Origin: a virus
Length of the DNA stretch: 64,000 nucleotides
IMG/VR virus record: IMGVR_UViG_3300010401_000033
Span: 62,001-126,000 of that record
Direction: 5' to 3' (one strand)
Each line of letters opens with the position of its first letter. Within the stretch, counting starts at the first letter, position 1. This document shows positions 1 through 64,000 of this stretch, piece after piece. The position numbers were made by a program, and so were the translations under genes. A model generated the notes under the pieces. That model worked only from the letters and a program-made list of their open reading frames with translations. It was not told the origin of the DNA and searched no databases.

Positions 1-416
1 GTGTATTGCTTGAGGATTTCACCCGTCTTGCTGAACTGCTTGACGAGGGCTTGTGTGGAATAACCAAGTGAGTTCCCTGCTGCAAGGTCACGCACGTTGG
101 TCACATGATGGTTCATGCTGTTCATCCAGGCTTCAAACGCATTACGGACCGCGAAATCTTCATCGTTCAAGATGGAAAGCGTCCATTCAGGGAATGTGCG
201 GTTGCCAGCAAGTTTCGTTTCACGACCAAAGTAGAACACCGGTACGTGACCGATGGTTGAACCTGGCATGGAAGCGGTCTTGCACATGAACGTCAGTTTT
301 CGGGCTGCATTTCCAGGAGCAATGAACGTTGGGAACGTCATTTGCACTTCAAACAGGTTTGGACGGGCTCCGTCTCCCTGCATCTGTGATCGGAATTCGT
401 ATACATTAAATGCCAT
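1..416 (-). CDS. 19: Tail tube protein gp19-like (3' end outside window)
   Basis: Major tail tube subunit of the contractile tail; stacked rings of it form the channel inside the sheath. The start is ATG at 416, preceded by AGAGGAGAC. About 138 codons are visible and the reading frame runs off the window edge, so the C-terminus is missing. The segment with the pattern KTASMPG, then VFYFGRETKLAG, then F..W....NDEDFAVRNAFEAWMN is the T4-type tube signature. The same pattern recurs in the plus-strand gene at 45899. It lies downstream of the sheath gene, as in T4 (18 then 19). Confidence 0.85.
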   Translation of the reverse strand, partial: MAFNVYEFRSQMQGDGARPNLFEVQMTFPTFIAPGNAARKLTFMCKTASMPGSTIGHVPVFYFGRETKLAGNRTFPEWTLSILNDEDFAVRNAFEAWMNSMNHHVTNVRDLAAGNSLGYSTQALVKQFSKTGEILKQY

Positions 417-443
417 GTCAGTCTCCTCTGTGCTAGTTACACG

Positions 444-451
444 TATTTAGT
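444..451 (-). promoter_or_regulatory. Putative late promoter (ACTAAATA) for gp19
   Basis: On the minus strand the octamer reads ACTAAATA, 27 bases before the gp19 ATG. It differs from the TATAAATA consensus of T4 late promoters in the first two bases. This could be a weak separate promoter for the highly expressed tube protein. Confidence 0.45.
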
Positions 452-458
452 TGACGGA

Positions 459-2360
459 TTAGAACTTACCGACGATTTCATCAAAACTGACACCCGTTCG
501 GACTGCTACGAAATTCAACTGGATGAAGTTGATTGAGCGAGCAGGCTTGATGTAGATGTCACCCACGAAGCGGTTGCTGTCAATCACTTCTGGTGTGTTG
601 TTGGTTTCATCTGCAACAACTCGGTAGTCAAAAATACCTCGGCGTCCCTGCACGTCACGGAGGAACGGATTAACCATTGCGTTGAATGCGGCACGTGTGA
701 ATTCATCGTTGAATTCAAAGAGACTGAACTTGGAGGCGCGAGCGATTGCCTTCTCCAAGACAATAAAGAGTCGGCGCACGTTGATTCTGTCGAATGCACT
801 TGGCTTGCTCAAGAGAGTCTTATCTCCGTAGAGCACGGTGCCGTCTCCTGGGAATGTGACCACTGGGTTGACGCCGTTCTTGTACAAGGTGTCGCGTTCT
901 GACTGGATTGGGTTCCAAGCCAACTTCACGACATTCTTGATCTGTCCACGGTCAAACCCTGCCGGTGAGAACCAAGGATCACGGGTTGTGTCCGTGCGAA
1001 CACATAGTCCAGCGATATCCCCGTTCAATGGCAAGTAGCGGTAGGTGTCATTGTACTTGTCGTACTGGTACTTCCAGTTTGAATCCATCACGGCGTAACT
1101 TGAAGATGGAAGTGAGTTGCGGTACGAAACGACTGAATCGGCTTCGCTTCCGATGTTGTTCACTACAGAGGCGCGTGATGGGCTGACGAATGCCACACAA
1201 TCCTTACGGACTTCCGCGAGGTTGTTGATGATGTATGTGGATACAGTGGCGTCGGCTTCTCCTGCGATCAAGAGAGACACGTCAACCACGTCGCCGTTTC
1301 GGTACAAATCCCAACCGCGTTCTAAGTCGCCGTCAGAGACAGGAGCATCCGTTCCCCCAGTGAGGGAGAGGCGCTGGGCGACAGTAACATCAGTGAAGGT
1401 AGTGCCTGTGACAGTGCTGCCCCAGTTTGTTCCAGAGGCATCATGATCGCCCCAGTAAATCCACTTTGATGAATTAAAGAGGACGGTTGGGTAGTAGATT
1501 GAGGTTCCATCGTTACTCTTAACATCCGATCCCTTTGAGAGGAATGGGTACTTTTCAAGCACCTGTCCAGCAACTCCGGTGATTCCACCATCTTCATCAA
1601 GGACAATGATGTGCAATTCATCGCTTACTCCGCTCTTACCAGACGCATAGGAAGAAGTGCCTGGGGCAGAATCAAACTGGTCAGCGTACTCCCACTTGCG
1701 GAGGATCGTGCTTGGTCCGGTTACTGCAACAGTCAAGGCTGATCCAATCACAATCGCAGTAGCATTGGCTGATACCACTTGCACGTATGGGTTCGTTCCA
1801 ACCTTCACATAGTCACCTGGGCGAGCGTATGCTGCCGTGTTCCCTGTGGTGTTGATAACGAGGTCTCCCACACTCACAGTGTTTGCTGTGGCGGTGGCTT
1901 GGAGGGTTACGTTGCTGGAGAACACATTGGCGCTTCCGCAGACAGACACCTTAAGGTTGTTACCAAGGGCTCCTGGGTAACGTGCTGCAAAGGAACCAAA
2001 ATCCCCTTGTCCTGCGTAGTAACTGGCTTCGTATACGTCCTCGTTCTTGATCTGGAGAGGAGCGGCCGCGGCAGTGTTGGCGACGGCGTTCTTTGTGCCT
2101 GTGTTAGCACCACGAGTGGTCTGGAGATTGTTACCATAGGCAAGGAAGTTGGCTGCTGAGAAGAAGGACAAGTAGGTGTTAGAATCTGGCTTACCAAAAC
2201 GATCCACCAACTTCACTTCGGTGTCGATCAAGAGGCGTGTTTCAACAGGACCCCAGTTGAACTGGCCCACAACGGCACCGGTGCTGGTCGAGACTGTCGG
2301 AACGACCGTGGTTAAGTCGATTTCGGAAACATTCGTTCCTGGGCTTAGTTGAAAACTCAT
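459..2360 (-). CDS. 18: Tail sheath protein gp18-like
   Basis: Contractile sheath subunit of 633 aa (T4 gp18 is 659 aa). The N-terminus (MSFQLSPGTNVSEIDLTT) and the C-terminal block with GRRGIFDY and SINFIQLNFVAVRTGVSF are typical of phage sheath proteins, in which the C-terminal domain forms the inner ring on the tube. The variable middle (residues ~120-330) is the surface-exposed part in this family. The ATG at 2360 is preceded by AAGGAGAG. It lies between terminase and tube genes, as in T4 and T4-like marine phages. A CATAAATA late promoter lies 70 bases upstream. Confidence 0.93.
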   Translation of the reverse strand: MSFQLSPGTNVSEIDLTTVVPTVSTSTGAVVGQFNWGPVETRLLIDTEVKLVDRFGKPDSNTYLSFFSAANFLAYGNNLQTTRGANTGTKNAVANTAAAAPLQIKNEDVYEASYYAGQGDFGSFAARYPGALGNNLKVSVCGSANVFSSNVTLQATATANTVSVGDLVINTTGNTAAYARPGDYVKVGTNPYVQVVSANATAIVIGSALTVAVTGPSTILRKWEYADQFDSAPGTSSYASGKSGVSDELHIIVLDEDGGITGVAGQVLEKYPFLSKGSDVKSNDGTSIYYPTVLFNSSKWIYWGDHDASGTNWGSTVTGTTFTDVTVAQRLSLTGGTDAPVSDGDLERGWDLYRNGDVVDVSLLIAGEADATVSTYIINNLAEVRKDCVAFVSPSRASVVNNIGSEADSVVSYRNSLPSSSYAVMDSNWKYQYDKYNDTYRYLPLNGDIAGLCVRTDTTRDPWFSPAGFDRGQIKNVVKLAWNPIQSERDTLYKNGVNPVVTFPGDGTVLYGDKTLLSKPSAFDRINVRRLFIVLEKAIARASKFSLFEFNDEFTRAAFNAMVNPFLRDVQGRRGIFDYRVVADETNNTPEVIDSNRFVGDIYIKPARSINFIQLNFVAVRTGVSFDEIVGKF

Positions 2361-2430
2361 TGTTGCTCTCCTTACATGGATTATTGTACGGTTACGAGGG
2401 TCAAAGGGATTGAATCTCTATTCGTGCAAG

Positions 2431-2438
2431 TATTTATG
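2431..2438 (-). promoter_or_regulatory. Late promoter (CATAAATA) for sheath gene
   Basis: CATAAATA on the minus strand in the 89-base gap between the terminase stop (2450) and the sheath ATG (2360). It matches the gp55/gp33-dependent late promoter element TATAAATA in seven of eight bases. Confidence 0.7.
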
Positions 2439-2449
2439 TTTTTGGAGTT

Positions 2450-4177
2450 TTATAACCCGTGGGCCCTCTCAGCGTATTTCTTCATGGCATTTTGCATTTC
2501 CTGCGGGTCCATACCCCTTGAATTGAGCCATAAATCACCATCTTCAATAGTAAAGGGGTCATCCATCCCATTGTCAATGATGCCAAATGGCACCAAATCA
2601 TCATCTACCATTGCGGTTTGCTCAGTTTCCAATGCCTTCATGATACTGAGGCTGGAACCTTGGGCTTCGCGGAAGTATTTCTGGGTGACGAGCCACGCAA
2701 ACATCACAAGGGTCATCACCAAATCGTCATGCTTCCCTTCTTCGGCTTTGAAGGTTTGGAGTTGCTGTGTGAAGGTGGAGAATTCTGAGATTGTGTCAAA
2801 GTCCTCAATGAGGAGTTTGTCCTGCTCAATCAACGTCTTGAGATTCAAACAGCCGATGCGCTTGACGGCTTCGGTCATGCGAAGTCCCAGGCGCATGGAT
2901 TTCTTGTACCCTCCGGCGATCTTCGCACCAGTCTTTTGAGTTGACTCCAACTTGAAAATGTTTTCATATTCCAGGTCGTAGTGGAGCATGTCCACGATCT
3001 GCTGACCGTTATCATTGATTTCTACCAACACAAAGGCATGATTGTACCTCGTACCCGCGTTGTAGATCATGTTCGGGAACACCATCGGGGCAATGCTGTG
3101 GCTGTGGTACTTGGCAACCCCGCGGTACGGAATTTGGGAAATGTCAATTACCCAGAAGGCAGACGCATCGCGGTCCAGTCCTCGGGCTGGGTCCACGCAA
3201 ATAATGTACGCATGGTTCTCTTGAGGATGTTCATAGACCTGCCAGCCATCTTCGGTGATGATTGGAGTTTTCATTGCCATCGTGGAAAGTTTCGCACCCG
3301 AGATCAAGGTGTCGGATGATCCCAAGAATTCACACAAGACTTCCTGGCGGAACTTCTGTTCACCCAAGGCACGTTTTTGTTCGTTAAACCAGGCTTCATC
3401 ACGTCCTGGCATACGGTCCCAGGTGTAGGTGATCGGCACAAAGTCATTGCGGTTGCTCTCGGCTTCCACCCAGAATTTGTAATAGTGATTCAGACCATTT
3501 GGGGTGCTTGCCATAAGAATCTTGGTTTCTTTACCAGACGACAATGTGGGGAAGGTTGAGGTGAAGAATTCTTCGGCGATGTTGTTTGGGACGTGTGCGA
3601 ATTCGTCCATGAATACCATCGAGAGTGAGAATCCTCGGATGGCGCTTGAACTGGTGGCAGCGGCGAGAATGCGTGATCCGTTTTCCAGGGTGATGGATCG
3701 TTTGTTCCATTCCACAATACCCTGCTGCATATACGAAGGAATGTTTTCATACATGAGTTGGATACGGTTCAGGATTTCCTGAGCGATAGGTGCTTTGTTC
3801 GCCAGAATCGCGCAAACCTTGTGGCTCTGGAAGAGGATGTACCAAATAAAGAATGCCGCCGTCGTGGTGGTTTTACCCATCTGACGTGGCAACTTGACAA
3901 TGACTTTGCGCTCTGTGAAATAGGCTTCAATAATCTCCTCTTGGAAATCAAACATTTCAAACATAATCACACCACGGTCGACGTGGACAATTTTGCAGTA
4001 TGTTTTAATGAAGTAGACAGGGTCGTGGCTACACTTGATCCATTCGTTGACCTGATCTTGTGTGAATTGCTCTTTGACGCCGACGCGCTTGAGTCGTGGG
4101 TTCTTAAGATAAAACCGTTCCGCAACAGGCTTGATCTTAAAATTCTCACGTTTTTTGATGGTAACTTTAACTGCCAT
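2450..4177 (-). CDS. 17: Terminase large subunit gp17-like
   Basis: ATP-driven DNA packaging motor with C-terminal nuclease, 575 aa (T4 gp17 is 610 aa). The Walker A loop LPRQMGKTT is at residues 96-104. Walker B is MVFMDE, with catalytic D191 E192. The coupling motif LMASTPNG is near 221-228. The RNase H-like nuclease domain starts with the acidic motif CVDPARG (D329) and has a second acidic cluster, KHDDLV, near 493. ATG at 4177 follows AGGAAAATT. It sits directly after the small terminase gene and before the sheath, the standard 16-17-18 order. Confidence 0.97.
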   Translation of the reverse strand: MAVKVTIKKRENFKIKPVAERFYLKNPRLKRVGVKEQFTQDQVNEWIKCSHDPVYFIKTYCKIVHVDRGVIMFEMFDFQEEIIEAYFTERKVIVKLPRQMGKTTTTAAFFIWYILFQSHKVCAILANKAPIAQEILNRIQLMYENIPSYMQQGIVEWNKRSITLENGSRILAAATSSSAIRGFSLSMVFMDEFAHVPNNIAEEFFTSTFPTLSSGKETKILMASTPNGLNHYYKFWVEAESNRNDFVPITYTWDRMPGRDEAWFNEQKRALGEQKFRQEVLCEFLGSSDTLISGAKLSTMAMKTPIITEDGWQVYEHPQENHAYIICVDPARGLDRDASAFWVIDISQIPYRGVAKYHSHSIAPMVFPNMIYNAGTRYNHAFVLVEINDNGQQIVDMLHYDLEYENIFKLESTQKTGAKIAGGYKKSMRLGLRMTEAVKRIGCLNLKTLIEQDKLLIEDFDTISEFSTFTQQLQTFKAEEGKHDDLVMTLVMFAWLVTQKYFREAQGSSLSIMKALETEQTAMVDDDLVPFGIIDNGMDDPFTIEDGDLWLNSRGMDPQEMQNAMKKYAERAHGL

Positions 4178-4184
4178 AATTTTC

Positions 4185-4661
4185 CTACGGGGTATTTGCA
4201 GTCACCGGATTAACGACGGTGATCTTCTTTTTCTCTTCCCGCTTTAATTTTATCATGTCCTGCAAATCAGAGGTGGAGCCGACAAACACCGCGGTGCCAA
4301 TGTTGACATTACCTGTCGGCGCGGTCTCTGGATCAATGAGTGTGGCTTCCTGCAAGTGCACCGCCATCAAATCTTGGCTGAGTTCTGCCATTGTCTTAAG
4401 CAAGTTTGCCGCGACTTCATACGCACGAGGGGTTTTCAAATCCTTTGCGAGTGCCAACATTTCCAGGACGGCTTGGTTGCCCTGAGCAATCATCACACGC
4501 ACATTATTTCGTGCTTCGAGGGCATCTTGTGAGACATCGTTATTGGCACTGGCCGACACATCCACCGTGGGTACAACGACCGCAAGTGTGGTGTTGGCTG
4601 TGCTTGTGGTCGGAGGGGTTGGCGGCGGCAAATCTACATCAAGAATTTCAGATAATTTCAT
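4185..4661 (-). CDS. 16: Terminase small subunit gp16-like
   Basis: DNA-recognition subunit of the packaging complex, 158 aa (T4 gp16 is 164 aa). The central region with RNNVRVMIAQGNQAVLEML and PRAYEVAANLLKTM matches the helical oligomerisation core of the T4 gp16 family. The N-terminus is Pro/Thr-rich and the C-terminus is basic (KLKREEKKK). ATG at 4661 follows GGAGTTTATC, and the large terminase gene starts seven bases after this gene ends, so the two are probably co-translated. Confidence 0.9.
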   Translation of the reverse strand: MKLSEILDVDLPPPTPPTTSTANTTLAVVVPTVDVSASANNDVSQDALEARNNVRVMIAQGNQAVLEMLALAKDLKTPRAYEVAANLLKTMAELSQDLMAVHLQEATLIDPETAPTGNVNIGTAVFVGSTSDLQDMIKLKREEKKKITVVNPVTANTP

Positions 4662-4670
4662 GATAAACTC

Positions 4671-5696
4671 CTAGTCTAAGGTGTCAGGAAACTCCGTGAT
4701 AAAGGTGGTGTACCCGTAATCCGTGAATTGGTTAGCGGTAATTGGTTTCTGGTAAATCCAGATTTCTGCATCTTTTTGTTCAATGGTTTCAACGCTCAAG
4801 ACTGTCCAGTGTGCCGCAGAATCTAATCCCCATACTTCATCATTGGCACGAAGCACCCCAGTGGTCGTTGAGAGATAGAGAGTGTTGGTGGTATTTGCCC
4901 AGGCATAGACGCGCCCAACGATATTGCGTCCAGGTGAACGAACAGGTTCAGTCTCGCGGTAATCAATCAACCCACCGGTCATCTTGACTCGCTGGATCGG
5001 GTTATTGTTGACATCGTGGTAGAGGTTCACATGGACGCCGCCCGTGACTGTGTTGCCAGTCTGTACACCCATGATGATGGAGGTATTGCTGACAGGACCA
5101 AATATCCAACCCTTCAAGGAGAATTCAAAATCCCAGGTGATAAGACGTGTCCCATCTGCAAAGGCACCTTCGTAATCAATCTTCTCTGTGACACCCTTGA
5201 GAATGATCGGAATATCCTTGACGATATCCATTTCCTGAGAGACGACCGCGGAGATCGTGTAATCTGGTAAGAAGAATGGAAGAATTTGTTCAACAATCTG
5301 GAGTCCATCCTCAATGTTTCGGACATAACAGGACATGTTGAAATCAAACTCGTAGGGAATACCCATGTATTGCGATGGGGGTGTATTGGCGCTACCAGTT
5401 GCAGGGGCTCGGTGACGAATGGTGGACTGTTGCTTGCGTGACTGGTCGTAGCGCATTCCCACTAATTCAAAGGACATGCGCGGGAGTGTGGTGGCAATGG
5501 ACTTCGTGAGTGTGGGATCGGACTGTAAGCGCGTGATGAACTTTTCCTTGGGTGCGTAAATGATGGGCACCTTCTGGCGTTCTTTTTGCACACGGTCAGT
5601 CGTTTCCCTGACATAGAAAATGTCATTGAAGAGTGACCCAAAGAGTGCCACATAACTTCGGATGCTTCTGTGATAGAACGGATTATGACCCAACAT
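4671..5696 (-). CDS. 15: Tail sheath stabilizer and completion protein gp15-like
   Basis: Terminator protein that caps the last sheath/tube rings and joins the tail to the head, 341 aa (T4 gp15 is 272 aa). The N-terminus (HNPFYHRSIRSYVALFGSLFNDI) and the segment LPRMSFELVGM.YDQSRKQ are family hallmarks. It lies between gp14 and gp16, as in T4. The start ATG at 5696 overlaps the end of the upstream 68-aa gene by 14 bases. Confidence 0.92.
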   Translation of the reverse strand: MLGHNPFYHRSIRSYVALFGSLFNDIFYVRETTDRVQKERQKVPIIYAPKEKFITRLQSDPTLTKSIATTLPRMSFELVGMRYDQSRKQQSTIRHRAPATGSANTPPSQYMGIPYEFDFNMSCYVRNIEDGLQIVEQILPFFLPDYTISAVVSQEMDIVKDIPIILKGVTEKIDYEGAFADGTRLITWDFEFSLKGWIFGPVSNTSIIMGVQTGNTVTGGVHVNLYHDVNNNPIQRVKMTGGLIDYRETEPVRSPGRNIVGRVYAWANTTNTLYLSTTTGVLRANDEVWGLDSAAHWTVLSVETIEQKDAEIWIYQKPITANQFTDYGYTTFITEFPDTLD

Positions 5697-5889
5697 TCGT
5701 GCCTCGTTCCCCGTATATCGCTATGTAGCGGGGGTCCTTAAACATACATTCATCGCAGATATTCTCTTCGCCTGGATTGCAAAACTCTGACCATCCCTTG
5801 GCGCGATAATATCCAATCGTCATGCCTTCATCGCTCAAAGCAATGAGGTCCGTGAGGTCTTTGTTACAACGGTCGCATCCTTGTTCCAT
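5683..5889 (-). CDS. Small zinc-finger-like protein of unknown function
   Basis: 68-aa protein with C5-x2-C8 near the N-terminus, C37, and C45-x2-C48, an arrangement that could hold one zinc ion. The start ATG overlaps the gp14 stop (TAATG), so translation is probably coupled. No family is recognised. Its place between gp14 and gp15 puts it under late control; it may be an accessory or host-acting protein rather than a structural one. Confidence 0.7.
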   Translation of the reverse strand: MEQGCDRCNKDLTDLIALSDEGMTIGYYRAKGWSEFCNPGEENICDECMFKDPRYIAIYGERGTNVGS

Positions 5890-6785
5890 TATGGATTTCC
5901 AAATGGATTGGATTCATCAAAGTCTAACAATTGATTTGATTCAGTCTCGATGATCTTATTATCAACGATATCCTCAAATTGTGTATCCAATGGTGTGTTG
6001 GTATCAACACTGCCCATGATCCACTGTGCTCCGCTGTTCGCCCCAACCACATTCGCGGTATTGGAGAACAGACCATTCACCAGTGCAATACTGAGAGTGG
6101 TGTTGCCAGAATCCCAGGTGTGCGCCGTACCAAAGGCAGTCGCGTTCGCCACATCCGATCCCTGAAAGACAATCTCATTATTGGACACGTCAAATTCGCC
6201 TGATCCTGTGGTCAGCACCAGGTTCGTGAGTTGATAGGATTCAAGAATCTGATCGTCCACTTCTTGCACCCCAGTTTGAATTTGTTCGTTGGAAAATACA
6301 AATTGCTTAAGTTTCAGCGCATAGACGTAGACATTTCCGCCTCTGCCACGTCCCAACGTGTAGAACATCGCTTGTTGATTTTCGTGTTCAACGAACGTGA
6401 TTTCAAAGAAGTTCTGCACCAAAGGCATGTAAATAATATCACCTTCACGCGGGCGAATCAATGTCGGAATGGTGAAGTTGAAACGTCGGCGCGACATAAG
6501 CACGGTCATTTCATCATGAATCTCAAGACCGAATTTACTGATAAGGTCGCCTTGCCCCTCCATCCCCATGACATTTTCTACATATACTTCAATGATGTAG
6601 GCGGTGTCAAAGGATTTGAGTTGATCTTCCCCCATGAGCCTGTCGATCTGGTCACGCGACTCACGCGGCAGATAATAGATATCCATTGAATGAATCTTGA
6701 GAGATTCAATCACTAAATCCTCAATCAACAGTTGTTCACTGGTGATCTGCTCTGGAAAAAAATTAAAATAATGGTTCGTGGGCAT
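5889..6785 (-). CDS. 14: Neck protein gp14-like
   Basis: Head-tail connector (neck) protein, about 298 aa (T4 gp14 is 256 aa). The N-terminus MPTNHYFNFF and the stretch LIEDLVIESLKIHSMDIYYLPR are conserved in T4-like neck proteins. An in-frame start 36 bases upstream exists, but ATG at 6785 with AAAGG eight bases before it matches the family start. It follows the Fe-S carrier gene by eight bases. Confidence 0.9.
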   Translation of the reverse strand: MPTNHYFNFFPEQITSEQLLIEDLVIESLKIHSMDIYYLPRESRDQIDRLMGEDQLKSFDTAYIIEVYVENVMGMEGQGDLISKFGLEIHDEMTVLMSRRRFNFTIPTLIRPREGDIIYMPLVQNFFEITFVEHENQQAMFYTLGRGRGGNVYVYALKLKQFVFSNEQIQTGVQEVDDQILESYQLTNLVLTTGSGEFDVSNNEIVFQGSDVANATAFGTAHTWDSGNTTLSIALVNGLFSNTANVVGANSGAQWIMGSVDTNTPLDTQFEDIVDNKIIETESNQLLDFDESNPFGNP

Positions 6786-6793
6786 GGGTACCT

Positions 6794-7111
6794 TTAGGAG
6801 AAGGAACTGCCACAGCCGCAAGTGGTCTTTGCCTGTGGGTTCTTAATGGCAAATCCTGAACCTTGGAGTGATTCGGTGTAGTCCACTTCGGCACCGGAAA
6901 TCAATGGCATACTCTGTGGGTCCACCAACACCTTAATACCGTCTTTCTCCACCACGGTGTCATCGTCGGCAATGACGGATTCAAGTTTCATCCCATAACT
7001 GTATCCTGAGCAGCCGCCACCCTTCACATACACTCTGAGTGCTACGGCCTCTGGGTCGTCTGCTAAGAATTTCTTGATATTCGCTGCTGCCACCTCTGTC
7101 ACTGTTATCAT
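6794..7111 (-). CDS. A-type iron-sulfur cluster carrier (IscA/SufA/ErpA family)
   Basis: 105-aa HesB/IscA-type protein. It carries all three cysteines that bind the Fe-S cluster in this family: C34 in GGGCSGYSYG, and C98 and C100 in the C-terminal CGCGSSFS. The family accepts Fe-S clusters from scaffold proteins and passes them to apo-enzymes. Its length is that of the bacterial enzymes, so it looks intact. ATG at 7111 has an AAGGAG site. It sits inside the neck gene operon between a GP88-like gene and gp14, so it should be made late with structural proteins. This is a likely auxiliary metabolic gene, kept either for a host function or for an Fe-S virion or phage enzyme. Confidence 0.92.
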   Translation of the reverse strand: MITVTEVAAANIKKFLADDPEAVALRVYVKGGGCSGYSYGMKLESVIADDDTVVEKDGIKVLVDPQSMPLISGAEVDYTESLQGSGFAIKNPQAKTTCGCGSSFS

Positions 7112-7120
7112 GCTATCTCC

Positions 7121-8263
7121 TTAGTGTATGAGTAAATAGGTTCCGAGAACATCCTTACGTGTTGCGCTATCGTCTCCGTGTCCAGGCCAGACCAACACAT
7201 TCCAGTGAGGGGAAGGTCCAACAGGCTTCTGCATCATCTCATCGTAGGTAATGACGGTGCTGATATCAGAGATCGCATACTTATGTGCCATGCGGTGTTT
7301 GAAGGTATCAAGTGCATGGGCATCTTTGAACTGCCAGCGACCCTGGGCATCCTTCGTTTTTGACATCAGATCACTGAATAATTCCTTTGGTACGACTCGG
7401 CTGTGCTTCGTCTTGGTGAAATCAACCATCTTTTCTTGTGAAGGTTGTGCGCCACCGCTGAAATTAAACAAGAAATTCTCAGGCTTGTTGGATGCTGACG
7501 CCACCGCAGCAATCTTCGTGTAGGCATAAAAATTGATATTTGGGAATCGGCGGGCTATATCAAATGCCACTTCCATATACTCAGGGCTAAAGAAGTCTCC
7601 GGCATCGTGCCAGCGTAGTACAACTTTGGTGCCTTTCTTGCTGAACTTCTTCTCTGCGGCAAGCAACTCATTACTGAGCATATGCTTGAACCCTTCTGGG
7701 TCATTGAGCAGGAAGTTCAAAACACGAGTGGTGCCAAGGCTGGCGGCCGCCCACTGGACATAGCCACCCTTCATCGCGTAACAGAAGGTTTTGCAAACAC
7801 CGGCACCTGGGCAGGTATCCACAATCACAAAATCCCCGGTCTTTTCGTCCACCGCGAGTCCTTTGAGTGCTGGAAGTCCGACATTGAAAAAGACACTGCT
7901 GGTTCCATCGGAATGCTGCATCTTCTCATTCTGCTTTGTGATATGCGCTGGCCGTTGAGTGACCGAGGCACGAAGTTTATCAAGGTCGTATTGTTCGCCG
8001 TGCTCACCCTTCACCTGGATGTTGCTACCGTGGATGTATGGCTTGTCATACTTCTCAAGTTTGCCTTTGGTTTTATCCTTCGTGCGCCCCAAGTAAGCAT
8101 GAAGTTCATCGGAAGGGAACACACGGGTTGTGGCGCCCAACGGTGACCATTCCATGAGTGTGCTGCTTTTGACAAAGGTATCCAATGACAAAATAGACAA
8201 CCCATTCTTTTTCTTGCCCGGTGCTGCTTCCTTGATGAAGTAGCGGAATTCTCGTAGTGCCAT
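7121..8263 (-). CDS. GP88-like cysteine-motif protein, function unknown
   Basis: 380-aa protein resembling the phage 'gene product 88' family. Diagnostic elements are C151-x5-C157-x3-C161 in CPGAGVCKTFCYAMKGG, then RWHDAGDFFSPEYM at 217-230 and FYAYTK at 245-250. No biochemical role is established for the family to my knowledge. The cysteine cluster could bind metal or an Fe-S cluster (inference). It lies directly upstream of the Fe-S carrier gene (gap nine bases) and downstream of gp13, an odd location for a non-structural gene. ATG at 8263 follows GGGGTAAAAA. Confidence 0.75.
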   Translation of the reverse strand: MALREFRYFIKEAAPGKKKNGLSILSLDTFVKSSTLMEWSPLGATTRVFPSDELHAYLGRTKDKTKGKLEKYDKPYIHGSNIQVKGEHGEQYDLDKLRASVTQRPAHITKQNEKMQHSDGTSSVFFNVGLPALKGLAVDEKTGDFVIVDTCPGAGVCKTFCYAMKGGYVQWAAASLGTTRVLNFLLNDPEGFKHMLSNELLAAEKKFSKKGTKVVLRWHDAGDFFSPEYMEVAFDIARRFPNINFYAYTKIAAVASASNKPENFLFNFSGGAQPSQEKMVDFTKTKHSRVVPKELFSDLMSKTKDAQGRWQFKDAHALDTFKHRMAHKYAISDISTVITYDEMMQKPVGPSPHWNVLVWPGHGDDSATRKDVLGTYLLIH

Positions 8264-8266
8264 TTT

Positions 8267-9232
8267 TTACCCCATGAGGAAGTCGGATTGGAGGGTATTC
8301 CAGGTCAAGAACTCTGCCTTGATTGTTTTGAGTTCTGTTTCGGCTTCATCATAAATGAGTTGACCATTCAACACTAATCCACCAGGCATTTGTACTCCAC
8401 CAAACTTTTTGAGATTCGCTCCCCACTGGCGCTTAATCATTGCGGTGCCCAAATCCAACAAGACACGATCATTCCAGACATCGGTGTTGCCAAGTTGATA
8501 GGCACTCAGTCCCGATTCTGTGGTGGAGAACGTGGTAAAGGTATTCATGGACGCATTGGAGTCAATCCCCGCAACGGTCACCTGAACATCCCCGTTGGCG
8601 GTCGTAATGAAGAATTCATCGTCCTTGATGAGGTTCGCGTCAAACGTGGCGGCCGTGCCTGTCACGACATTACTCCCTGCGGTGATCGCATAGGTGCCTG
8701 GAAGGTCCACACGATCTGGGTTGATCTTTCCATAGCACTCAAGGATCACATAGGTACCGCGGGACACGTCCATCGCCCAATTGATATCCAGCATGAGTCT
8801 GTTGCGGTGTCTCTGGAAACGAAACTGTGGGGTACCCGAGAACAAAAGGTTCAGAGTACGCAAGTGTTGCATGGTGATTTCGTAACTGACATAGGACACA
8901 CTAGTAAAGTCGTAGAGGTCATGCAAGCGCAATTGATAGCGAAGGTCAAACATGTTCACACTGGATGCCGAATCATCAAATGGAAGCACCCCAGTCACTC
9001 CGACGATCTTATCAGGCACTAAGAGGTATTTTCGTGCAATATCCTGATCGGTGATCTGGTGCTTGAGATACAACTTCTCTGTCCCATCAAAGTGATAGTC
9101 GGTCCAAAACTCCAAGGCTTCATCAACACGGTCATCTACCTGGTCATCGTCAACGTTGACTTCAATGACTGGGTGCCCAAGTCTGCGCTTGCAGTAATCA
9201 ATGTACTGTTGTCTAGTGGCTGGTGCCGACAT
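8267..9232 (-). CDS. 13: Neck protein gp13-like
   Basis: Head completion/neck protein, 321 aa (T4 gp13 is 309 aa). The N-terminus has the family pattern YCKRRLGHPVIEVNVDDDQV followed by DEALEFWTDYHFDGTE, seen at the start of T4-like gp13 proteins. ATG at 9232 follows CAGGAGAACACT. A CATAAATA late promoter lies 18 bases upstream. It is separated from gp14 by two inserted genes, whereas 13 and 14 are adjacent in T4. Confidence 0.92.
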   Translation of the reverse strand: MSAPATRQQYIDYCKRRLGHPVIEVNVDDDQVDDRVDEALEFWTDYHFDGTEKLYLKHQITDQDIARKYLLVPDKIVGVTGVLPFDDSASSVNMFDLRYQLRLHDLYDFTSVSYVSYEITMQHLRTLNLLFSGTPQFRFQRHRNRLMLDINWAMDVSRGTYVILECYGKINPDRVDLPGTYAITAGSNVVTGTAATFDANLIKDDEFFITTANGDVQVTVAGIDSNASMNTFTTFSTTESGLSAYQLGNTDVWNDRVLLDLGTAMIKRQWGANLKKFGGVQMPGGLVLNGQLIYDEAETELKTIKAEFLTWNTLQSDFLMG

Positions 9233-9250
9233 AGTGTTCTCCTGTGCCTC

Positions 9251-9258
9251 TATTTATG
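9251..9258 (-). promoter_or_regulatory. Late promoter (CATAAATA) for the neck operon
   Basis: CATAAATAG on the minus strand, 18 bases before the gp13 ATG. It overlaps the stop codon of the small gene at 9254-9406. It would start the transcript for gp13, GP88-like, the Fe-S carrier and gp14. Confidence 0.75.
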
Positions 9259-9406
9259 TGATAATCATGATCCTGCGGCGGGCAGGCAAAGACTCATCCA
9301 GCAATTCTTTATCCCACCAACCATCTTGACTAACCTCAGACGTGAACCATGTGTTGGCTCGAACTTCTGGGTCAAACCATCCTTCGGCAACCGATCCTGC
9401 TGGCAT
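9254..9406 (-). CDS. 50-aa hypothetical protein
   Basis: Short reading frame starting at ATG 9406 with AAAGGTGATGT directly before it. It fills the gap between the fibre gene ending at 9416 and gp13. The product starts MPAGSVAEGWFDPEV, is rich in Trp and acidic residues (GWWDKELLDESLP) and ends with ARRRIMIIT. The composition looks like real coding sequence and the spacing to its neighbours is operon-like. No family is recognised. Confidence 0.55.
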   Translation of the reverse strand: MPAGSVAEGWFDPEVRANTWFTSEVSQDGWWDKELLDESLPARRRIMIIT

Positions 9407-9415
9407 ACATCACCT

Positions 9416-10303
9416 TTACCCTGTTGGTTCCCACACATGAAGCCACGTACAACCGTCATGAATAAGGTGTGCTTGTAAGAGGTCTGCCTCTGCTGACCCA
9501 TAGATGTTGACAAACCCATCCGCGTTCGTGGTAAACCAGCCAGAGAGAATGGTCAATTGACGCACCGAGGTATCACTGGTACCCACGCCATTGTTGAAGA
9601 ATCCTTCGGCGGAGGCCGCCCCGGCTTCCAACGTAGCAGCGGTCACGCTGGTTGTCACGACACCAATTTCACCAATTTGCACGGCACTAGTGCAGCCGGT
9701 ACCATCACCCGCACCGTTATCCGATGTACGAGAACTAAGGAACTGAAACGACAATCCATTGGTTGTAGCACTACCACCCAGATGAGTGATGTGTGCCAAG
9801 AAATTGTACGTGCGGTTATTCATCACTCTGACAGAGAGCCCCGGAATAATCTGACTAGTTAACTCCGAAAAACGAAGTCCCGAACTGCCGGCCCTCGCTC
9901 CGCGATTCATGACCACCTTTACGTTCAATGGTGCCACACCTAACAACGGTTCATACTTCCAACCGATGCCCTCGGAGTATGATAGACTCTCCCCTGCCTT
10001 AAGTGTCGCACAGTAGAGTTCATAGATAGTGCCGTTCGCATCATACTGAATATGCACCGTCATGGTGACAGTGGCATGGGCATTACGAACATGAATCGTC
10101 TTGACGTTGCGGGTCGTGGTGGCGGCTGGTGGATCAACGAGCCCTGTGTTACCGTTTCCAATGTTAATAAGTTGCCTACCCGCGGCCCCAATGGCACCAG
10201 TGGTTTGGTTCCTATCTGCATAGGTGGCCACACCGAAGATGTTGCCCCCAGTCTCATCAAGAACAATTTTAATTCTATCTGTGGTGCTTGTAAGTAATAA
10301 CAC
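9416..10303 (-). CDS. Putative virion surface/fibre protein, paralogue A
   Basis: 295-aa protein paralogous to the next gene upstream (10316-11137). Both start with M-L-x-L-T-x-x-T-D-K/R-I, have a central segment giving TRN(V/I)K(T/S)I, then YELYCATLKAGESLSYSEG versus YEMYKCTLLAGETLEYIDG, and end in W-L-x-V-W-x-P-T. The start is GTG at 10303 with AGAGAATT before it, homologous to the ATG of the paralogue. The composition (Thr, Asn, Gly, Ala, no long hydrophobic segment) and position in the fibre cluster suggest a decoration or fibre-tip protein; this is inference. Confidence 0.7.
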   Translation of the reverse strand: MLLLTSTTDRIKIVLDETGGNIFGVATYADRNQTTGAIGAAGRQLINIGNGNTGLVDPPAATTTRNVKTIHVRNAHATVTMTVHIQYDANGTIYELYCATLKAGESLSYSEGIGWKYEPLLGVAPLNVKVVMNRGARAGSSGLRFSELTSQIIPGLSVRVMNNRTYNFLAHITHLGGSATTNGLSFQFLSSRTSDNGAGDGTGCTSAVQIGEIGVVTTSVTAATLEAGAASAEGFFNNGVGTSDTSVRQLTILSGWFTTNADGFVNIYGSAEADLLQAHLIHDGCTWLHVWEPTG

Positions 10304-10315
10304 AATTCTCTGCCT

Positions 10316-11137
10316 TTATGTTGTGGGTTGCCAAACACGTAGCCAGGAACCCTTTTTCACAATCAGTCCTGAGGCCACGGTCACCTCTGAGGTGGCTCGC
10401 ATAGAGAATGTACCATCGGCACTTGGAATGATGAACCCTGAAATAATCGCTGGAACAATGGCGGTTGCCCCTGTGGTTTGTGCTGTGATGGCGGTATCTC
10501 GCGCAGTCACGGAACCGGCAGAATGGGCTGAGGCAGTCACACTTCCTGTGACCGTGTCAATGGTGGAGATACGAGAATCGGAGGGCGCGTTTCCGATATT
10601 GTAGCCGAATTGTGAACCTGTGGTTGTGGCATTGTTGATATGATACAGGTGACACAAGAAATTATAGAGGACGCCGCTCAACATGGGAACTTGCAACCCT
10701 GTGATATCCGCAAACGTTGCGGCTGTGGCGTGTGTAGAATCTGCTGTAACATACACCGTGCGTTCAAGACGTTGCGAGTTTGTTAAGTGAATAAACCCCA
10801 TTCCATCAATGTATTCAAGTGTCTCTCCTGCTAACAATGTACATTTGTACATTTCATACAATGTTGCGTTTTGATCCAATTGTACGGTCAAGTCATTGGA
10901 TACCGAGGCATCCAAATTCTTCATGAAAATTGACTTGATATTACGGGTGGTGCCAGTTGCGGGCCCGCCAACAATTGTTGTGGTTGTGGCAGTGAGGGGT
11001 TTTGACAATTGACGATCTGCCACTCCAACGGCGCCGCTCGTACTATCGCGTTCAATGTAACTCGCCACAACGGCAATATCTGCTCCTGAACTTGTGATGA
11101 GTGAAATTTTATCTGTATTGGCAGTTAGGACTAACAT
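10316..11137 (-). CDS. Putative virion surface/fibre protein, paralogue B
   Basis: 273-aa paralogue of the 9416-10303 gene, sharing the N-terminal LTANTDKISL-type strand, the GETLEYIDG loop and the C-terminal WLRVWQPTT ending. ATG at 11137 follows TAAGAGGAATTTACT, and an AATAAATA late-promoter-like octamer lies 19 bases upstream. The two copies are adjacent and co-oriented with a 12-base gap, which points to tandem duplication followed by divergence in the middle region. Confidence 0.7.
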   Translation of the reverse strand: MLVLTANTDKISLITSSGADIAVVASYIERDSTSGAVGVADRQLSKPLTATTTTIVGGPATGTTRNIKSIFMKNLDASVSNDLTVQLDQNATLYEMYKCTLLAGETLEYIDGMGFIHLTNSQRLERTVYVTADSTHATAATFADITGLQVPMLSGVLYNFLCHLYHINNATTTGSQFGYNIGNAPSDSRISTIDTVTGSVTASAHSAGSVTARDTAITAQTTGATAIVPAIISGFIIPSADGTFSMRATSEVTVASGLIVKKGSWLRVWQPTT

Positions 11138-11156
11138 AGTAAATTCCTCTTAGTTG

Positions 11157-11164
11157 TATTTATT
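11157..11164 (-). promoter_or_regulatory. Possible late promoter (AATAAATA)
   Basis: AATAAATAC on the minus strand 19 bases before the ATG at 11137, overlapping the stop codon of the upstream gene. First base A instead of T/C. Confidence 0.45.
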
Positions 11165-11612
11165 ATAGCATCGTGATGGCAATTTCGTTGACCGTACCAG
11201 TTACCACTGAGAATTGGAGTACCACATAATTGTTTGCCGGGATCGTGGCGTTCGTAAACGTTGTCGTGATTACTCCATTTGTTGTATTGGCACACACGGT
11301 GCTGCCTGTTATGTCCGTTCCGACTGTTCCAGTTGCCCTTGTATTGGCATAGGTCAGATTGAAGGTCACATTAGGAGTGGTGCCCTGCACGACTGAGACA
11401 ACTTTTCTCACTGTGAGGGCGGTGTCAGTGTAGAAAAAAGTGATATTATCAGTGATAACTGGACTGATGACCGATATGCTCTTGGATCGTGATTCTAATG
11501 TGGCAACGGTACCGCTGTTAGCCGGTAGGGTCAGCACCACTGATCCCGCAATAGCAGGTGCCTGGAGATCAACATAGCCCGATGTATCACCCGCAATTCT
11601 TAGTGTGGACAT
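11163..11612 (-). CDS. Small structural protein with fibre-type N-terminus
   Basis: 149-aa protein. The N-terminus GDTSGYVDLQAPAIAGSVVLTLPANSGTV repeats a motif also found at the start of the next two fibre-cluster genes (ATSGSITL.P.AIAGATTITLPATNGT and TTSGSM...ASTLTIPAANGT). That motif is common at the N-termini of fibre and adhesin proteins of T4-like environmental phages. The rest is Thr/Val/Asn-rich and predicted beta. ATG at 11612 has AAGGAATTC upstream. Probably a small fibre or fibre-cap protein. Confidence 0.6.
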   Translation of the reverse strand: MSTLRIAGDTSGYVDLQAPAIAGSVVLTLPANSGTVATLESRSKSISVISPVITDNITFFYTDTALTVRKVVSVVQGTTPNVTFNLTYANTRATGTVGTDITGSTVCANTTNGVITTTFTNATIPANNYVVLQFSVVTGTVNEIAITML

Positions 11613-11626
11613 CTACGAATTCCTTA

Positions 11627-13117
11627 TTAGTCTTTCCAATAGGTGATAGTGCCACGAAGGACTAATGTTCCACCAGTTGGAAAAGAAGTTGGGGTCAATT
11701 GAGTGAATGCTTGAGCCGAGGCGCTGCCTCGTATATCCATTGTATTTGAGTTGGCTTCAATGTTACAAGTTAGGTGCGAGAATGTGGCACTCGTGACCCC
11801 ACTATAACCCAAGGACCCTTCATGTCCGAGGCTGGAGAGCACCTTTGATGTGAATGGTAACCCCGTTATCTGGGCAATTCCAGATGCCGTGCTATGCGTG
11901 AACGTGCTTGTGACAATTGTAAATGTGAGGTCGATCTTTTTATCTGATATGGTGCCCCAGCCAACTTGAACGGAATACACGATAGTCAGGTTTCCTGGTG
12001 TGGCAAAGGTGAACACCGGAGTCCAGGAGAATGACATGCTGCCATTGATTTGATTATCCTTGGTGGTAGAACTATCCGTCACCCCAGTATTGGCATCATT
12101 TTGTGGGATTGTAAATAAGTTTTTTGCTGCACTTGATCCGAGGGACAATCCCGTTGTGAGTGTCCCTTCGTTGCTTACGATGGACCCACGGAATTGATTA
12201 TTCGCCCCATAACACAAGATACCCTGCGTGGTGCCCCCGGCACCCCATATATCCCCCTCAAACATGTTGGCATAAATGGATGTGGTGGACGCTTCACCAA
12301 TTGCCACCCCTGTGGTTTTGCACTTGTGAATACGTCCGAGCCTAAACTTATTGCCTATGATACCAGCGGTGGGGTTGACAAGAATAACTCCCTTGGTGCC
12401 AGCCACATTACTTCCATTGACTTCTATGAATTCAAATGTCGTTCCGAGAACAGCCGCGTTCGTTGCGTCCACCTTTACACAAATAGGATTTGTTCCACCC
12501 ACTGTGGCAATATGATTGATACGGATGTGACTGTCTAAGCAACCAGGAACAAGATCATATGGAACATTGGCTGTAGGCTTAAAGAGGACGGCGGCATTAT
12601 TGCCTGTGTATACAATCTGACCACTCCAAATACAATAGACCATCATGCAGGAGTCAAATGTGACTCCATTTCCTGAGACTGCCGCAGTGAAGTTAATAGA
12701 ACATGCCCCGATTTCTATGCGTTTATTTTGCATCGCGGGGAATGTAATACCAGTGGTGCAATTGATAACTGCTACGTCTTGTATTGGTGTATTTCCTTGA
12801 ATCCCACCGCCGTACACATACAAATCATACCCATTTGCACAGGCTTCATTGATCGCTTCCTGCAATCCACTAGTTGTAGACGCACTGATGTTGATGGTGT
12901 TTCCATCCGTCTTTCTCACTGTCCAGGTGCCTACACCTGTTCGTAACATTAACACACGACCACTGGATGTGATGAGCGTACCATTCGCTGCCGGAATGGT
13001 GAGCGTGGATGCCCCCATCACTGCGTCAGGTTGTATTCTCATAGAACCAGAGGTCGTCCCTGGCAACGTCAAACTATTGGCAGTGACACCTAATGTTCCG
13101 TCTATCAGTACGCTCAT
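11627..13117 (-). CDS. Tailspike-like beta-helix protein
   Basis: 496-aa protein with three visible parts. The N-terminal attachment motif (LPGTTSGSM..., TLTIPAANGTLI) covers residues 15-55. A long region from ~80 to 340 has regular beta-strand periodicity (short runs of alternating hydrophobics with N/G turns, e.g. NKFRLGRIHKC, NMFEGDIWGAGG, NNQFRGSIVSNEG), which resembles right-handed pectate-lyase-type beta-helices. A C-terminal beta domain follows (~350-496). Such proteins bind or degrade host surface polysaccharide. No catalytic residues can be assigned by eye. ATG at 13117 follows AGGAACAGGAT. Confidence 0.65.
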   Translation of the reverse strand: MSVLIDGTLGVTANSLTLPGTTSGSMRIQPDAVMGASTLTIPAANGTLITSSGRVLMLRTGVGTWTVRKTDGNTINISASTTSGLQEAINEACANGYDLYVYGGGIQGNTPIQDVAVINCTTGITFPAMQNKRIEIGACSINFTAAVSGNGVTFDSCMMVYCIWSGQIVYTGNNAAVLFKPTANVPYDLVPGCLDSHIRINHIATVGGTNPICVKVDATNAAVLGTTFEFIEVNGSNVAGTKGVILVNPTAGIIGNKFRLGRIHKCKTTGVAIGEASTTSIYANMFEGDIWGAGGTTQGILCYGANNQFRGSIVSNEGTLTTGLSLGSSAAKNLFTIPQNDANTGVTDSSTTKDNQINGSMSFSWTPVFTFATPGNLTIVYSVQVGWGTISDKKIDLTFTIVTSTFTHSTASGIAQITGLPFTSKVLSSLGHEGSLGYSGVTSATFSHLTCNIEANSNTMDIRGSASAQAFTQLTPTSFPTGGTLVLRGTITYWKD

Positions 13118-13127
13118 ATCCTGTTCC

Positions 13128-13925
13128 TTACCTCATGCGCCTGGCGCGTAAAATCCCATACCCTTTGAGAGATGACACTGAAAAATTCGCAATGGCATTC
13201 AAATAATAGACCGTTGAACCCGTGAGATTGACTTGTTGAGGTGCTAAGGTAAAAATAATACCTTCTCCGTTTGACCATGTGAGATTGACTGGGAATCGTG
13301 CTCCCCCATCGGCGCTTGGACTCTGAGCCGATACCGTTGAGAAGTTCCCTGCTAGCAATGTGGTCGCGGTCCCTGTACCCGTGACGAACCCCACAAATCC
13401 TGATACATCCCAATCCCCCGCGGTCAATGTGAGGTTCGCAATTTCTTTGACTACTCCGGTCGACAACGTTAAGGCGGCACCTGAGCCCACAGTCACAATA
13501 AGCAATTCACCAATTTTTCCTGCGGTGGCTACATCGCTGGTAGCGGTGCCTGATATGTCATTGGAGGAAAGCGTCACCACTCCTGATCTTCCAGCGACAG
13601 AAATGACATTGGCTGTGCTCACTAATGCTATTGTTCCGTTCGTAGCCGGGAGGGTAATGGTGGTCGCCCCAGCAATGGCAGTAGGAATCAATGTGATGGA
13701 ACCGCTCGTGGCGCCCAACAGGATCAACCCATTGGCATTAACACCTGCGCCAGAGGACGTACCAATCATCTGCGTCATGCCATTGGTGAACTTGACACTT
13801 AAAATTGTATTCCCGGTGCTATCTAAGGTTGTATAGAAAATCGCCTGGTTCGCCGTAGGTGCCGCGGGTGCGCTCGCCTGAATGTTAGGGATTAAAATTG
13901 TTTCAACAGAAAGTTGTCCTGGCAT
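13128..13925 (-). CDS. Fibre-associated structural protein
   Basis: 265-aa protein with the shared fibre motif LLGATSGSITL.PTAIAGATTITLPATNGT at ~68-97 and a beta-rich C-terminus (residues ~150-265) that ends in a basic RARRMR tail. The N-terminal block SAPAAPTANQAIFYTTLDSTG is typical of environmental phage tail-fibre attachment regions. ATG at 13925 follows AAGGAGATTTT. A CATAAATA element lies 59 bases upstream inside the end of the preceding gene. Confidence 0.6.
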   Translation of the reverse strand: MPGQLSVETILIPNIQASAPAAPTANQAIFYTTLDSTGNTILSVKFTNGMTQMIGTSSGAGVNANGLILLGATSGSITLIPTAIAGATTITLPATNGTIALVSTANVISVAGRSGVVTLSSNDISGTATSDVATAGKIGELLIVTVGSGAALTLSTGVVKEIANLTLTAGDWDVSGFVGFVTGTGTATTLLAGNFSTVSAQSPSADGGARFPVNLTWSNGEGIIFTLAPQQVNLTGSTVYYLNAIANFSVSSLKGYGILRARRMR

Positions 13926-13934
13926 AAAATCTCC

Positions 13935-16900
13935 TTACAGAATCACCCAACGTGACCCTGATGGAACTGTCACAATGACGTTTGTATTTATGGTGATCGG
14001 GCCCGTAGACATCGCGGATCGCCCTGTGGCAATCGCATAATTCGCTGTCACATTTTGGTCATTTTCATAGAACACCCTGTCTGTGCCTGTTCCCTTCGCG
14101 CCTGCTTCAAAGGTCACGGTATCTGTGGTAGCATTCGTGGTGATCGTCATACCGTTTGCTGCCACGATAGTCAGTGTGTCTGTATTAGAATCTGCTACAA
14201 CATCTGATTGCCCTGCTACCGTGATCGTGACAAAGGAATTCTGTGCTGCCCCGTTGGCTTTATCACGCGCATATTGATCCGTGGAAGTCACAGTGGAAGC
14301 AATCGTGATGGAGCCTTTGTCATTGGTAATAGCGATGCCTGTGCCCTGACTGAGTGTATTCAGATCATAACCACCGGAGACCGTGTTGCCAATGAGGATT
14401 GCGCCGTTGACTAAGGAGGCGGCGGTTTGACCAGTACCTCCACGTCCGACGGCTAATGTGCCCGAGGTTATAGCCGCAGCAGAAATGGCAATCGCAGTAT
14501 TCGTAACGCTCGTGACGTGCCCATTGGAGTCCACCACAACTTTAGGTACGGTTGCAGCATCACCGTAACCAGAAGCCGTGACCCCTGAGGTGGCATGAGA
14601 AATGACCCCAGTGGTGGAATCGTAATTGATTGGTGCCGTGTTAGAAATGTTGGCACGGATTTGTGCCGCGGTGTAAATTGCGGTGTTGCCATTGGCATAG
14701 GCAGCGTTGGCGCGAGCGAATGCAGCATCAGCATTAGTGGTCGCAATGTTCGCTTTTGCAAAGGCGGCGTTGGCTTGCGCTTGAGCAAAGGCATCGGAGG
14801 AGGCAATCGTGATTGAGCCTTTATCATTTGTGATCGTGATGTTGGTGCCTGGGGTGATCGCATTGACATCAAACCCACCAGAGACCGTGTTCCCAATTAA
14901 GAGGGACCCATTCACTGTGATCGCAGTTTGCCCAGTACCCCCACGTCCGACGGCTAACGTACCAGACGTAATGGCGGCCGCAGAAATAGCAATAGACGTG
15001 TTGGTGACACTTGTGACATGTCCTTTATCATCTACCACAACTTTTGCGACTGTCGCAGCATCACCATATCCTGACGTTACAGCGCCAGAGAGCGCATGGG
15101 AGATGACTCCCGTTGTCGGCTCGTAGTTGATCGGAGCCGTGTTAGAAATGTTGGCACGGATTTGTGCAGCAGTATAGATGGCGCCATTGGCTTTGTCAAA
15201 TGCCGCCTGTCCGGTCGTTGTAGCACTATTCGCAGTGTCCCTGGCGAATTGATCTCCAGTTGATGCAATCGTGATGGTATCATTTGGAGCATCAGTGATA
15301 ATTGACGTGTAGGTACCCGCTACAAGAATTAAGGTATCAGCATTTGAGTCGGCAATAACATTGTTCTGCCCAGCGACATTGATCGTGACGAAGGAGAGTT
15401 GCGCCGCCCCATTGGCTTTCGCAAAAGCAGCGTCGGCATTCGTGGTCGCAATGTTGGCTTGATTATACGCAGAGGCAGCAATGATCCCATCGGTGTTCGC
15501 CTTATCAAACGCCGCCTGACCAGTCACGGAGGCACTGTTGGCAGTATCACGGGCAAACTGATCGCCTGTGGATGAGATTGTGATGGTATCGTTGGCATCA
15601 TCAGTGGTGATAGAGGTGTATGTGCCAGCAACCAAGATGAGTGTGTCGGAATTTGAATCCGCTACAATGTTATTTTGTCCAGCGACATTGATCGTGACGA
15701 AGGAGAGTTGTGCTGACCCGTTGGCTTTATCAAATGCTCCTTGAGCAAGATTATTTGAAGAATTGGCTTTGTCAAATGCAGCGTTTGCCTGATCCCTTGC
15801 AAATTGGTCCAGTGCCGATCCACCTGTCGCCGCAATCGTGATGGAGCCCTTGTCATTCGTAATAAGAATTCCGGTGCCCTGGGTCAATGGGTTAACATCA
15901 AACCCACCAGACACGGTGTTACCAATGAGCAGTGAGCCATTGACGGTGATGGCAGTTTGTCCTGTTCCCCCTCTATTCACCCCCAAGGTACCCGAGGTGA
16001 TCTGCGATGCACTAATGGCAATAGCAGTGTTCGTGACACTTGTGACGTGCCCATTGGAGTCCACCACAACCTTTGCCACCGTTGCTGCATCACCGTAGCC
16101 AGATGCCGTGGCACCAGATAAGGCGTGACTAATAACTCCTGTTGAAGGATCATAATTGATTGGTGCGGTGTTGGAAATGTTCGCACGAATCTGTGCCGCG
16201 GTGTAGATCGCGCCATTGGCTTTATCAAAGGCGGCGTTTGCCTGATCCCTCGCAAATTGATCGGAGGAGGCACCTCCTGTTGCGGTAAATGTGATGGTGT
16301 CGTTGGCATCGTCTGTCGTAATGACCATGCCTGTTCCCGCCACCAAAACTAACGTGTCGGTGTTGGAATCTGCTATGACATTGTTCTGACCCGCTACATT
16401 AACAGTGAGGAAGGTATTTTGTGCCGCTCCATTGGCTTTGTTGCGAGCATACGTATCAATTGAGGAGAAACCATTTATCCCAACGGGGCGCCAATTGGCT
16501 TTGAGGCGAATGTTCCAGTTTGTGAGGGTGCCTAGTACGTTTGGGTTCCCTGACGATTTTGTTGGAACGATAAGATTGCCCCCCGCAGCACTGATAAAGA
16601 AGTACGCATTGGCAGCATCCACCGCCATGTAATTGAGTGCATAGGTTGAGGAGTGAAAGTTACCCTTTGCTTGAATAACATCCCCGATAGACCACCCGAA
16701 CAACCCTTCACCTGTATCCGCCACGGCAACCAAGTCTGCATCGTAAGAAGTTGGAATACCTCCAAGTCCATGAGGCACCGAGATAACAAATAATCCGCTA
16801 CTGAATGCTTGCAATGAGGATACGAAATCCCAGTCACCATTAGAAAGGGCAGGTGAGGTGACCGCAATCGTAATGGTATCATTTGGTGCATCAGTTATTA

Positions 16901-18620
16901 TAGAAATCCCGTTACCACCAACCAATACGAGTGTGTCATTATTTGAATCCGCGACGATATCGGATTGCCCTGCGACATTGATTGTGACAAAAGAATTCTG
17001 TGCTGCTCCATTGGCTTTGTCACGCGCATATTGATCTGTGGACGATCCGCCGGTCGCGGCAATGACAATAGAACCTTTGTCGTTCGTGATGGCAATACCA
17101 GTGCCCTGTGTCAAGGTGTTGACATCAAACCCACCAGAGACCGTGTTGCCAATTAAGAGGGAACCATTCACCGTAATAGCGGTCTGTCCTGTTCCACCTT
17201 TGGAGACCGGTACTGTCGTGAGTGAGATGACGCCCGATGCAGGGTCATAGAGGATCGGAGTGGTGTTGGAGATATTCGCTCGGATTTGTCCTGCCGTATA
17301 GATCGCGGTATTCGCGTTTGCGTAGGCAGCATTGGCTCTGTCAAAGGCACCTTGTGCCAAGGTTCGGTCGATGGCAACATTAGTTACCGCAGTGACATGC
17401 CCGTTTGAATCTACCGAGATAGAAGGTACAAAATTTGTATTGCCGTAGGTTGTCGCGGTGACTCCTGAGAGAGCATGGGAAATTATGCCTGTAGAAGGGT
17501 CATAATTGATCGGAGCGGTGTTTGAAATGTTGGATCGTATCTGCGCTGCGGTGTAAATCGCACCATTGGCTTTGTCAAATGCCGCCTGGCCAGTGACGTT
17601 TGCGGTATTTGCCTGATTAAATGCAGCGTTAGCAATATCCCTCGCAAATTGATCCGTGGCGCCTGCCCCGGTTTGGACTGCTACGTTGCTCACCGAGGTA
17701 ACATGTCCGTTTGCATCCACCACAAACACAGGGATATGGGACGCATCACCGTAGCCTGATGGGGTCACCCCGGACGTAGCGTGACTGATAACTCCTGTGG
17801 AGGAATCGTAATTGATTGGTGCGGTATTAGAAATGTTGGATCGTATCTGCTCGGCAGTATAGATTGCGGTATTCGCATTCGCATACGCGGCGTTGGCTTT
17901 GGCAAAGGCAGCGTCGGCATTGGTGGTCGCTATGTTCGCCTGAGCATAGGCTGACGCCGCAACAATTCCATCAGTATTGGCTTTATCAAATGCGGCTTGG
18001 GCGGTGACGTTCGCAGAGTTGGCTTTGGCAAAGGCAGCGTCGGCGTTCGTGGTCGCTATGTTGGCTTGATTGTACGCTGAGGCAGCAACCGTATTGGCAG
18101 TAGTGGCTAATGTAAAATCTGTATTGGCTTTATCAAACGCAGCCTGGCCAATGACGTTCGCGGTATTTGCCTGATTAAATGCAGCGTTGGCTTGATCTCT
18201 GGCGAACTGGTCAAAACTTGGAGGGAGCGCAATGGCTGTATTGGTGATAGACGTGACATGACCCTTGGCATCCACCGTGATGGTCGGAACAAAGGTCGTA
18301 TTCCCATAGGTCGCCGGGGTAACTGTAGAATCTGCGTGGCTGATAACCCCAGTGGTTGGGCTGTAATTGATTGGTGCCGTGTTAGAAATGTTGGCACGGA
18401 TTTGCGCCGCGGTGTAGATCGCGGTATTTGCCTCAGCAAAGGCAGCGTTGGCAGTGTCATAGGCAGCATTCGCCTGATCAAATGCACCAGCAGCCACATG
18501 GCGAGCATATTGATCGTCGCCTGCACCGGCGCTCGCTGATGTGGTAACAGAAGTAGGTTTTCCCCCCTTCACCTGAACAAGAATAGGTGGTGGGTTAGTG
18601 ATTATGATTTTATCTGGCAT
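13935..18620 (-). CDS. Long repeat-containing tail fibre protein
   Basis: 1561-aa fibre built from repeated modules. One module is a coiled-coil-like stretch of DQFARDxANAAFDKANTA repeats. The second is a ~55-aa block beginning YTAAQIRANISNTAPINYDP and ending VVVDSNGHVTSVTNTAI, present about seven times. The third is RGGTGQT...GNTVSGGFDVN, present four times (around residues 477, 887, 1230 and 1393). A non-repeated insert at ~600-720 interrupts the array. The C-terminal ~70 residues are unique. The pattern fits a trimeric long tail fibre in which repeats give length and recombination sites. It starts at the TAAATG overlap with the 110-aa gene upstream. Confidence 0.8.
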   Translation of the reverse strand: MPDKIIITNPPPILVQVKGGKPTSVTTSASAGAGDDQYARHVAAGAFDQANAAYDTANAAFAEANTAIYTAAQIRANISNTAPINYSPTTGVISHADSTVTPATYGNTTFVPTITVDAKGHVTSITNTAIALPPSFDQFARDQANAAFNQANTANVIGQAAFDKANTDFTLATTANTVAASAYNQANIATTNADAAFAKANSANVTAQAAFDKANTDGIVAASAYAQANIATTNADAAFAKANAAYANANTAIYTAEQIRSNISNTAPINYDSSTGVISHATSGVTPSGYGDASHIPVFVVDANGHVTSVSNVAVQTGAGATDQFARDIANAAFNQANTANVTGQAAFDKANGAIYTAAQIRSNISNTAPINYDPSTGIISHALSGVTATTYGNTNFVPSISVDSNGHVTAVTNVAIDRTLAQGAFDRANAAYANANTAIYTAGQIRANISNTTPILYDPASGVISLTTVPVSKGGTGQTAITVNGSLLIGNTVSGGFDVNTLTQGTGIAITNDKGSIVIAATGGSSTDQYARDKANGAAQNSFVTINVAGQSDIVADSNNDTLVLVGGNGISIITDAPNDTITIAVTSPALSNGDWDFVSSLQAFSSGLFVISVPHGLGGIPTSYDADLVAVADTGEGLFGWSIGDVIQAKGNFHSSTYALNYMAVDAANAYFFISAAGGNLIVPTKSSGNPNVLGTLTNWNIRLKANWRPVGINGFSSIDTYARNKANGAAQNTFLTVNVAGQNNVIADSNTDTLVLVAGTGMVITTDDANDTITFTATGGASSDQFARDQANAAFDKANGAIYTAAQIRANISNTAPINYDPSTGVISHALSGATASGYGDAATVAKVVVDSNGHVTSVTNTAIAISASQITSGTLGVNRGGTGQTAITVNGSLLIGNTVSGGFDVNPLTQGTGILITNDKGSITIAATGGSALDQFARDQANAAFDKANSSNNLAQGAFDKANGSAQLSFVTINVAGQNNIVADSNSDTLILVAGTYTSITTDDANDTITISSTGDQFARDTANSASVTGQAAFDKANTDGIIAASAYNQANIATTNADAAFAKANGAAQLSFVTINVAGQNNVIADSNADTLILVAGTYTSIITDAPNDTITIASTGDQFARDTANSATTTGQAAFDKANGAIYTAAQIRANISNTAPINYEPTTGVISHALSGAVTSGYGDAATVAKVVVDDKGHVTSVTNTSIAISAAAITSGTLAVGRGGTGQTAITVNGSLLIGNTVSGGFDVNAITPGTNITITNDKGSITIASSDAFAQAQANAAFAKANIATTNADAAFARANAAYANGNTAIYTAAQIRANISNTAPINYDSTTGVISHATSGVTASGYGDAATVPKVVVDSNGHVTSVTNTAIAISAAAITSGTLAVGRGGTGQTAASLVNGAILIGNTVSGGYDLNTLSQGTGIAITNDKGSITIASTVTSTDQYARDKANGAAQNSFVTITVAGQSDVVADSNTDTLTIVAANGMTITTNATTDTVTFEAGAKGTGTDRVFYENDQNVTANYAIATGRSAMSTGPITINTNVIVTVPSGSRWVIL
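13985..13992 (-). promoter_or_regulatory. Possible late promoter (CATAAATA) inside fibre gene end
   Basis: CATAAATAC on the minus strand, inside the last ~20 codons of the 1561-aa fibre gene and 59 bases before the ATG at 13925. It could give extra late transcription of the small fibre genes. It is inside coding sequence, so chance is possible. Confidence 0.4.
14350..17200 (-). repeat. Direct repeats of the GGTGQT/NTVSGGFDVN module
   Basis: Four near-identical DNA blocks of roughly 80-100 bases within the long fibre gene, centred near 14400, 14920, 15930 and 17160. All encode the RGGTGQT..(N)GSLLIGNTVSGG module followed by ITNDKGSI. Between them lie repeated YTAAQIRANISNTAPI blocks. High DNA identity between copies makes this an expected site of unequal recombination and of assembly collapse. 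Confidence 0.75.
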
Positions 18621-18953
18621 TTAGTGGGTGGCTCCAGGGTTCACCACGACAATACCTTGGATCAATCGTTGGCGAATTCCCGCATTTGAGGTTGAAACTA
18701 CATCATAGACGTAACGACCTGGGGTGAGTAGTCCAGTGTTTGCCGCAGTCATAGAAAGGGTAATTTCTCCATTACCTGCATCAGTGAGTACTGTGGTGAT
18801 GGTGTTGGATTTTGCAGAAAAGAATGATTTGCGAAGTTCAGTGTTGGCATAGAACCCAAGAAGGTTCTGTGCGGCTCCGTTGGCAGTCCGAACCGTGATG
18901 ACCCGTGTAAAATCCGAGAATTGTTCAAGTTCTAAGGGAACGTATCCAGCCAT
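18621..18953 (-). CDS. 110-aa virion structural protein, family unknown
   Basis: Small predicted beta protein with blocks FSDFTRVITVRTANGAAQNLLGFYAN, KSNTITTVLTDAGNGEITLSM, and LTPGRYVYDVVS near the C-terminus. This resembles small baseplate-upper/Ig-like proteins found beside fibre genes in T4-like environmental phages. ATG at 18953 has an upstream ACGAGGTGTACG site, and a CATAAATA late promoter lies 25 bases before it. It may be the fibre adaptor for the long fibre gene that follows directly. Confidence 0.6.
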   Translation of the reverse strand: MAGYVPLELEQFSDFTRVITVRTANGAAQNLLGFYANTELRKSFFSAKSNTITTVLTDAGNGEITLSMTAANTGLLTPGRYVYDVVSTSNAGIRQRLIQGIVVVNPGATH

Positions 18954-18978
18954 CGTACACCTCGTTGGTTATTCAGTC

Positions 18979-18986
18979 TATTTATG
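18979..18986 (-). promoter_or_regulatory. Late promoter (CATAAATA) for the long fibre operon
   Basis: CATAAATAG on the minus strand in the 43-base gap between the fibre paralogue (stop 18997) and the 110-aa gene (ATG 18953). Good match to the T4 late element. Confidence 0.7.
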
Positions 18987-18996
18987 TGTTCATTGA

Positions 18997-20913
18997 TTAG
19001 AAGGTGATGCTTGTCACATACGCATAGTAGCCCAGCCCCTGGGGGTTGCAGTATACAAAATTCCAACCATCCTGTGTAATCAACCCACTATATGTCAATT
19101 GGAACGCACTACCAGGCACCCCACACGGAGTTTGACCTCGGCTGAGGGTGTCGTTTCCAGAATTTCCAAAATTCATCTCAAAGGAATATCGGCCCCCAAT
19201 GGCAAAGTTTCCTCCAAAGGTAGCGTTATAACTTCCTCCAAAGAATTGTATCGTGCAGGGAATTGGAGGGACACATGATTGGAGAGGCATCGGTTGGAGT
19301 CCTGTTGTCGCCGTCGAAGTAAACACCAGCCAATCAGGATCAAATCCTGTCACCATTGTTCTATTCTGCTGGTGATATTCCTTAAAATTACTTGATGCGT
19401 TATTGTTGACATAACTAATGAGACAGTATTGATTATACCCGCTTGGTAGAACAAGTCCAGTATTATTTTCCTCCATACTGATCTGAAAAAATAGGTCTTG
19501 GGGCCCGGCTCCAACTCCTGTCGCATTCGCCGCAACCTTCCAGGTGCTGGTCACCACATTCCAGATACGACAATCTCCATATCCAGAATTGATTGTCAGA
19601 TTTCCGCTGGTGTATCCAACGTTCGCCATCCAGTTTTGTTGCCCAGGTCCAAGAGGTGCCGTGTTTCCTGTGAAGGCAATGGAATTGGCAGTATCAGCCA
19701 CCGCGGTTCCAAAATCTCCCTCTGCCACGATATGATAACGATTTCCTGCACCGAGTGTGGCAGTCGTATCAAAAACAAATCTGAATTGAAATGGGGAAGT
19801 GGGAACAGTCTGTACAGATAGTCTCTGTGAAGTGCAAAGAATACCTCCATCCGCATTACCTGTTCCATCATCCCCCTCAATAGAAACCCACACATTACCC
19901 GTTGGGGTCAGGACTTTCTGGATTCTCACGTCTACAGAAGCCAAATTGCCAGTTCTGGATGGAACAAAACTTTGCGTAACTTTTGTGCAATACCTCATGG
20001 CAGGAATGGTCAGGGCGGTGTCACCTCTCCTCAGATACACCAGTTGCGAATCTGTGGCAGGCCAATTAGCATCCAGCACCCTATCAAGCATACGGTGGAG
20101 GAGCAGAGCCCTTGCGCCTGTACTGCTATTCCGAATGGCATAAACCTCATACCACGTACTGGCGGCCTCTACACTGTTAGCATCACGCCCCCCGGCACCG
20201 GAGATGGTAATGTCGGCCACGAGGTTATTCCAATCAGGGATATATTCCCCATCCTGCATCGTGATGCCGTCAGCGTGTTTCAACAACACCTGGGAGGATT
20301 TTTTCGTTGGATCGTAGTGTGTTCCAATGAATACTCCGGTGGCCCTCTGACTACCGGACACGGCAAACCAACTCTGCTTCACAGAAGAACTTGCATTCAC
20401 GCTCAACACTTGACCATCACTTCCCACAGGAAGCCGATGGGCCGTATTCGCAGCAAACCCTACCAGCAAATCTCCTGTGGTGACGAAAATGTTTGCTGTG
20501 TTGTCTGGACCCGTACCTCCCGAAATTGTGGCGACAGCATTATCCACATAGAATTTTGATGCGATGCCACTATTTGTGGTTGGGCTTCCTGTCACATACC
20601 CAAAGGTGATTGTGGCATTCGTGATAATGGCGGTGTTGATCGTGGCGATACCGATATTCGCTACATTGATGAGTGCAGTGGAAATGTTCGCAGTGTCAAA
20701 GAACCCATTCTCAAACACTCCATTGGTGACATTCAATGATTCAAATTCATATACCACATCATAGGATGAATTGGCCGTGTTATAACGAACGGTTCCACCA
20801 TAATCTACGGTGTTTGCCACAGTATGTACGGCATAAGTCACCTCGCCGGCTGGTACCGGAACGGGAAGGATAGGAATTGGAGTCGTAGGTTTATTTTGCC
20901 AGACAAATCCCAT
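18997..20913 (-). CDS. Fibre protein paralogue 1 of 4
   Basis: 638 aa. It shares with the next three genes an MxFVWxNxP start, an AVHTVANTV..GGTVRYNT strand block, an array of short TAxINVANIxxATIN repeats (~75-105), and an S-K-F/H-Y-V-D-N/A junction near 120. It also shares GDLLVG..NTAHRLPVGSDGQVL at 147-170, then a globular part with WYEVYAIRNSS and LLLHR, and finally YNQYCLISYVNN...F.EYHQQNRTMV. The INVANI repeats suggest a short beta-helical or triple-stranded stalk, with the C-terminal globular part as the likely receptor-binding or fibre-tip domain (inference). ATG at 20913 has AAGGAACATC. Confidence 0.7.
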   Translation of the reverse strand: MGFVWQNKPTTPIPILPVPVPAGEVTYAVHTVANTVDYGGTVRYNTANSSYDVVYEFESLNVTNGVFENGFFDTANISTALINVANIGIATINTAIITNATITFGYVTGSPTTNSGIASKFYVDNAVATISGGTGPDNTANIFVTTGDLLVGFAANTAHRLPVGSDGQVLSVNASSSVKQSWFAVSGSQRATGVFIGTHYDPTKKSSQVLLKHADGITMQDGEYIPDWNNLVADITISGAGGRDANSVEAASTWYEVYAIRNSSTGARALLLHRMLDRVLDANWPATDSQLVYLRRGDTALTIPAMRYCTKVTQSFVPSRTGNLASVDVRIQKVLTPTGNVWVSIEGDDGTGNADGGILCTSQRLSVQTVPTSPFQFRFVFDTTATLGAGNRYHIVAEGDFGTAVADTANSIAFTGNTAPLGPGQQNWMANVGYTSGNLTINSGYGDCRIWNVVTSTWKVAANATGVGAGPQDLFFQISMEENNTGLVLPSGYNQYCLISYVNNNASSNFKEYHQQNRTMVTGFDPDWLVFTSTATTGLQPMPLQSCVPPIPCTIQFFGGSYNATFGGNFAIGGRYSFEMNFGNSGNDTLSRGQTPCGVPGSAFQLTYSGLITQDGWNFVYCNPQGLGYYAYVTSITF

Positions 20914-20921
20914 GATGTTCC

Positions 20922-22730
20922 TTAGAATAAAACCGCAGTGGTGTAGAGTCTACAATTGACGTTTTGCATACGAGCGAGCACAACTTGTTCTTCAACTACA
21001 ATCATCCCGTAGGGGCCTAGGGTCGGATTGGCTACTGTAGTCAATTGATTTCGTGTGTTACAGGTGACTGAACCAGGGGTGCCGCTTCCAGCGATTTCAA
21101 TGATGGGCATATCTGTGGATGCCACCCCTCCAACAGGCACATGAGTTTTTGGACTTCCTCCGGTGAGCCAGTGATAGAATTGTACCGAGCATGTCACTGG
21201 GGGCACGTACCCCGACAAATCAACCGCCTCAATGAGCCCTGTGAGGGAGGTAAAGCATCGCCAATCAGAGGAGACCCCCATAACCATTGTGCGGTTTTTC
21301 TGGACGTATTGTTTGAATTTTCCGTTACTGTCATTATAAACATAACTGATAAGGCATCGCTGGTCGTACCCAGTAGGAAGCGTCACGGCCGTAATTGGAG
21401 TGCTGCGTATGAATGTTTTGAACCAGAAATCACTTGCTCCCCCAAGGGCTGATCCTGTTGCCCATGTGAGGGTGCTGGCCTCTTGTTCACTGGCTATTCC
21501 ACTGGCATATCCACCGGCAGCAAGACCACTTAAGGATGTATAGTTCGTGTCGCTCGCAGTATAATTTCCATGATAGACAATGTGATACGTGGTGCCGATG
21601 GACACACTGGTATTGGTGTCAAATAAGAACCGCATTCGGGCTTTATCCGTAGGCAGCCGAGACACATCCATCACACGACTCGTTGCCAGGACGGTGCCGC
21701 TAGGAAATGGGGTATTATCCGATTCAAGCGTGACCCAGATCAATCCTGTTGGGCTCCCCGTTCTTGCCACTTCCAATTCAACGCTGGTAAGAGGACCATT
21801 GGCAGCCGGGACAAAACTCTGCGCCAATAGTGATTTCCCACCAGTGATTTTATTCAATGGTCGTGAGGTGTCAGAAGCAACCACAAAGGATTGATCCAGG
21901 AGCACCTCCGTAGCGCGATGGAGGATAAGGCTATTCGCACCATTACTACTATTCCGAATGGCATGGACCTCATACCAATGCGAGGCACCTTCAACCCCTG
22001 TATCCAATCCCCCTGCACCAGAAATTTCAATATCCGCAGTCTTATTTTGCCATCCAGATGTACGAGTGCCATCATTCATGATGATTTCTCCGGCATAACG
22101 AAGAATCACAACATGATCGTTTCCAGAAAGATCGTAGTGAGTTTGAACCCAGAGATTATTGAATACCTCTTGCCCAGCCACATCAATCCAACGTAACCCA
22201 GTATTGGGAATCGTGCTATCAGCGATAAGGATTTGTCCATCAGTTCCCACAGGTAATCGTGTGGCGGTGTTTGGACCCGTACCCACTAGCAAATCACCTT
22301 TAGCGTCAATGATATTTTGCAGATCACTGCCTCCCGATGGAACGTTTGCCATCGCCGCATCCACATAATGCTTTGAGGCGATGCCAAGATTTGATGTAGG
22401 ATCGGACCCTACAAAACCATAGAGGATGTTGGCATTCATGATATTGGCTGTGGTGATACGTGCGACATTGATCGTCGCGGTAGAAATGTGTGCCGTGTTG
22501 ATCGTCATGTTGTTGAATTCAACATTTGTGAATGTGGCGACATTGATATTGGCGGTTGGCAACTCATACACAATGTCGTATGACACATTTGGAGTATTGT
22601 ACGAGAGAGTGCCCCCGGCATTCACCAGATTAGCAACGGCTTTTTGCTCATAGGTGATCTCTCCCGGTGGGACTGGGATGGGAAGATCGGTTGATGGAGG
22701 ATTTGGTTTATCTGTCCATTTGAAAGGCAT
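20922..22730 (-). CDS. Fibre protein paralogue 2 of 4
   Basis: 602-aa paralogue with the same order of blocks: MPFKWTDKPNPP start, TINVARITTANIMNA repeats, GDLLVGTGPNTATRLPVGTDGQIL, WYEVHAIRNSSNGANSLILHR, and YDQRCLISYVYNDS..FKQYVQKNRTMV. The start ATG overlaps the stop of paralogue 3 (TAATG), so it is translationally coupled. The last ~100 residues differ from the other copies, where receptor specificity would be expected to vary. Confidence 0.7.
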   Translation of the reverse strand: MPFKWTDKPNPPSTDLPIPVPPGEITYEQKAVANLVNAGGTLSYNTPNVSYDIVYELPTANINVATFTNVEFNNMTINTAHISTATINVARITTANIMNANILYGFVGSDPTSNLGIASKHYVDAAMANVPSGGSDLQNIIDAKGDLLVGTGPNTATRLPVGTDGQILIADSTIPNTGLRWIDVAGQEVFNNLWVQTHYDLSGNDHVVILRYAGEIIMNDGTRTSGWQNKTADIEISGAGGLDTGVEGASHWYEVHAIRNSSNGANSLILHRATEVLLDQSFVVASDTSRPLNKITGGKSLLAQSFVPAANGPLTSVELEVARTGSPTGLIWVTLESDNTPFPSGTVLATSRVMDVSRLPTDKARMRFLFDTNTSVSIGTTYHIVYHGNYTASDTNYTSLSGLAAGGYASGIASEQEASTLTWATGSALGGASDFWFKTFIRSTPITAVTLPTGYDQRCLISYVYNDSNGKFKQYVQKNRTMVMGVSSDWRCFTSLTGLIEAVDLSGYVPPVTCSVQFYHWLTGGSPKTHVPVGGVASTDMPIIEIAGSGTPGSVTCNTRNQLTTVANPTLGPYGMIVVEEQVVLARMQNVNCRLYTTAVLF

Positions 22731-24646
22731 TAGAATTCAATTCCTGCGATATATAATTCACCCAACGTACTGCCTCCGCCATGATTAACATGGGCATTAA
22801 ACTCCACAAGGATCGGCCCAAGGGCTTTTGGTTCTCCACTACCTATTGATGCACTCAATGAGCCACTGATTTCTGATACCAAAGGTTGGACGGGCAATTC
22901 AGTACACGCAAGATTGCCGTGCCCGAACACCGCTTCTCCAGATGCCGCAGTCAATTTATAAATCCACACCAGGCATGGTACTGGTGGGACATATTCCCCC
23001 ATGTGGATGGGTTCAGGGAAAGCAACCTGAGCAGAATTATTCGCCCCAGGACTTTCTGCTCTTAGGGCATTTGACCCACCATTCTGATAATACATCCACT
23101 CATAGTGATAGGACATGGACATTTTATAATCACGCTGATGATACTCACGGAGCGTTGAGTGAAATGTTGTGGAGCAATAACTTACTAAACATTTCTGATC
23201 GTAACCGGCCGGCATGGTTACTGAGGTGCTGTTGGCTTCCACAAACGTTCTGAAATAGAGATTGGACGGACCCTGGGTTCCGTCAATTCCGGCTCCACTG
23301 TTAGACATCGCCCATCCGTTGGTATTTGCATTGAAGAACTTACAAACACCATTGGCATACGGAAACGAGGGGGTGGCGCTATCTCCAAAAATTTTAATAT
23401 AATTTATATTCGTTTGTACGTTGCCTTGTGTATAATCTGCATGAACAACCGCCCAGTAGGTGGTGTTAGAGGTGACATTGGCAGTGGTGTCAAAGGGGAA
23501 CCGTGTCCTCACAGAATCCGATGTGAGATTGCCAATACGTCCCGCTGAGACTCTTCGGCTGGTTGCCAGGATCGTTCCACTAGCGTTATTGGTTGCATCG
23601 TTGGTTTCCAGCGTTACCCACAGATTCCCCACTGGGGCACCTGTGCGGCCGATCGTGAGGTCAATACCCAAGAATGGTCCGTTGGATTGGGCGATAAATT
23701 TTTGCGCGACATTGATTGTGACGCTTTGGGTGGCCCCATAGACAAAATTGATGCTTCGTGAAACGGCTGCTGTAGGTGCATAATGAATATCAACTCGTGT
23801 ATCCTTCGCACGATGCAACAAGAGGGCCTGGGCACCGGAGGAACTATTGCGAATGGCATAAATTTCATAACAGGTATTCGGAAGAATGGTGCCCGTATCA
23901 ATGCCTCCGGCACCTGAGAGCGAGGTATCCGCTACAAGACCATTCCATCCAGTTGAGATTCTTTGCCCATCATCCATCACAATTTCATCAGTTTGAAGGA
24001 GAACAATTTGACTGTTCCTTGATCCTCCAGACCAGTTCGTTCCAATTACCATACCTCGGTGAGAAGAGGTGGAGCCTATTGGACCCGTCCAACGCATACC
24101 GGTATTTCCAGAACTTGATTCCGCCATAAGCACCTGCTTGTCAGTGGTGCCCACAGGAAATCGTTCGGCGGTATTATCCGAGACTCCGACAAGCAAATCA
24201 CCCGCAGCGAGAATCAATAATTGGAGATTGCCACCAGTCGGTGTGGAATTGGCAGCGAGGGCATCAACATATTCCTTTGTGGCAATCTGATCGTTTGAAG
24301 AGGGATTAACGCCCATCACTCCATTGGCAATCGTGGCACTCACGATATTGGCAGTGTTGATTGTGGCTACATTGATCGTGGCAGTGTTGATGGAAGCGTT
24401 GAGGTGAACCTGCACATTATCAGCCTCGAGGTGCGTCACATGAAGATCATGGACGTTGAGGCTTGGGAGGGTATAGAGAACATCGTACCCGACATTGCGG
24501 GTGTTGTAGGAGACCGTACCCAGGATAGGGCTCACGTTGACGGTGTTAGCGACAACGTGAACCTCGGTGGAGACTTCCGTGGGCCCAATAACGGGCGCTT
24601 CAACGGCTTCGGGAATGCGTGGATCGTTCACCCATACAAATGGCAT
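22730..24646 (-). CDS. Fibre protein paralogue 3 of 4
   Basis: 638-aa paralogue: MPFVWVNDP start, SINTATINVATINTANI repeats, GDLLVGVSDNTAERFPVG, CYEIYAIRNSSSGAQALLLHR, and YDQKCLVSYCSTTFHSTLREYHQRDYKM. A CATAAATA element lies only eight bases before the ATG at 24646 and no Shine-Dalgarno sequence is visible there. Either the mRNA has a very short leader or the element is fortuitous. Confidence 0.7.
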   Translation of the reverse strand: MPFVWVNDPRIPEAVEAPVIGPTEVSTEVHVVANTVNVSPILGTVSYNTRNVGYDVLYTLPSLNVHDLHVTHLEADNVQVHLNASINTATINVATINTANIVSATIANGVMGVNPSSNDQIATKEYVDALAANSTPTGGNLQLLILAAGDLLVGVSDNTAERFPVGTTDKQVLMAESSSGNTGMRWTGPIGSTSSHRGMVIGTNWSGGSRNSQIVLLQTDEIVMDDGQRISTGWNGLVADTSLSGAGGIDTGTILPNTCYEIYAIRNSSSGAQALLLHRAKDTRVDIHYAPTAAVSRSINFVYGATQSVTINVAQKFIAQSNGPFLGIDLTIGRTGAPVGNLWVTLETNDATNNASGTILATSRRVSAGRIGNLTSDSVRTRFPFDTTANVTSNTTYWAVVHADYTQGNVQTNINYIKIFGDSATPSFPYANGVCKFFNANTNGWAMSNSGAGIDGTQGPSNLYFRTFVEANSTSVTMPAGYDQKCLVSYCSTTFHSTLREYHQRDYKMSMSYHYEWMYYQNGGSNALRAESPGANNSAQVAFPEPIHMGEYVPPVPCLVWIYKLTAASGEAVFGHGNLACTELPVQPLVSEISGSLSASIGSGEPKALGPILVEFNAHVNHGGGSTLGELYIAGIEF

Positions 24647-24654
24647 AGTAAGGG

Positions 24655-24662
24655 TATTTATG
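24655..24662 (-). promoter_or_regulatory. Late promoter-like CATAAATA very close to an ATG
   Basis: CATAAATAC eight bases before ATG 24646. With T4 spacing, transcription would begin two or three bases before the start codon. Confidence 0.5.
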
Positions 24663-24669
24663 AGTCACT

Positions 24670-26979
24670 TTAGAAGGTGAATGACGAAATATAAAACTTG
24701 GTTATCGCAACTCCTACGTGAACCATCATGGCTTGCTGCTCAATCCAAATTGGAGGTGTTGGCATGTAACCGATTGAACCTTGCGTCCCTGCCCCTCCAT
24801 ACACAAACCCTCTATTTTCCATACCAGCGTTGGTGTTATTTGGAATATCCAAAGCGTCCAACGAACCATAATTTGCAAAATTGATACCCCCGGAGGCTTG
24901 TATGGCAATGAATACAACTTCACAATGAATTGGAGGAACAACATTTGTGAGATCAGCCACCTCTGGATTTGCAATTTGTTTGGTAGCAAACCCCATCCAC
25001 TGATAACTAGTGAAGGTATTGATGGTTCGGTCGCGTTGACGGAATTCTCGTAATTTACTATTACCGTCTGTGGCAACGTACCCAATCAGGCATTTCTGAT
25101 CGTAGCCAGTCGGGAACGTAACACTGGTACTATTGGCTTCCTGATATGTCTTAAATGTCAATACTCCAATACCAGGGGTCAGCGTCACATACGAACCACC
25201 ATTAAAACCTTTAACAACCCCTGTTGTGTATGCCGTCGTTGATCCCTCAAGAGTTGTGAAATTGGTATCGCTCGCAGAGTAATCAGTTTGGTAGACCCAG
25301 AAATATGAGTTACCAGCAACTACGTTTGCTGTGGCGTCAAATACAAATCTCACGTTCATATGTGCTGTTTGTGCTTTGGCCACATCATATTTTCGGCTAG
25401 TGGCTAATGCGACACCACTCGGCGCCTGTGCGGTGTTGGCTTCCAAGGTGAGCCAGACGTTACCCACTGGGGTGCCTGTCTTGAACATCTGAATTTCAAG
25501 GCTGGTGAGTGGCCCAGAAACATTCGGTGTAAAACTCTGAGCAACCTTCACATTTGGACTGGTGGTTTTGTTCACCGCTAGCGTGGTATTATATGCGAAT
25601 ACAACAGTGTTTGTGGTATTCTGATCCACATTACGGTCAAGCGCACGGTGGAGGATAAAATTCTTCGTTCCATCTGAACGCTTACGAATTGCGTATACTT
25701 CGTACCAAGTGTTTGCGAGAACCACACCCGTATCAAGGAACCCTGCGCCGTTTGAAGTGATATCAATGGTTGCTGGCACCGTCCAACCCGTCACCACTTC
25801 CCCATCGTCCATCGTGGCTTCGTCCAGTTTATACACGATGATTTGGTTTCCGTTTGCCACTTTGTCGGCTTGAGATGTACCCATAGAAAGACCGCGGAAT
25901 CCTTGCGCTGGTCGTCCTGAATAACGCATCCCTGTTGTTTGGGTGGTGTCAACGATTAGGACTTGTCCGTTTGATCCTGCAACGAGTGTTGCATAGGTAT
26001 TGGCGCCAGTACCAAGAATCACGTCACCCTTGGCATTGAAGGAGAGTTTGTTAACCAGATTCGCCCCTGCCCCAGTGTCCACATAATTTTTCGTGGCGAC
26101 TTGTAGGTTTGACGTTGGGTTTGCGGTGACTGAGATGGAACCTGATGTGATGTTCGTGGAAGCGATGTTCACAGATACAAGGTTCGCCACATTCGCAAAG
26201 AGATTGGTGATGTTTGCCGTAGAGATATTCGCGGTGCCCACGGTCTCTGTGGTGATGTTGGCAAATGTGGTGCTGAGAGATACCAACCCAGTCAACGTGG
26301 TGATGTTCGCCGTAGAGATATTCTGTGTGCCGACGGTCAAACTGGTGATATTCGCAACGCTAGCATTCAATGTTGCCACAAATGAATTGCTGATGTTTGC
26401 CGATGAGACGTTGATGATTCTGGCATTAGCATTGTCTGTGGTGACCAATGTTGCAATCAAGGCTTGGTGTTGTGAGGTACCCGACACAGACAAATCTGTG
26501 ACATTGGCAAAACTGACATTCAACACAGGAACCGTGAGTTCCGATACAGACAATGACGTGATGGCTACTGTTCCGATGTTCGCGTATTGGATATTCGCCG
26601 AATACACATTTGCACGGTCACTGACCTGTAGCAATCCAGTGATGTTCGCATTGGCAGAGAGATGATCGGTGCTGATGACGTTGGTGATCGTCGCTCCAAC
26701 GATGTTGGCAACGGTGACATTGGCAGTAGAGATGTTGGATCGTCCTACAGTCTCATTCGTGACATTGGCTTGCGAAGCATTAAGCAGGCTGATATTCCCG
26801 GTGCTAATCAGCGCCGTGTTGCCGACGTTGATCCCGACCCCTGGGTTCGAGAAGGTCCAGGCAGCATTCGTGACTACTTGTGGACCATCGGTCAAGTTAT
26901 TGGCAACCGCAATCATCGCCGACACCGCGGTGACTAACTGACCAAAGGTATTCGCTGTAGAAATCTGATTGATAGACAT
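24670..26979 (-). CDS. Fibre protein paralogue 4 of 4 with extended stalk
   Basis: 769-aa member of the fibre family. The N-terminal ~280 residues are expanded into many degenerate copies of ISTANI/VxNIT-type units (e.g. VGRSNISTANVTVANI, VGTQNISTANITTL, VGTANISTANITNLF), giving a longer stalk than its three paralogues. The conserved NPTSNLQVATKNYVD junction, GDVILGTGANTYATLVAGSNGQVL, WYEVYAIRKRSDGTKNFILHR and YDQKCLIGYVATDGNSKLREFRQRDRT then follow. The ATG overlaps the stop of the 79-aa coiled-coil gene (TAATG). Confidence 0.7.
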   Translation of the reverse strand: MSINQISTANTFGQLVTAVSAMIAVANNLTDGPQVVTNAAWTFSNPGVGINVGNTALISTGNISLLNASQANVTNETVGRSNISTANVTVANIVGATITNVISTDHLSANANITGLLQVSDRANVYSANIQYANIGTVAITSLSVSELTVPVLNVSFANVTDLSVSGTSQHQALIATLVTTDNANARIINVSSANISNSFVATLNASVANITSLTVGTQNISTANITTLTGLVSLSTTFANITTETVGTANISTANITNLFANVANLVSVNIASTNITSGSISVTANPTSNLQVATKNYVDTGAGANLVNKLSFNAKGDVILGTGANTYATLVAGSNGQVLIVDTTQTTGMRYSGRPAQGFRGLSMGTSQADKVANGNQIIVYKLDEATMDDGEVVTGWTVPATIDITSNGAGFLDTGVVLANTWYEVYAIRKRSDGTKNFILHRALDRNVDQNTTNTVVFAYNTTLAVNKTTSPNVKVAQSFTPNVSGPLTSLEIQMFKTGTPVGNVWLTLEANTAQAPSGVALATSRKYDVAKAQTAHMNVRFVFDATANVVAGNSYFWVYQTDYSASDTNFTTLEGSTTAYTTGVVKGFNGGSYVTLTPGIGVLTFKTYQEANSTSVTFPTGYDQKCLIGYVATDGNSKLREFRQRDRTINTFTSYQWMGFATKQIANPEVADLTNVVPPIHCEVVFIAIQASGGINFANYGSLDALDIPNNTNAGMENRGFVYGGAGTQGSIGYMPTPPIWIEQQAMMVHVGVAITKFYISSFTF

Positions 26980-27218
26980 TAGCCTCTACTCCTCAAGACG
27001 CTCAATTCACCCACAATCTTTTTCAATGTTGCCATTTCCAGTTCAATACTCTCAAGACGTTGCTTCGTCTCTTGAAATTCTTTACGTTGTGCCAGAACTC
27101 TTCGTCTCTGTGCTTGATAGGTCTGTAACCCCTGAACATCCGTATTGAGCACGGCTTGCGTGTTCATATCCCGTACCAGTTCAGTGTTTTCAATCTTGAC
27201 AGTATTTAGCATTGACAT
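26979..27218 (-). CDS. 79-aa coiled-coil protein
   Basis: Short, highly charged protein. Residues ~35-72 (QRRRVLAQRKEFQETKQRLESI and ELEMATLKKIVGEL) have heptad-type spacing of hydrophobics and should form a coiled coil. It sits between the 2077-aa baseplate protein and the fibre array and is coupled to the first fibre gene by TAATG. It could be a fibre adaptor or trimerisation chaperone; this is inference from position. Confidence 0.65.
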   Translation of the reverse strand: MSMLNTVKIENTELVRDMNTQAVLNTDVQGLQTYQAQRRRVLAQRKEFQETKQRLESIELEMATLKKIVGELSVLRSRG

Positions 27219-27225
27219 GTTAGCC

Positions 27226-30200
27226 TTACGAGAGTGCCGGGAGGGCCACTACTCTGAAATCTCTCACTCGCGGTACCTTTGTGGTATCCGTTGAAGAGAG
27301 GACAACCTTGATGGCGAAATACTTGAAACTGACGAATGAACCATATTGCACACGGTCGTCTGCGATATTGTTTGAACCTGGGGCGTACACGAAATCCTTA
27401 AAGTCTAGTTGGTTCTGAGAGACATTATTCTGCCCCTGGATGATCGTCATGCGCTGGTAACTCTTGTTATCAAACGTATCGGCATCATCGGCAGAGAGAA
27501 TCTTGTAATACACATCAATGTTTGCGTTGATTGGCGCATAGGCTGAGAAGTAGACGCGGAAATCTCCGGCGTCCAATCCATCTGCCAACGTCACCATGCG
27601 GGTGATGTAACGTGCCACAGAAGGTCCACCAAATGGATGATCTTCTCCTGCACAACTGATATTTGCAGTCAGTGAAGTGTTGCCCGAGAGCGTGACCGTC
27701 GGTGCTGTCGTGTAACGGCTACCCTCTGAATCCACCACCACATTTGCGAGGACTCGGTTGTTACTATCAATCTGCGTGTTTGCCACATACGCATTCGCAC
27801 CACTTCCACCACCCCCTGAGATTGTCAAGGTGAGGTTAGCCGCCGTCTGCCAATTGGCGCTTGAACTGAGGACGACCATGAGGCTATTTGAGAGCCCCAA
27901 GTTATTCACAAGATTTTCTACTGCCAACACTGAGAGACGATCCATGTCAATGACTGGTGCTACGTCAATGTTGGTGGTTGAGAGGAGGATTCTCAACTTG
28001 AACGAAGCATTGTCGCTGGTGCAGACTCGGCGACCCAAAAGGTCGTCAAAGTAGACATTTTCTCCCATTTCAAATTCCTTGGCATTTTCCTTGACTCCGG
28101 CAGCCGTCGTGGTTGCAAAGAAGGATTGAATATCTGTGTTTGGCAACAAGAGGTTGCCAGAAGTGATATAGAATGTGTCCAGCGCCACATTCGAGGTGAT
28201 GCCGTTACCATCGGATAACTGGAATTCCACATTGGCAGTCACCGTGGTATCAAACTGAGCGTAAAGGATACGCATGGTCAAGTCTTGTTCCTGGATTGGG
28301 TTCCAAGTGGTGGAGTTCTGAGACTTGAACAAGACACCCAGATATGGTTGCTCTGAGATCAGTCGGTTCGTACCAATGATCTTGCTGCCCATGTTAGACA
28401 CGTAGACTTCATACTTCACTGAGTTGGCGAGCAACACGATGCAGTATTCCGCTCCTGGCTGCAAGTAGACCGGTCCCACGAAATTGATTTCGGTGTACAT
28501 CGTCGCATCGTCCATCGGATTGCGTCCCGCGGCATATGCGGCACCCAACGTGGTTTCATCCACAAGGGTGATATCACTTGGGTTCACAGCGATGTTGGTG
28601 CCCGGAACAATCTGTGAGGAGTGTGGGAAACCATTGACCACTGGTCGTAATTGCACTTCCACAGGGATGTTGGCATCCTTGTCCTTGAACAAGAGACGGA
28701 CCCCTGTCAACATGACACCAGATGGATGGAATTGCTGGTCCACTAAGAATGTTTGAGCGAGAGGATCGTAGTAGCCGATGTTCTTTTGCCCAATGACTGC
28801 ACTGGTCACCTTGTCTGTTACGACGGTGCGGTTATCCGTGACCGAAGTTTGTTGGATACTTGGTGAACGAGTTGAGACGATAGTGTTTTCTACAGTCTGC
28901 AAGAGACCGGAAGCAAAATACTTCACTGATCCATTGGTGCCTGAACCTTCAAGCGTTCCAGAGGACGAGTCCACCAGGGTAAATTGACGTTCTCCTGTAC
29001 GGAAACTGATATTCTCTGTGGAAGGAATAATGAAGATACCTGCCACTTCCCCGCGGTAGTCACTGGCAAACTGACCAATTGAATAGGAGGTCTGGGTGTT
29101 CGGTGTTACACTGACAGATGGAGTAAAATGCACATTGCGTGTCGTGAAATCATAAGAATCAATTGTCGCACTCTGTCCAAGTCCATTGGCAGAGGTAAAG
29201 TAAATGGTCTGTCCAAGGATTGTGGTATTGGAAATACCAACATTGGAATTCGCAATGTCATGTGACAAGAGGATGCTGCTCACGTTCGGGTTCGTGACGA
29301 ATCCTGAACGGTGGTAGTATCCAGAGATACGAGAGTTCGCGCCACTGGTTTCTCCCACTAAGAATGTCGCATTGCTGCTGTGGATGAAGTACGCATTGGC
29401 CACGTTGGAATCATCGCCACCCTGCACACTCACGATGCTGACGTTGGTACCGTCCGTTTCATTACGGCTGAGAACCACGACCCCTGTTGCGGTATTCGCG
29501 CCACGGGCTGGATCATACACACGAACGGTTTCCCCCTGCTGATAGGTGTCTGTGTAGACAATGGTGTTGTCCGATACCTTAACGATGTTTGGTCTGTTGC
29601 AGTAAGAGGTCACGGCACTATCGTCAAAGAACGCATAAAGGTTCGTGTTTGGACGGAATAGTTTGCCAGTGAACAAGACACCACGCGAGCGCATACGTGC
29701 AATCACAGATGAATCAATGATCTTGTCACCAATAGAAGTCTGGATTGTTTCAGGTGCAAAGGCAGTTTGGATACCCGTGCGAACCTGCTTTTGTGTTGTT
29801 TCAGTCGTGGTACGCTTTACTACGTTGCCGTAGGCTTGAACAACGTGGCCAGGACCAGGCATGTGTCCGACATAGGTTGGGTTAATGATCGTGCTGGATT
29901 GCTGCACCCCAGTCCAAGTGGTCTGCCATGAGTTCCACTGGGTACCAAAAATCTTCCCTGGGTTAATCTGATTGACGGCCGCAGTTAACGCTGCCCAACC
30001 ATCGTTATCCCCTTCAAGGTTCACATGCACATCTGGCGCACGGTTCGTATCCACCCAAGTATCAGAAGAAGGATCAAGTTTGATCTGTCCAATGAAGGAA
30101 ATGGTGTTGAATGGGTTCACATTGATTGCCAGTGCAGCCCAAGGTTGATCTATCAAGGTTGTGACGGTGTATGGAGGCGTAACCATCGCACCAGTACGCT

Positions 30201-33200
30201 GATAATTTGAAGAATCTGTGGTGCTCAAATCAAGCAAGAGGTTCAACAAGGTGAACGGTGGACGCATTTCCTGGTTCTGAGTGTCCATCGCGCAATGATA
30301 ATCAGGATTGAGCACGTCACCGATCTTGTGTCCAGTGAATGGGTCAACCAAGATACCATTCTTGAATCGGTTGGCACCTGTATCATCCACGATTTCCTTG
30401 CTCTTCGCGGCTTGCTCAAGCAAGTTCAAAGACGTATAGTATTCAAGGTTCGTGATACGCTTTTCCAATGTCCCGATATCACGCATCGTGTAGCGACGGT
30501 TATCGGTGTAACGTTGACGGATATCCGCGGTGTTAGCCGTGAACGCTGGCAACTGTAGAGTGTACAGTGTCATGGCGTTGTCTTTGTCTGGCGGTGGAAC
30601 AGGGTTCAATGAAGAAATGCCCTGCAACACTTCAAAGGTCTTATCCTTCGTCAAGACCACTTTGTCCTGTCGTGCGAGGAAGTAAGAGAAGTCTGTCTGG
30701 AATGCTGTACCTGAAATACCGAAGATTTCTTCCGCGTAGACACCAGCAAAATCTCCATCCTGTCGGCGCGGGCGGAAATCAATGCAGTCACGCAACTGGT
30801 ATACATCCCCGGTGGTTGCAGAGATGTAGGCTGGAATGTTGGCATAACCAATGTTAGCAGAGGTGTAGGAATCCACTGTGAGGTATCCCAATCCTGAGTG
30901 GGAGAGATAGTCCACATAGACGACCACGTTACCCGTTGGTCCTGAGAACCCTGGCTTGAGGGTGATGGACCCGTGATCGTAAGCATTGTCACGCTGTCCA
31001 CTGTCAAGAGTATAGTGGGAGGTGATATCCTGAGCGATAGCCACATTACCATCTTCAATCAAGTTCGTCCCAACGTCATAGACTTTGCGAAGTGCGATAA
31101 CATCGGATGTAAAGATGGATTGGCTAACGGTTGGGTTCTTAAGGTTCAACCAGGCAGCCGAGTTCGCATAGAATGTGATCTGAGCACCGTTGGCTCCACC
31201 CGCTTGTGAATACCACTGAACTAATCCACTGTTGGCATCAGGAATTTGGACACCACCGGAATTTAATCCGCTCGCTACGTTTGCGATACGCGCTGTTTTG
31301 GTGCGGAGTAACGATCCGATTTGATCGGCGTATGGGAGGTTCACCTTCACATAGACATCGGCAGCCGAGGCGCTGTTCATTCCAGGAACCGTGATGGTCC
31401 AGGTTGAGGTGTTGCTGACACTGGTGATGGAGACGCTGTTGCCTGCTGGATTGCCAGAAGAGAAGTTGACGACTTGGTTGTTGCCAAGGCTGGCACCCGT
31501 AGCATTACGCACAACCACAAGAATGTTGTCTACTGCATCCGATCCAGACAATGGTGAACCATTGATAACGGAAGTGATGCCCGCGGCACTTGTAATACTA
31601 GTGACGTTTTGTGTGAAACTCTGTCCTGTGTAGGCTTTGCGACCAAAGTATTCACTTGCCGAAAGAGGAATACCACCGACCACACCCTGAGGGGCGGTCC
31701 AATCATACGGCAACTGCATGATGGCTCGGTTGAAATTCGTATCCGTGAGGAAGGCGCCTTGGTATTGATCCACCAAGAAGGCATCCTTGCTGGAATCGGC
31801 TACATCCATTGACGTTGAGAATAGGTGTTGAGATGCCGTGTTCGCATAGACCAACGAATCTGTATCCTTCAATTCAAAGTCAAGACGGATTTGTGTTGCT
31901 GGACTTGGAGTACCAAAGGCAAAGGTTTCTGTCCCTTGAAGGGTGGCTTTGTTATTTGGACCATCGTAACTTCCGATAGTGTGGTGTTCATTGACAGTCA
32001 CGCCTGCGTGGGTGGTGATGGTGAACTTGACACCCGCATAGGCATTGCTGATTGGGGAGAACATGACTGGTAAGTAGATGGTGTTCGCGGTACCTGTTCC
32101 GTTGCTGTTGCCTGTCACGCTGTTTCCAACGGTGACACCCTGGACATAGGCTCTCCACACGGCCGTTTGCATAGAAGAACTATTCGCACCACTCTCATAT
32201 TCCAATGCTCGGATGCTCATGGTTCCGATGGTGGTGTTGCTGGCAACCGCAGTGTTTGAGAGGGAGATACTTGCTACGTTGACGCAATGCAACAACCCTG
32301 CTTGGAGGGTCTTGAATGGAATTGGACCATTCATATTGGTCATTTCAATCCAGTTCTGGAAATCAATAGCGGTGTTGTATTGATGAACGTTGGCGGTATC
32401 ACGCGCACGTTCAGCCTTCAAATAGAGGGGAGCGATTGTTTCAAATTCATACCCCTGAATGTAGGCTTTCCCGGCTTCCACCACGATGCTATACGCATTG
32501 GCGAAGTCTGGGTCAGAGTCAAACGCAATCTTGAATGGGCGAACGGTGAACGAACCAGATTGGTCATTCATGCGTCGGGCCATGGTGGCTTCAATGTTGG
32601 AATAGGTTGGATAGATGATCTTCTTCGTCAGGTTGCCGTTGACAACACGGAGCAATTCAATAAACTTTGTATCGTCAGTGGATTCAAGAGTACGCTTAGT
32701 GAAGGTCAATGAGATTTTGTAGCGAGTCGCCCCAGGTGCCTGGAAGTTTGTGGCATCCTGAGCAGGGTCAAGTAACGAGGCATCCATTGTTTCGTCTACA
32801 ATGGAATCCTCTGTCTCAAGACCAACGCGGAACGAAGGGGTAGTGTCAAACGCATCAAGAATGATCGTTTGCGGTTCAACTTGAACGAAGTAGCCATTAA
32901 CAAAGAACACCCCGCTATCAATACTGCAAATAGAAGAATCGCCTGTGGTGTTCCCGCTTGTGACATCAGTGAAATTGATCGGGGAAGTTACGCTTGGAAG
33001 AATGGTTGCGCTGTACGCTCCATCTTCGGTCGCAATAGGCTGAATGCTTGCTGGGTTGAAAGGAAGTCCAGACGTGTACTTGACCACTAAGACTGTTGGG
33101 GCGGTCAAGGTGGATTGAGCACCTGCAATGACGTAGGCGCGAATTCCCGCACCATCGCCGTCAACAACAAACTGACCGATGAAATTATCTACGTCAACGG

Positions 33201-33459
33201 CACTACCATTTGGATCGGTGTCCTCAAGGCAGACATAATGCACTTGATTATTTTCAAGTGTGGTCAACCCACCAGTGACGATGGAACCATTCTGAAAAAT
33301 GTTATTACCGAACTTTGTGATTTGATCCTGGAGGATGGTCTGACTCTGAGTGAGTTCTCTGGCTTGGACAGCGTAACTCGGGCGATACAGAATCTTGTGG
33401 AAGTGTTTTGTTGGATCAAAGTCGTCAAAGTACGGATTTTGTGTTAGGTCAATAGCCAT
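27226..33459 (-). CDS. Giant baseplate/tail protein, DUF4815-like
   Basis: 2077 aa, the largest gene in the window. The N-terminus (DLTQNPYFDDFDPTKHFHKILYRPSYAVQARELTQSQTILQDQI) matches the start of DUF4815-type structural proteins of T4-like environmental phages. The region around residues 880-1000 (DFRPRR, YFLARQDKVVLTKDK, TLEKRITNLEYYTSLNLLE) is conserved in the same family. The C-terminal third has FNDLLGRRVC-type and PVEVQLRPVVNGFP.S blocks. It is encoded between gp8 and the fibre cluster, so it probably forms the baseplate periphery to which fibres attach, functionally near T4 gp10. ATG at 33459 has AAAAGGTGGG upstream and a late promoter 22 bases away. Confidence 0.8.
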   Translation of the reverse strand: MAIDLTQNPYFDDFDPTKHFHKILYRPSYAVQARELTQSQTILQDQITKFGNNIFQNGSIVTGGLTTLENNQVHYVCLEDTDPNGSAVDVDNFIGQFVVDGDGAGIRAYVIAGAQSTLTAPTVLVVKYTSGLPFNPASIQPIATEDGAYSATILPSVTSPINFTDVTSGNTTGDSSICSIDSGVFFVNGYFVQVEPQTIILDAFDTTPSFRVGLETEDSIVDETMDASLLDPAQDATNFQAPGATRYKISLTFTKRTLESTDDTKFIELLRVVNGNLTKKIIYPTYSNIEATMARRMNDQSGSFTVRPFKIAFDSDPDFANAYSIVVEAGKAYIQGYEFETIAPLYLKAERARDTANVHQYNTAIDFQNWIEMTNMNGPIPFKTLQAGLLHCVNVASISLSNTAVASNTTIGTMSIRALEYESGANSSSMQTAVWRAYVQGVTVGNSVTGNSNGTGTANTIYLPVMFSPISNAYAGVKFTITTHAGVTVNEHHTIGSYDGPNNKATLQGTETFAFGTPSPATQIRLDFELKDTDSLVYANTASQHLFSTSMDVADSSKDAFLVDQYQGAFLTDTNFNRAIMQLPYDWTAPQGVVGGIPLSASEYFGRKAYTGQSFTQNVTSITSAAGITSVINGSPLSGSDAVDNILVVVRNATGASLGNNQVVNFSSGNPAGNSVSITSVSNTSTWTITVPGMNSASAADVYVKVNLPYADQIGSLLRTKTARIANVASGLNSGGVQIPDANSGLVQWYSQAGGANGAQITFYANSAAWLNLKNPTVSQSIFTSDVIALRKVYDVGTNLIEDGNVAIAQDITSHYTLDSGQRDNAYDHGSITLKPGFSGPTGNVVVYVDYLSHSGLGYLTVDSYTSANIGYANIPAYISATTGDVYQLRDCIDFRPRRQDGDFAGVYAEEIFGISGTAFQTDFSYFLARQDKVVLTKDKTFEVLQGISSLNPVPPPDKDNAMTLYTLQLPAFTANTADIRQRYTDNRRYTMRDIGTLEKRITNLEYYTSLNLLEQAAKSKEIVDDTGANRFKNGILVDPFTGHKIGDVLNPDYHCAMDTQNQEMRPPFTLLNLLLDLSTTDSSNYQRTGAMVTPPYTVTTLIDQPWAALAINVNPFNTISFIGQIKLDPSSDTWVDTNRAPDVHVNLEGDNDGWAALTAAVNQINPGKIFGTQWNSWQTTWTGVQQSSTIINPTYVGHMPGPGHVVQAYGNVVKRTTTETTQKQVRTGIQTAFAPETIQTSIGDKIIDSSVIARMRSRGVLFTGKLFRPNTNLYAFFDDSAVTSYCNRPNIVKVSDNTIVYTDTYQQGETVRVYDPARGANTATGVVVLSRNETDGTNVSIVSVQGGDDSNVANAYFIHSSNATFLVGETSGANSRISGYYHRSGFVTNPNVSSILLSHDIANSNVGISNTTILGQTIYFTSANGLGQSATIDSYDFTTRNVHFTPSVSVTPNTQTSYSIGQFASDYRGEVAGIFIIPSTENISFRTGERQFTLVDSSSGTLEGSGTNGSVKYFASGLLQTVENTIVSTRSPSIQQTSVTDNRTVVTDKVTSAVIGQKNIGYYDPLAQTFLVDQQFHPSGVMLTGVRLLFKDKDANIPVEVQLRPVVNGFPHSSQIVPGTNIAVNPSDITLVDETTLGAAYAAGRNPMDDATMYTEINFVGPVYLQPGAEYCIVLLANSVKYEVYVSNMGSKIIGTNRLISEQPYLGVLFKSQNSTTWNPIQEQDLTMRILYAQFDTTVTANVEFQLSDGNGITSNVALDTFYITSGNLLLPNTDIQSFFATTTAAGVKENAKEFEMGENVYFDDLLGRRVCTSDNASFKLRILLSTTNIDVAPVIDMDRLSVLAVENLVNNLGLSNSLMVVLSSSANWQTAANLTLTISGGGGSGANAYVANTQIDSNNRVLANVVVDSEGSRYTTAPTVTLSGNTSLTANISCAGEDHPFGGPSVARYITRMVTLADGLDAGDFRVYFSAYAPINANIDVYYKILSADDADTFDNKSYQRMTIIQGQNNVSQNQLDFKDFVYAPGSNNIADDRVQYGSFVSFKYFAIKVVLSSTDTTKVPRVRDFRVVALPALS

Positions 33460-33481
33460 GAATTATTCCCACCTTTTGATC

Positions 33482-33489
33482 TATTTATG
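33482..33489 (-). promoter_or_regulatory. Late promoter (CATAAATA) for the giant baseplate gene
   Basis: CATAAATAG on the minus strand, 22 bases before ATG 33459, in the 39-base gap after the gp8-like gene. Confidence 0.7.
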
Positions 33490-33498
33490 CACGATTTC

Positions 33499-34836
33499 TT
33501 AGAAGTTCAAAACAATCTTGATGAATTCGGCTTGACCAACGGTCCTAGTGACTGGCGCACGATTTTCTGTGTAGACCAGGTCACCAGATTCTTCATCAAG
33601 GTCTGGATTCGTAGAATGCACCACGGTGCGTGAAATGCCTGATGTATTGCCAATTAGGAGGTCGCCAGGGATGATTGTACCATGACGATGGGAAGTCTCA
33701 ATGGCATTCGTGAATACATCCGATACATTGGCTGAGAAAGTCGCGTTCGCCACACTATTTCCCTGATACACCAATTCATCCTTAAGATAGGATGGTCCAG
33801 AAGTCAGAACGATTTGGGTGACCATTGTAACCGCGATGTTGGCATTTGCCGTGGTGACTGCGGTGTTCTCTCCATATTTATGTGGGTTTAACAAGACCCC
33901 TAGTTGTCGGAAGTCATTGTTCGCGGTGATCTTCCCATCCTCAGTAGAATCCACTTCACCAATCTTGACAGAAATCATGACGGCATTAGCACCCAGTTCT
34001 CTGGCTGGGTTGAATCCGTGACCGCCATATGGAGAAAGAACCGTGCGAATTGTAGCATTTGCCCCGGACCCAACCACCATAACTCGGTTGTTATTTCGGA
34101 GATATCCTGATCCACGGTCATTTAAGGTGATCGCAATAACATTGCCATTGGCATTGACATTGGCTGTGGCATTTGCCGAAGTTCCTGATCCAGTGATTGA
34201 AATAGTGGTGTTGGTATTTGAGTACCCTGCGCCACCGGCTGTGAGGATCAAACGCGAGATCGTTCCAGATAATAGGTTGTTAGCAAATCCAAAGTAGGCA
34301 GAAGTCTGGGTCAAGGGCACAGGCATCCAGGCTGTTGTGAGGAACTTGCTGCTGCTCGGAACCTTGTACATATACTTCCAGGTGTACCCGTCTCCTGGAC
34401 TGGTGAAACCATTCGCACTTGTATAATTATTGGCTGGTTCAATAGTGGAGTACGAGCCATTCGCATTATCCAAGCACTTGTAAACATTGCCCCCTGAGGT
34501 GTAGATGTACATGGAATTGGCAGAGGAGAAGAGGGTATTGCTCTCATCGTCATATTGCGTCCAAACCACATTTGCTTGCCAATTTACGCGAGGGATCACC
34601 AAATAGACATCGTTTCCAGTGATCTTCTTTCCCCCAAGGAAATTGTTGTAGGTATCAAAAATGCTGTTCTCGGTATCGTAAATAGCGGGAACGGTATCGT
34701 TCGCATCCCAGGCGATGTTACGGCCGATCATGATGTACCCTACTGGTGCATCATTGGCGGTCGTGAGAAAGCCATTGAAGAAATTCAATGCGCGTTCAAA
34801 TCCAAGGCGGCGCGAGACGTTAGCAAAATTCGGCAT
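33499..34836 (-). CDS. 8: Baseplate wedge protein gp8-like
   Basis: 445 aa (T4 gp8 is 334 aa). The early block VGYIMIGRNIAWDANDTVPAIYDT, then KKITGNDVYLVIPRVNWQANVVWTQYDD, then VYKCLDN..GSYSTIEP and GYTWKYMYKVP form the conserved core of the gp8 family in T4-like environmental phages. Gp8 joins gp7, gp10 and gp6 in each of six baseplate wedges. ATG at 34836 follows TGAGGAACTTT. A perfect TATAAATA promoter lies 26 bases upstream. Confidence 0.8.
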   Translation of the reverse strand: MPNFANVSRRLGFERALNFFNGFLTTANDAPVGYIMIGRNIAWDANDTVPAIYDTENSIFDTYNNFLGGKKITGNDVYLVIPRVNWQANVVWTQYDDESNTLFSSANSMYIYTSGGNVYKCLDNANGSYSTIEPANNYTSANGFTSPGDGYTWKYMYKVPSSSKFLTTAWMPVPLTQTSAYFGFANNLLSGTISRLILTAGGAGYSNTNTTISITGSGTSANATANVNANGNVIAITLNDRGSGYLRNNNRVMVVGSGANATIRTVLSPYGGHGFNPARELGANAVMISVKIGEVDSTEDGKITANNDFRQLGVLLNPHKYGENTAVTTANANIAVTMVTQIVLTSGPSYLKDELVYQGNSVANATFSANVSDVFTNAIETSHRHGTIIPGDLLIGNTSGISRTVVHSTNPDLDEESGDLVYTENRAPVTRTVGQAEFIKIVLNF

Positions 34837-34862
34837 AAAGTTCCTCAGTTACACAAGTGTTC

Positions 34863-34870
34863 TATTTATA
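34863..34870 (-). promoter_or_regulatory. Late promoter, exact T4 consensus TATAAATA
   Basis: TATAAATAG on the minus strand, 26 bases before the gp8-like ATG; it overlaps the last codons of the gene upstream. It is the only exact T4-consensus octamer among the sites listed. Confidence 0.75.
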
Positions 34871-37214
34871 CGCTCGCCTGGTAGGTGTTGGCGACATTGG
34901 CTGTGAGCCCACTGGACCCTGGAATATCTGATTCCACCACATATTCTCCCCATAACTGTACTCCCGCTGGATGCACAAGGTCTTTCAAGATACTCTTATA
35001 CTTAACCAATTCTGTTTGGGAACGAACCACATAGGAGAAATTTGTATAGTATCCCTGGCTCTGGAGTTTCTGGTCGGCGCTCAAGAATCCCTTGGTGCTC
35101 TGGAATCGCCCCGGCGCATTAAAAATGTTGCTCAACATGACAGCAATCGCATTGGCTTTTCCGTTACCACTACCAGTCAAGTCAATCACTGGAGGCGTTT
35201 GGTACCCGTATCCATGATTCGTGATTCTGATACTCTTGATCTTTCCCACTGGCTCCTCAGTCTGTGAAGCGAGTAAGAATTCTGCACCTCCTGAGAGTAC
35301 CAATTCCACCACAATGTTTGCACCCGTGGCCGTTGGACTACCGGAACTGACTGTCACGGTGGGAAGAGAATTCTGACGATAGTTCATACCACCAACAAAG
35401 TACATCCCATAGCGTCCCAATTTCCTGCTTGTGGAATCCCTGGTGAAGGCAGTGTTCACGATCAAATGATTGTTATTGGTGATGCTAGTGACATACGTGG
35501 ACTCGCTGTTGACTTCAATGTGATCGTTCGCCAGCAATTCTGTGGTGAAGGATGTACCCACTCCGATGATCTCAACATTGGAGACACCGGTGTTGATCGT
35601 CACATTTCCACTGATACGCGCTGGGCGCCAGTTCACGCTCTTGATGCCTGAGTTGGCAAGATGGACACTCGTAACTTCTCCCGCTGCTCCAATACCAAAT
35701 CCTACACCAGGGATGTTCTCAAACTGGAGTTCATCACCAACTTGATAATTACTTCCCCCAAACTGCACATTCATGCGACCCATGATCCCGAAGTAATCCA
35801 GAGGGACGTTGGCTGTAGCCACGTTACCATTCGCGGTATTCCCTGTCACGACAATGATCGGTGGATCAACATGGAGCGTTGGCGGGGGATTAAAGACCGC
35901 GGTGCTTGATGTAATCACTAAGGTTGAAATCGGACCGACGCGCTCAATAGGTTCTCGCCCTAAGAGAAAATCAGTGAACGCGATTGACATGAGCGTATTG
36001 ACATTCTCTGAGACCCCTGGGGTAAAGTAGAAGTCGGGGTCCGACATTGCCACGTTTCCCCACAACGAGATTACGTCTTGGTTGATCGGATAATTATTCG
36101 GGTGGATGGCTTCGGACGTATCAACGCTCAGGACGAATACGTTAAGACCTGTATTTGGTGTTGAAGTAATGTACGCTCGCTGACCTGGCTGATACCCCAC
36201 TCCACCATCCAGCACCGTAATGTTAGAAATCAATGCAGAGAAAATAGAATCCACAACTGCGGTGGCAGTATTCGCTGGTGAGCCCCCAGTGATAATCACC
36301 GGATCACCCACGTTGTAACCGAGTCCACCATCAATCAATGTAATAGAAGAAAGATAGGAAACGAGACGCCCGTAGATATCAACATACGCACCGCTGTCTA
36401 TATCATACACCCAACGACCCTTCACCACTTCATATTGTGTGAAGGTTCCGCGAGGAGAAGAAACACGTAAATCCACTTGGGTGATCGTATCCGCAATGAT
36501 GGACTGTAATGTTTCTGAGACGGCTGATGCACCGGAAGTCTGCCCAACGAATCGTGCGACAATCGTATTGGTGTCAAATACACCCGAAAGTTCACTCCCC
36601 ACATAATTGACCTTGACTTCCACTCCCGCCCCAGGTGCAGTATCAAAGATTATCCACGGTTCATTGGGGGAATGACGATAGCCAGAGGATTGCAATACAC
36701 CATCCAGGTACACCACTGGGGTGACCACTAGGGCAGTCTCTAAGGCACGAAATCGTGTCGTGGTGGCATCCCCGAATGCAATCGTCCACATGGTTGGGTC
36801 AAGACGAAGTGAAGGAGTTTTTGCCCATTCGCTTGTCGAGGCTCGAAGGACGGCATCCTTGGGATAGAATACATCAATATCCTGGTCATAGAGCAATCGG
36901 AAGAAGAGACGTACTGCCTTTGCTGTACCCTTCGTGCGATAGAATTCTTTCGCGTGTTGAATAAAGAACGCAGGGTTCGTTAAACGATCCGGTGGAAACA
37001 AGGGGAGAAATTGCTTCGTGAAGAATTGGATAAATTCATTCAACGAAGTATCCAGGTCCATATAGGACGGAATGTTTTTGCTCAGATCAATAGCGTTCCC
37101 TGTCTGGTCCATCCAAGCGTAGTACGCCTCAACGAACGTGACAAAGGTATCAAAATCTGAACGAATGAATTCTGGTAGTTGCTGCCGTACCAGTAATGAA
37201 ACGGTGTTTGCCAT
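34866..37214 (-). CDS. Baseplate wedge-type protein (gp7/gp10 position)
   Basis: 782 aa. The N-terminus LPEFIRSDFDTFVTFVEAYYAWMD followed by SYMDLDTSLNEFIQFF and EFYRTKGTAKAVRLFFRLLYDQDIDVFYP is a strongly conserved signature of a large wedge protein in T4-like environmental phages. The rest is repetitive beta structure with several GG.GY..G blocks (DGGLGYNVGD, DGGVGYQPGQ, GGSNYQVGD, HGYGYQTP). It lies between gp8 and gp6, where T4 encodes gp7. Homology to T4 gp7 itself is not obvious by eye. Confidence 0.7.
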   Translation of the reverse strand: MANTVSLLVRQQLPEFIRSDFDTFVTFVEAYYAWMDQTGNAIDLSKNIPSYMDLDTSLNEFIQFFTKQFLPLFPPDRLTNPAFFIQHAKEFYRTKGTAKAVRLFFRLLYDQDIDVFYPKDAVLRASTSEWAKTPSLRLDPTMWTIAFGDATTTRFRALETALVVTPVVYLDGVLQSSGYRHSPNEPWIIFDTAPGAGVEVKVNYVGSELSGVFDTNTIVARFVGQTSGASAVSETLQSIIADTITQVDLRVSSPRGTFTQYEVVKGRWVYDIDSGAYVDIYGRLVSYLSSITLIDGGLGYNVGDPVIITGGSPANTATAVVDSIFSALISNITVLDGGVGYQPGQRAYITSTPNTGLNVFVLSVDTSEAIHPNNYPINQDVISLWGNVAMSDPDFYFTPGVSENVNTLMSIAFTDFLLGREPIERVGPISTLVITSSTAVFNPPPTLHVDPPIIVVTGNTANGNVATANVPLDYFGIMGRMNVQFGGSNYQVGDELQFENIPGVGFGIGAAGEVTSVHLANSGIKSVNWRPARISGNVTINTGVSNVEIIGVGTSFTTELLANDHIEVNSESTYVTSITNNNHLIVNTAFTRDSTSRKLGRYGMYFVGGMNYRQNSLPTVTVSSGSPTATGANIVVELVLSGGAEFLLASQTEEPVGKIKSIRITNHGYGYQTPPVIDLTGSGNGKANAIAVMLSNIFNAPGRFQSTKGFLSADQKLQSQGYYTNFSYVVRSQTELVKYKSILKDLVHPAGVQLWGEYVVESDIPGSSGLTANVANTYQASV

Positions 37215-37216
37215 AG

Positions 37217-39256
37217 TTACCTAATCACAACAGAGATGTTGATGGCGCTGGCGTCATCTTCGTCAAGGAAGAGGAGTTGGTTCTGCTGAGTCTCAATGAT
37301 TGAGGCTTCCGGTTCGACACTGATTCTGATATCATCTGTGTCCGTAAGCGATTGCACAACTGTCAGATCGGAAATAATGAGTTCACCTTTGAAGTAGTCA
37401 ATGGTTCCGATGGTGGGGTTGATATCAACCTTCTCAGAATTGCTGTTGTAATAGAACAAACGTAGGGTGCCATACTTGGACTGGACCACAGCGGATGCTG
37501 CACCAGCCTGGCCTCCACCTCCTGAAATCGTGACCAACGCAGAGGTATATCCCGTTCCACGCTTTGTGATTGTGATGGTATCAATACGACCATTGACGAT
37601 TGTGGCAACCGCTGTCGCTCCGGTTCCATCACCGGTGACGGTCACGGTTGGAGGATCAATATAATTGTACCCAGGGTTCGTGATGGAAATAGAATCCACC
37701 CCGGTTGAGGAGTTGAATACTTCTTCCAGGTATGCCGTGCGTAACACATTTGAGGAGTCGTGCACCGTGAACGCAGAGGACTTGAGCGCACGTTGAATTG
37801 GTGCATGGCGTAATTCAGTGGCAAAACTGACCGTGTACGTTGAACGCACATTGAATGAAGGACTGATACGTTTCTCCAAACGAATTTGTGTGTCTGATCC
37901 CACGATGGCTGCAAGCGAATCATCAACAGCACGACTGAATTTGGATGCGGTGAAGATCGCACCAAACTGATTGAAGGTCGCCGCGGCATACGCAACAATG
38001 GCAGTTCTCACGGTTGAGGCAATCTGTGGAGAAGTCAAGAGTGTGAGTTTTCCGTCCACCTCAACTGTAGTCGCAAACTTGAGGTACACATAATCTGGAT
38101 CAACCAACTCTGGTGTAATAGTGAGTACGGCAATTGGACCGAGAATCTCTGAGGCAATTCTAACCTTCTCGGCATCATTGATAATCACACCCAACTTTGG
38201 AGCAATGGACACAAAAACTTTTCCAAACACTGGTGGAATGTTATCTTCGCCACCCCACACAAAGATACTCTGGATGTTTGGATAGAGTGCCTTGAGAAGG
38301 GATTCGTAGTCTTTCTGCGTTACGGCGCGATTCTGAGATGTATACGCTAATGGCGCATGAACTCGGATAGAATCATCAGACTCACGTTCCGCTCCACCCG
38401 AGGCGGAGGAGACTGAGGCGATAGCGACATTTGAGAAGCCCCCAATTGATCCAGTGGCAAAAGAATTGGCTTTGTTGGCATCAGGACCCGCGGTCGACAA
38501 GTAACTGGCAATCACAATGTTACCATTTGAGAGTGCGAGGGAGATGGCATCATCACCAAAAGTCAATTGATATTTGTTGCTAGTGGAGGTGCTCAGGTAG
38601 TAGACGGCGCTGTTAGAATCGGACTCTGTGATATCATTAGAGAGAGTGAACACCTGTGAGGAGGTATTTGTACTGGATTCTTGTACTGTCACAAGAAGTG
38701 TACTAGTGTCAATATCATCATTTGGCAACTCAAACTTAGATGTTGGATTGCTGGTCGCATCATAGGTGAAGGTGGTGACTTGAGGAGTGCCCGCCACAAT
38801 TTCCAAGGATGAGAATGTGAATACACCCGCCTCCTTATACACAGTATGCGCCCCAGTGGTAACGAAAGTGTAGTTCACACCATCAATGGCTTGGGATTGA
38901 AATTCTGTGAAACGATCCATTGTCAGGACGGCTTGGTTGTTTCCCCCAGGAGGTGTGACCACGAGGTCCACAATGGCAACTGGTGCACGACGGCTGACAG
39001 GCGTATAGTTCAAGGCTTTCGCATGGGAGAGCAGTGAGTTACGCACCTGTGCAGAGTCAATGAACAACTCGTTGGCAACCATGTTGGTGTAGTACGCATT
39101 GTAATACGTGTTGTAGGCGAGCAAGTTGATGAGGATTGACAATGCAGAACCCTCAAAGTTATAATCCAGGAATGTGCTTTGAGAACTCAAGAAGGTTTTG
39201 AGGTTCGTCTTGATCGTCTCAAATTCTAAGTCGGTGATAATTAGTTTCTCAGCCAT
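37217..39256 (-). CDS. 6: Baseplate wedge protein gp6-like
   Basis: 679 aa (T4 gp6 is 660 aa). The N-terminal part LKTFLSSQSTFLDYNFEGSALSILINLLAYNTYYNAYYTNMVANELFIDSA is the classic gp6/baseplate J-like signature. SRRAPVAIVDLVVTPPGG and AVTQKDYESLLKALYPNIQSIFVWGGEDN are further family blocks. Gp6 dimers form the inner ring that holds the wedges together and switches on contraction. The gene is two bases from gp25, as in T4-like phages. Confidence 0.95.
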   Translation of the reverse strand: MAEKLIITDLEFETIKTNLKTFLSSQSTFLDYNFEGSALSILINLLAYNTYYNAYYTNMVANELFIDSAQVRNSLLSHAKALNYTPVSRRAPVAIVDLVVTPPGGNNQAVLTMDRFTEFQSQAIDGVNYTFVTTGAHTVYKEAGVFTFSSLEIVAGTPQVTTFTYDATSNPTSKFELPNDDIDTSTLLVTVQESSTNTSSQVFTLSNDITESDSNSAVYYLSTSTSNKYQLTFGDDAISLALSNGNIVIASYLSTAGPDANKANSFATGSIGGFSNVAIASVSSASGGAERESDDSIRVHAPLAYTSQNRAVTQKDYESLLKALYPNIQSIFVWGGEDNIPPVFGKVFVSIAPKLGVIINDAEKVRIASEILGPIAVLTITPELVDPDYVYLKFATTVEVDGKLTLLTSPQIASTVRTAIVAYAAATFNQFGAIFTASKFSRAVDDSLAAIVGSDTQIRLEKRISPSFNVRSTYTVSFATELRHAPIQRALKSSAFTVHDSSNVLRTAYLEEVFNSSTGVDSISITNPGYNYIDPPTVTVTGDGTGATAVATIVNGRIDTITITKRGTGYTSALVTISGGGGQAGAASAVVQSKYGTLRLFYYNSNSEKVDINPTIGTIDYFKGELIISDLTVVQSLTDTDDIRISVEPEASIIETQQNQLLFLDEDDASAINISVVIR

Positions 39257-39257
39257 G

Positions 39258-39647
39258 TTAGCGCACCCTTTCGAGGATAAAGTCTACTTGCAATGGATTA
39301 GCAGAAGAGTTGATGAACACTCTCAACTTAATGTTGTAGAGGTTATGATCTTCGTCCGGTGTCACGATCAATGACTGAATGGTGCATCGTGGTTCAAAGT
39401 TCTCAATCGTCTCTTGGATGAAACGTGATAAGTCACGAGCGGTAAACTCCGTGACATTCTCAAACAATAACTTACGGATGTTACACCCAATTTCAGGATG
39501 AAACGGCACCTCATAGTGGTTCGTCTGGAGCAAATTTTTGATCGCACCAACCACCGAATCGGCGTTTTGCTTCAACACCAAATCCTTACGGATCGGGTGA
39601 ATGGTGAAATCTAATGGGAAATCTTGGTAAACAATTGCAGTAGCCAT
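39258..39647 (-). CDS. 25: Baseplate wedge protein gp25-like
   Basis: 129 aa (T4 gp25 is 132 aa), a gp25/lysozyme-like fold protein that nucleates sheath assembly with gp6 and gp53. Key blocks are LDFTIHPIRKDLVLKQNADSVVGAIKNLL, then EVPFHPEIGCNIRKLLFE and the EPRCTI..L strand. ATG at 39647 has CAGGAACT, and a CATAAATA element lies eight bases upstream. Confidence 0.95.
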   Translation of the reverse strand: MATAIVYQDFPLDFTIHPIRKDLVLKQNADSVVGAIKNLLQTNHYEVPFHPEIGCNIRKLLFENVTEFTARDLSRFIQETIENFEPRCTIQSLIVTPDEDHNLYNIKLRVFINSSANPLQVDFILERVR

Positions 39648-39655
39648 AGTTCCTG

Positions 39656-39663
39656 TATTTATG
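39656..39663 (-). promoter_or_regulatory. Late promoter-like CATAAATA before gp25
   Basis: CATAAATAC eight bases before the gp25 ATG and overlapping the ribosome binding site region (AGGAAC). The leader would be only a few bases long. Confidence 0.5.
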
Positions 39664-39668
39664 CGCTC

Positions 39669-40448
39669 TTAAATGATGGGCTTACTCAAGATGTTCATGA
39701 GCCCACCGGGGTTCCTGTTGGAAATCTGATCCAAGACAAAGTGAGCACAGGGATTGGAGTTTAGGGCTTCCAGCGTCAACGCGACTGCCGCAGACTGCAA
39801 TTGATTCACGCAGTTCTGGAGAAATTGACTATCCTTGCTGGCAATCCCTTTGATAAGGTTTGAGACTTGGACCATCGTGTTCGCAATATCCGCAATCGTG
39901 GCAGCCCCGCGTTCCATCTTGGCGAGGACTCCCTCAACGGAGCCTGTGAAACTATTAAAAGCATCCTGAGAGAAGAGTCCGGTGCATCCACCAATCACAG
40001 GCAAACACCCCTTTCCGGCTTCCAAGAGTGTCATCATATTCTGCATCTGTGTGCCGATTGACATGATCTGTTGGAGTCCAGGCGCCTGAATCCCCTGGCT
40101 CTTGAGGAGCCCAGAGAGACGGTCTGTGTGCATCATGAAATTACCCATTGACGTGCGAACGTCCTGCAAGGGATCGGTGGAGAGATATTGTGACGCATCG
40201 GCTTGAGTGATTGATTCATCAGTTAAATCCCCACTTGAAATACTCTTGAGTCTCGTTTCCACACGACCAATACTGTCACCGAGGACGTTGACGGAGTTAA
40301 TCATTGGGTTCGCAAACAAACTCCCTGGGTCTGTGGTAATCTTATCTACCAAAGATTTTGAGATATCAGAGATACCTGTGGGTGATGATGGTAGCGTAGG
40401 TATCGGAAGGGTAGACGATATGTGTGAGAAGTCCAAATCAAACGCCAT
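39669..40448 (-). CDS. Baseplate-region structural protein, function unknown
   Basis: 259 aa from ATG 40448, chosen over an upstream in-frame start because AAGGAG lies seven bases before it. The product is mostly helical with conserved-looking blocks TDPLQDVRTSMGNFMMHTDRLSG, a Gly/Cys-rich centre (KGCLPVIGGCTGLFS) and SNLIKGIASKDSQFLQNCVNQLQ. It sits between the PAAR tip gene and gp25. Similar proteins occur at this place in T4-like environmental phages, but no function is known to me. Confidence 0.6.
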   Translation of the reverse strand: MAFDLDFSHISSTLPIPTLPSSPTGISDISKSLVDKITTDPGSLFANPMINSVNVLGDSIGRVETRLKSISSGDLTDESITQADASQYLSTDPLQDVRTSMGNFMMHTDRLSGLLKSQGIQAPGLQQIMSIGTQMQNMMTLLEAGKGCLPVIGGCTGLFSQDAFNSFTGSVEGVLAKMERGAATIADIANTMVQVSNLIKGIASKDSQFLQNCVNQLQSAAVALTLEALNSNPCAHFVLDQISNRNPGGLMNILSKPII

Positions 40449-40456
40449 AATACTCC

Positions 40457-40759
40457 TTATCCTGCAAAGACTGTTGCCGACCCCATCAAGGCAACGGAAC
40501 CACAATCAATAGGGTCCGTGACGCGCATGAGGGGTGCGCCATTGACCAACACAGTTGGCGATCCTCCAACTCCTGTACCAGGATGCACATTGATAAGATT
40601 GGTGTGGGGGGCCCAAAGGTCGCCGACACGTACCACAGGAATCCCTTCGCAGAATACATCAGGCGATCCCCCGACCGCTGGGCGAGGGGTGAAATACGTG
40701 GGTCCTGCTGGATGCCCACTACACAAATCAATGCCAATTCTGACAACAGGCAGTCCCAT
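40457..40759 (-). CDS. PAAR-domain tail spike tip protein
   Basis: 100-aa protein made of PAAR-type repeats: PAVGGSPDVFCEGIPVVRVGD and TGVGGSPTVLVNGAPLMRVTD, with H16, C33, H52 and C88-type metal-ligand candidates. PAAR proteins form a sharpened, metal-bound cone on the spike of contractile tails and type VI systems. It directly precedes the unknown baseplate gene and follows the gp5-like spike gene by seven bases, which fits a tip protein. ATG at 40759 follows AAGGATCAC. Confidence 0.9.
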   Translation of the reverse strand: MGLPVVRIGIDLCSGHPAGPTYFTPRPAVGGSPDVFCEGIPVVRVGDLWAPHTNLINVHPGTGVGGSPTVLVNGAPLMRVTDPIDCGSVALMGSATVFAG

Positions 40760-40766
40760 GTGATCC

Positions 40767-41726
40767 TTAGTTCAACGTGATAGGTATACCCTTGAGTGCT
40801 ACGCCTGCTGGCCCCGTATGTGACTGAGAGGTGCCTGCAAGTGTGGTAATCCCGGCACCCGCAGTGACCTTATATTCAAGCCCCGCTTCTATGGTGATGT
40901 TTTTGGCTGAGAAAATGTTGATGTCATCCAATGAGGTGATATTCAGTTTCCCCTTCACAAGGATGTTCTTGTCCGAGAGAACAATCTCATAGGCATCGTT
41001 ATTGATTCGGGTGACCATCGTTCCATCTGGGTGCATTTCCTGAAATGTCCCTGAACGATGGTAGATATGCACACGTTCGGCACCTGGAGTATCATCAAAT
41101 TCAAGGACATGTCCAGACTCCGTTTCCATCACACGATTATACGGATAGACGGTTGCGTACGGCGTCTTGGGTTCCGTCCATGATCCTCCGCCCGCAGTCA
41201 CCGCAGTAGAGACAGAGGATTTCTTTGATTCTATAATCGTCTCGCTAATCTTTTCGTTTCGTGCGAGTCGTGAGAAGGTCGGTTCATTCAAGATTGCTGG
41301 ATAACGAGTTGGCACACCGTCAACAATTTTTACTCCACCTGGAACAGGCGAAAGGGATGAAGGCTTTCGTGGTGCAGATGATAGTTCTCCATCGGTGCGC
41401 GGGTCACTGAATCCCTCCGAGGGTGCGGCTTTGACCTTTGGAATACCAGGAAGAATACCCATCACCACGGGCACCTGTTCTTCTTCACCGTCCAGATAGA
41501 ACCCCATCACATAGTCACCTTCTTTGATTTGAAGGGATGCACTACTGCTGAGAGGGATCAAGCACTGGGCCCATGGGAGATTTTCAGTTGGCACATGTGA
41601 TTTATTTTCTGAATGTGACCCGACGATACGGACGCGGCATCGCCCGACCTTCAATGGGTCTTGACGATCCTCCACCACACCAATCCACCACAAAAAATTT
41701 GCACCAAGGTTGTTTTCCATCGCCAT
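40767..41726 (-). CDS. 5: Baseplate spike protein gp5-like, no lysozyme domain
   Basis: 319 aa (T4 gp5 is 575 aa). Residues ~10-90 form the OB-fold (WWIGVVEDRQDPLKVGRCRVRIVG, EGDYVMGFYLDGEEEQVPVVMG). A Pro/Ser linker follows, then a C-terminal part (~200-319) with repeated short strands (HVLEFDDTPG, INNDAYEIVLSDKNILVKG, NITSLDDINIFSAKNITIEAG) typical of the triple-stranded beta-helix needle. The lysozyme domain that splits T4 gp5 is absent. The spike would therefore puncture without peptidoglycan cleavage, or another enzyme supplies it. Confidence 0.85.
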   Translation of the reverse strand: MAMENNLGANFLWWIGVVEDRQDPLKVGRCRVRIVGSHSENKSHVPTENLPWAQCLIPLSSSASLQIKEGDYVMGFYLDGEEEQVPVVMGILPGIPKVKAAPSEGFSDPRTDGELSSAPRKPSSLSPVPGGVKIVDGVPTRYPAILNEPTFSRLARNEKISETIIESKKSSVSTAVTAGGGSWTEPKTPYATVYPYNRVMETESGHVLEFDDTPGAERVHIYHRSGTFQEMHPDGTMVTRINNDAYEIVLSDKNILVKGKLNITSLDDINIFSAKNITIEAGLEYKVTAGAGITTLAGTSQSHTGPAGVALKGIPITLN

Positions 41727-43039
41727 TAGGATTGCCTCAACTTATTCATCGTGGGGTTACCCTCAAGAGGACCAGGGAGGGGGTTATCCAACGAATCCTT
41801 TGAGAGTTCAACGATACAGGAGTATTTTACACGGTCGATCTTGTGACGAATCGCTGTAATGAGGTAATTGCCAGAATACAAACGATCCATTGGTTTCTCT
41901 TCTCTACGACCGATTGACGCTGCGGGAAGGTTGAGTGTAATCACCTGACCCACGCGCATGTTCATGTTTCCTGGAAGAGATACCTGCACCTGGAAGGCAT
42001 GAAGTGCAGCAAGATACGCATTGCGCTGGAGCATCCAGGTTTCCACTTTGTTATTATCCACCGCAACACGATAATACGCATCATGTTGTTCGGATTGAAG
42101 CAAATTCAAACGATTCTTTGGGTCAAGCAGGAACGTATTTCTATTAGGGTGATTCGTCGTATTAAAGAAGTCCACACCAGCCAACACAGATTCTTTCACC
42201 TGTTGGTCGAGAATGTTCACCCGCATGAGTTTGCTAGCGAACTGTCCAGTGTTAATTCCGTTCAAGGTATCCGGGGTCTGAGTGAGTTCAATATCCTCGG
42301 CTGATTGCAAACGAATTTCTGTATCTGAGTTATCTTCCTTTTCCCCAGTTTGTCCCGCCATATTCATCGGGGCAAAGTTAATCACCTGGATAGGCTCCTG
42401 GGTGACCATTGACTCAATGGAATTGAAGTGAAACCCGCGACTATCCTCAAAGAACACAAACGAACAACCTGGGAAGTTGGCAGTTCGTGCCATACGTGCC
42501 AGCCAATTGATCGTAAAGAATGGGTCCCAAAACGGAACCACCACATCAAAGTTGCCGGTGGTTTCAATCAGTTCGGACGCCGGAAACTTCTTTGGATCAA
42601 TTTTCATGAAGTTCAGCGTGATATCTTTAATCATCGCAGATATCTTCATTTGCTTGTAGGACGTGGAAATCTTGATTGACTGATTCAGGATCACTTCTTC
42701 GGAACAGAAATGCAGGACGTAATCTTCTGCACCCGGGGTGTTCTTTCGGCGGTCTGAAATCTTATAAATGCGGAAGGTCTTTTGAATTCTCCATGTGGTA
42801 GAAGGTTTCACTAATGTCAGCACCAGATATTCGTTACCTGTGATGGGTAGCAGGTTGATTAAGTCCTGCGTGTCATTCATGAACACACTACCCGTCATAG
42901 CGTTGCTAAACAAATCCTCATAGATGTTCACTTCGCGCATAATTTCACGAATGTCTACTGTACCCCCGCTTGCACTAACGATAGTGAGGGAGTCCAGTTG
43001 AAATTGCGCTGCGTATTGAAGTCCATCAGATTGTGGCAT
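41726..43039 (-). CDS. 27: Baseplate hub protein gp27-like
   Basis: 437 aa (T4 gp27 is 391 aa). The N-terminal block REIMREVNIYEDLFSNAMTGSVFMNDTQDLINLLPITGNEYLVL is the conserved start of hub proteins of this type, in which four tube-like domains form a trimeric ring that links tube and spike. The C-terminal ERLYSGNYLITAIRHKID-like block (here MDRLYSGNYLITAIRHKI) is also typical. Its stop overlaps the gp5-like start, in keeping with the gp27-gp5 complex. Confidence 0.85.
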   Translation of the reverse strand: MPQSDGLQYAAQFQLDSLTIVSASGGTVDIREIMREVNIYEDLFSNAMTGSVFMNDTQDLINLLPITGNEYLVLTLVKPSTTWRIQKTFRIYKISDRRKNTPGAEDYVLHFCSEEVILNQSIKISTSYKQMKISAMIKDITLNFMKIDPKKFPASELIETTGNFDVVVPFWDPFFTINWLARMARTANFPGCSFVFFEDSRGFHFNSIESMVTQEPIQVINFAPMNMAGQTGEKEDNSDTEIRLQSAEDIELTQTPDTLNGINTGQFASKLMRVNILDQQVKESVLAGVDFFNTTNHPNRNTFLLDPKNRLNLLQSEQHDAYYRVAVDNNKVETWMLQRNAYLAALHAFQVQVSLPGNMNMRVGQVITLNLPAASIGRREEKPMDRLYSGNYLITAIRHKIDRVKYSCIVELSKDSLDNPLPGPLEGNPTMNKLRQS

Positions 43040-43653
43040 TATGACGATAGGCTCTCAAGTTCAGTGACGATTTGTGGGAGGAAGTTTGGCTGCAAGAGTT
43101 GAATGCTACGCTTGGATTCGTTGAGGTCAATCTCATAGGTGTAATTATCCACCGTTGCCCGCGTGGTAGTAAGGGTCACAGTCGCGCCACTGGAGAACGT
43201 TGTCACCACAGGAGTTGGGGCACTGAGTGAGTCGTACTTGGTTACATCAATTATGTAGGTTGCGGTACTGGAGTTTCCGAGTGAATCTACCTTTGTTTCT
43301 GTCATGGTGTAGTGATGGATCGACCCTGCGGCACTAGCCACGGACCCGTACTTGTTGACAATGAATCGCACCAGATTGGCATAACTCTTGGGCCAGTCCA
43401 GAAGAGGATCGGTGATGTTATTCAGGAGCGTGACGACCCAATGATATTTCGTTGATCCATAGACACGGTCCGCGATCATCTCAGGGGTTTCCCCATCCGC
43501 AATCAAGTAGGTATAGAATACCTGCTTATTCTTGAGGAGGTCAGTAATAGGAGCCGTGCGACGGAACACGTCCGTCACCCATTGAATGTCAGTGTTGGCC
43601 CCGGTTAACGAGTAGCCAAAATATGGAAAGTTATCAAAATAGGCGGATGGCAT
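43039..43653 (-). CDS. 53: Baseplate wedge protein gp53-like
   Basis: 204 aa (T4 gp53 is 196 aa). N-terminus YFDNFPYFGYS; the LysM-like central block ETPEMIADRVYGSTKYHWVVTLLNNITDPLLDWPKS is the family signature. Gp53 clamps neighbouring wedges via gp6, gp7 and gp25. The genes on both sides overlap by one base (TAATG), so the block gp48-like, gp53, gp27-like, gp5-like is translationally coupled. Confidence 0.93.
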   Translation of the reverse strand: MPSAYFDNFPYFGYSLTGANTDIQWVTDVFRRTAPITDLLKNKQVFYTYLIADGETPEMIADRVYGSTKYHWVVTLLNNITDPLLDWPKSYANLVRFIVNKYGSVASAAGSIHHYTMTETKVDSLGNSSTATYIIDVTKYDSLSAPTPVVTTFSSGATVTLTTTRATVDNYTYEIDLNESKRSIQLLQPNFLPQIVTELESLSS

Positions 43654-44729
43654 TAGAATCCCTCGTTTATCAATTCTTTGGTGATGAATTCAAGTTCCTT
43701 GAATTGCAAGGTCATGCGGGTGTAGACCGGACGATCATTGGAATAGAACGCTGCGCCAGAGGACGCATAATCCAAGGTGATATTCTGGAGGACACATGTT
43801 GAGATGCGACCAATCGTGCTGACAGAGAATTCAATATCAAACTCGGATGGGGGCACAAAGTAACGACCAATGCCAATGCCACCACTCAACATTTCTGGTG
43901 CCGCATGGAACTTGAATTGCTTGACGATCTCTGCCACATCCTCGGCTTCACCTTCTGAACGTGGAGCAAACAGGAAGTCAAACATAAATTCTCGCAACGA
44001 TGGACTTTCATAAATCACATCCACCTGTGGGTTCAAGGCGACACCAATCGCAGAGAGGGCACCATTCACACCTAATTCAGGCACGGCTTGTCCCACGATT
44101 TCTGCTAATGGTCCAGATGCCGAACGCATGGCCGGCGAATCAAGGCTTGCAAGCAATCCCATGATTGATCCATCCTGGTGGCTCTTGGTCATAGAATCGT
44201 GCAATGCAGGAATAGACGCAATGGCAGACGCAATTCCCACACCAGGCAATCCAGAGAGGTTTACGTCCCTGAATGAGTTAGCAAAACTCCAACTGAGAGT
44301 ATCAGGCATATAGAGGCGGATGGCAAGTGCCGTGCGGTGTGTTTTGCGTCCAAACCCAATCTTTGTATCCTTGATATTTTTTGCAAGCGTACGGCTCTTT
44401 CGTGCATTGATATCCACGGTGGAGAGAGGCGCTGGACCCTTGGAGGCTTCCTTCTTGAAATGGGACAAATCCTGTTGGTTGATATAGAACGTGATATAAT
44501 ATGGTTTGCGTTGTCCCTCAGCAAGGTCGGATGGGTATTGTAACACTTTATAGTCGTAATTGGTCTGTAAGGCTTTCTGCTCGTCCGCCCAACTCTTTGT
44601 CTCGGGTTGGGTGAGTTTATTCAAGGCACCTTCGGCCGCCTTTGAAAAGTTCTGCACGGTCGGATTCGTGAGGATGTTGGTTACCCCATCACTCAATGCT
44701 TGTCCTGGATTGAAGTCTAGCAGCCCCAT
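43653..44729 (-). CDS. 48: Baseplate tail-tube junction protein gp48-like
   Basis: 358 aa from ATG 44729, which overlaps the preceding stop (TAATG) and has GGAGAAATACTA upstream; an in-frame start 27 bases further up is less likely. T4 gp48 is 364 aa. The blocks KPYYITFYINQQDLSHF, then LAIRLYMPDTLSWSFANSFRDV and YFVPPSEFDIEFSV..IGRISTCVLQNITLDYA..GA..YSNDRPVYTRMTLQFKELEFITKE correspond to the tube-like fold with a long arm found in gp48-type proteins. Identification rests on this and on its neighbours. Confidence 0.75.
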   Translation of the reverse strand: MGLLDFNPGQALSDGVTNILTNPTVQNFSKAAEGALNKLTQPETKSWADEQKALQTNYDYKVLQYPSDLAEGQRKPYYITFYINQQDLSHFKKEASKGPAPLSTVDINARKSRTLAKNIKDTKIGFGRKTHRTALAIRLYMPDTLSWSFANSFRDVNLSGLPGVGIASAIASIPALHDSMTKSHQDGSIMGLLASLDSPAMRSASGPLAEIVGQAVPELGVNGALSAIGVALNPQVDVIYESPSLREFMFDFLFAPRSEGEAEDVAEIVKQFKFHAAPEMLSGGIGIGRYFVPPSEFDIEFSVSTIGRISTCVLQNITLDYASSGAAFYSNDRPVYTRMTLQFKELEFITKELINEGF

Positions 44730-45376
44730 TAGTATTTCTCCTTCGAGTCTTTCCAAACTTGTTCTTTACGAATCTGCGCTACTCGCGCCTTATGGGCTTC
44801 CATCGCATCGTTGCGCTGCATCTTCTTCTGCTCTGCCACAAAACTCTGCACAGGTAGCGCCGCGGCAATATCCCATTCTGTAGGAGGAATTTCAATGAAA
44901 CGTGAACGAATATGACCCTTCAAGTATCGTTTAATGCACGGTGTCGCACGATACGCAGTGTGCATCGCTTTGAGAATTGGATACGTGAGGCGCAATCGTG
45001 TTCGTTCGTCTCGCAATGACCCGGTGAGGGCTTGACTGAGTTGTTGCAAGAGAATCAAACGATCCTTGGGGTAAATATAATGCAAGTTTAGCCCAAGGAA
45101 TCCATCATTGTGCGGCATAATAGGAATCACCATCGGGAAACGATCCCAATATGGAAGCACCTCTTTCGTCTTAGCGTTATACATGAAAAAGTACATGCGC
45201 CCGAGCATAACTCTGTTTCGTTGTTGCTCCTGGTCACGGATAATTTCCATACGATCTCGGTAGGTTGGACTGAGCCTTGCCATCTTTTGGAGTAGCCAGG
45301 ACCGGCCGAACGCTGACGAGGTATCAACCTGTTTCGTGTCTGCTTGTTCTTTTATTCTCTGGATGATTGTAGGCAT
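44729..45376 (-). CDS. 2: DNA end protector gp2-like
   Basis: 215 aa. The segment LGRMYFFMYNAKTKEVLPYWDRFPMVIPI followed by GFLGLNLHYIYPKDRLILL is the pattern I associate with the gp2-like head-completion protein of T4-like environmental phages; T4 gp2 protects packaged DNA ends from RecBCD. Position next to gp4 matches T4 (genes 2 and 4 adjacent). A CATAAATA element lies only five bases before the ATG at 45376, with no clear ribosome binding site. The C-terminus is highly charged. Confidence 0.6.
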   Translation of the reverse strand: MPTIIQRIKEQADTKQVDTSSAFGRSWLLQKMARLSPTYRDRMEIIRDQEQQRNRVMLGRMYFFMYNAKTKEVLPYWDRFPMVIPIMPHNDGFLGLNLHYIYPKDRLILLQQLSQALTGSLRDERTRLRLTYPILKAMHTAYRATPCIKRYLKGHIRSRFIEIPPTEWDIAAALPVQSFVAEQKKMQRNDAMEAHKARVAQIRKEQVWKDSKEKY

Positions 45377-45381
45377 GTGTC

Positions 45382-45389
45382 TATTTATG
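45382..45389 (-). promoter_or_regulatory. Late promoter-like CATAAATA before gp2-like gene
   Basis: CATAAATAG five bases before ATG 45376. If active with T4 spacing, the transcript would start at or next to the start codon. Confidence 0.45.
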
Positions 45390-45397
45390 CTGTCTTT

Positions 45398-45838
45398 CTA
45401 ACAGAATGGATGATCCTTTTCTGTCACGATCTGGAACTCCCAGCCCTGGTCCTTACAAAACTTCTCAGCGGCCTCCCACTTCGCACGGTTCACCGCATAG
45501 GTTGCCACTTCGGTGAGATAGCGTTGGGTCTTTTTGGCAGGTACCCTGAGTTGCGTCTCCGCGTAGGGTTTAACCTCAATGAGGTAAGTGGTCACCTTTC
45601 CCTGCTTATCCTTGACTTTGATTGTGAAGTCTGGAAAATAACGATGAATTTCTCCATCTACTGGAGAACAATAGGGAATCGCAAGTCCCTCTGAATTCCA
45701 GAGTATAACGGATTCTGTGGTGTCAAACTTAATCATGAGTTGTCGCTCCCACCCTGAGCGATAAACAATCTCCCCTGCATTGCCAGCATATTTCTTTGGA
45801 TTGGTGGGAGTAAACCAGCCTTGGTGATATTTTCTCAT
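45398..45838 (-). CDS. 4: Head completion nuclease-like protein gp4
   Basis: 146 aa (T4 gp4 is 150 aa). A PD-(D/E)xK-type core is visible: E31 in YRSGWERQLM, D70 in HRYFPDF, and E88-V-K90 in YLIEVKP. The block IPYCSPVDGEIHRYFPDF is the family signature. The protein acts in head completion before tail joining; whether it cuts DNA in vivo is not settled. It is the leftmost-reading gene of the divergent late-promoter pair. Confidence 0.93.
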   Translation of the reverse strand: MRKYHQGWFTPTNPKKYAGNAGEIVYRSGWERQLMIKFDTTESVILWNSEGLAIPYCSPVDGEIHRYFPDFTIKVKDKQGKVTTYLIEVKPYAETQLRVPAKKTQRYLTEVATYAVNRAKWEAAEKFCKDQGWEFQIVTEKDHPFC

Positions 45839-45854
45839 AGGTTCCTCAAGGTGA

Positions 45855-45862
45855 CATAAATA
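45855..45862 (+). promoter_or_regulatory. Late promoter (CATAAATA) of the plus-strand tail operon
   Basis: CATAAATAA on the plus strand, 36 bases before ATG 45899. It is the only plus-strand late promoter found and would drive gp54-like, gp26, gp51-like and tape-measure genes. Confidence 0.75.
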
Positions 45863-45874
45863 AGCATCGTCTAC

Positions 45875-45882
45875 TATTTATC
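45875..45882 (-). promoter_or_regulatory. Late promoter (GATAAATA) of gp4, divergent
   Basis: GATAAATAG on the minus strand, 36 bases before the gp4 ATG at 45838. Its spacing mirrors the plus-strand element exactly, and the two octamers are 12 bases apart and point away across each other. Confidence 0.7.
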
Positions 45883-45898
45883 GCGTGAAAGGAACCGT

Positions 45899-46561
45899 AT
45901 GTCAGGGGTATACACTGAATTTTTCGCACATCTGAATAAACTTGGGGTGGCAAAAACCTCCCATTTCAGGTTCTCACTCCCTGTGGGTATCAAAGGAACT
46001 CGGTTTTCCGACATAGTGGGAAATGATAAGATTTTTGGACTCCGTTGCGAAGCCACAGAACTCCCAGGGCGTCAATTGGTGTCAAACGACTCACGCACCT
46101 ATGGTCCAACCTACAAGACACCGTACCAGTCACTCTATCAAGAATTCACCGTGAATTTCCTTGAAACCTCAGATTTTTTTGTGCGTGGATTTTTTGAAAC
46201 CTGGATGAATCAGATTTTCAATTCAAGCACCAATCTCTTAGAGTACCCGGACAATTATCGTTTTGACACCACATTGACACAGTACGATGTCATGCTTAAG
46301 GATGAAAAAGACCCCGCGTCATCTCTCAGACAGGTTGCCGTCTGGACATTATTTAATACCTGGCCCACGGCCGTGAACCAGATGCCCGTGTCCTGGACAG
46401 AGGATGGATTGCATCGTACAACGGTCACCCTGGCATTTGAATGGTACTCGCTGTCAACCGCTGTAGAACCCTTACCGAAGGGCGCAGCACAGACCAAATC
46501 CGCAACAGTTCCACCAAAAGGTAGCAGTGGAGGATTTTTCGGTTCCCTTAATCCCTTTTAA
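45899..46561 (+). CDS. 54: Tail-tube-like baseplate protein (gp54-like tube initiator)
   Basis: 220 aa. The central pattern GLRCEATELPGRQLVSNDSRTYGP...F..NFLETSDFFVRGFFETWMNQIF matches the tube fold and parallels the gp19 pattern (KTASMPG...FGRE...NDEDFAVRNAFEAWMN) in this same window, so the two are distant paralogues. T4 gp54 (320 aa) is the tube-like ring on which gp19 polymerises. The C-terminus ends in a Gly/Ser/Phe tail. ATG at 45899 follows AAAGGAACCGT. It could also be another tube-like hub ring. Confidence 0.7.
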   Translation: MSGVYTEFFAHLNKLGVAKTSHFRFSLPVGIKGTRFSDIVGNDKIFGLRCEATELPGRQLVSNDSRTYGPTYKTPYQSLYQEFTVNFLETSDFFVRGFFETWMNQIFNSSTNLLEYPDNYRFDTTLTQYDVMLKDEKDPASSLRQVAVWTLFNTWPTAVNQMPVSWTEDGLHRTTVTLAFEWYSLSTAVEPLPKGAAQTKSATVPPKGSSGGFFGSLNPF

Positions 46562-46572
46562 CAATGGAGTGA

Positions 46573-47322
46573 ATGATTATGTCTTTGCCTAAACTGGATG
46601 TCCCGTATTATGAAGTGGTGTGCCCATCAGGTCTGAAAGTGTCGTTTCGCCCGTTCCTGGTGAGAGAAGAGAAGTTACTCATGATTGCTTTGCAGTCCAA
46701 TGAGTCTACTACAATTCTCCAAGCCGCCAAACAAATCCTTGAGAATTGTGTGGGGAAAGTCTCAAACATTGACATTGATAAATTGCCCTTATTTGATGTG
46801 GAATTTTTGTTCCTCAACCTTCGCGCCCGAAGCATTGGTGAAGAACTTGCTCTCAAGTATAAGTGCAATCAGCAAGTGTTGGACGCAAACACAGGAAACA
46901 CAGTGGTCTGTAATGCGGTGTCAGAATACCCAGTTGACCTTCTGAGCATTAAGCCAACCTTCGCCGAGGGACACAACAAATACATACAACTCACGGATGA
47001 AGTCGGTGTGACATTACGTTACCCAACATTTAAGTCCTTCCGAAGCATCGCTCGAAAGGATTTGCCTGCTGAGGATGCTTTTGCGTTTTTGGTAGAATGT
47101 ATTGAGTCAATCAACAACTCACAAGAGATAGTCATGACGAAGGATGTGCCAGCATCGGAGGTTGCCGAGTTCGTTGATGACCTTAGCAAAAAGCAAGTAG
47201 ATAAAATGGATGCCTTCTTTGACACAATGCCAAAGATTGAAAAGGTGATTCAATTCAAATGTCCAAAGTGTAGGTATGAAGAGGAAATCAAGGTCAAGGG
47301 GCTAGACAATTTTTTCGTCTAA
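46573..47322 (+). CDS. 26: Baseplate hub assembly protein gp26-like / tail chaperone
   Basis: 249 aa in the zero frame. The N-terminal PSGLKVSFRPFLVREEKLLMIALQS and LNLRARSIGEELALKYKC blocks are those of the T4 gp26-type baseplate protein family. A C-terminal CxxC pair (FKCPKCRYEE) follows KVIQ. GGAG lies three bases before ATG 46573 and nine before the in-frame ATG at 46579, so the latter may be the true start. The gene ends in a run of six T with the heptamer T TTT TTC at 47310-47316, two codons before the stop. A -1 shift there would join it to the gp51-like frame. Confidence 0.88.
   Translation: MIMSLPKLDVPYYEVVCPSGLKVSFRPFLVREEKLLMIALQSNESTTILQAAKQILENCVGKVSNIDIDKLPLFDVEFLFLNLRARSIGEELALKYKCNQQVLDANTGNTVVCNAVSEYPVDLLSIKPTFAEGHNKYIQLTDEVGVTLRYPTFKSFRSIARKDLPAEDAFAFLVECIESINNSQEIVMTKDVPASEVAEFVDDLSKKQVDKMDAFFDTMPKIEKVIQFKCPKCRYEEEIKVKGLDNFFV
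47310..47316 (+). promoter_or_regulatory. Predicted -1 ribosomal frameshift site (T TTT TTC)
   Basis: The zero-frame codons are AAT TTT TTC GTC TAA, so the X-XXY-YYZ heptamer U-UUU-UUC is correctly phased two codons before the stop. After slippage the ribosome reads CGT CTA ATC and continues 66 codons to TAA at 47514-47516. The -1 frame is closed upstream by TGA at 47277 and has no ATG or GTG before the conserved part begins. Related heptamers act in tail-assembly chaperone pairs of other phages. Confidence 0.7.
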
Positions 47323-47516
47323 TCCTGTCCCATGATAATTTGGCGAACTTCTACACCACACAGTTCGCTTTGGTTCAGGATCACAAATTCCCGCTCTCAG
47401 AACTGGAGAACTTGCTCCCCTGGGAACGTTTGATCTATTTGAGCCTAGTGACCCAGCGAGTTGAAAAAGAGAACGCACGAATCAAAGAACTCAACGCACA
47501 AAGGAATAAGCGATAA
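47316..47516 (+). CDS. 51: gp51-like C-terminal extension, made by -1 frameshift
   Basis: Open -1 frame of 66 codons after the slippery site. The product contains NLANFYTTQFALVQDHKF and LSELENLLPWERLIYLSL, then a charged coiled-coil tail (RVEKENARIKELNAQRNKR). This resembles the hub-assembly catalyst/tail chaperone associated with gp26 in T4-like environmental phages. It has no plausible start codon of its own, so it is read here as the tail of a 314-aa gp26-gp51 fusion. Its TAA overlaps the ATG of the tape-measure gene (TAATG). A non-ATG start (CTG/TTG) cannot be fully excluded. Confidence 0.75.
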   Translation, partial: RLILSHDNLANFYTTQFALVQDHKFPLSELENLLPWERLIYLSLVTQRVEKENARIKELNAQRNKR

Positions 47517-49381
47517 TGGCTGAGGACAATATCCCTGATACACTGAAAGATTTGACCGACCAATTCAAGGAAATGCACGAAAGCCTTGACAAGTTGGCAG
47601 AGAGTCAAAAGCCTGTGGTGGAAGAGGCGAAGGTTCAACTCGCCCGTACCCGCCGACCTGCTCATGCACCGACCCAGGCACCAAAGGTGGAATTTGGAAA
47701 AGAGACGCGCAAAGATATTCTCGCGGCTCTCAAGGGGATTCGTCAACAGATCGTTGTCTCTCAGCGCAAGGAAAACACCGCAGCCGACGTGGCAGCCGAG
47801 CACCTGGCTGCTGGTGGGGGACTCGCAGGAGCCGCAGGTGAAGCCATCGCGTTCAAAGCGGGGAAGTTCAAAGCCGCATTCAAGCGTAAGTTTGACCCAC
47901 TCAACATTGTCAATCGTATCAGCGGTGGATCAAAACTTGCGACTGCGCTTGCTGGCAGACTCATGGGTCGTTCAGAAAAATCTATTCGCGCTGCCTCTGG
48001 ATTGGGTGGTGGACTTCCTGGAATGGAAATGCAGGATCAGTATAATCCATCTCCGTACACCCAACAGGACAATGCACCTTCTGCCGTCTCCTCTGAAAAA
48101 GCCACAGGGTTGTTGGAACAGATTTCCTCCACCATGTCTGCTATGTTAGACCAAATGACGGAATTGAATGCCTCCATTTCCAAGATAGAAGATTACTCAA
48201 AGGAAACCACTAAGTTTGCGGAGGATCAAGTCAAGAGTACCGACCAATTAAAGGATGCAGAGGCAGCCGAACGGGTAAAGAAACAACAACCATCGCAAGT
48301 CCGTACTGCCATCGCTCCAACCACGAAAAAAGAAGAAGCGGGTGGTGGGCTCTTTGGTTCCTTCATGAAGGAACTATTTACACCACAGGGTCTTGCCATT
48401 GCCGCCGCGGTTACAGGTATTGTGGCAGCAATCTATTCGGTGGTGAAAAATTGGGAGGCACTCAAGGATGCAGTAGCGGATATCTACGAGTCCATCAAGT
48501 CTGGATTTATGGCAGTGAAGGATTGGATCGCCAATAAAATCACTGGGGCTCTTGACTCGGCACTTGACACGGTGGATAGTGTCGTTGATAGTATCAAGGA
48601 TATTGGTAACTCCATCAATCCATTTGCGGAGAAGGTCACCCCTGAACAGCGAGCCAAGGAGAAACACACTAGACGAGTCCAGGCGGCCGCCGCGGGCTCG
48701 GGTCATGCTCAACGCGCATTGGAAAAGGAAGTTCGTTCATCAGAAGATTCCAGTGAGGTACTCAAGAAACTTGCCCCAAACTACATCAGCAAAATTCCAA
48801 ATGAGAACAGGGACGCATCGGTCGCCTCACTACGCAGTGGAGAATTAGTTGATTCTGCGATGAAGTCTCTGAAAGGTGAGGAACCGCCGAAGGGAACACC
48901 AGCACAAGTCTCAACTACGAATGCACTCACACAGATGGTGGGGAAAGCCTACGGAGAACTCTATAAGGATGCTCAGGGTAATGCTCTACGCCCATCACAG
49001 GACAAAAATGTTGAGGCACGGCTACCTTCACTCATGCAATCTGCGTCACAGGCGCTGGCGGAAGCGACGACTCCACAGGGTTCCCCTGCTCGGACCTCTT
49101 CGGTAATTGGTGCACCAATGATGGCACCAGTACCCTCCGCCCCAATGATGCTACCTCCACCTCCCCCTCAGACTGGCCAACTCCTGAACCAGTCGGCGGA
49201 GAATCAGAGGAATGCCGCCGCCAGCGGAGCGGGAACAAATAATGTGGTCGCCCCAGTCATCAATCAAAATAAAACGGTAAACAACACGTCACAAACCACC
49301 ATCCATCAGAATATGCCCCCTGCCCGTAGCGGGGAATCCAGTTTTCTACGCTCTCAGGATGGTAGTTTCGCCCGTGCCTAA
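47516..49381 (+). CDS. Putative tail tape measure protein (gp29 position)
   Basis: 621 aa (T4 gp29 is 590 aa). It has an N-terminal charged helical part (1-95), an Ala/Gly-rich basic region (95-165), coiled-coil-like helices (195-255) and a hydrophobic segment at ~291-311 (QGLAIAAAVTGIVAAIYSVV). An amphipathic region up to ~370 and a long Pro/Gln/Asn-rich C-terminal tail follow. This architecture and the position directly after a frameshifting chaperone pair fit a tape measure that sets tail length and later inserts in the host membrane. Sequence identity to T4 gp29 is not evident by eye. Confidence 0.65.
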   Translation: MAEDNIPDTLKDLTDQFKEMHESLDKLAESQKPVVEEAKVQLARTRRPAHAPTQAPKVEFGKETRKDILAALKGIRQQIVVSQRKENTAADVAAEHLAAGGGLAGAAGEAIAFKAGKFKAAFKRKFDPLNIVNRISGGSKLATALAGRLMGRSEKSIRAASGLGGGLPGMEMQDQYNPSPYTQQDNAPSAVSSEKATGLLEQISSTMSAMLDQMTELNASISKIEDYSKETTKFAEDQVKSTDQLKDAEAAERVKKQQPSQVRTAIAPTTKKEEAGGGLFGSFMKELFTPQGLAIAAAVTGIVAAIYSVVKNWEALKDAVADIYESIKSGFMAVKDWIANKITGALDSALDTVDSVVDSIKDIGNSINPFAEKVTPEQRAKEKHTRRVQAAAAGSGHAQRALEKEVRSSEDSSEVLKKLAPNYISKIPNENRDASVASLRSGELVDSAMKSLKGEEPPKGTPAQVSTTNALTQMVGKAYGELYKDAQGNALRPSQDKNVEARLPSLMQSASQALAEATTPQGSPARTSSVIGAPMMAPVPSAPMMLPPPPPQTGQLLNQSAENQRNAAASGAGTNNVVAPVINQNKTVNNTSQTTIHQNMPPARSGESSFLRSQDGSFARA

Positions 49382-49441
49382 CCTCTGACCCATCCTTCTC
49401 CCAACGACCCCTCTGAGACCCTTTTTGCCCCTCCAGAAGGT

Positions 49442-49480
49442 AAAAAAAGAGCCATGAAGTCCCGAAAGACCTCATGGCTC
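49442..49480 (-). terminator. Intrinsic terminator of the gp32 transcript
   Basis: Minus strand: GAGCCATGA and TCATGGCTC form a perfect 9-bp stem (49449-49480), with an inner GTC/GAC extension and a TTTCGG loop, followed by seven T (49448-49442). It lies 34 bases after the gp32 stop at 49514 and between converging gp32 and tape-measure transcripts. On the plus strand no U tract follows, so it should stop mainly leftward transcription. Confidence 0.9.
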
Positions 49481-49513
49481 CAATTCCCCTCTCGTAAAGG
49501 TATGTACTGCTAC

Positions 49514-50437
49514 TTACTCTCCGTCGGCAGCCAATCCTTCAAAAAACTTCAAATCCGCATCCTCTTCGGGATCGGTAGAAGCGGCAACCACAGGTCCGGT
49601 TGCTGGTTTGGACTGGACTACGATGCCGGCATCAGGATCAGAATACGTCTGTCCCTCTGTCTGTGCGGCACTTGCGGCGAGCGGAGCGGAACCCAAGACC
49701 TTTGCCAAGCGTGACTTGGTTTGTTCGTGAGTCTTGAAATTCTTGGCAGCAATGATCTCTGCCAACGAATGTTCCTGCTTCCAAATCTCTTCCAACTTCG
49801 CCTCATCGGCGCTGACGGCGCTGGGTGCTTGAAATTCACTGGAATCGTAGTTGCGGTAATCGGCAACCTTACGGGCTCGAAGTTTGAAGTTCGCGCCTTC
49901 CCACAAATCAAACGGATTCATTGGCTGCTCACCAAAGGCTGGGTCTGGGTGCATCTTCTCAAACACCTTGTCCCAAATCTTCTTACCGAAGCGGAACAAC
50001 TTGACCTTACCTTCGTTCTCTGGCTTTGCTGGATCAGAAACCACAAGAATGTTCACAGTGTAAGACAACTTACGCTTGCGATCACGCGCAATTGCTTTGT
50101 TGGCTTCAATGCCTGAATTCCAGAGCAAACTATTCGCTTCGCAAATAGGACACTTCTGGTCTACCGTGGTAGAACACAAATCAATCAACCAGCCGCCTGG
50201 TCCACGAAATGCGTGTGAGAATGTACGCACCCAAGGCAAACCATCTTCACCATCCTGCGGAGGAGCCGGAAGGAAACGAATAATGGCATGACCATTGCCA
50301 GCCTTATCAACTGACAATTCCCAAAAACGGTCATCTTCTCGCTTGGCTTGTGAGGATTGCTGGATTGCGGCAACTAAGTGCTCTGCGGTACCGCGGGAAC
50401 GTTTAAGAGCGGAAAAACTGGTGGGTGTAACTGACAT
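49514..50437 (-). CDS. 32: Single-stranded DNA-binding protein gp32-like
   Basis: 307 aa (T4 gp32 is 301 aa). The zinc site H75-x12-C88-x7-C96-x2-C99 in the OB-fold matches the H-C-C-C site of T4 gp32. The N-terminal basic LKRSRG-type stretch (LAST-like, cooperativity) and the acidic C-terminal tail (DPEEDADLKFFEGL) that contacts replication partners are both present. It coats ssDNA in replication, recombination and repair. It has its own consensus sigma70-type promoter, an AGGAGG ribosome binding site and a terminator, so it can be made as a monocistronic mRNA. Confidence 0.96.
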   Translation of the reverse strand: MSVTPTSFSALKRSRGTAEHLVAAIQQSSQAKREDDRFWELSVDKAGNGHAIIRFLPAPPQDGEDGLPWVRTFSHAFRGPGGWLIDLCSTTVDQKCPICEANSLLWNSGIEANKAIARDRKRKLSYTVNILVVSDPAKPENEGKVKLFRFGKKIWDKVFEKMHPDPAFGEQPMNPFDLWEGANFKLRARKVADYRNYDSSEFQAPSAVSADEAKLEEIWKQEHSLAEIIAAKNFKTHEQTKSRLAKVLGSAPLAASAAQTEGQTYSDPDAGIVVQSKPATGPVVAASTDPEEDADLKFFEGLAADGE

Positions 50438-50481
50438 ATAGAAACCTCCTGTTATATTATGGGAAACCCATATAAAGTGAT

Positions 50482-50510
50482 AGTATACACTTTATTTAGG
50501 CATTTGTCAA
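50482..50510 (-). promoter_or_regulatory. Consensus sigma70-type promoter of gp32
   Basis: Minus strand: TTGACA (50510-50505), 17-base spacer, TATACT (50487-50482), then ATCAC. The -35 lies at the end of the gp59 gene. It should give strong expression by unmodified host polymerase 45 bases upstream of the gp32 ATG. Confidence 0.9.
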
Positions 50511-51113
50511 CTTGGATTTTACCAATTCACGAACTTTTTTCTTATCAATGCCGAGGAAAGGTTCGTAGGCAAGACACTTGTGTTTGAATACCGGAAAGAG
50601 GATCGTGTCATTGAGTTTTTTCTCCCACACCGGCAAGAAGTTAATCGCGGTATTCAGAGCAATCAACGTCTCTACCGCAATGTCACGCTGCTGTGCCATT
50701 TCCAATAGTCTGGGTGCTTGACCATCACCAACTCGTACTATTTCCTTCATTTGCTCCACGGCGCTGCTTTCATGGGAAATCAGATAGGCGAGGTCACCTG
50801 TCATGATATAATGCAGTGATTCTTTGACTCGGAGTTTTTCACGGTAGATATCCTCGGCTTCGTTGCCCAGGAGGTCGCGCACCCACAGTTTGTCGCGCTG
50901 AAACATGTTGGCGGCAATAAAAAAGGCACACTCAGATTCATCCGAGTGTACCTTAGAAAGTTTATGAAAGAACCAGCGATCCTTGCGGGTCTCAAAGTTC
51001 TGCGGGGTGATGTTCTTGACTTTTCCGTGGTACTTGAAAAAATCGTAGGTGCCGGGCGTGAAATGTAATTTGAGCGCCGTGTACATGACGCACGTATCAA
51101 ACCCTGTGAGCAT
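50496..51113 (-). CDS. 59: Helicase loader gp59-like
   Basis: 205 aa (T4 gp59 is 217 aa). The N-terminal half YDFFKYHGKVKNITPQNFETRKDRWFFHKLSK parallels T4 gp59 (YDVIKYNW...RRDKYFFQKLS), and the C-terminal lysine-rich helix is also similar. The protein loads the gp41 helicase on gp32-coated forks. It lies between gp33-like and gp32, exactly the T4 order. The gap to the gp33-like gene is five bases. Confidence 0.88.
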   Translation of the reverse strand: MLTGFDTCVMYTALKLHFTPGTYDFFKYHGKVKNITPQNFETRKDRWFFHKLSKVHSDESECAFFIAANMFQRDKLWVRDLLGNEAEDIYREKLRVKESLHYIMTGDLAYLISHESSAVEQMKEIVRVGDGQAPRLLEMAQQRDIAVETLIALNTAINFLPVWEKKLNDTILFPVFKHKCLAYEPFLGIDKKKVRELVKSKLTNA

Positions 51114-51118
51114 AATTC

Positions 51119-51352
51119 CTAGATCGGTAAACGACCAGCCTTTCGTCCTCGCACCTTGAGGAGATTCATGTCTTGGACTTCCACGGTCAAATCTGCAAGC
51201 ACGGCTTTCGTGAGGAGACTCGCGGCGACTTCCTGCTCCATGCCCGTTGTCTCACAGTACAGCAAGAGCGCATCCCACAGGCTCAATTTCTTGTGTTCCG
51301 CGTACTCACGAAGCATTAGAGAGAAATTCTGTATCTCTTCTTTCGTAGGCAT
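51119..51352 (-). CDS. 33: Late transcription coactivator gp33-like
   Basis: 77 aa, shorter than T4 gp33 (112 aa). The helical segments IQNFSLMLREYAEHKKLSLWDALLLYCETTGMEQEVAASLL fit the gp33 core that bridges the sliding clamp and polymerase at late promoters. Placement between dsbA-like and gp59 is as in T4. The NATAAATA late promoters across this window require such a factor together with gp55 and gp45. Two adjacent ATGs (51355, 51352) are possible starts; both overlap the TGA of the preceding 39-aa gene. Confidence 0.75.
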   Translation of the reverse strand: MPTKEEIQNFSLMLREYAEHKKLSLWDALLLYCETTGMEQEVAASLLTKAVLADLTVEVQDMNLLKVRGRKAGRLPI

Positions 51353-51471
51353 CATTTGCCTGCTTTCTTTTCGTTGTCCATCAAACGCTTCAATTGCCCG
51401 GTGAGCAATGCAAGCATCGCGGTCAATTGTTCAATCGTTTTCAGGATTTCCTTGACCGCGATGTTGCTCAT
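51352..51471 (-). CDS. 39-aa amphipathic helical protein
   Basis: Tiny gene filling the space between dsbA-like and gp33-like: ATG at 51471 one base after the dsbA stop, and TGA overlapping the gp33 start (ATGATG). The product MSNIAVKEILKTIEQLTAML followed by ALLTGQLKRLMDNEKKAGK has clean heptad-like spacing and should form a single amphipathic helix. A GGTGG site lies upstream. Tight packing and codon content argue that it is real. Function unknown. Confidence 0.6.
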   Translation of the reverse strand: MSNIAVKEILKTIEQLTAMLALLTGQLKRLMDNEKKAGK

Positions 51472-51472
51472 G

Positions 51473-51742
51473 TTACTTTACCACCGTCTTGTACATCTTC
51501 TCAAAGGCTTCGTGCTCTGCCACGACCTCATCAAAATTCTGTTTGTGGTAGGTTGCTGCGAGCGCCTTGACCAACTTCTTAGGAATTTTCAAATCCTCAG
51601 AAATCTTCTTGACCACTTCACTGAAATACTCAGTCTCCGCCTCGGAACGAAGTCGGCTGTCTGCGGCATCCTTCAATGCCTTCTTCAAACGCGACTGCTG
51701 TTCCTCGGTCAAATTTTCTGCATGAACTACTTTCACTGCCAT
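51473..51742 (-). CDS. dsbA: dsDNA-binding protein DsbA-like
   Basis: 89 aa from ATG 51742 (GGGAGG six bases upstream), the same length as T4 DsbA (89 aa). The C-terminal pattern ISEDLKIPKKLVKALAATYHKQNFDEVVAEHEAFEKMYKTVV parallels T4 DsbA (DELGVDGKMFNRLLALYHKDN...EELYDTV). T4 DsbA binds late-promoter DNA and enhances late transcription in vitro. Neighbours rnh, 33, 59 and 32 are the T4 set. Confidence 0.85.
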   Translation of the reverse strand: MAVKVVHAENLTEEQQSRLKKALKDAADSRLRSEAETEYFSEVVKKISEDLKIPKKLVKALAATYHKQNFDEVVAEHEAFEKMYKTVVK

Positions 51743-51867
51743 CATAAACCTCCCATTGTTATCCGACACACATACTGAATCAGGGTCCAAATGCCCCACC
51801 CACTCACAACCACCATCACACCGACGATCACGTAGAATGCCCAATTTGTTACACGGTCATTTGGCAT
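51742..51867 (-). CDS. 41-aa single-span membrane protein
   Basis: ATG at 51867. The product MPNDRVTN-WAFYVIVGVMVVVSGWGIW-TLIQYVC has one clear transmembrane segment (residues ~9-31) and a short C-terminus (RITMGGL). The stop overlaps the tandem ATGs of dsbA-like (ATGATG), so translation is coupled. Function unknown; size and topology would suit a small inner-membrane modulator. Confidence 0.65.
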   Translation of the reverse strand: MPNDRVTNWAFYVIVGVMVVVSGWGIWTLIQYVCRITMGGL

Positions 51868-51869
51868 GA

Positions 51870-52451
51870 TTAGTAAATCGCCTCTCCATAATGATCCACT
51901 TTAATAGTGGGATCACACCAAACAGAGAATCCAGAATTGCGTGACTGATTACAAAACCACGCATCCTCCGATTCAAGAACTTTGCCATCAGCACCCAAGA
52001 TTACATGAAACCACGGCTGTTGAATTTTGGAAAATACTGACATTTTAATTAACATACACCCTGTTGGACCGATCGCACACTCAAAAATCTCTTGTGGAAA
52101 TTCATCAATAAGTTTTCCATCAAGACCCGTGACCAATGACCTCTGTGTGGTAATGTGACGATTGTTATACTTCCCAAAAACAATATCCCTCTTGTGGGCG
52201 AAAAGCCTGCTGAGTGTATCGGGGGCAAACACCACGTCATGATCCATGAAGAACATGTAATCCGCGCTTCTTTCAAGCGCCATTCGTGCGAGTTGTTCCC
52301 GATTACTCTGAATATACGCACCCTCAACCACATGTAAAGAAAAATCCACATCAGGCGTAGCGAACATGGTTCTGATAAGTGATATCACGGATTGCGACTT
52401 CATCGTATACATCGGCAACGAGACGGCAACTGTTGGCATATTCTGATACAT
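51870..52451 (-). CDS. GT-A-type glycosyltransferase-like protein
   Basis: 193 aa. The N-terminus MPTVAVSLPMYTMKSQSVISLI starts a Rossmann-like fold. N50-R-E-Q-L-A-R followed by DYMFFMDHDVVF (D70-H-D72) is the DxD metal/nucleotide-sugar motif of family-2-like enzymes. GPTGCMLIKMSVF and ESEDAWFCNQSRNSGFSVWCDP are further features of phage-borne GT-A enzymes. It may modify phage DNA, virion proteins or host surface; the substrate is not apparent. The start overlaps the upstream gene by one base. Confidence 0.8.
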   Translation of the reverse strand: MYQNMPTVAVSLPMYTMKSQSVISLIRTMFATPDVDFSLHVVEGAYIQSNREQLARMALERSADYMFFMDHDVVFAPDTLSRLFAHKRDIVFGKYNNRHITTQRSLVTGLDGKLIDEFPQEIFECAIGPTGCMLIKMSVFSKIQQPWFHVILGADGKVLESEDAWFCNQSRNSGFSVWCDPTIKVDHYGEAIY

Positions 52452-52996
52452 TATCGTTCTCTCTGTTCTCCGTAAAACAGGTGTCTATCAATCTTACCGA
52501 GGAACACTTTTGACTTACGCCACTTAGGGTGCACGTAGTCAGCATGATAATACAAAGCACTCTGATACTGGGATAGTATATCACGTTTCCAGTACGATTG
52601 CAAGACACGATGGGCGATTTTTTGTGACTCGTTCCATTGTTCCTTATTCGGTTTGTACTTGGGAGAGCACCAGAAGGAAAATTGGCAGATTTTACGATCA
52701 TCTACGACATGGGCTTGAGCAATGACACCGCAGATCGTCTTTGGGCGCTTGTGAGCACCTACCCGATTGAGGACCACCAACGCCACTGCTTCCTTACCGA
52801 TCTCGGATTGGTTACCGGCTTCGTAGTAAATGGCTTCCGTCAAACACTTCTCTTCCTTAAGGGTTGCCACGACTTTGTAGTTACGCTCAACCAATTGAGT
52901 GCGTGAGAGGTCAACCAGGACGGCTTGTTCGTCATGAATGGATGGTCCCAAGAGGAACCCCGCACATAGAATCGCTGTAGAAAGTGTTTTTTTCAT
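52451..52996 (-). CDS. SleB-type cell wall hydrolase with N-terminal signal sequence
   Basis: 181 aa from ATG 52996 (AGGAGGCAAA upstream). Residues 1-19 (MKKTLSTAILCAGFLLGPS) form a Sec signal peptide or signal-anchor. The catalytic domain has CLTEAIYYEAGNQSEIGKEAVALVVLNRV (E54 as predicted catalytic acid), KTICGVIAQ, CQFSFWC and ALYYHADYV.P.W. The order matches the SleB/Hydrolase_2 family that cleaves the glycan strand. It is the best candidate endolysin in the window. The ATG overlaps the stop of the exonuclease gene (ATGA). The signal suggests export without a classical holin. Confidence 0.88.
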   Translation of the reverse strand: MKKTLSTAILCAGFLLGPSIHDEQAVLVDLSRTQLVERNYKVVATLKEEKCLTEAIYYEAGNQSEIGKEAVALVVLNRVGAHKRPKTICGVIAQAHVVDDRKICQFSFWCSPKYKPNKEQWNESQKIAHRVLQSYWKRDILSQYQSALYYHADYVHPKWRKSKVFLGKIDRHLFYGEQRER

Positions 52997-53676
52997 TTTG
53001 CCTCCTGCTCCATGTAATACTGAGCAATGCAATTATCCAACACTGGGAGATAAGCGTCTTTCTTCTTCATGGTGATCGTGCCGTGCAACTCACCTTCAAT
53101 GGCCGTCGCTAACACAACTTTATGAACCGGAATCCCTGTGCGTTCCTCAAACATTTCCGCATAGGCAGAGGTTTGAACAAAGTAGTTGAGAATCCACTCT
53201 TCGGGTTTCACGTAGCCTGCGGTTTTGATATCCAGGATGACGATTTCCCCATCCCACACAACAATCGCGTCACAGCGACCGGCAAGACGGAGACGATCAG
53301 AGTACAGGGCTTGTTCAATGCAGTAGACCTCGGAAATGTGCAGGTCAAAAAACCTTTTAACTTGAAGGAAGAGTTCCTTCATGGAAGGCATCATGCCGAG
53401 GCGCTCTTGCATCGTCATGGTATTCAGGAGATATTTTTCGCACAAGAGGTGCACGTAGGTTCCGCGGTCCGCACCCTTCTTGGTTTTCTTGTCTGCGGCT
53501 TCGGCCCCCACTCGCGCTCGCCATTTCGCAATGGCTTCACGGCTGAGCATCCCTGCAACGGTTGAAGCGGAGGGATAACGTTTCCCTGTCGGAGTCTCAT
53601 ACCAACGACCCATATCCGTAGTGACGGTGGGGAGTTGGTATTCCAATCCAGGAATTTTAGTATGCTTAAACGCCAT
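52993..53676 (-). CDS. RecB-like PD-(D/E)xK exonuclease
   Basis: 227 aa. Motifs in order: P35-S-A-S-T-V and K51-W; GTYVHLLCEKYL (H76); E121; GRCDAIVVWDGEIVILDIKT with D136 and D149-x-K151; Q168TSAYAEMFEE. This is the RecB nuclease-domain pattern common in T4-like environmental phages. It likely degrades host DNA or processes ends in recombination. It abuts the 86-aa gene by one base. Confidence 0.88.
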   Translation of the reverse strand: MAFKHTKIPGLEYQLPTVTTDMGRWYETPTGKRYPSASTVAGMLSREAIAKWRARVGAEAADKKTKKGADRGTYVHLLCEKYLLNTMTMQERLGMMPSMKELFLQVKRFFDLHISEVYCIEQALYSDRLRLAGRCDAIVVWDGEIVILDIKTAGYVKPEEWILNYFVQTSAYAEMFEERTGIPVHKVVLATAIEGELHGTITMKKKDAYLPVLDNCIAQYYMEQEAK

Positions 53677-53936
53677 CAGACTTGTTGCTTCCGTTCGCTG
53701 AATTTGGACTCACGGCGCTTGCCGAAATAACGTTTCTCAATAGGAGCAATGATATGGTTCACGAAGTCAGAAGGGGGACGCTGGACACCCAGAATCACTG
53801 GATCGCCAACCTGCATCTTGAGGAAGGTCACTTCATACTCCGGGTTCTCTGCCAGGAAGGTGTCTAACTGAGCAATCGTCATGAATCGCTCCGTTACTTC
53901 TCCCGTTGGCTTATGTAGGATATCGTAGTTAGGCAT
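53676..53936 (-). CDS. 86-aa protein with FmdB-like N-terminus lacking cysteines
   Basis: The N-terminus MPNYDILHKPTGEVTERFMTIAQLDTFLAENPEYEVTFLKM follows the layout of small FmdB-type zinc-ribbon regulators (MPxYDF...T..E..M....), but the metal-binding cysteines are absent. The C-terminus is basic (KRYFGKRRESKFSERKQ). It is a paralogue of the 48-aa protein encoded directly upstream, whose stop overlaps its ATG (TAATG). Function unknown; the basic tail may bind nucleic acid. Confidence 0.65.
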   Translation of the reverse strand: MPNYDILHKPTGEVTERFMTIAQLDTFLAENPEYEVTFLKMQVGDPVILGVQRPPSDFVNHIIAPIEKRYFGKRRESKFSERKQQV

Positions 53937-54082
53937 TAGTACACCTTGACAAACGCAGGTGCCGTCACCACTTGCTTGTAGGTCGGATTGTCAGAGAGAA
54001 ATTTCTGTAAATCTGTCCAAGACATTCGTGGAAGATCGCTTACGACTTTTGTTTCCGTATTCTCAACAACATACATTGGCAT
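53936..54082 (-). CDS. 48-aa protein, short paralogue of the next gene
   Basis: ATG at 54082 with AAGGAGAAATAACC upstream. The sequence MPMYVVENTETKVVSDLPRM-SWTDLQKFLSDNPTYKQV aligns along its length with the first ~45 residues of the 86-aa protein (MPNYDILHKPTGEVTERFM-TIAQLDTFLAENPEYEV), showing a tandem duplication with loss of the C-terminal tail. Like its partner it lacks cysteines. Confidence 0.7.
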   Translation of the reverse strand: MPMYVVENTETKVVSDLPRMSWTDLQKFLSDNPTYKQVVTAPAFVKVY

Positions 54083-54084
54083 GG

Positions 54085-54423
54085 TTATTTCTCCTTGTAA
54101 CCTTTCTTCTTTTTGTCTGCAACTAACTTATTGAAAATTTCGTTCGCCTGAACGAGTCCGACTGGGGAATCATTCTTGATCCCCTTTTGGTGGGTGCCTC
54201 CAACACGACCATATTCAAACCGCACCTCGTAGAGACCCTTGACGGCCGCAATCTGCACGATGTACTCTTTGTTGGAACTACCCTCTTGAAAGACCAGGTG
54301 AGTCTTGCGAAACCCGGTCGTCTGAACATCGGGCATCTTGACTTTTTTGGCTGGTGCCGGAAACTTCTCCGGCATCAGTTTTTGAAGTTGTCTTTGGAGT
54401 GCTTGTGAAAGACTGTCGTTCAT
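54085..54423 (-). CDS. WGR-domain-like protein
   Basis: 112 aa. Residues ~40-110 follow the WGR pattern: THLVFQEGSSNKEYIVQI, then YEVRFEYGRVGGTHQKG (YGRVG at the WGR position), then A(N)EIFNKLVADKKKKGYKEK. In PARPs and some bacterial proteins, WGR domains bind nucleic acid ends or mediate regulation. Here the domain stands alone behind a short basic N-terminus (KFPAPAKKVKMP). It overlaps the metallophosphoesterase stop by four bases (ATGA), suggesting a joint role. Confidence 0.75.
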   Translation of the reverse strand: MNDSLSQALQRQLQKLMPEKFPAPAKKVKMPDVQTTGFRKTHLVFQEGSSNKEYIVQIAAVKGLYEVRFEYGRVGGTHQKGIKNDSPVGLVQANEIFNKLVADKKKKGYKEK

Positions 54424-55073
54424 AAATCAAACACCGTCACAGGGTTGCTGGGCTGATAGTGAACATCACAAATACACACATTGTAGAACCGTGTGGTCCA
54501 GGTATCTCGGATGTATGATCCGTAGGCTTCGTGGATATGCCCGAAGATATGGACCCTCGGTAACCCACGTTTCACATGATACAAGAGATTCACGTCACCC
54601 ACATGCGGGTCCTCACCCACATGAGGATCAAAGACCCGATCCAGGATACCCTTTGGGGGTCCGTGTGTGATAAGAATATCTATGTTGTCTGGAATCTGTG
54701 ACCAGATCGCTTCTGAGCGGGGTCCCTTTGGGTTATAATCAAAGGACCAAGGGGAAGGCTCATAGATTGAACTGGAATACGGGGAACCAAACACACGATA
54801 TCCATTGACTTCCTTCTCTTCGTGACAGAGGTAGGTTGCAGGGGCAAACTCCTCTCGCGCAAAGTGAGGGTCCGTTTCGCAATACACGTCATGGTTTCCA
54901 GGTACAATGACCTTGAACTGGTGTGGTTGCTTATTGAACCATTCGGCGAACTGTGTCACCTCAAAGTTCTTGGCTCGCATTGAGAAATCACCGGCGCAAA
55001 TGAGCATGTCCCCATCGGGAATACCCATACGGCGATGAAATCCGTGGCTGTCTGAAAAGGCTACGATTCTCAA
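54420..55073 (-). CDS. Calcineurin-like metallophosphoesterase
   Basis: 217 aa. Metal-site motifs: D8-S-H10, GD29, GN60-H61-D, ITHGPP (~145) and IFGHIHE (~183). The set and size resemble the MPPED1/2-type phosphodiesterase subfamily. The start is TTG at 55073 with AGGAGAAG eight bases upstream. The substrate is unknown (cyclic nucleotide, nucleic acid end or phosphoprotein). It is the first gene before the WGR protein, with which it overlaps. Confidence 0.85.
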   Translation of the reverse strand: MRIVAFSDSHGFHRRMGIPDGDMLICAGDFSMRAKNFEVTQFAEWFNKQPHQFKVIVPGNHDVYCETDPHFAREEFAPATYLCHEEKEVNGYRVFGSPYSSSIYEPSPWSFDYNPKGPRSEAIWSQIPDNIDILITHGPPKGILDRVFDPHVGEDPHVGDVNLLYHVKRGLPRVHIFGHIHEAYGSYIRDTWTTRFYNVCICDVHYQPSNPVTVFDL

Positions 55074-55269
55074 AATACTTCTCCTGTTGGACGGTCCGGT
55101 GAGAGGTTGCGGTACTTACTAAGTTGGCTATGCGCCTATCCTATTTAATTTGCAACCCTCACCCGACTCCACCCGGTAGACGGTATCGTAGAATTTCACA
55201 ATCCGAGTACGGACCGATGTTTGGACACTCAGCCGGAGGATTGTGTTGTCTACGGGACTCTACCAAAGA

Positions 55270-55584
55270 TCAACCCGCGGCAACCATCAGGTCGCTAGCG
55301 GAAAGAACAACGGCTGGGGGAGCGATTAAACCACGTTCCTGCGCGTAGGCAGTCATGGCTTCAACGTTTACTAACTGGTATGAGACGATCTTGCGACCGA
55401 CTCTATTGCGCTTGATCTCAGCACCGATCTGCTTCAAATCCCATAGATAGGCAGAAAAACGATTGAGAACAATGTGGGAACTGAGGAGAGTTTCAATCTC
55501 TCCGACTGGGGCTTCATGCCCATCCAACAGCACAAGCAAAATCTTCTCTGCTTGAGCGGTCTTTTTATTTTTACCTCTGGCCAT
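55270..55584 (-). CDS. Winged-helix-like DNA-binding protein
   Basis: 104 aa from ATG 55584, chosen because GGAG lies eight bases upstream and because more upstream ATGs overlap the promoter. The basic N-terminus (MARGKNKKTAQAEKI) precedes a helix-turn-helix-like part: GEIETLLSS, NRFSAYLWDLKQIGAEIKRNRVGRKIVSYQLVN, with a beta-wing at KRNRVGRKIVSYQL. Similar small proteins occur in T4-like environmental phages. It has its own strong promoter, as expected of an early regulator. After its TGA the same frame stays open for 38 codons. Confidence 0.7.
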   Translation of the reverse strand: MARGKNKKTAQAEKILLVLLDGHEAPVGEIETLLSSHIVLNRFSAYLWDLKQIGAEIKRNRVGRKIVSYQLVNVEAMTAYAQERGLIAPPAVVLSASDLMVAAG

Positions 55585-55611
55585 GTCGATTGTCTCCATT
55601 ATGAAGGTGAT

Positions 55612-55640
55612 AGTATAGCACAACTGCGGTACATTGTCAA
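55612..55640 (-). promoter_or_regulatory. Consensus sigma70-type promoter of the winged-helix gene
   Basis: Minus strand: TTGACA (55640-55635), 17-base spacer, TATACT (55617-55612), then ATCAC. The -10 and following bases are identical to those of the gp32 promoter. Confidence 0.9.
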
Positions 55641-55643
55641 GAC

Positions 55644-55859
55644 TTACTTTTTCTTCTTTTTCTTTGCCACTGCCTTGACTTTTCGTGGCTTTCTGAGGTG
55701 CTTGGGTCGTAGAACCTTCGGCGTCTCAGGGCTTCGGAAGTTCAATGCGACACCCTCCGGGCATTGCGTGATCTTCCCACCATTCTTTTCCCATTCGTCC
55801 ACTAACGCTTTCAATTCAGCGCGGGTGATTTCCTTGGGTGCTAACAAATCCTTATTCAT
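55644..55859 (-). CDS. 71-aa basic protein with lysine tail
   Basis: N-terminal acidic/helical part (APKEITRAELKALVDEWEKNGG) and a strongly basic C-terminus (KVLRPKHLRKPRKVKAVAK followed by six lysines). It probably binds nucleic acid. The ATG at 55859 lies inside the end of the upstream zinc-finger-like gene (8-base overlap). No family is recognised. Confidence 0.65.
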   Translation of the reverse strand: MNKDLLAPKEITRAELKALVDEWEKNGGKITQCPEGVALNFRSPETPKVLRPKHLRKPRKVKAVAKKKKKK

Positions 55860-56034
55860 CGTCTACTTCTCCTCGTTCATCGGCAGACTGCGCTGCCTTC
55901 TGGTCATGATAAGTTCGGTTGCCTTCACACCACGAACAACGCCCGTGGTTGCGACAACTGCCGTCAAATGCCTTAGACTTGCGGTACGGCTTCCGCTGTT
56001 CCTTCTTGTGTTCTATCGCTTTGTCCAGGCTCAC
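55852..56034 (-). CDS. Small zinc-finger-like protein
   Basis: 60 aa from GTG 56034, preceded by GGGAG at seven bases. In-frame starts further upstream lack a good site. The product (MSLDKAIEHKKEQRKPYRKSK) leads into CRNHGRCSWCEGNRTYHDQK: three cysteines and a histidine in an arrangement that can bind zinc. The C-terminus is acidic. The gene overlaps its upstream neighbour in another frame by 62 bases, an unusually long overlap. Confidence 0.7.
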   Translation of the reverse strand: MSLDKAIEHKKEQRKPYRKSKAFDGSCRNHGRCSWCEGNRTYHDQKAAQSADERGEVDDE

Positions 56035-56197
56035 GGACGTTCTCCCTTCCTCTTCCAGCATACTCCTGCTGGATTGCAAGTTTCGCAGCGGTCGGCATGT
56101 GCGAATACTTTGTATAGGTCATGCCTTTCTTGGTTGAAAGCCACGATCCAAATACTGATCTCGTTCCTTTTCCCTGCGGAGAATCTGATTGTGCCAT
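55973..56197 (-). CDS. 74-aa hypothetical protein
   Basis: ATG at 56197 with GAGGAGTAAGGG directly upstream. The product has a Gly/Ser-rich start (MAQSDSPQGKGTRSVFGSWL) and the block HMPTAAKLAIQQEYAGRGRE; the last ~25 residues come from the overlap with the zinc-finger-like gene. The start signal is strong, so I take it as real. The C-terminal part may be constrained mainly by the other frame. Confidence 0.6.
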   Translation of the reverse strand: MAQSDSPQGKGTRSVFGSWLSTKKGMTYTKYSHMPTAAKLAIQQEYAGRGRENVREPGQSDRTQEGTAEAVPQV

Positions 56198-56200
56198 CCC

Positions 56201-56341
56201 TTACTCCTCTACTCGTTCACCGTCAATTAACACATCAATGCTTCCAGCGGAAACATCGCATCCATCCTCTAACTCAGCCATCTTCGTAATCCACTCACGG
56301 TCAGTGAGTCTACGGGTTGGCTGTTCCTTGGGGTCTACCAT
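56201..56341 (-). CDS. 46-aa acidic protein
   Basis: ATG 56341 overlaps the TAG of the preceding gene; GGGGA lies six bases upstream. The product MVDPKEQPTRRLTDREWITK continues MAELEDGCDVSAGSIDVLID and ends GERVEE. The TAA merges into the ribosome binding site of the next gene. Function unknown. Confidence 0.65.
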   Translation of the reverse strand: MVDPKEQPTRRLTDREWITKMAELEDGCDVSAGSIDVLIDGERVEE

Positions 56342-56535
56342 TCGGCTTCCCCAACACGACCAGAGACAATATCCTCAATATCGTCAATATCGTTCACGTC
56401 AAAGTCCCTACACAATTTGTCAACGTCCTCTTGACTTTCAAGGATCGCCAGCCGTTCTTTCTTCACAGGTCGCGGAGAAATCTTTGCGGCTTTCGGGAGT
56501 CTCTTACCGACGCCCCTCTTTACTGGCCTAGACAT
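56335..56535 (-). CDS. 66-aa hypothetical protein
   Basis: Basic N-terminal half (MSRPVKRGVGKRLPKAAKIS, RPVKKERLAIL) and acidic C-terminal half (DVDKLCRDFDVNDIDDIEDIV), a polar charge split seen in some nucleic-acid-binding or inhibitor proteins. It overlaps the membrane protein gene upstream by eight bases. No family is recognised. Confidence 0.6.
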   Translation of the reverse strand: MSRPVKRGVGKRLPKAAKISPRPVKKERLAILESQEDVDKLCRDFDVNDIDDIEDIVSGRVGEAEW

Positions 56536-56701
56536 TTTTGATAATTCCCTTCACTCTGAGACGGGTTTTCAGTAACGGACTATCAAGATCAATCGTTTTG
56601 GACTTCACCTCATGCTTGGAAAGCCACACCTTCACACGTCCAATTCCATACCCGACGCCTATTCCCAAACCTGTACTCACCAATAACGCCATCCAAACCA
56701 T
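56528..56701 (-). CDS. 57-aa membrane protein
   Basis: The likely start is ATG 56701, the second of two tandem ATGs, with GGAGG five bases upstream. The N-terminal hydrophobic segment MVWMALLVSTGLGIGVGYGIG is a single transmembrane span with GxxxG-type spacing. A basic cytoplasmic tail follows (RVKVWLSKHEVKSK...RLRVKGIIKNV). Function unknown. Confidence 0.65.
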   Translation of the reverse strand: MVWMALLVSTGLGIGVGYGIGRVKVWLSKHEVKSKTIDLDSPLLKTRLRVKGIIKNV

Positions 56702-56718
56702 CATGTCCTCCAAGTGAA

Positions 56719-57231
56719 CTACCACGAACAATTATTGTAGCAACGGACCCACAGGTCATGGTCGCCCTTTTTCAGCACTTGTAACAGTGCCAATTTCTCT
56801 CTCATGTAGACTTCTGCAAACTTCGGATCGTGCTGAACAATTGACTTCGTATTGGAAATCAAATCAGCCAATTTGACTGTTTGGGCATCAGCGGGCGCTT
56901 GTGCCAAATACTCACGATCCAATTCCTTGCGAGCCTCGCGGTTTCCATGCTCCGCTTCCCCTACCTTCGTCAACCACAAAACAAGGTTAGCGACCTCAGG
57001 ACCAAACTCTTCCACAAGCACCTCAAGGGTAACTTGCGTATCCTCAATTACGTCATGGAGATAGGCAGCGGCAACCATTTCAACAGTATGCCCAGGCACA
57101 CTCTCAACGATACCTGCCACCTCAATAGGATGGACGATATAAGGCTCACCCGTATACTTACGCACTTGTCCCACCGCAGCATGAGCCGCAGTGGCAAACA
57201 GCAATGCTCGCTCTTTCGTGTTTCTCAACAT
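56719..57231 (-). CDS. HD-domain alarmone-hydrolase-like protein (SpoT/MESH1 type)
   Basis: 170 aa, the size of stand-alone MESH1-type (p)ppGpp hydrolases. Motifs: A16-H17, PYIVHPIEVAGI (H34), AAAYLHDVIEDT (H59-D60, E63-D64) and VKLADLISN (D123), i.e. the full H...HD...D metal set of the RelA/SpoT hydrolase domain, with no synthetase domain. It would hydrolyse (p)ppGpp or a related nucleotide (inference from the fold). The sigma70 promoter places the transcript start at about the A of the ATG, so the mRNA may be leaderless; no Shine-Dalgarno is visible. Confidence 0.88.
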   Translation of the reverse strand: MLRNTKERALLFATAAHAAVGQVRKYTGEPYIVHPIEVAGIVESVPGHTVEMVAAAYLHDVIEDTQVTLEVLVEEFGPEVANLVLWLTKVGEAEHGNREARKELDREYLAQAPADAQTVKLADLISNTKSIVQHDPKFAEVYMREKLALLQVLKKGDHDLWVRCYNNCSW

Positions 57232-57237
57232 GATATA

Positions 57238-57265
57238 ATTATAGCATATCCCAGGGGATTGTCAA
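57238..57265 (-). promoter_or_regulatory. Sigma70-type promoter of the HD hydrolase gene
   Basis: Minus strand: TTGACA (57265-57260), 16-base spacer containing TATG just before the -10 (extended -10-like TGC), TATAAT (57243-57238). Only six bases separate the -10 from the ATG at 57231. Confidence 0.85.
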
Positions 57266-57292
57266 GTGTCTAAGTGGTTGATTTGATTGGGG

Positions 57293-57535
57293 TTATGAAA
57301 TAGTTTGGACCAAATACTCATAAAAATCGCCGTGATAGGTCTTTTTTAGGAGCGTGATATCCGCTAACTGGCAGAACCGAGCAAATTCATCGTGGAAGGT
57401 GTGATCGTCTGCAAGGATAACTAACTGATCGCCCTTGTGCATCAGGTTGAGTTTCAAGCGCACCTGGATGATGGGCATGGGACATACTAATCCGCGGCAG
57501 TCTAGGGTGGGTGTCATATTGGAGTTCTTTTTCAT
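57293..57535 (-). CDS. TusA/SirA-like sulfur carrier protein
   Basis: 80 aa from ATG 57535. The motif LDCRGLVCPMPIIQVRLKLN contains the family CPxP signature with the catalytic cysteine C18; an extra cysteine lies at C13. The C-terminal strands KGDQLVILADDHTFHDEFARFC and GDFYEYLVQTI complete the beta-alpha fold. TusA-family proteins relay persulfide sulfur to tRNA thiolation, molybdenum cofactor or sulfur metabolism. No good ribosome binding site is seen before either candidate ATG (57535 or 57517); a hairpin lies just upstream. Confidence 0.85.
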   Translation of the reverse strand: MKKNSNMTPTLDCRGLVCPMPIIQVRLKLNLMHKGDQLVILADDHTFHDEFARFCQLADITLLKKTYHGDFYEYLVQTIS

Positions 57536-57548
57536 GATAATTTGCAAT

Positions 57549-57571
57549 GGGCGTCACACGGGTCAACGCCC
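57549..57571 (-). promoter_or_regulatory. Stem-loop upstream of the TusA-like gene
   Basis: GGGCGT (57571-57566 on minus) pairs with ACGCCC (57554-57549), 11-base loop. No U tract follows, so it is not a clear terminator. It could shape the 5' end of the TusA-like mRNA or separate it from upstream transcription. Confidence 0.4.
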
Positions 57572-57608
57572 AAAGAACCCTCACCACACATGGTAGCGGG
57601 GCCAGCCT

Positions 57609-57791
57609 TTATCCGTTCAACAGGGTACGGGAATCTCCGGTGGATTCAGCGACACGTCTGCGCTTGATCTCTTCGTACTCACCTTCAAGACCTCGAAGCC
57701 ATTCACGCTTACGCACCACTTCCAATTCGGCTTCTGCAAGGTTATCCTTGGCAGTCCGAATCATTTGACCTATCACTTCATCACTTCCCAT
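57609..57791 (-). CDS. 60-aa coiled-coil protein
   Basis: ATG 57791 with GGAGG nine bases upstream, overlapping the TGA of the upstream gene. The product (MGSDEVIGQMIRTAKDNLAE, then LEVVRKREWLRGLEGEYEEIKRRR) is one long charged helix. Function unknown. Confidence 0.6.
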   Translation of the reverse strand: MGSDEVIGQMIRTAKDNLAEAELEVVRKREWLRGLEGEYEEIKRRRVAESTGDSRTLLNG

Positions 57792-57942
57792 AATTTTCAT
57801 CCTCCCACATATCATAGCCACGTTTGGTGGCCATTTGCTTTTGCTGCTGCTTTTTTCTCTGCTTATCCCGTACTTCTTCTTCGGCTTGCTTTCTGAACTT
57901 CGTTTTCGGAGCGGGCTTCTCCAACTGTCTCGACTGAAACAT
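57781..57942 (-). CDS. 53-aa basic Gln/Lys-rich protein
   Basis: ATG 57942 with GTAGGAGG four bases upstream. The product is very basic: KPAPKTKFRKQAEEEVRDKQ, then RKKQQQKQMATKRGYDMWED and ENYGK. It overlaps the next gene by 11 bases. It probably contacts nucleic acid. Similar small 'YDMWED'-ending proteins are not known to me. Confidence 0.6.
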   Translation of the reverse strand: MFQSRQLEKPAPKTKFRKQAEEEVRDKQRKKQQQKQMATKRGYDMWEDENYGK

Positions 57943-57950
57943 ACATCCTC

Positions 57951-58607
57951 CTACAGGATTTTTGTGAGTATACCATCGGCTAACTTATACTTGATCGCTT
58001 CCTCTGCGGTCAGCCACGCATCGGATGGTTGTAACAATTTGTCCTTAATCTTCTTCTCGGTGATCCCACAACGTTTCGTGAGTAGGTTGTTCACACGGGC
58101 TCTGCAATATCCCAATTCAATCATAGAGGCTTTCAACTCGTGTTCCTTACCCTCCATGTCGGAATAGAATTCGTGCATCATGATCCCAGTGTGTTGCGCC
58201 ACATAACGGTGTCCGGCTTCTCCACATGCGAAGATCAATGCAGCGGCAGACATGATGTTACCAATACCCACGGTGTGAACAGGAATCGTACTTACCATCA
58301 TCATATCGACCAGAGCGAAAGCGTTGTACAGGTCACCCCCTCCCGAATTGATGTATAAGGTCAGATGATCTGGTCGTTCGGTGTTCGTATGCTCAAAGAC
58401 GATCCACTGGATGGCACGACTGATATTCTCATACCCAATATCCCCAGTGAGGAAGTGGGTGTGGTGTCCAAGTAACCCCTGGCCGATCATGTCGGCATCT
58501 GCCATAGGTTCTTGAACGATTATGGTTGTTTCAGAAGGTTCGGCGTTGTGGTTTGGTACAACCACTGTGTCGGCTTTTTGCTGATCGGGCTTCTTTGTTC
58601 GTGCCAA
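57951..58607 (-). CDS. ClpP-like serine protease
   Basis: 218 aa. The ClpP/crotonase fold core is visible: LTLYINSGGGDLYNAFALVDMM, the nucleophile S120 in GNIMSAAALIF, and the catalytic H145 in GIMMHEFYSD. An acidic third residue is expected in the C-terminal helices. The N-terminal ~40 residues are charged and not part of the fold. The start is TTG 58607 with GAGAGGAAG upstream, inside the end of the glycosyltransferase gene (88-base overlap). Phage ClpP-like proteases may act in prohead maturation or alter host proteolysis; here it is far from head genes. Confidence 0.85.
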   Translation of the reverse strand: MARTKKPDQQKADTVVVPNHNAEPSETTIIVQEPMADADMIGQGLLGHHTHFLTGDIGYENISRAIQWIVFEHTNTERPDHLTLYINSGGGDLYNAFALVDMMMVSTIPVHTVGIGNIMSAAALIFACGEAGHRYVAQHTGIMMHEFYSDMEGKEHELKASMIELGYCRARVNNLLTKRCGITEKKIKDKLLQPSDAWLTAEEAIKYKLADGILTKIL

Positions 58608-59311
58608 GGGTACTTCCTCTCCCCAGTGTAGGCTTGTTCGGACAATTTATTACCATGCAGAAACATGTCTTGTGTTGCGCGACTCGTCTCACTACCTAAC
58701 CGATAGTTCACGGTATGTTGCATGGTGCACCCAAACTCAGGTGCCGCGGCTTTGACGGCTGCAAAGAATTGTCTATCTGCACCCCATTGTCCATACCAAT
58801 TATGTCCGACCTTCACTGCCAATTCTCTTGGGATCGCAAAACATCCTGTATCAATATGGTGTCGTGTTCCTCCGCTAAACGACACAGGCCAGTGACCCAG
58901 GCTTTCACAGTTATCAGGTCCAACTAACGTACCATTTGCATTCACAATGTTTCGGAGCGTGTACGCCCACCGATATTTAGGATCAAAGAATACTCTCTGG
59001 AACTCCTCAATATAATTGGGTTCTGCGAAGTTATCTTCATCCAGGTAACACAGCACGTCCTCGTTCACTAGGAATGAAGCCGCAGCATATACCCGATGCC
59101 CATACCATTCCTTCCCCACATTCTCATCTAGGGAAATGATTTTCATTTGCTGAGTCACCCCAGCACGGATCAACACACGATTGATCTTGGCAAAATGTTC
59201 CCTGCCATCCATCACAATGTAATGTGTACAATCCTGGCCACGAAGAGACAATACGTTCTCTCTGAGCGCATCCGACCCAATCGTGGGAGTAATAACAGCA
59301 AAGGACTTCAT
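58520..59311 (-). CDS. Family-2-like glycosyltransferase
   Basis: 263 aa from ATG 59311 (AAGG upstream). N-terminus MKSFAVITPTIGSDALRENVLSLRGQ; nucleotide-sugar motif VLCYLDEDNF (D91-E-D93); SGGTRHHIDTGCFAIPRELA and GADRQFFAAV in the acceptor half. Typical GT-A layout. The substrate is unknown. The gene overlaps both the gene upstream (stop 59313, adjacent) and ClpP. Confidence 0.82.
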   Translation of the reverse strand: MKSFAVITPTIGSDALRENVLSLRGQDCTHYIVMDGREHFAKINRVLIRAGVTQQMKIISLDENVGKEWYGHRVYAAASFLVNEDVLCYLDEDNFAEPNYIEEFQRVFFDPKYRWAYTLRNIVNANGTLVGPDNCESLGHWPVSFSGGTRHHIDTGCFAIPRELAVKVGHNWYGQWGADRQFFAAVKAAAPEFGCTMQHTVNYRLGSETSRATQDMFLHGNKLSEQAYTGERKYPWHEQRSPISKKPTQWLYQTTTPNLLKQP

Positions 59312-59312
59312 C

Positions 59313-59831
59313 TTAAACCTTGATCGTGGCGCCTTCTGTCTTAACAACCTTGGCTTCACCCTTTGGAGGAGACACAGGTTCCGTAGTGACTACTTCAAAT
59401 GGCAATTCAGGGAAGGCTTCCTTGACCAACCGAGCGGTCAAATAACGGACTTCCAAATCTTTCTTAAAGCACTTCACCAAGAGGGCGGCTTCATCCTTAT
59501 GGACTGATCCAAGCACAGCATTCAAGATTCGCGCTTCTTTCTTCGCGTCCAACTTTGCGGTACGCTTTGGGTGCCCGGAAATAAAGATGTAGAGACGGCG
59601 CATCTCATTACTGAGACTGGAGTAACACACTCCTGCTGGCTCAACGGCAGGCTTGTAGTTTGGAATCTGAGAGATATCAAAGTGAATTTTGGGATTGAAC
59701 GCATAGTTCAGGAATTCCTTGAACCAGATATTTTTTCCGTACTTTTGGAGGACGGCAACCCTCTGCTCTCGGTTCCTGGCTTTGTCAAATTCCTCAATAA
59801 TCTCATTAAACAATACACTGGCGTAATTCAT
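59313..59831 (-). CDS. Conserved phage protein of unknown function
   Basis: 172 aa from ATG 59831 with GAGGTG upstream. Blocks: VLFNEIIEEFDKARNREQRV, then FKEFLNYAFNPKIHFDISQIPNYKP, then SLSNEMRRLYIFISGHPKRTAKLDAKKE, and LLVKCFKKDLEVRYLTARLVKEAFPEL. This is a recurring protein in T4-like environmental phages, located near replication genes, with no assigned role that I know. It sits between RNase H and the glycosyltransferase. Confidence 0.7.
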   Translation of the reverse strand: MNYASVLFNEIIEEFDKARNREQRVAVLQKYGKNIWFKEFLNYAFNPKIHFDISQIPNYKPAVEPAGVCYSSLSNEMRRLYIFISGHPKRTAKLDAKKEARILNAVLGSVHKDEAALLVKCFKKDLEVRYLTARLVKEAFPELPFEVVTTEPVSPPKGEAKVVKTEGATIKV

Positions 59832-59845
59832 GGTCACCTCATTGG

Positions 59846-60697
59846 TTAAAAATCTTGTACGGCCTCTGTCAGTTCCTTCAAACCACTTGCCACCAGGTAT
59901 TGCATGAAAAATCCACGCCCCTTGGGAATAGCGGCCTCATAGGAGGTATTTATCCTGCCTTTTATCTCTGCGGGAATCTGTTTGAGGTCAATCAACGTCT
60001 CATTGCGCCTAAAATTTCTGAGCATATCTCCGCTGGTGCAGAAGAGGTCAATCGGCATATTGATCCACTCAATTAACTTCTTTTCCATGATGGGCTTCTG
60101 GCGTCCACCAGTGACAAATACATCATCCGGTGAGAGGATGTTCGGCACTCCATCGCCTGTGTCTCCTCGAATGATCTGCTGCTTGAGAGTCGCATTCGGG
60201 AACTTATCCACGATCATTTTCTTGAGAAGCGGGGAGTATTGAGAGACGTTCTTGTACACCTGGAGTTGGGCGAAATCCTTGTCACCTGAGACAATCATGA
60301 CCTTCTCAGATGGACCATGCACATGCGCCAGGTGACCGATGATATCGTCGGCTTCACACCCCTCAGCGTACACTACTTTGTAGGGAAGGCTTTTTTGGAG
60401 TTCTTCTTTGAGTTCATCCAGACACAAAAAGATTGAAACCCAATTGAATCCAGACTTCGCTCGGTTCTTTTTTCGGTTGGCTTTGTAGTAGGGGAAAATT
60501 TCAGTGCGCCAATAGGTTCGGGCATCGTAAGCGATAACCACTTCTCCATACTCACGCTTGAAACGCTTGATATTGGCACGAAGAGAATTGAGAATGACAT
60601 GGCGAACCATATCAATGTTGGCATCGGCTTGTTTGGTCTGAGCGAGGTGCTCAAGGATGCAGGCATAAGCGATCTGTGAAAAATCAATCAAAACCAT
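59846..60697 (-). CDS. rnh: RNase H / 5'-3' exonuclease (T4 Rnh-like)
   Basis: 283 aa from ATG 60697 (AAGGAATTATATA upstream); T4 RNase H is 305 aa. It is a FEN-family nuclease with the metal-binding acids D5 (LIDFSQIAY), D58 (AYDAR), E115-x-D117-D118 (GCEADDIIG) and D139/D141 (SGDKDFAQL). YYKANRKKNR (70-79) is the arch region. The helix-3-turn-helix DNA-binding part includes RGDTGDGVPNI. It removes RNA primers from Okazaki fragments with gp32 and gp45. The start gives a product matching the T4 N-terminus. Confidence 0.95.
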   Translation of the reverse strand: MVLIDFSQIAYACILEHLAQTKQADANIDMVRHVILNSLRANIKRFKREYGEVVIAYDARTYWRTEIFPYYKANRKKNRAKSGFNWVSIFLCLDELKEELQKSLPYKVVYAEGCEADDIIGHLAHVHGPSEKVMIVSGDKDFAQLQVYKNVSQYSPLLKKMIVDKFPNATLKQQIIRGDTGDGVPNILSPDDVFVTGGRQKPIMEKKLIEWINMPIDLFCTSGDMLRNFRRNETLIDLKQIPAEIKGRINTSYEAAIPKGRGFFMQYLVASGLKELTEAVQDF

Positions 60698-60753
60698 TAT
60701 ATAATTCCTTCTTAGATAACCGCATTGAAAGCATTTGCCAAGCAAGAAAATCT

Positions 60754-61857
60754 CTATGCAATGACTCTCACCAATAGGGTTTCTTTGTTGACTCGCCCAG
60801 TGACCTTCGCATCCTTCGTAGTGAGTCCATCAAACAGATTCTTCAATGCCACTTTCCCACTCGACAACACTTGCGGAAGAATTTCTTCGGGTTTCCTAAG
60901 TTTCTTTGCGCGGGATTTTTGTTTGGAGTAGTTGAGAATCGCGCATCCCTTGGCACCCAATCCATCCGCATTGTCTGCGGCATAGAATGTCAGCATACGA
61001 TTACCACGATGATAGGTCCAAAGTCCTTCACTGCCTATCATACGAGTCGCCGGAACGGATTTGAGTTTCATTGCCTTATCTTCTGTACAAAACTTGAAAG
61101 ACTTGACTTGCTGTTCGGGGGTTCGGGTGCGTTTCTTGCGGGGGGCTTTGTCTGCGTTCAACTCACCCATGACGGTAAGTGTATCGGAAATGATCTGATC
61201 GTAAAGGGCTTCCATTTTCTTCATCTGAGGTTCGGTATAGTTGCTATACCCCTCATTGACCTGTTCATCGGTTCCAGCAATGGCAAGGCGGAATTCGTCT
61301 CTGCAACGCTTGAAATGGTTGACGATAGAAGGGCCTTGGAGGGCTTGTACGCCCTTTTCTCGCATAAGTTGGAGTGTATTGGGGACTTTCTTGAAATCTG
61401 ACAAAATAAGGGAATCTACCGCACCTTCCAGCCATCCGATACTTTCCCTTGATTTCTCTTTGAGACGGTCTTGGATTGTGACGGGCTTTGCTGGTTTTCC
61501 AATGGGTTTATCGGTATCAACCTTCTCTTCAACCAGGGTGCCTGACATAGATTTGAGGTGCTTGGAGAGCCAGGCCATGGATTTGTTATCCAGGATTGCG
61601 CCTCTGGAAAGCATACGGCAGACAAATCCCACTGTGGCGACCTGCTGTTCAATCTGCTTGGCGCTGGCTTTAATCCCCTGTGACTTGCAGTATTCAGTGA
61701 GATATTTGTAGGAAACTTCCTTTTCCTTAAATTGGTTATACCAATTCAAAGCAAGGTTGAGTTCCGCTTGTGACAACTCCATGAAGCCGAACGTCGGTTC
61801 TTCCTTCGAGAGGAGTTCATTGACCCGCTGATTTGTAGTCTGGCGCTTGAGTTTCAT
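60754..61857 (-). CDS. 367-aa phage protein of unknown function
   Basis: Largely helical and lysine-rich. Parts: N-terminal helical region (1-110); linker with KVDTDKPIGKPAKPVT; a second helical region (140-235) with YSNYTEPQMKKMEALYDQII; a basic linker (APRKKRTRTPEQQVKSFKF); and a C-terminal beta part with GLWTYHRGNRMLTFYAADNADGLGAKGCAI and KLRKPEEILPQVLSSG. Similar proteins sit beside replication genes in T4-like environmental phages. ATG follows GAAAGGTATT. It has its own promoter-like region upstream. Confidence 0.7.
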   Translation of the reverse strand: MKLKRQTTNQRVNELLSKEEPTFGFMELSQAELNLALNWYNQFKEKEVSYKYLTEYCKSQGIKASAKQIEQQVATVGFVCRMLSRGAILDNKSMAWLSKHLKSMSGTLVEEKVDTDKPIGKPAKPVTIQDRLKEKSRESIGWLEGAVDSLILSDFKKVPNTLQLMREKGVQALQGPSIVNHFKRCRDEFRLAIAGTDEQVNEGYSNYTEPQMKKMEALYDQIISDTLTVMGELNADKAPRKKRTRTPEQQVKSFKFCTEDKAMKLKSVPATRMIGSEGLWTYHRGNRMLTFYAADNADGLGAKGCAILNYSKQKSRAKKLRKPEEILPQVLSSGKVALKNLFDGLTTKDAKVTGRVNKETLLVRVIA

Positions 61858-61879
61858 AATACCTTTCAGGTTGCACGAC

Positions 61880-61887
61880 TATTTAGT
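61880..61887 (-). promoter_or_regulatory. Late-type ACTAAATA element before the 367-aa gene
   Basis: Minus-strand ACTAAATAG 22 bases before ATG 61857, the same variant as before gp19. Weak evidence on its own. Confidence 0.3.
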
Positions 61888-61891
61888 GAAT

Positions 61892-61920
61892 AGTGTATCA
61901 CACTGGACTCGGTAAAGCAA
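61892..61920 (-). promoter_or_regulatory. Possible sigma70-type promoter of the 367-aa gene
   Basis: Minus strand: TTGCTT (61920-61915), 17-base spacer, TACACT (61897-61892), then ATTCAC. It resembles the TATACTATCAC promoters of gp32 and the winged-helix gene but is weaker. Confidence 0.5.
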
Positions 61921-61928
61921 GAACTTTT

Positions 61929-62336
61929 TCAGAGCGGTAGGTCAGCATGGAATTTAGTGTAACGATCTCGAATCATGCGCTCAAGGTCTGGATCGCGGTA
62001 CCTGTAGTTATCCGGTATCTGTAGACAGATTACTGGTGTCTTGAGTTTCGCCGCAAATAATCGTTCCTTGACCTCATCAGCCTGGTCGTCTGTCATACAG
62101 ACGAATTCATCCGCCCATTCGAGTAGCACGTCATCCAATGGAATAAGGGCAAACTCCGGCGTGATCACTGCGGCACGGGTATTGAAGTTCCAGGGTTCGC
62201 CAGCAAGCACGACGGCTGCGGTGGGGGACCGCAGCAATCCTGCCGAGCAGACACATACCACTCGCTTGTGTTCAGCGATATTTTGATATCGATTTTGGCA
62301 GTTGCCTAATCGATTCATCAGAAATGGGTCCATCAT
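61929..62336 (-). CDS. Low-molecular-weight tyrosine-phosphatase-like protein
   Basis: 135 aa. The phosphate-binding loop CSAGLLRS has the C30-x5-R36 signature right after a hydrophobic strand (RVVCV), as in LMW-PTP-like enzymes. ADEFVCMTDDQADEV resembles the strand-helix that follows, and the late acidic segment PDNYRYRDPDL could supply the general acid. A target is not obvious (phosphotyrosine, arsenate or a nucleotide). Its ATG overlaps the TGA of the small membrane protein gene. Confidence 0.78.
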   Translation of the reverse strand: MMDPFLMNRLGNCQNRYQNIAEHKRVVCVCSAGLLRSPTAAVVLAGEPWNFNTRAAVITPEFALIPLDDVLLEWADEFVCMTDDQADEVKERLFAAKLKTPVICLQIPDNYRYRDPDLERMIRDRYTKFHADLPL

Positions 62337-62434
62337 TGTCCCTTTCCAAAATACTCTCGATAGACTGCTGAGAGCGCATAAAGTATAACCACAATGAATG
62401 CGGTGTTCACAACAAATTCAAGGAACAATCCCAT
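62333..62434 (-). CDS. 33-aa single-span membrane protein
   Basis: ATG 62434 with AAAGGATAAC upstream, two bases after the RtcB stop. The product MGLFLEFVVNTAFIVVILYA continues LSAVYREYFGKGQ: one transmembrane segment followed by a short charged tail. The TGA overlaps the phosphatase ATG (ATGATG). Tight coupling on both sides supports a real gene. Confidence 0.65.
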   Translation of the reverse strand: MGLFLEFVVNTAFIVVILYALSAVYREYFGKGQ

Positions 62435-62435
62435 G

Positions 62436-63608
62436 TTATCCTTTCACGCACAAAATCTGGCGAAGTTGCGCGACGACCCTCACGAGGTCATTTTGATTTT
62501 CCATGACCCGGTCGATGTCCTTGTACGCCCCAGGCAATTCATCCAAGATACCTGCATCCTTACGACACACGATACCCGCCGTCTGCTTCTCAGCATCCTC
62601 TAAGGTAAAGGCTGACTTTGCCTTTGAGCGCGACTTGACACGACCTGCGCCGTGTGAGCACGAACAAAACGATTCAGGGTTTCCCAAACCTTCAACGATA
62701 TAAGATCGGGTGCCCATCGATCCAGGAATAATACCAACATCACCAATGCGAGCACGAACAGCCCCCTTACGGGTAACAATGACATTCTCGCCATAGTGAT
62801 TTTCCTTTTCCGCATAGTTGTGGTGACAGTTCACCATGAGTTCAGGACCCATGTCGGCATCCTTGATATCCGTGCCAAAAATCGTCTTGGCCACTGCATC
62901 ACGCACCAAGCGCATCATGAGTTCGCGGTTCTTCATCGCGTACCTCTGTGCCCACTGCAAATCACGCCAGTATTCATCATACAACACAGAACCCTCCGCA
63001 AGGTAGGCAAGGTTCGGGTCATGTAACTTTATCATATACTGGTTCATGACTTCCTTCGCACGATCAATGTAGTAGTTCCCGATCTTGTTACCAATACCGC
63101 GGGAACCCGAGTGCAACATGATCCACACATTATCTTCCAAGTCAAGGCACACCTCAATGAAGTGGTTTCCGCCACCCAAGGTGCCTAACTGCTTCCCAAT
63201 GCGCTCCGGGTTATCCTGAACCTTCTTCGGGAGGTGGCTCACGTCAACCAAATCAACCATAGAATGATTGTGCATATCCTGTCCAACGGGAACCGCCTTG
63301 CAAATCGCATCGTAGACTGCCTGAATGTTATCTGATACACGCTTCCAGGGGCGCGGCATACGAGCCGCCATCATACCGCATCCAATATCCACACCCACAC
63401 ACGCCGGGACAATGGCACCCTTCGTGGCTACCACAGACCCTACAGTCGCCCCGATACCATAATGCACGTCCGGCATGACAGCCACATGCTTAAATATGAA
63501 CGGGAGAGACGCCGTGTTGCGTAACTGATCTAACGCCGACGATTCAACTTCGTGGATCGGCGACCAAATCTTAATTGGCTTATGAGTTCCGGTCTGTAAA
63601 ACGTTCAT
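62436..63608 (-). CDS. rtcB: RNA ligase RtcB-like
   Basis: 390 aa. RtcB motifs in order: HVAVMPDVHYGIGATVGSV, GVDIGCGM (D74, C77), LGGGNHFIE (N148, H149), HSGSRG (H166), NCHHNYAE (H262/H263), PGSMGTRSYIV and the guanylylated histidine H319 in SHGAGR. It joins 2',3'-cyclic-phosphate or 3'-phosphate ends to 5'-OH ends with GTP and Mn2+, as in tRNA repair. All active-site residues appear intact and the size is that of bacterial RtcB2-like enzymes. ATG 63608 follows AAGGAGTATC. Confidence 0.95.
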   Translation of the reverse strand: MNVLQTGTHKPIKIWSPIHEVESSALDQLRNTASLPFIFKHVAVMPDVHYGIGATVGSVVATKGAIVPACVGVDIGCGMMAARMPRPWKRVSDNIQAVYDAICKAVPVGQDMHNHSMVDLVDVSHLPKKVQDNPERIGKQLGTLGGGNHFIEVCLDLEDNVWIMLHSGSRGIGNKIGNYYIDRAKEVMNQYMIKLHDPNLAYLAEGSVLYDEYWRDLQWAQRYAMKNRELMMRLVRDAVAKTIFGTDIKDADMGPELMVNCHHNYAEKENHYGENVIVTRKGAVRARIGDVGIIPGSMGTRSYIVEGLGNPESFCSCSHGAGRVKSRSKAKSAFTLEDAEKQTAGIVCRKDAGILDELPGAYKDIDRVMENQNDLVRVVAQLRQILCVKG

Positions 63609-63616
63609 GATACTCC

Positions 63617-63811
63617 TTAGAAAACGTAGTTCTTCTTCTTGCGCTTGTAATCTTCCTCAATCCACTTCACTTGTCGTGCTGAGAGGAGAGGGGAGACAAA
63701 TCCTGTGACAGTGGAGTACAACAGCGTCCCCTCGGTCGTCACAACCTTAAGGTGCTCGCCTGTGCGGCTCCAATCCAGTAACATATCAATATCTGAAATT
63801 TTCTCTGCCAT
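63617..63811 (-). CDS. 64-aa hypothetical protein
   Basis: ATG 63811 with GAAGGAGAAATAAG upstream. The product MAEKISDIDMLLDWSRTGEH continues with a strand-turn-strand (LKVVTTEGTLLYSTVTGFV) and a basic C-terminus (KWIEEDYKRKKKNYVF). It is nine bases upstream of RtcB and likely co-transcribed. No family is recognised. Confidence 0.65.
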   Translation of the reverse strand: MAEKISDIDMLLDWSRTGEHLKVVTTEGTLLYSTVTGFVSPLLSARQVKWIEEDYKRKKKNYVF

Positions 63812-63812
63812 C

Positions 63813-64000
63813 TTATTTCTCCTTCGGTAACTGATTCAAAAACACGTCCATTTCATGCTTGTAGGCACCCTGTGCCCACTTCATTCTCTTACGACCCTGA
63901 TCTGTAGACATGAAATAGGTCCATGACTCAGCCTTATTTAAGCGTACAACTTCCAGCAATGATAACGCCATAACTAGATCGGCATGAAGCGCCTGATACT
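63813..64000 (-). CDS. Partial hypothetical protein (5' end outside window)
   Basis: Open frame entering from the right edge and ending at TAA 63813-63815, one base before the next ATG. The visible C-terminal part reads YQALHADLVMALSLLEVVRL, then NKAESWTYFMSTDQGRKRMK, then WAQGAYKHEMDVFLNQLPKEK. It is helical and charged. Its 3' end carries the ribosome binding site of the 64-aa gene. Family not recognised. Confidence 0.65.
   Translation of the reverse strand, partial: YQALHADLVMALSLLEVVRLNKAESWTYFMSTDQGRKRMKWAQGAYKHEMDVFLNQLPKEK

What the first reader, a model, noticed from the sequence alone, without database searches (positions are those of the whole stretch)
47277..47516. Predicted -1 frameshift fuses gp26 to gp51 just before the tape measure
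The heptamer T TTT TTC (47310-47316) is in the correct X-XXY-YYZ phase two codons before the gp26 stop. The -1 frame continues 66 codons with a conserved-looking gp51-like sequence, is closed upstream by TGA at 47277, and has no ATG/GTG before the conserved part. Frameshifted chaperone pairs directly upstream of the tape measure are known from lambda (G/GT) and P2-like phages. This suggests the same arrangement in a T4-type phage and that gp26/gp51 act as tail chaperones rather than hub parts.
Basis: partly seen in the sequence, partly recalled or inferred. Interest (0 to 1): 0.8.

Follow-up and report, generated by a model that had tools for sequence, protein, structure and literature searches.

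The report
Ribosomal frameshift fusing gp26 and gp51
This T4-like virus almost certainly makes two versions of a tail-building helper protein from one gene by having some ribosomes slip back one base; relatives of many kinds do the same, and coliphage T4 itself carries the longer version as a separate gene.

Summary
Confirmed. In the window, gp26 (46573-47322, PF12322) ends with an in-phase T TTT TTC (47310-47316) one codon before its TAA. The -1 frame runs on for 66 codons as a gp51 homologue (phrog_634, 2.5e-22) with no ATG or GTG before the conserved part, and stops where the tape-measure-like gene starts. It is the only one of 106 long ORFs in the window with such a site near its stop. Of 153 related loci, 149 have T TTT TTN in phase near the gp26 stop, nearly all continuing into the same gp51 domain in the -1 frame. 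Two further -1 frameshift elements appear at family level: an SD-like GAGGG about 9-10 nt upstream (GAG for Glu 65/95, expected about 26) and a peak of RNA structure just downstream that survives protein-preserving shuffles. T4 gp51 aligns end to end with the predicted fusion, T4 gp26 only with the short form: T4, 44RR and an Acinetobacter phage hard-wire the long form and T4 lacks the slip site. Mechanism and chaperone role match published tail assembly chaperones. Two citing papers indicate that poly-T slip sites in T4-like phages were reported in 2022 (Virology 566:9), which I could not read. The window phage is a well-supported new member of a known kind.

The parts
46573..47322 (+). gp26, short form (TAC-N like), 249 aa
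   Evidence: PF12322 T4_baseplate 1.1e-53; phrog_150 8.9e-63; AlphaFold pLDDT 87.7
47296..47301 (+). SD-like AAGGGG, 8 nt before the heptamer, candidate upstream stimulator
   Evidence: sequence; family-level codon bias towards GAGGG at this place
47310..47316 (+). slippery heptamer T TTT TTC
   Evidence: in phase; 149 of 153 related loci have T TTT TTN here
47320..47322 (+). gp26 stop codon TAA, 3 nt after the heptamer
   Evidence: a 3-nt spacing in 115 of 138 loci
47316..47516 (+). gp51 part read in the -1 frame (the frame is open from 47280)
   Evidence: phrog_634 2.5e-22 and C-terminal part of phrog_150 2.1e-6; A5 model 5.0e-31 in own genome
46573..47516 (+). predicted frameshift fusion, join(46573..47316, 47316..47516), 314 aa
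   Evidence: T4 gp51 aligns with the fusion profile through the junction
47322..47381 (+). predicted downstream stem-loop, outer stem 47322-47327/47376-47381, inner stem 47342-47349/47362-47369
   Evidence: MFE -18.4, z -2.86; weak support in the clade, one compensatory pair; z about -1.6 under a codon-preserving control
47516..49381 (+). tape-measure-like protein, 621 aa; its ATG overlaps the gp51 TAA
   Evidence: phrog tail length tape measure families, best 7e-8
45899..46561 (+). tail-tube family protein immediately upstream of gp26
   Evidence: phrog_45 tail tube 4.5e-30

Best explanation
The locus is a tail assembly chaperone gene with programmed -1 ribosomal frameshifting. Most ribosomes read gp26 and stop at TAA 47320 (short form). 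A minority pause at U UUU UUC, helped by an SD-like sequence upstream and a stem-loop downstream, slip back one base and continue into the gp51 frame, giving a 314-aa gp26-gp51 fusion. By analogy with lambda gpG/gpGT, the shared N-terminal part would coat the tape measure protein and the gp51 tail of the long form would recruit the tail tube protein; both leave before the tail is finished. Shown here: the sequence elements, their conservation, -1 coding, and homology of the fusion to T4 gp51. Inferred: that slippage happens, its rate, and the chaperone function.
For: In-phase heptamer at the gp26 3' end in 149 of 153 loci. The -1 frame runs 53-75 codons into one conserved domain, FFR..L.H..L.NYY..NFALMQHHKYSLTELENMIPWER, with its third codon position the most variable (0.41/0.26/0.59). 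In a dereplicated set of 136, 73 loci have no ATG, GTG or TTG in the -1 frame before the conserved block and 90 have no ATG; where an ATG follows the slip its SD position is mostly filled by the T run. GAG and GGG/GGA are enriched at the Glu-Gly codons 9-14 nt upstream: GAG 65/95 against about 26 expected from each gene's own usage. RNA structure peaks just downstream: mean z -1.31+-0.14 with dinucleotide shuffles and -1.27+-0.12 with protein-preserving shuffles, decaying to near 0. T4 gp51 residues 15-245 align with fusion profile 23-283 straight through the junction, while T4 gp26 aligns only to the slip site. The 14 frameshift-type or Ackermannviridae-type phage records searched, plus the window's own record, have one gp26 domain each; T4-type phages have short and long genes separately. 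T4 gp26 lacks the slip site (GAGTTCTTTGAG). U_UUU_UUC is among the efficient -1 motifs in E. coli (PMC4066793). HK97 tail assembly chaperone 2ob9 and YqbN appear in the PDB fold search; 2ob9 has the highest probability in the printed list (0.66-0.75), though E is about 0.5.
Against: No experiment shows slippage or the fusion protein. About a third of relatives have an in-frame ATG near the slip, so free gp51 cannot be excluded there. Ackermannviridae relatives have the -1 extension but no T6. Synechococcus phage S-SCSM1 has an insertion of about 11 nt that breaks the -1 frame. Covariation of the window's stem is weak. The fold match to known chaperones is not significant by E-value. Some T4 genetics placed gp26 in the hub (PMC3004832).
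Confidence: 0.88

Rival explanations
1. gp51 is made as a separate protein by termination-reinitiation or by a non-AUG start just after the gp26 stop.
For: 46 of 136 dereplicated relatives have at least one in-frame ATG between the -1 frame's upstream stop and slip+30, most often 15 nt after the start of the slip (27 loci), and public records annotate gp51 from such codons. In the window a TTG lies at 47340.
Against: 73 of 136 have no ATG, GTG or TTG there; SD sequences are missing; residues FFR.. before any start are conserved; the T6 phase, SD-like site and structure are placed for slippage; T4 gp51 is a fusion.
Confidence: 0.06
2. The fusion arises by transcriptional slippage of RNA polymerase on the T run, not by the ribosome.
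For: A T6-T7 homopolymer; poly-U tracts can cause transcript indels.
Against: Mostly only six T (seventh base C in 100 of 138), in the X XXY YYZ phase, with upstream SD-like and downstream elements at ribosomal spacing.
Confidence: 0.03
3. A chance overlap or sequencing error in a decayed gene.
For: Overlapping ORFs are common in phages.
Against: The same anatomy in 149 of 153 loci from independent assemblies and named phages.
Confidence: 0.01
4. The frameshift is real but gp26 and the fusion are hub components, not tape measure chaperones.
For: PHROG and GenBank names 'baseplate hub'; some T4 genetics place gp26 in the hub (PMC3004832).
Against: The T4 tail review lists gp26 and gp51 as hub assembly chaperones and gp51 as absent from the particle; position directly before the tape measure; short/long pair anatomy; weak fold match to the HK97 chaperone; the Konradin record names both 'tape measure protein assembly chaperone'.
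Confidence: 0.08

Closest known systems
T4-like phage tail assembly chaperones gp26/gp51 (Vladimirov, Gautam and Davidson 2022, Virology 566:9-15; known here only through PMC10885494 and PMC12846349)
   Same: Homologous short and long proteins; the same N-terminal and C-terminal parts; poly-T slip sites in T4-like TAC-N genes are cited to that paper.
   Different: T4, 44RR and Acinetobacter phage Konradin encode short and long forms as separate, divergently transcribed genes; the window and most relatives use one gene with a -1 shift.
Lambda gpG/gpGT tail assembly chaperones
   Same: Small gene directly before the tape measure, -1 shift near its 3' end, low-level C-terminal extension (PMC5009743).
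   Different: No sequence homology known to me or tested here; a different slip site; larger N-terminal domain (249 aa); slip site one codon from the stop.
Vandenendeviridae/Andersonviridae chaperone locus (phage Adele, PMC12846349)
   Same: Predicted -1 frameshift at a poly-T motif at the 3' end of TAC-N, before the tape measure.
   Different: Conserved motif GTTTTT rather than T TTT TTC; a different phage lineage; homology not tested here.
E. coli dnaX -1 frameshift (general knowledge)
   Same: SD-like sequence upstream, slippery heptamer, stem-loop downstream.
   Different: A AAA AAG slip site; the shift truncates rather than extends the product.

Membership tests
Programmed -1 ribosomal frameshift | X XXY YYZ heptamer in the zero-frame phase | tested here: met
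   T TTT TTC 47310-47316; 149 of 153 loci
Programmed -1 ribosomal frameshift | Conserved coding in the -1 frame beyond the zero-frame stop, not explained by its own start | tested here: met
   own start excluded in about half of the loci, the window included apart from an unconserved TTG
Programmed -1 ribosomal frameshift | Stimulatory elements (SD-like upstream, structure downstream) | tested here: met
   family level; for the window alone only moderate
Programmed -1 ribosomal frameshift | Measured slippage and fusion product | not testable with these tools
   needs a reporter assay or mass spectrometry
Tail assembly chaperones (TAC) | Short/long pair encoded just upstream of the tape measure gene | tested here: met
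   tail-tube family gene upstream, tape-measure-like gene overlapping downstream
Tail assembly chaperones (TAC) | TAC fold of the N-terminal domain | tested here: inconclusive
   Foldseek to HK97 gp13 2ob9: probability 0.66-0.75, E about 0.5, partial
Tail assembly chaperones (TAC) | Binds tape measure and tail tube proteins; absent from the virion | not testable with these tools
   needs biochemistry; T4 gp51 is described as absent from the particle (PMC3004832)
T4 gp26/gp51 family | Homology of both parts to T4 gp26 and gp51 | tested here: met
   PF12322 1.1e-53; T4 gp26 5e-27 and T4 gp51 1.5e-11 to the fusion profile in a small set; C-terminal model to T4 genome 7.6e-6

The most novel reading that the evidence does not exclude
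The gp26/gp51 frameshift is widespread, and perhaps ancestral, in the T4-like superfamily. It has a conserved three-part signal (SD-like GAGGG, U UUU UUN, downstream stem-loop) that I found no description of in the papers available here. In the T4/44RR/Acinetobacter phage lineage it was replaced by gene duplication, with one copy losing the slip site and the other hard-wired as gp51.
Probability: 0.55. Interest if true: 0.5.

Novelty: new member of a known kind. Interest (0 to 1): 0.42.

Why it matters
It explains why gp51 is mis-annotated or missing in T4-like phage records, and gives T4-like phages (T4 is named in a 2016 review as the exception among long-tailed phages, PMC5009743) the same short/long chaperone logic as lambda. 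It also offers a clear natural comparison between making two products by frameshift and by gene duplication, and a broad comparative set for how stimulatory elements accompany a slip site.

Tried and rejected
Start at TTG 47340: no SD and not conserved. Transcriptional slippage: short T run in fixed phase. Rfam match for the region: none. Direct sequence match of gp26 to solved structures: none meaningful. Fold search of the C-terminal part alone: nothing. Pfam on the C-terminal part: only weak hits unlikely to mean anything. A first codon-bias test used wrong offsets and was redone (then 59). Root and direction of change on the tree are not settled (midpoint root, weak deep support). The 2022 Virology paper was not held.

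Full report
What is there. The window is part of a 134.9-kb IMG/VR virus record with a T4-like tail module: gp53-, gp48-, gp2- and gp4-like genes on the minus strand, then on the plus strand a tail-tube family gene (45899-46561), gp26 (46573-47322), the -1 frame gp51 part, and a 621-aa tape-measure-like gene (47516-49381). The gp26 frame reads AAT TTT TTC GTC TAA, so T TTT TTC (47310-47316) has the phase needed for simultaneous -1 slippage, one codon before the stop. The -1 frame is closed upstream by TGA 47277 and open to TAA 47514-47516, where the tape-measure ATG overlaps. Of 106 ORFs of 100 aa or more in the window, only gp26 has such a site near its stop.

Is the -1 frame a gene? Its translation matches phrog_634, 'baseplate hub assembly catalyst' (2.5e-22), and also the C-terminal positions 227-278 of phrog_150, the gp26 family (2.1e-6), which suggests that some database gp26 entries are already fused or extended. 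I collected relatives from IMG/VR, from GTDB genomes and from named phages. Of 153 loci analysed, 149 have T TTT TTN in phase close to the gp26 stop. In nearly all of these the -1 frame continues more than 40 codons past the gp26 stop (145 in the first, narrower count, plus two loci whose site lies further upstream; two others run off their contig). The consensus is FFR..L.H..L.NYY.TNFALMQHHKYSLTELENMIPWER.IYV..L. Codon positions in the -1 frame differ between loci by 0.41, 0.26 and 0.59, as expected for a coding frame; the other frames hold 760 and 820 stops over the same stretch (zero stops in the -1 frame is by construction). The three Ackermannviridae-like loci lack the T6 but still have the extension in the -1 frame; L137 has GTTTTTT.

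Frameshift or separate start? In the dereplicated set of 136, 90 have no ATG, and 73 no ATG, GTG or TTG, between the upstream -1 stop and 30 nt after the slip start. Where an ATG follows the slip site, the place for an SD is mostly filled by the T run. Two further elements point to slippage. At the Glu-Gly codons 9-14 nt upstream, GAG is used in 65 of 95 (about 26 expected from each gene's own usage; Fisher 6e-17, overstated because loci are related) and GGG/GGA are enriched; elsewhere in the same genes Glu-Gly is mostly GAA GGN. This is an SD-like GAGGG at a distance like that known from dnaX (own knowledge); the window has AAGGGG. Second, 55-nt folding windows show a peak just downstream of the slip, mean z -1.31+-0.14, against about -0.5 to +0.3 in windows farther away; with protein-preserving codon shuffles it is -1.27+-0.12 and fades by about 58 nt. 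The window's own stem-loop is moderate (z -2.86 and about -1.6 in the two controls) and covariation in its clade is weak. U_UUU_UUC is a good -1 motif in E. coli (PMC4066793).

A natural fusion. A profile of the 138 predicted fusions was compared with T4 proteins. T4 gp26 aligns to positions 11-239, ending at the slip site; T4 gp51 aligns to positions 23-283, passing through the junction without a break. 44RR and Acinetobacter phage Konradin show the same for gp51 (44RR gp26 matches only weakly). In these phages gp26 and gp51 are separate genes on opposite strands, and T4 gp26 ends GAG TTC TTT GAG TTA CTA TAA without a slip site and without a gp51 extension. The other phage records searched, and the window's own record, have a single gp26 domain (VS1 is matched in two pieces of one gene). 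So the predicted product exists in hard-wired form in T4. Straboviridae contain both arrangements: the Schizotequatrovirus VS1 and the Angelvirus AsFcp_1 have the slip site. Which state is older is not settled by the tree.

Function. T4 gp26 and gp51 are listed as hub assembly chaperones, and gp51 is absent from the particle, though some genetics placed gp26 in the hub (PMC3004832). A record for phage Konradin names both 'tape measure protein assembly chaperone'. The AlphaFold model of gp26 (pLDDT 87.7) matches no solved structure significantly; the HK97 tail assembly chaperone 2ob9 has the highest Foldseek probability printed (0.66-0.75, E about 0.5). The model ends in a helix made by GLDNFF, and the separately modelled extension starts with a helix from FFRLIL, compatible with a continuous helix across the junction. 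By analogy with lambda gpG/gpGT (PMC5009743) I infer that gp26 coats the tape measure and the gp51 part recruits tail tube protein.

What is known. A 2016 review called T4 the exception to conserved G-T frameshifting (PMC5009743). [quoted passage not shown] it is not held. PRFect says, citing it, that some T4-like phages carry a short gene and a fused long gene instead of a frameshift, and the phage Adele paper cites it for poly-T -1 signals in TAC-N genes of T4-like phages. I therefore rate the window as a new member of a known kind. The SD-like bias and the structure peak are, as far as I could search, additional.

Exceptions. Ackermannviridae relatives have ATTTTC, GTTTTC or similar instead of T6. 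Cyanophage S-SCSM1 keeps TTTTTTC but has an insertion of about 11 nt that moves gp51 to the other frame (reachable by -2 or +1, or from an ATG); its relatives S-B05 and SynMITS9220M01 are normal.

Noticed in passing
L164 1475-1520 (Synechococcus phage S-SCSM1): The slip site is kept but an insertion of about 11 nt breaks the -1 frame; gp51 is open in the -2/+1 frame from the slip, or from an ATG. It could be a frame-type switch, independent initiation or a sequence error.
   Followed up: partly
L019, L021, L027, L160-L162 (Ackermannviridae and Vibrio phage K446): The gp51-like extension lies in the -1 frame at the gp26 end but without T6 (ATTTTC, GTTTTC, CTTTTC); the shift mechanism there is unclear.
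   Followed up: partly
L165 (Vibrio phage 2.275.O, 349-kb record): A very distant PF12322 protein also ends in TTTTTTC with a long -1 frame, which suggests an even wider spread.
   Followed up: no
L001, L016, L027 and other named records: gp51 is annotated from an internal ATG, as 'hypothetical protein', or not at all; a joined CDS would correct many records.
   Followed up: partly
L110-L159: T4-like phage contigs sit in MAGs of many bacteria and archaea (for example Euryarchaeota, Nitrosarchaeum, a 4.9-Mb Heimdallarchaeota chromosome, L154, with a partial gp26 match); probably mis-binned, not checked.
   Followed up: no
window 45398-45838, minus strand: The gp4-like head closure protein scores 8e-25 with the TnsA-like endonuclease N-terminal domain family.
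   Followed up: no
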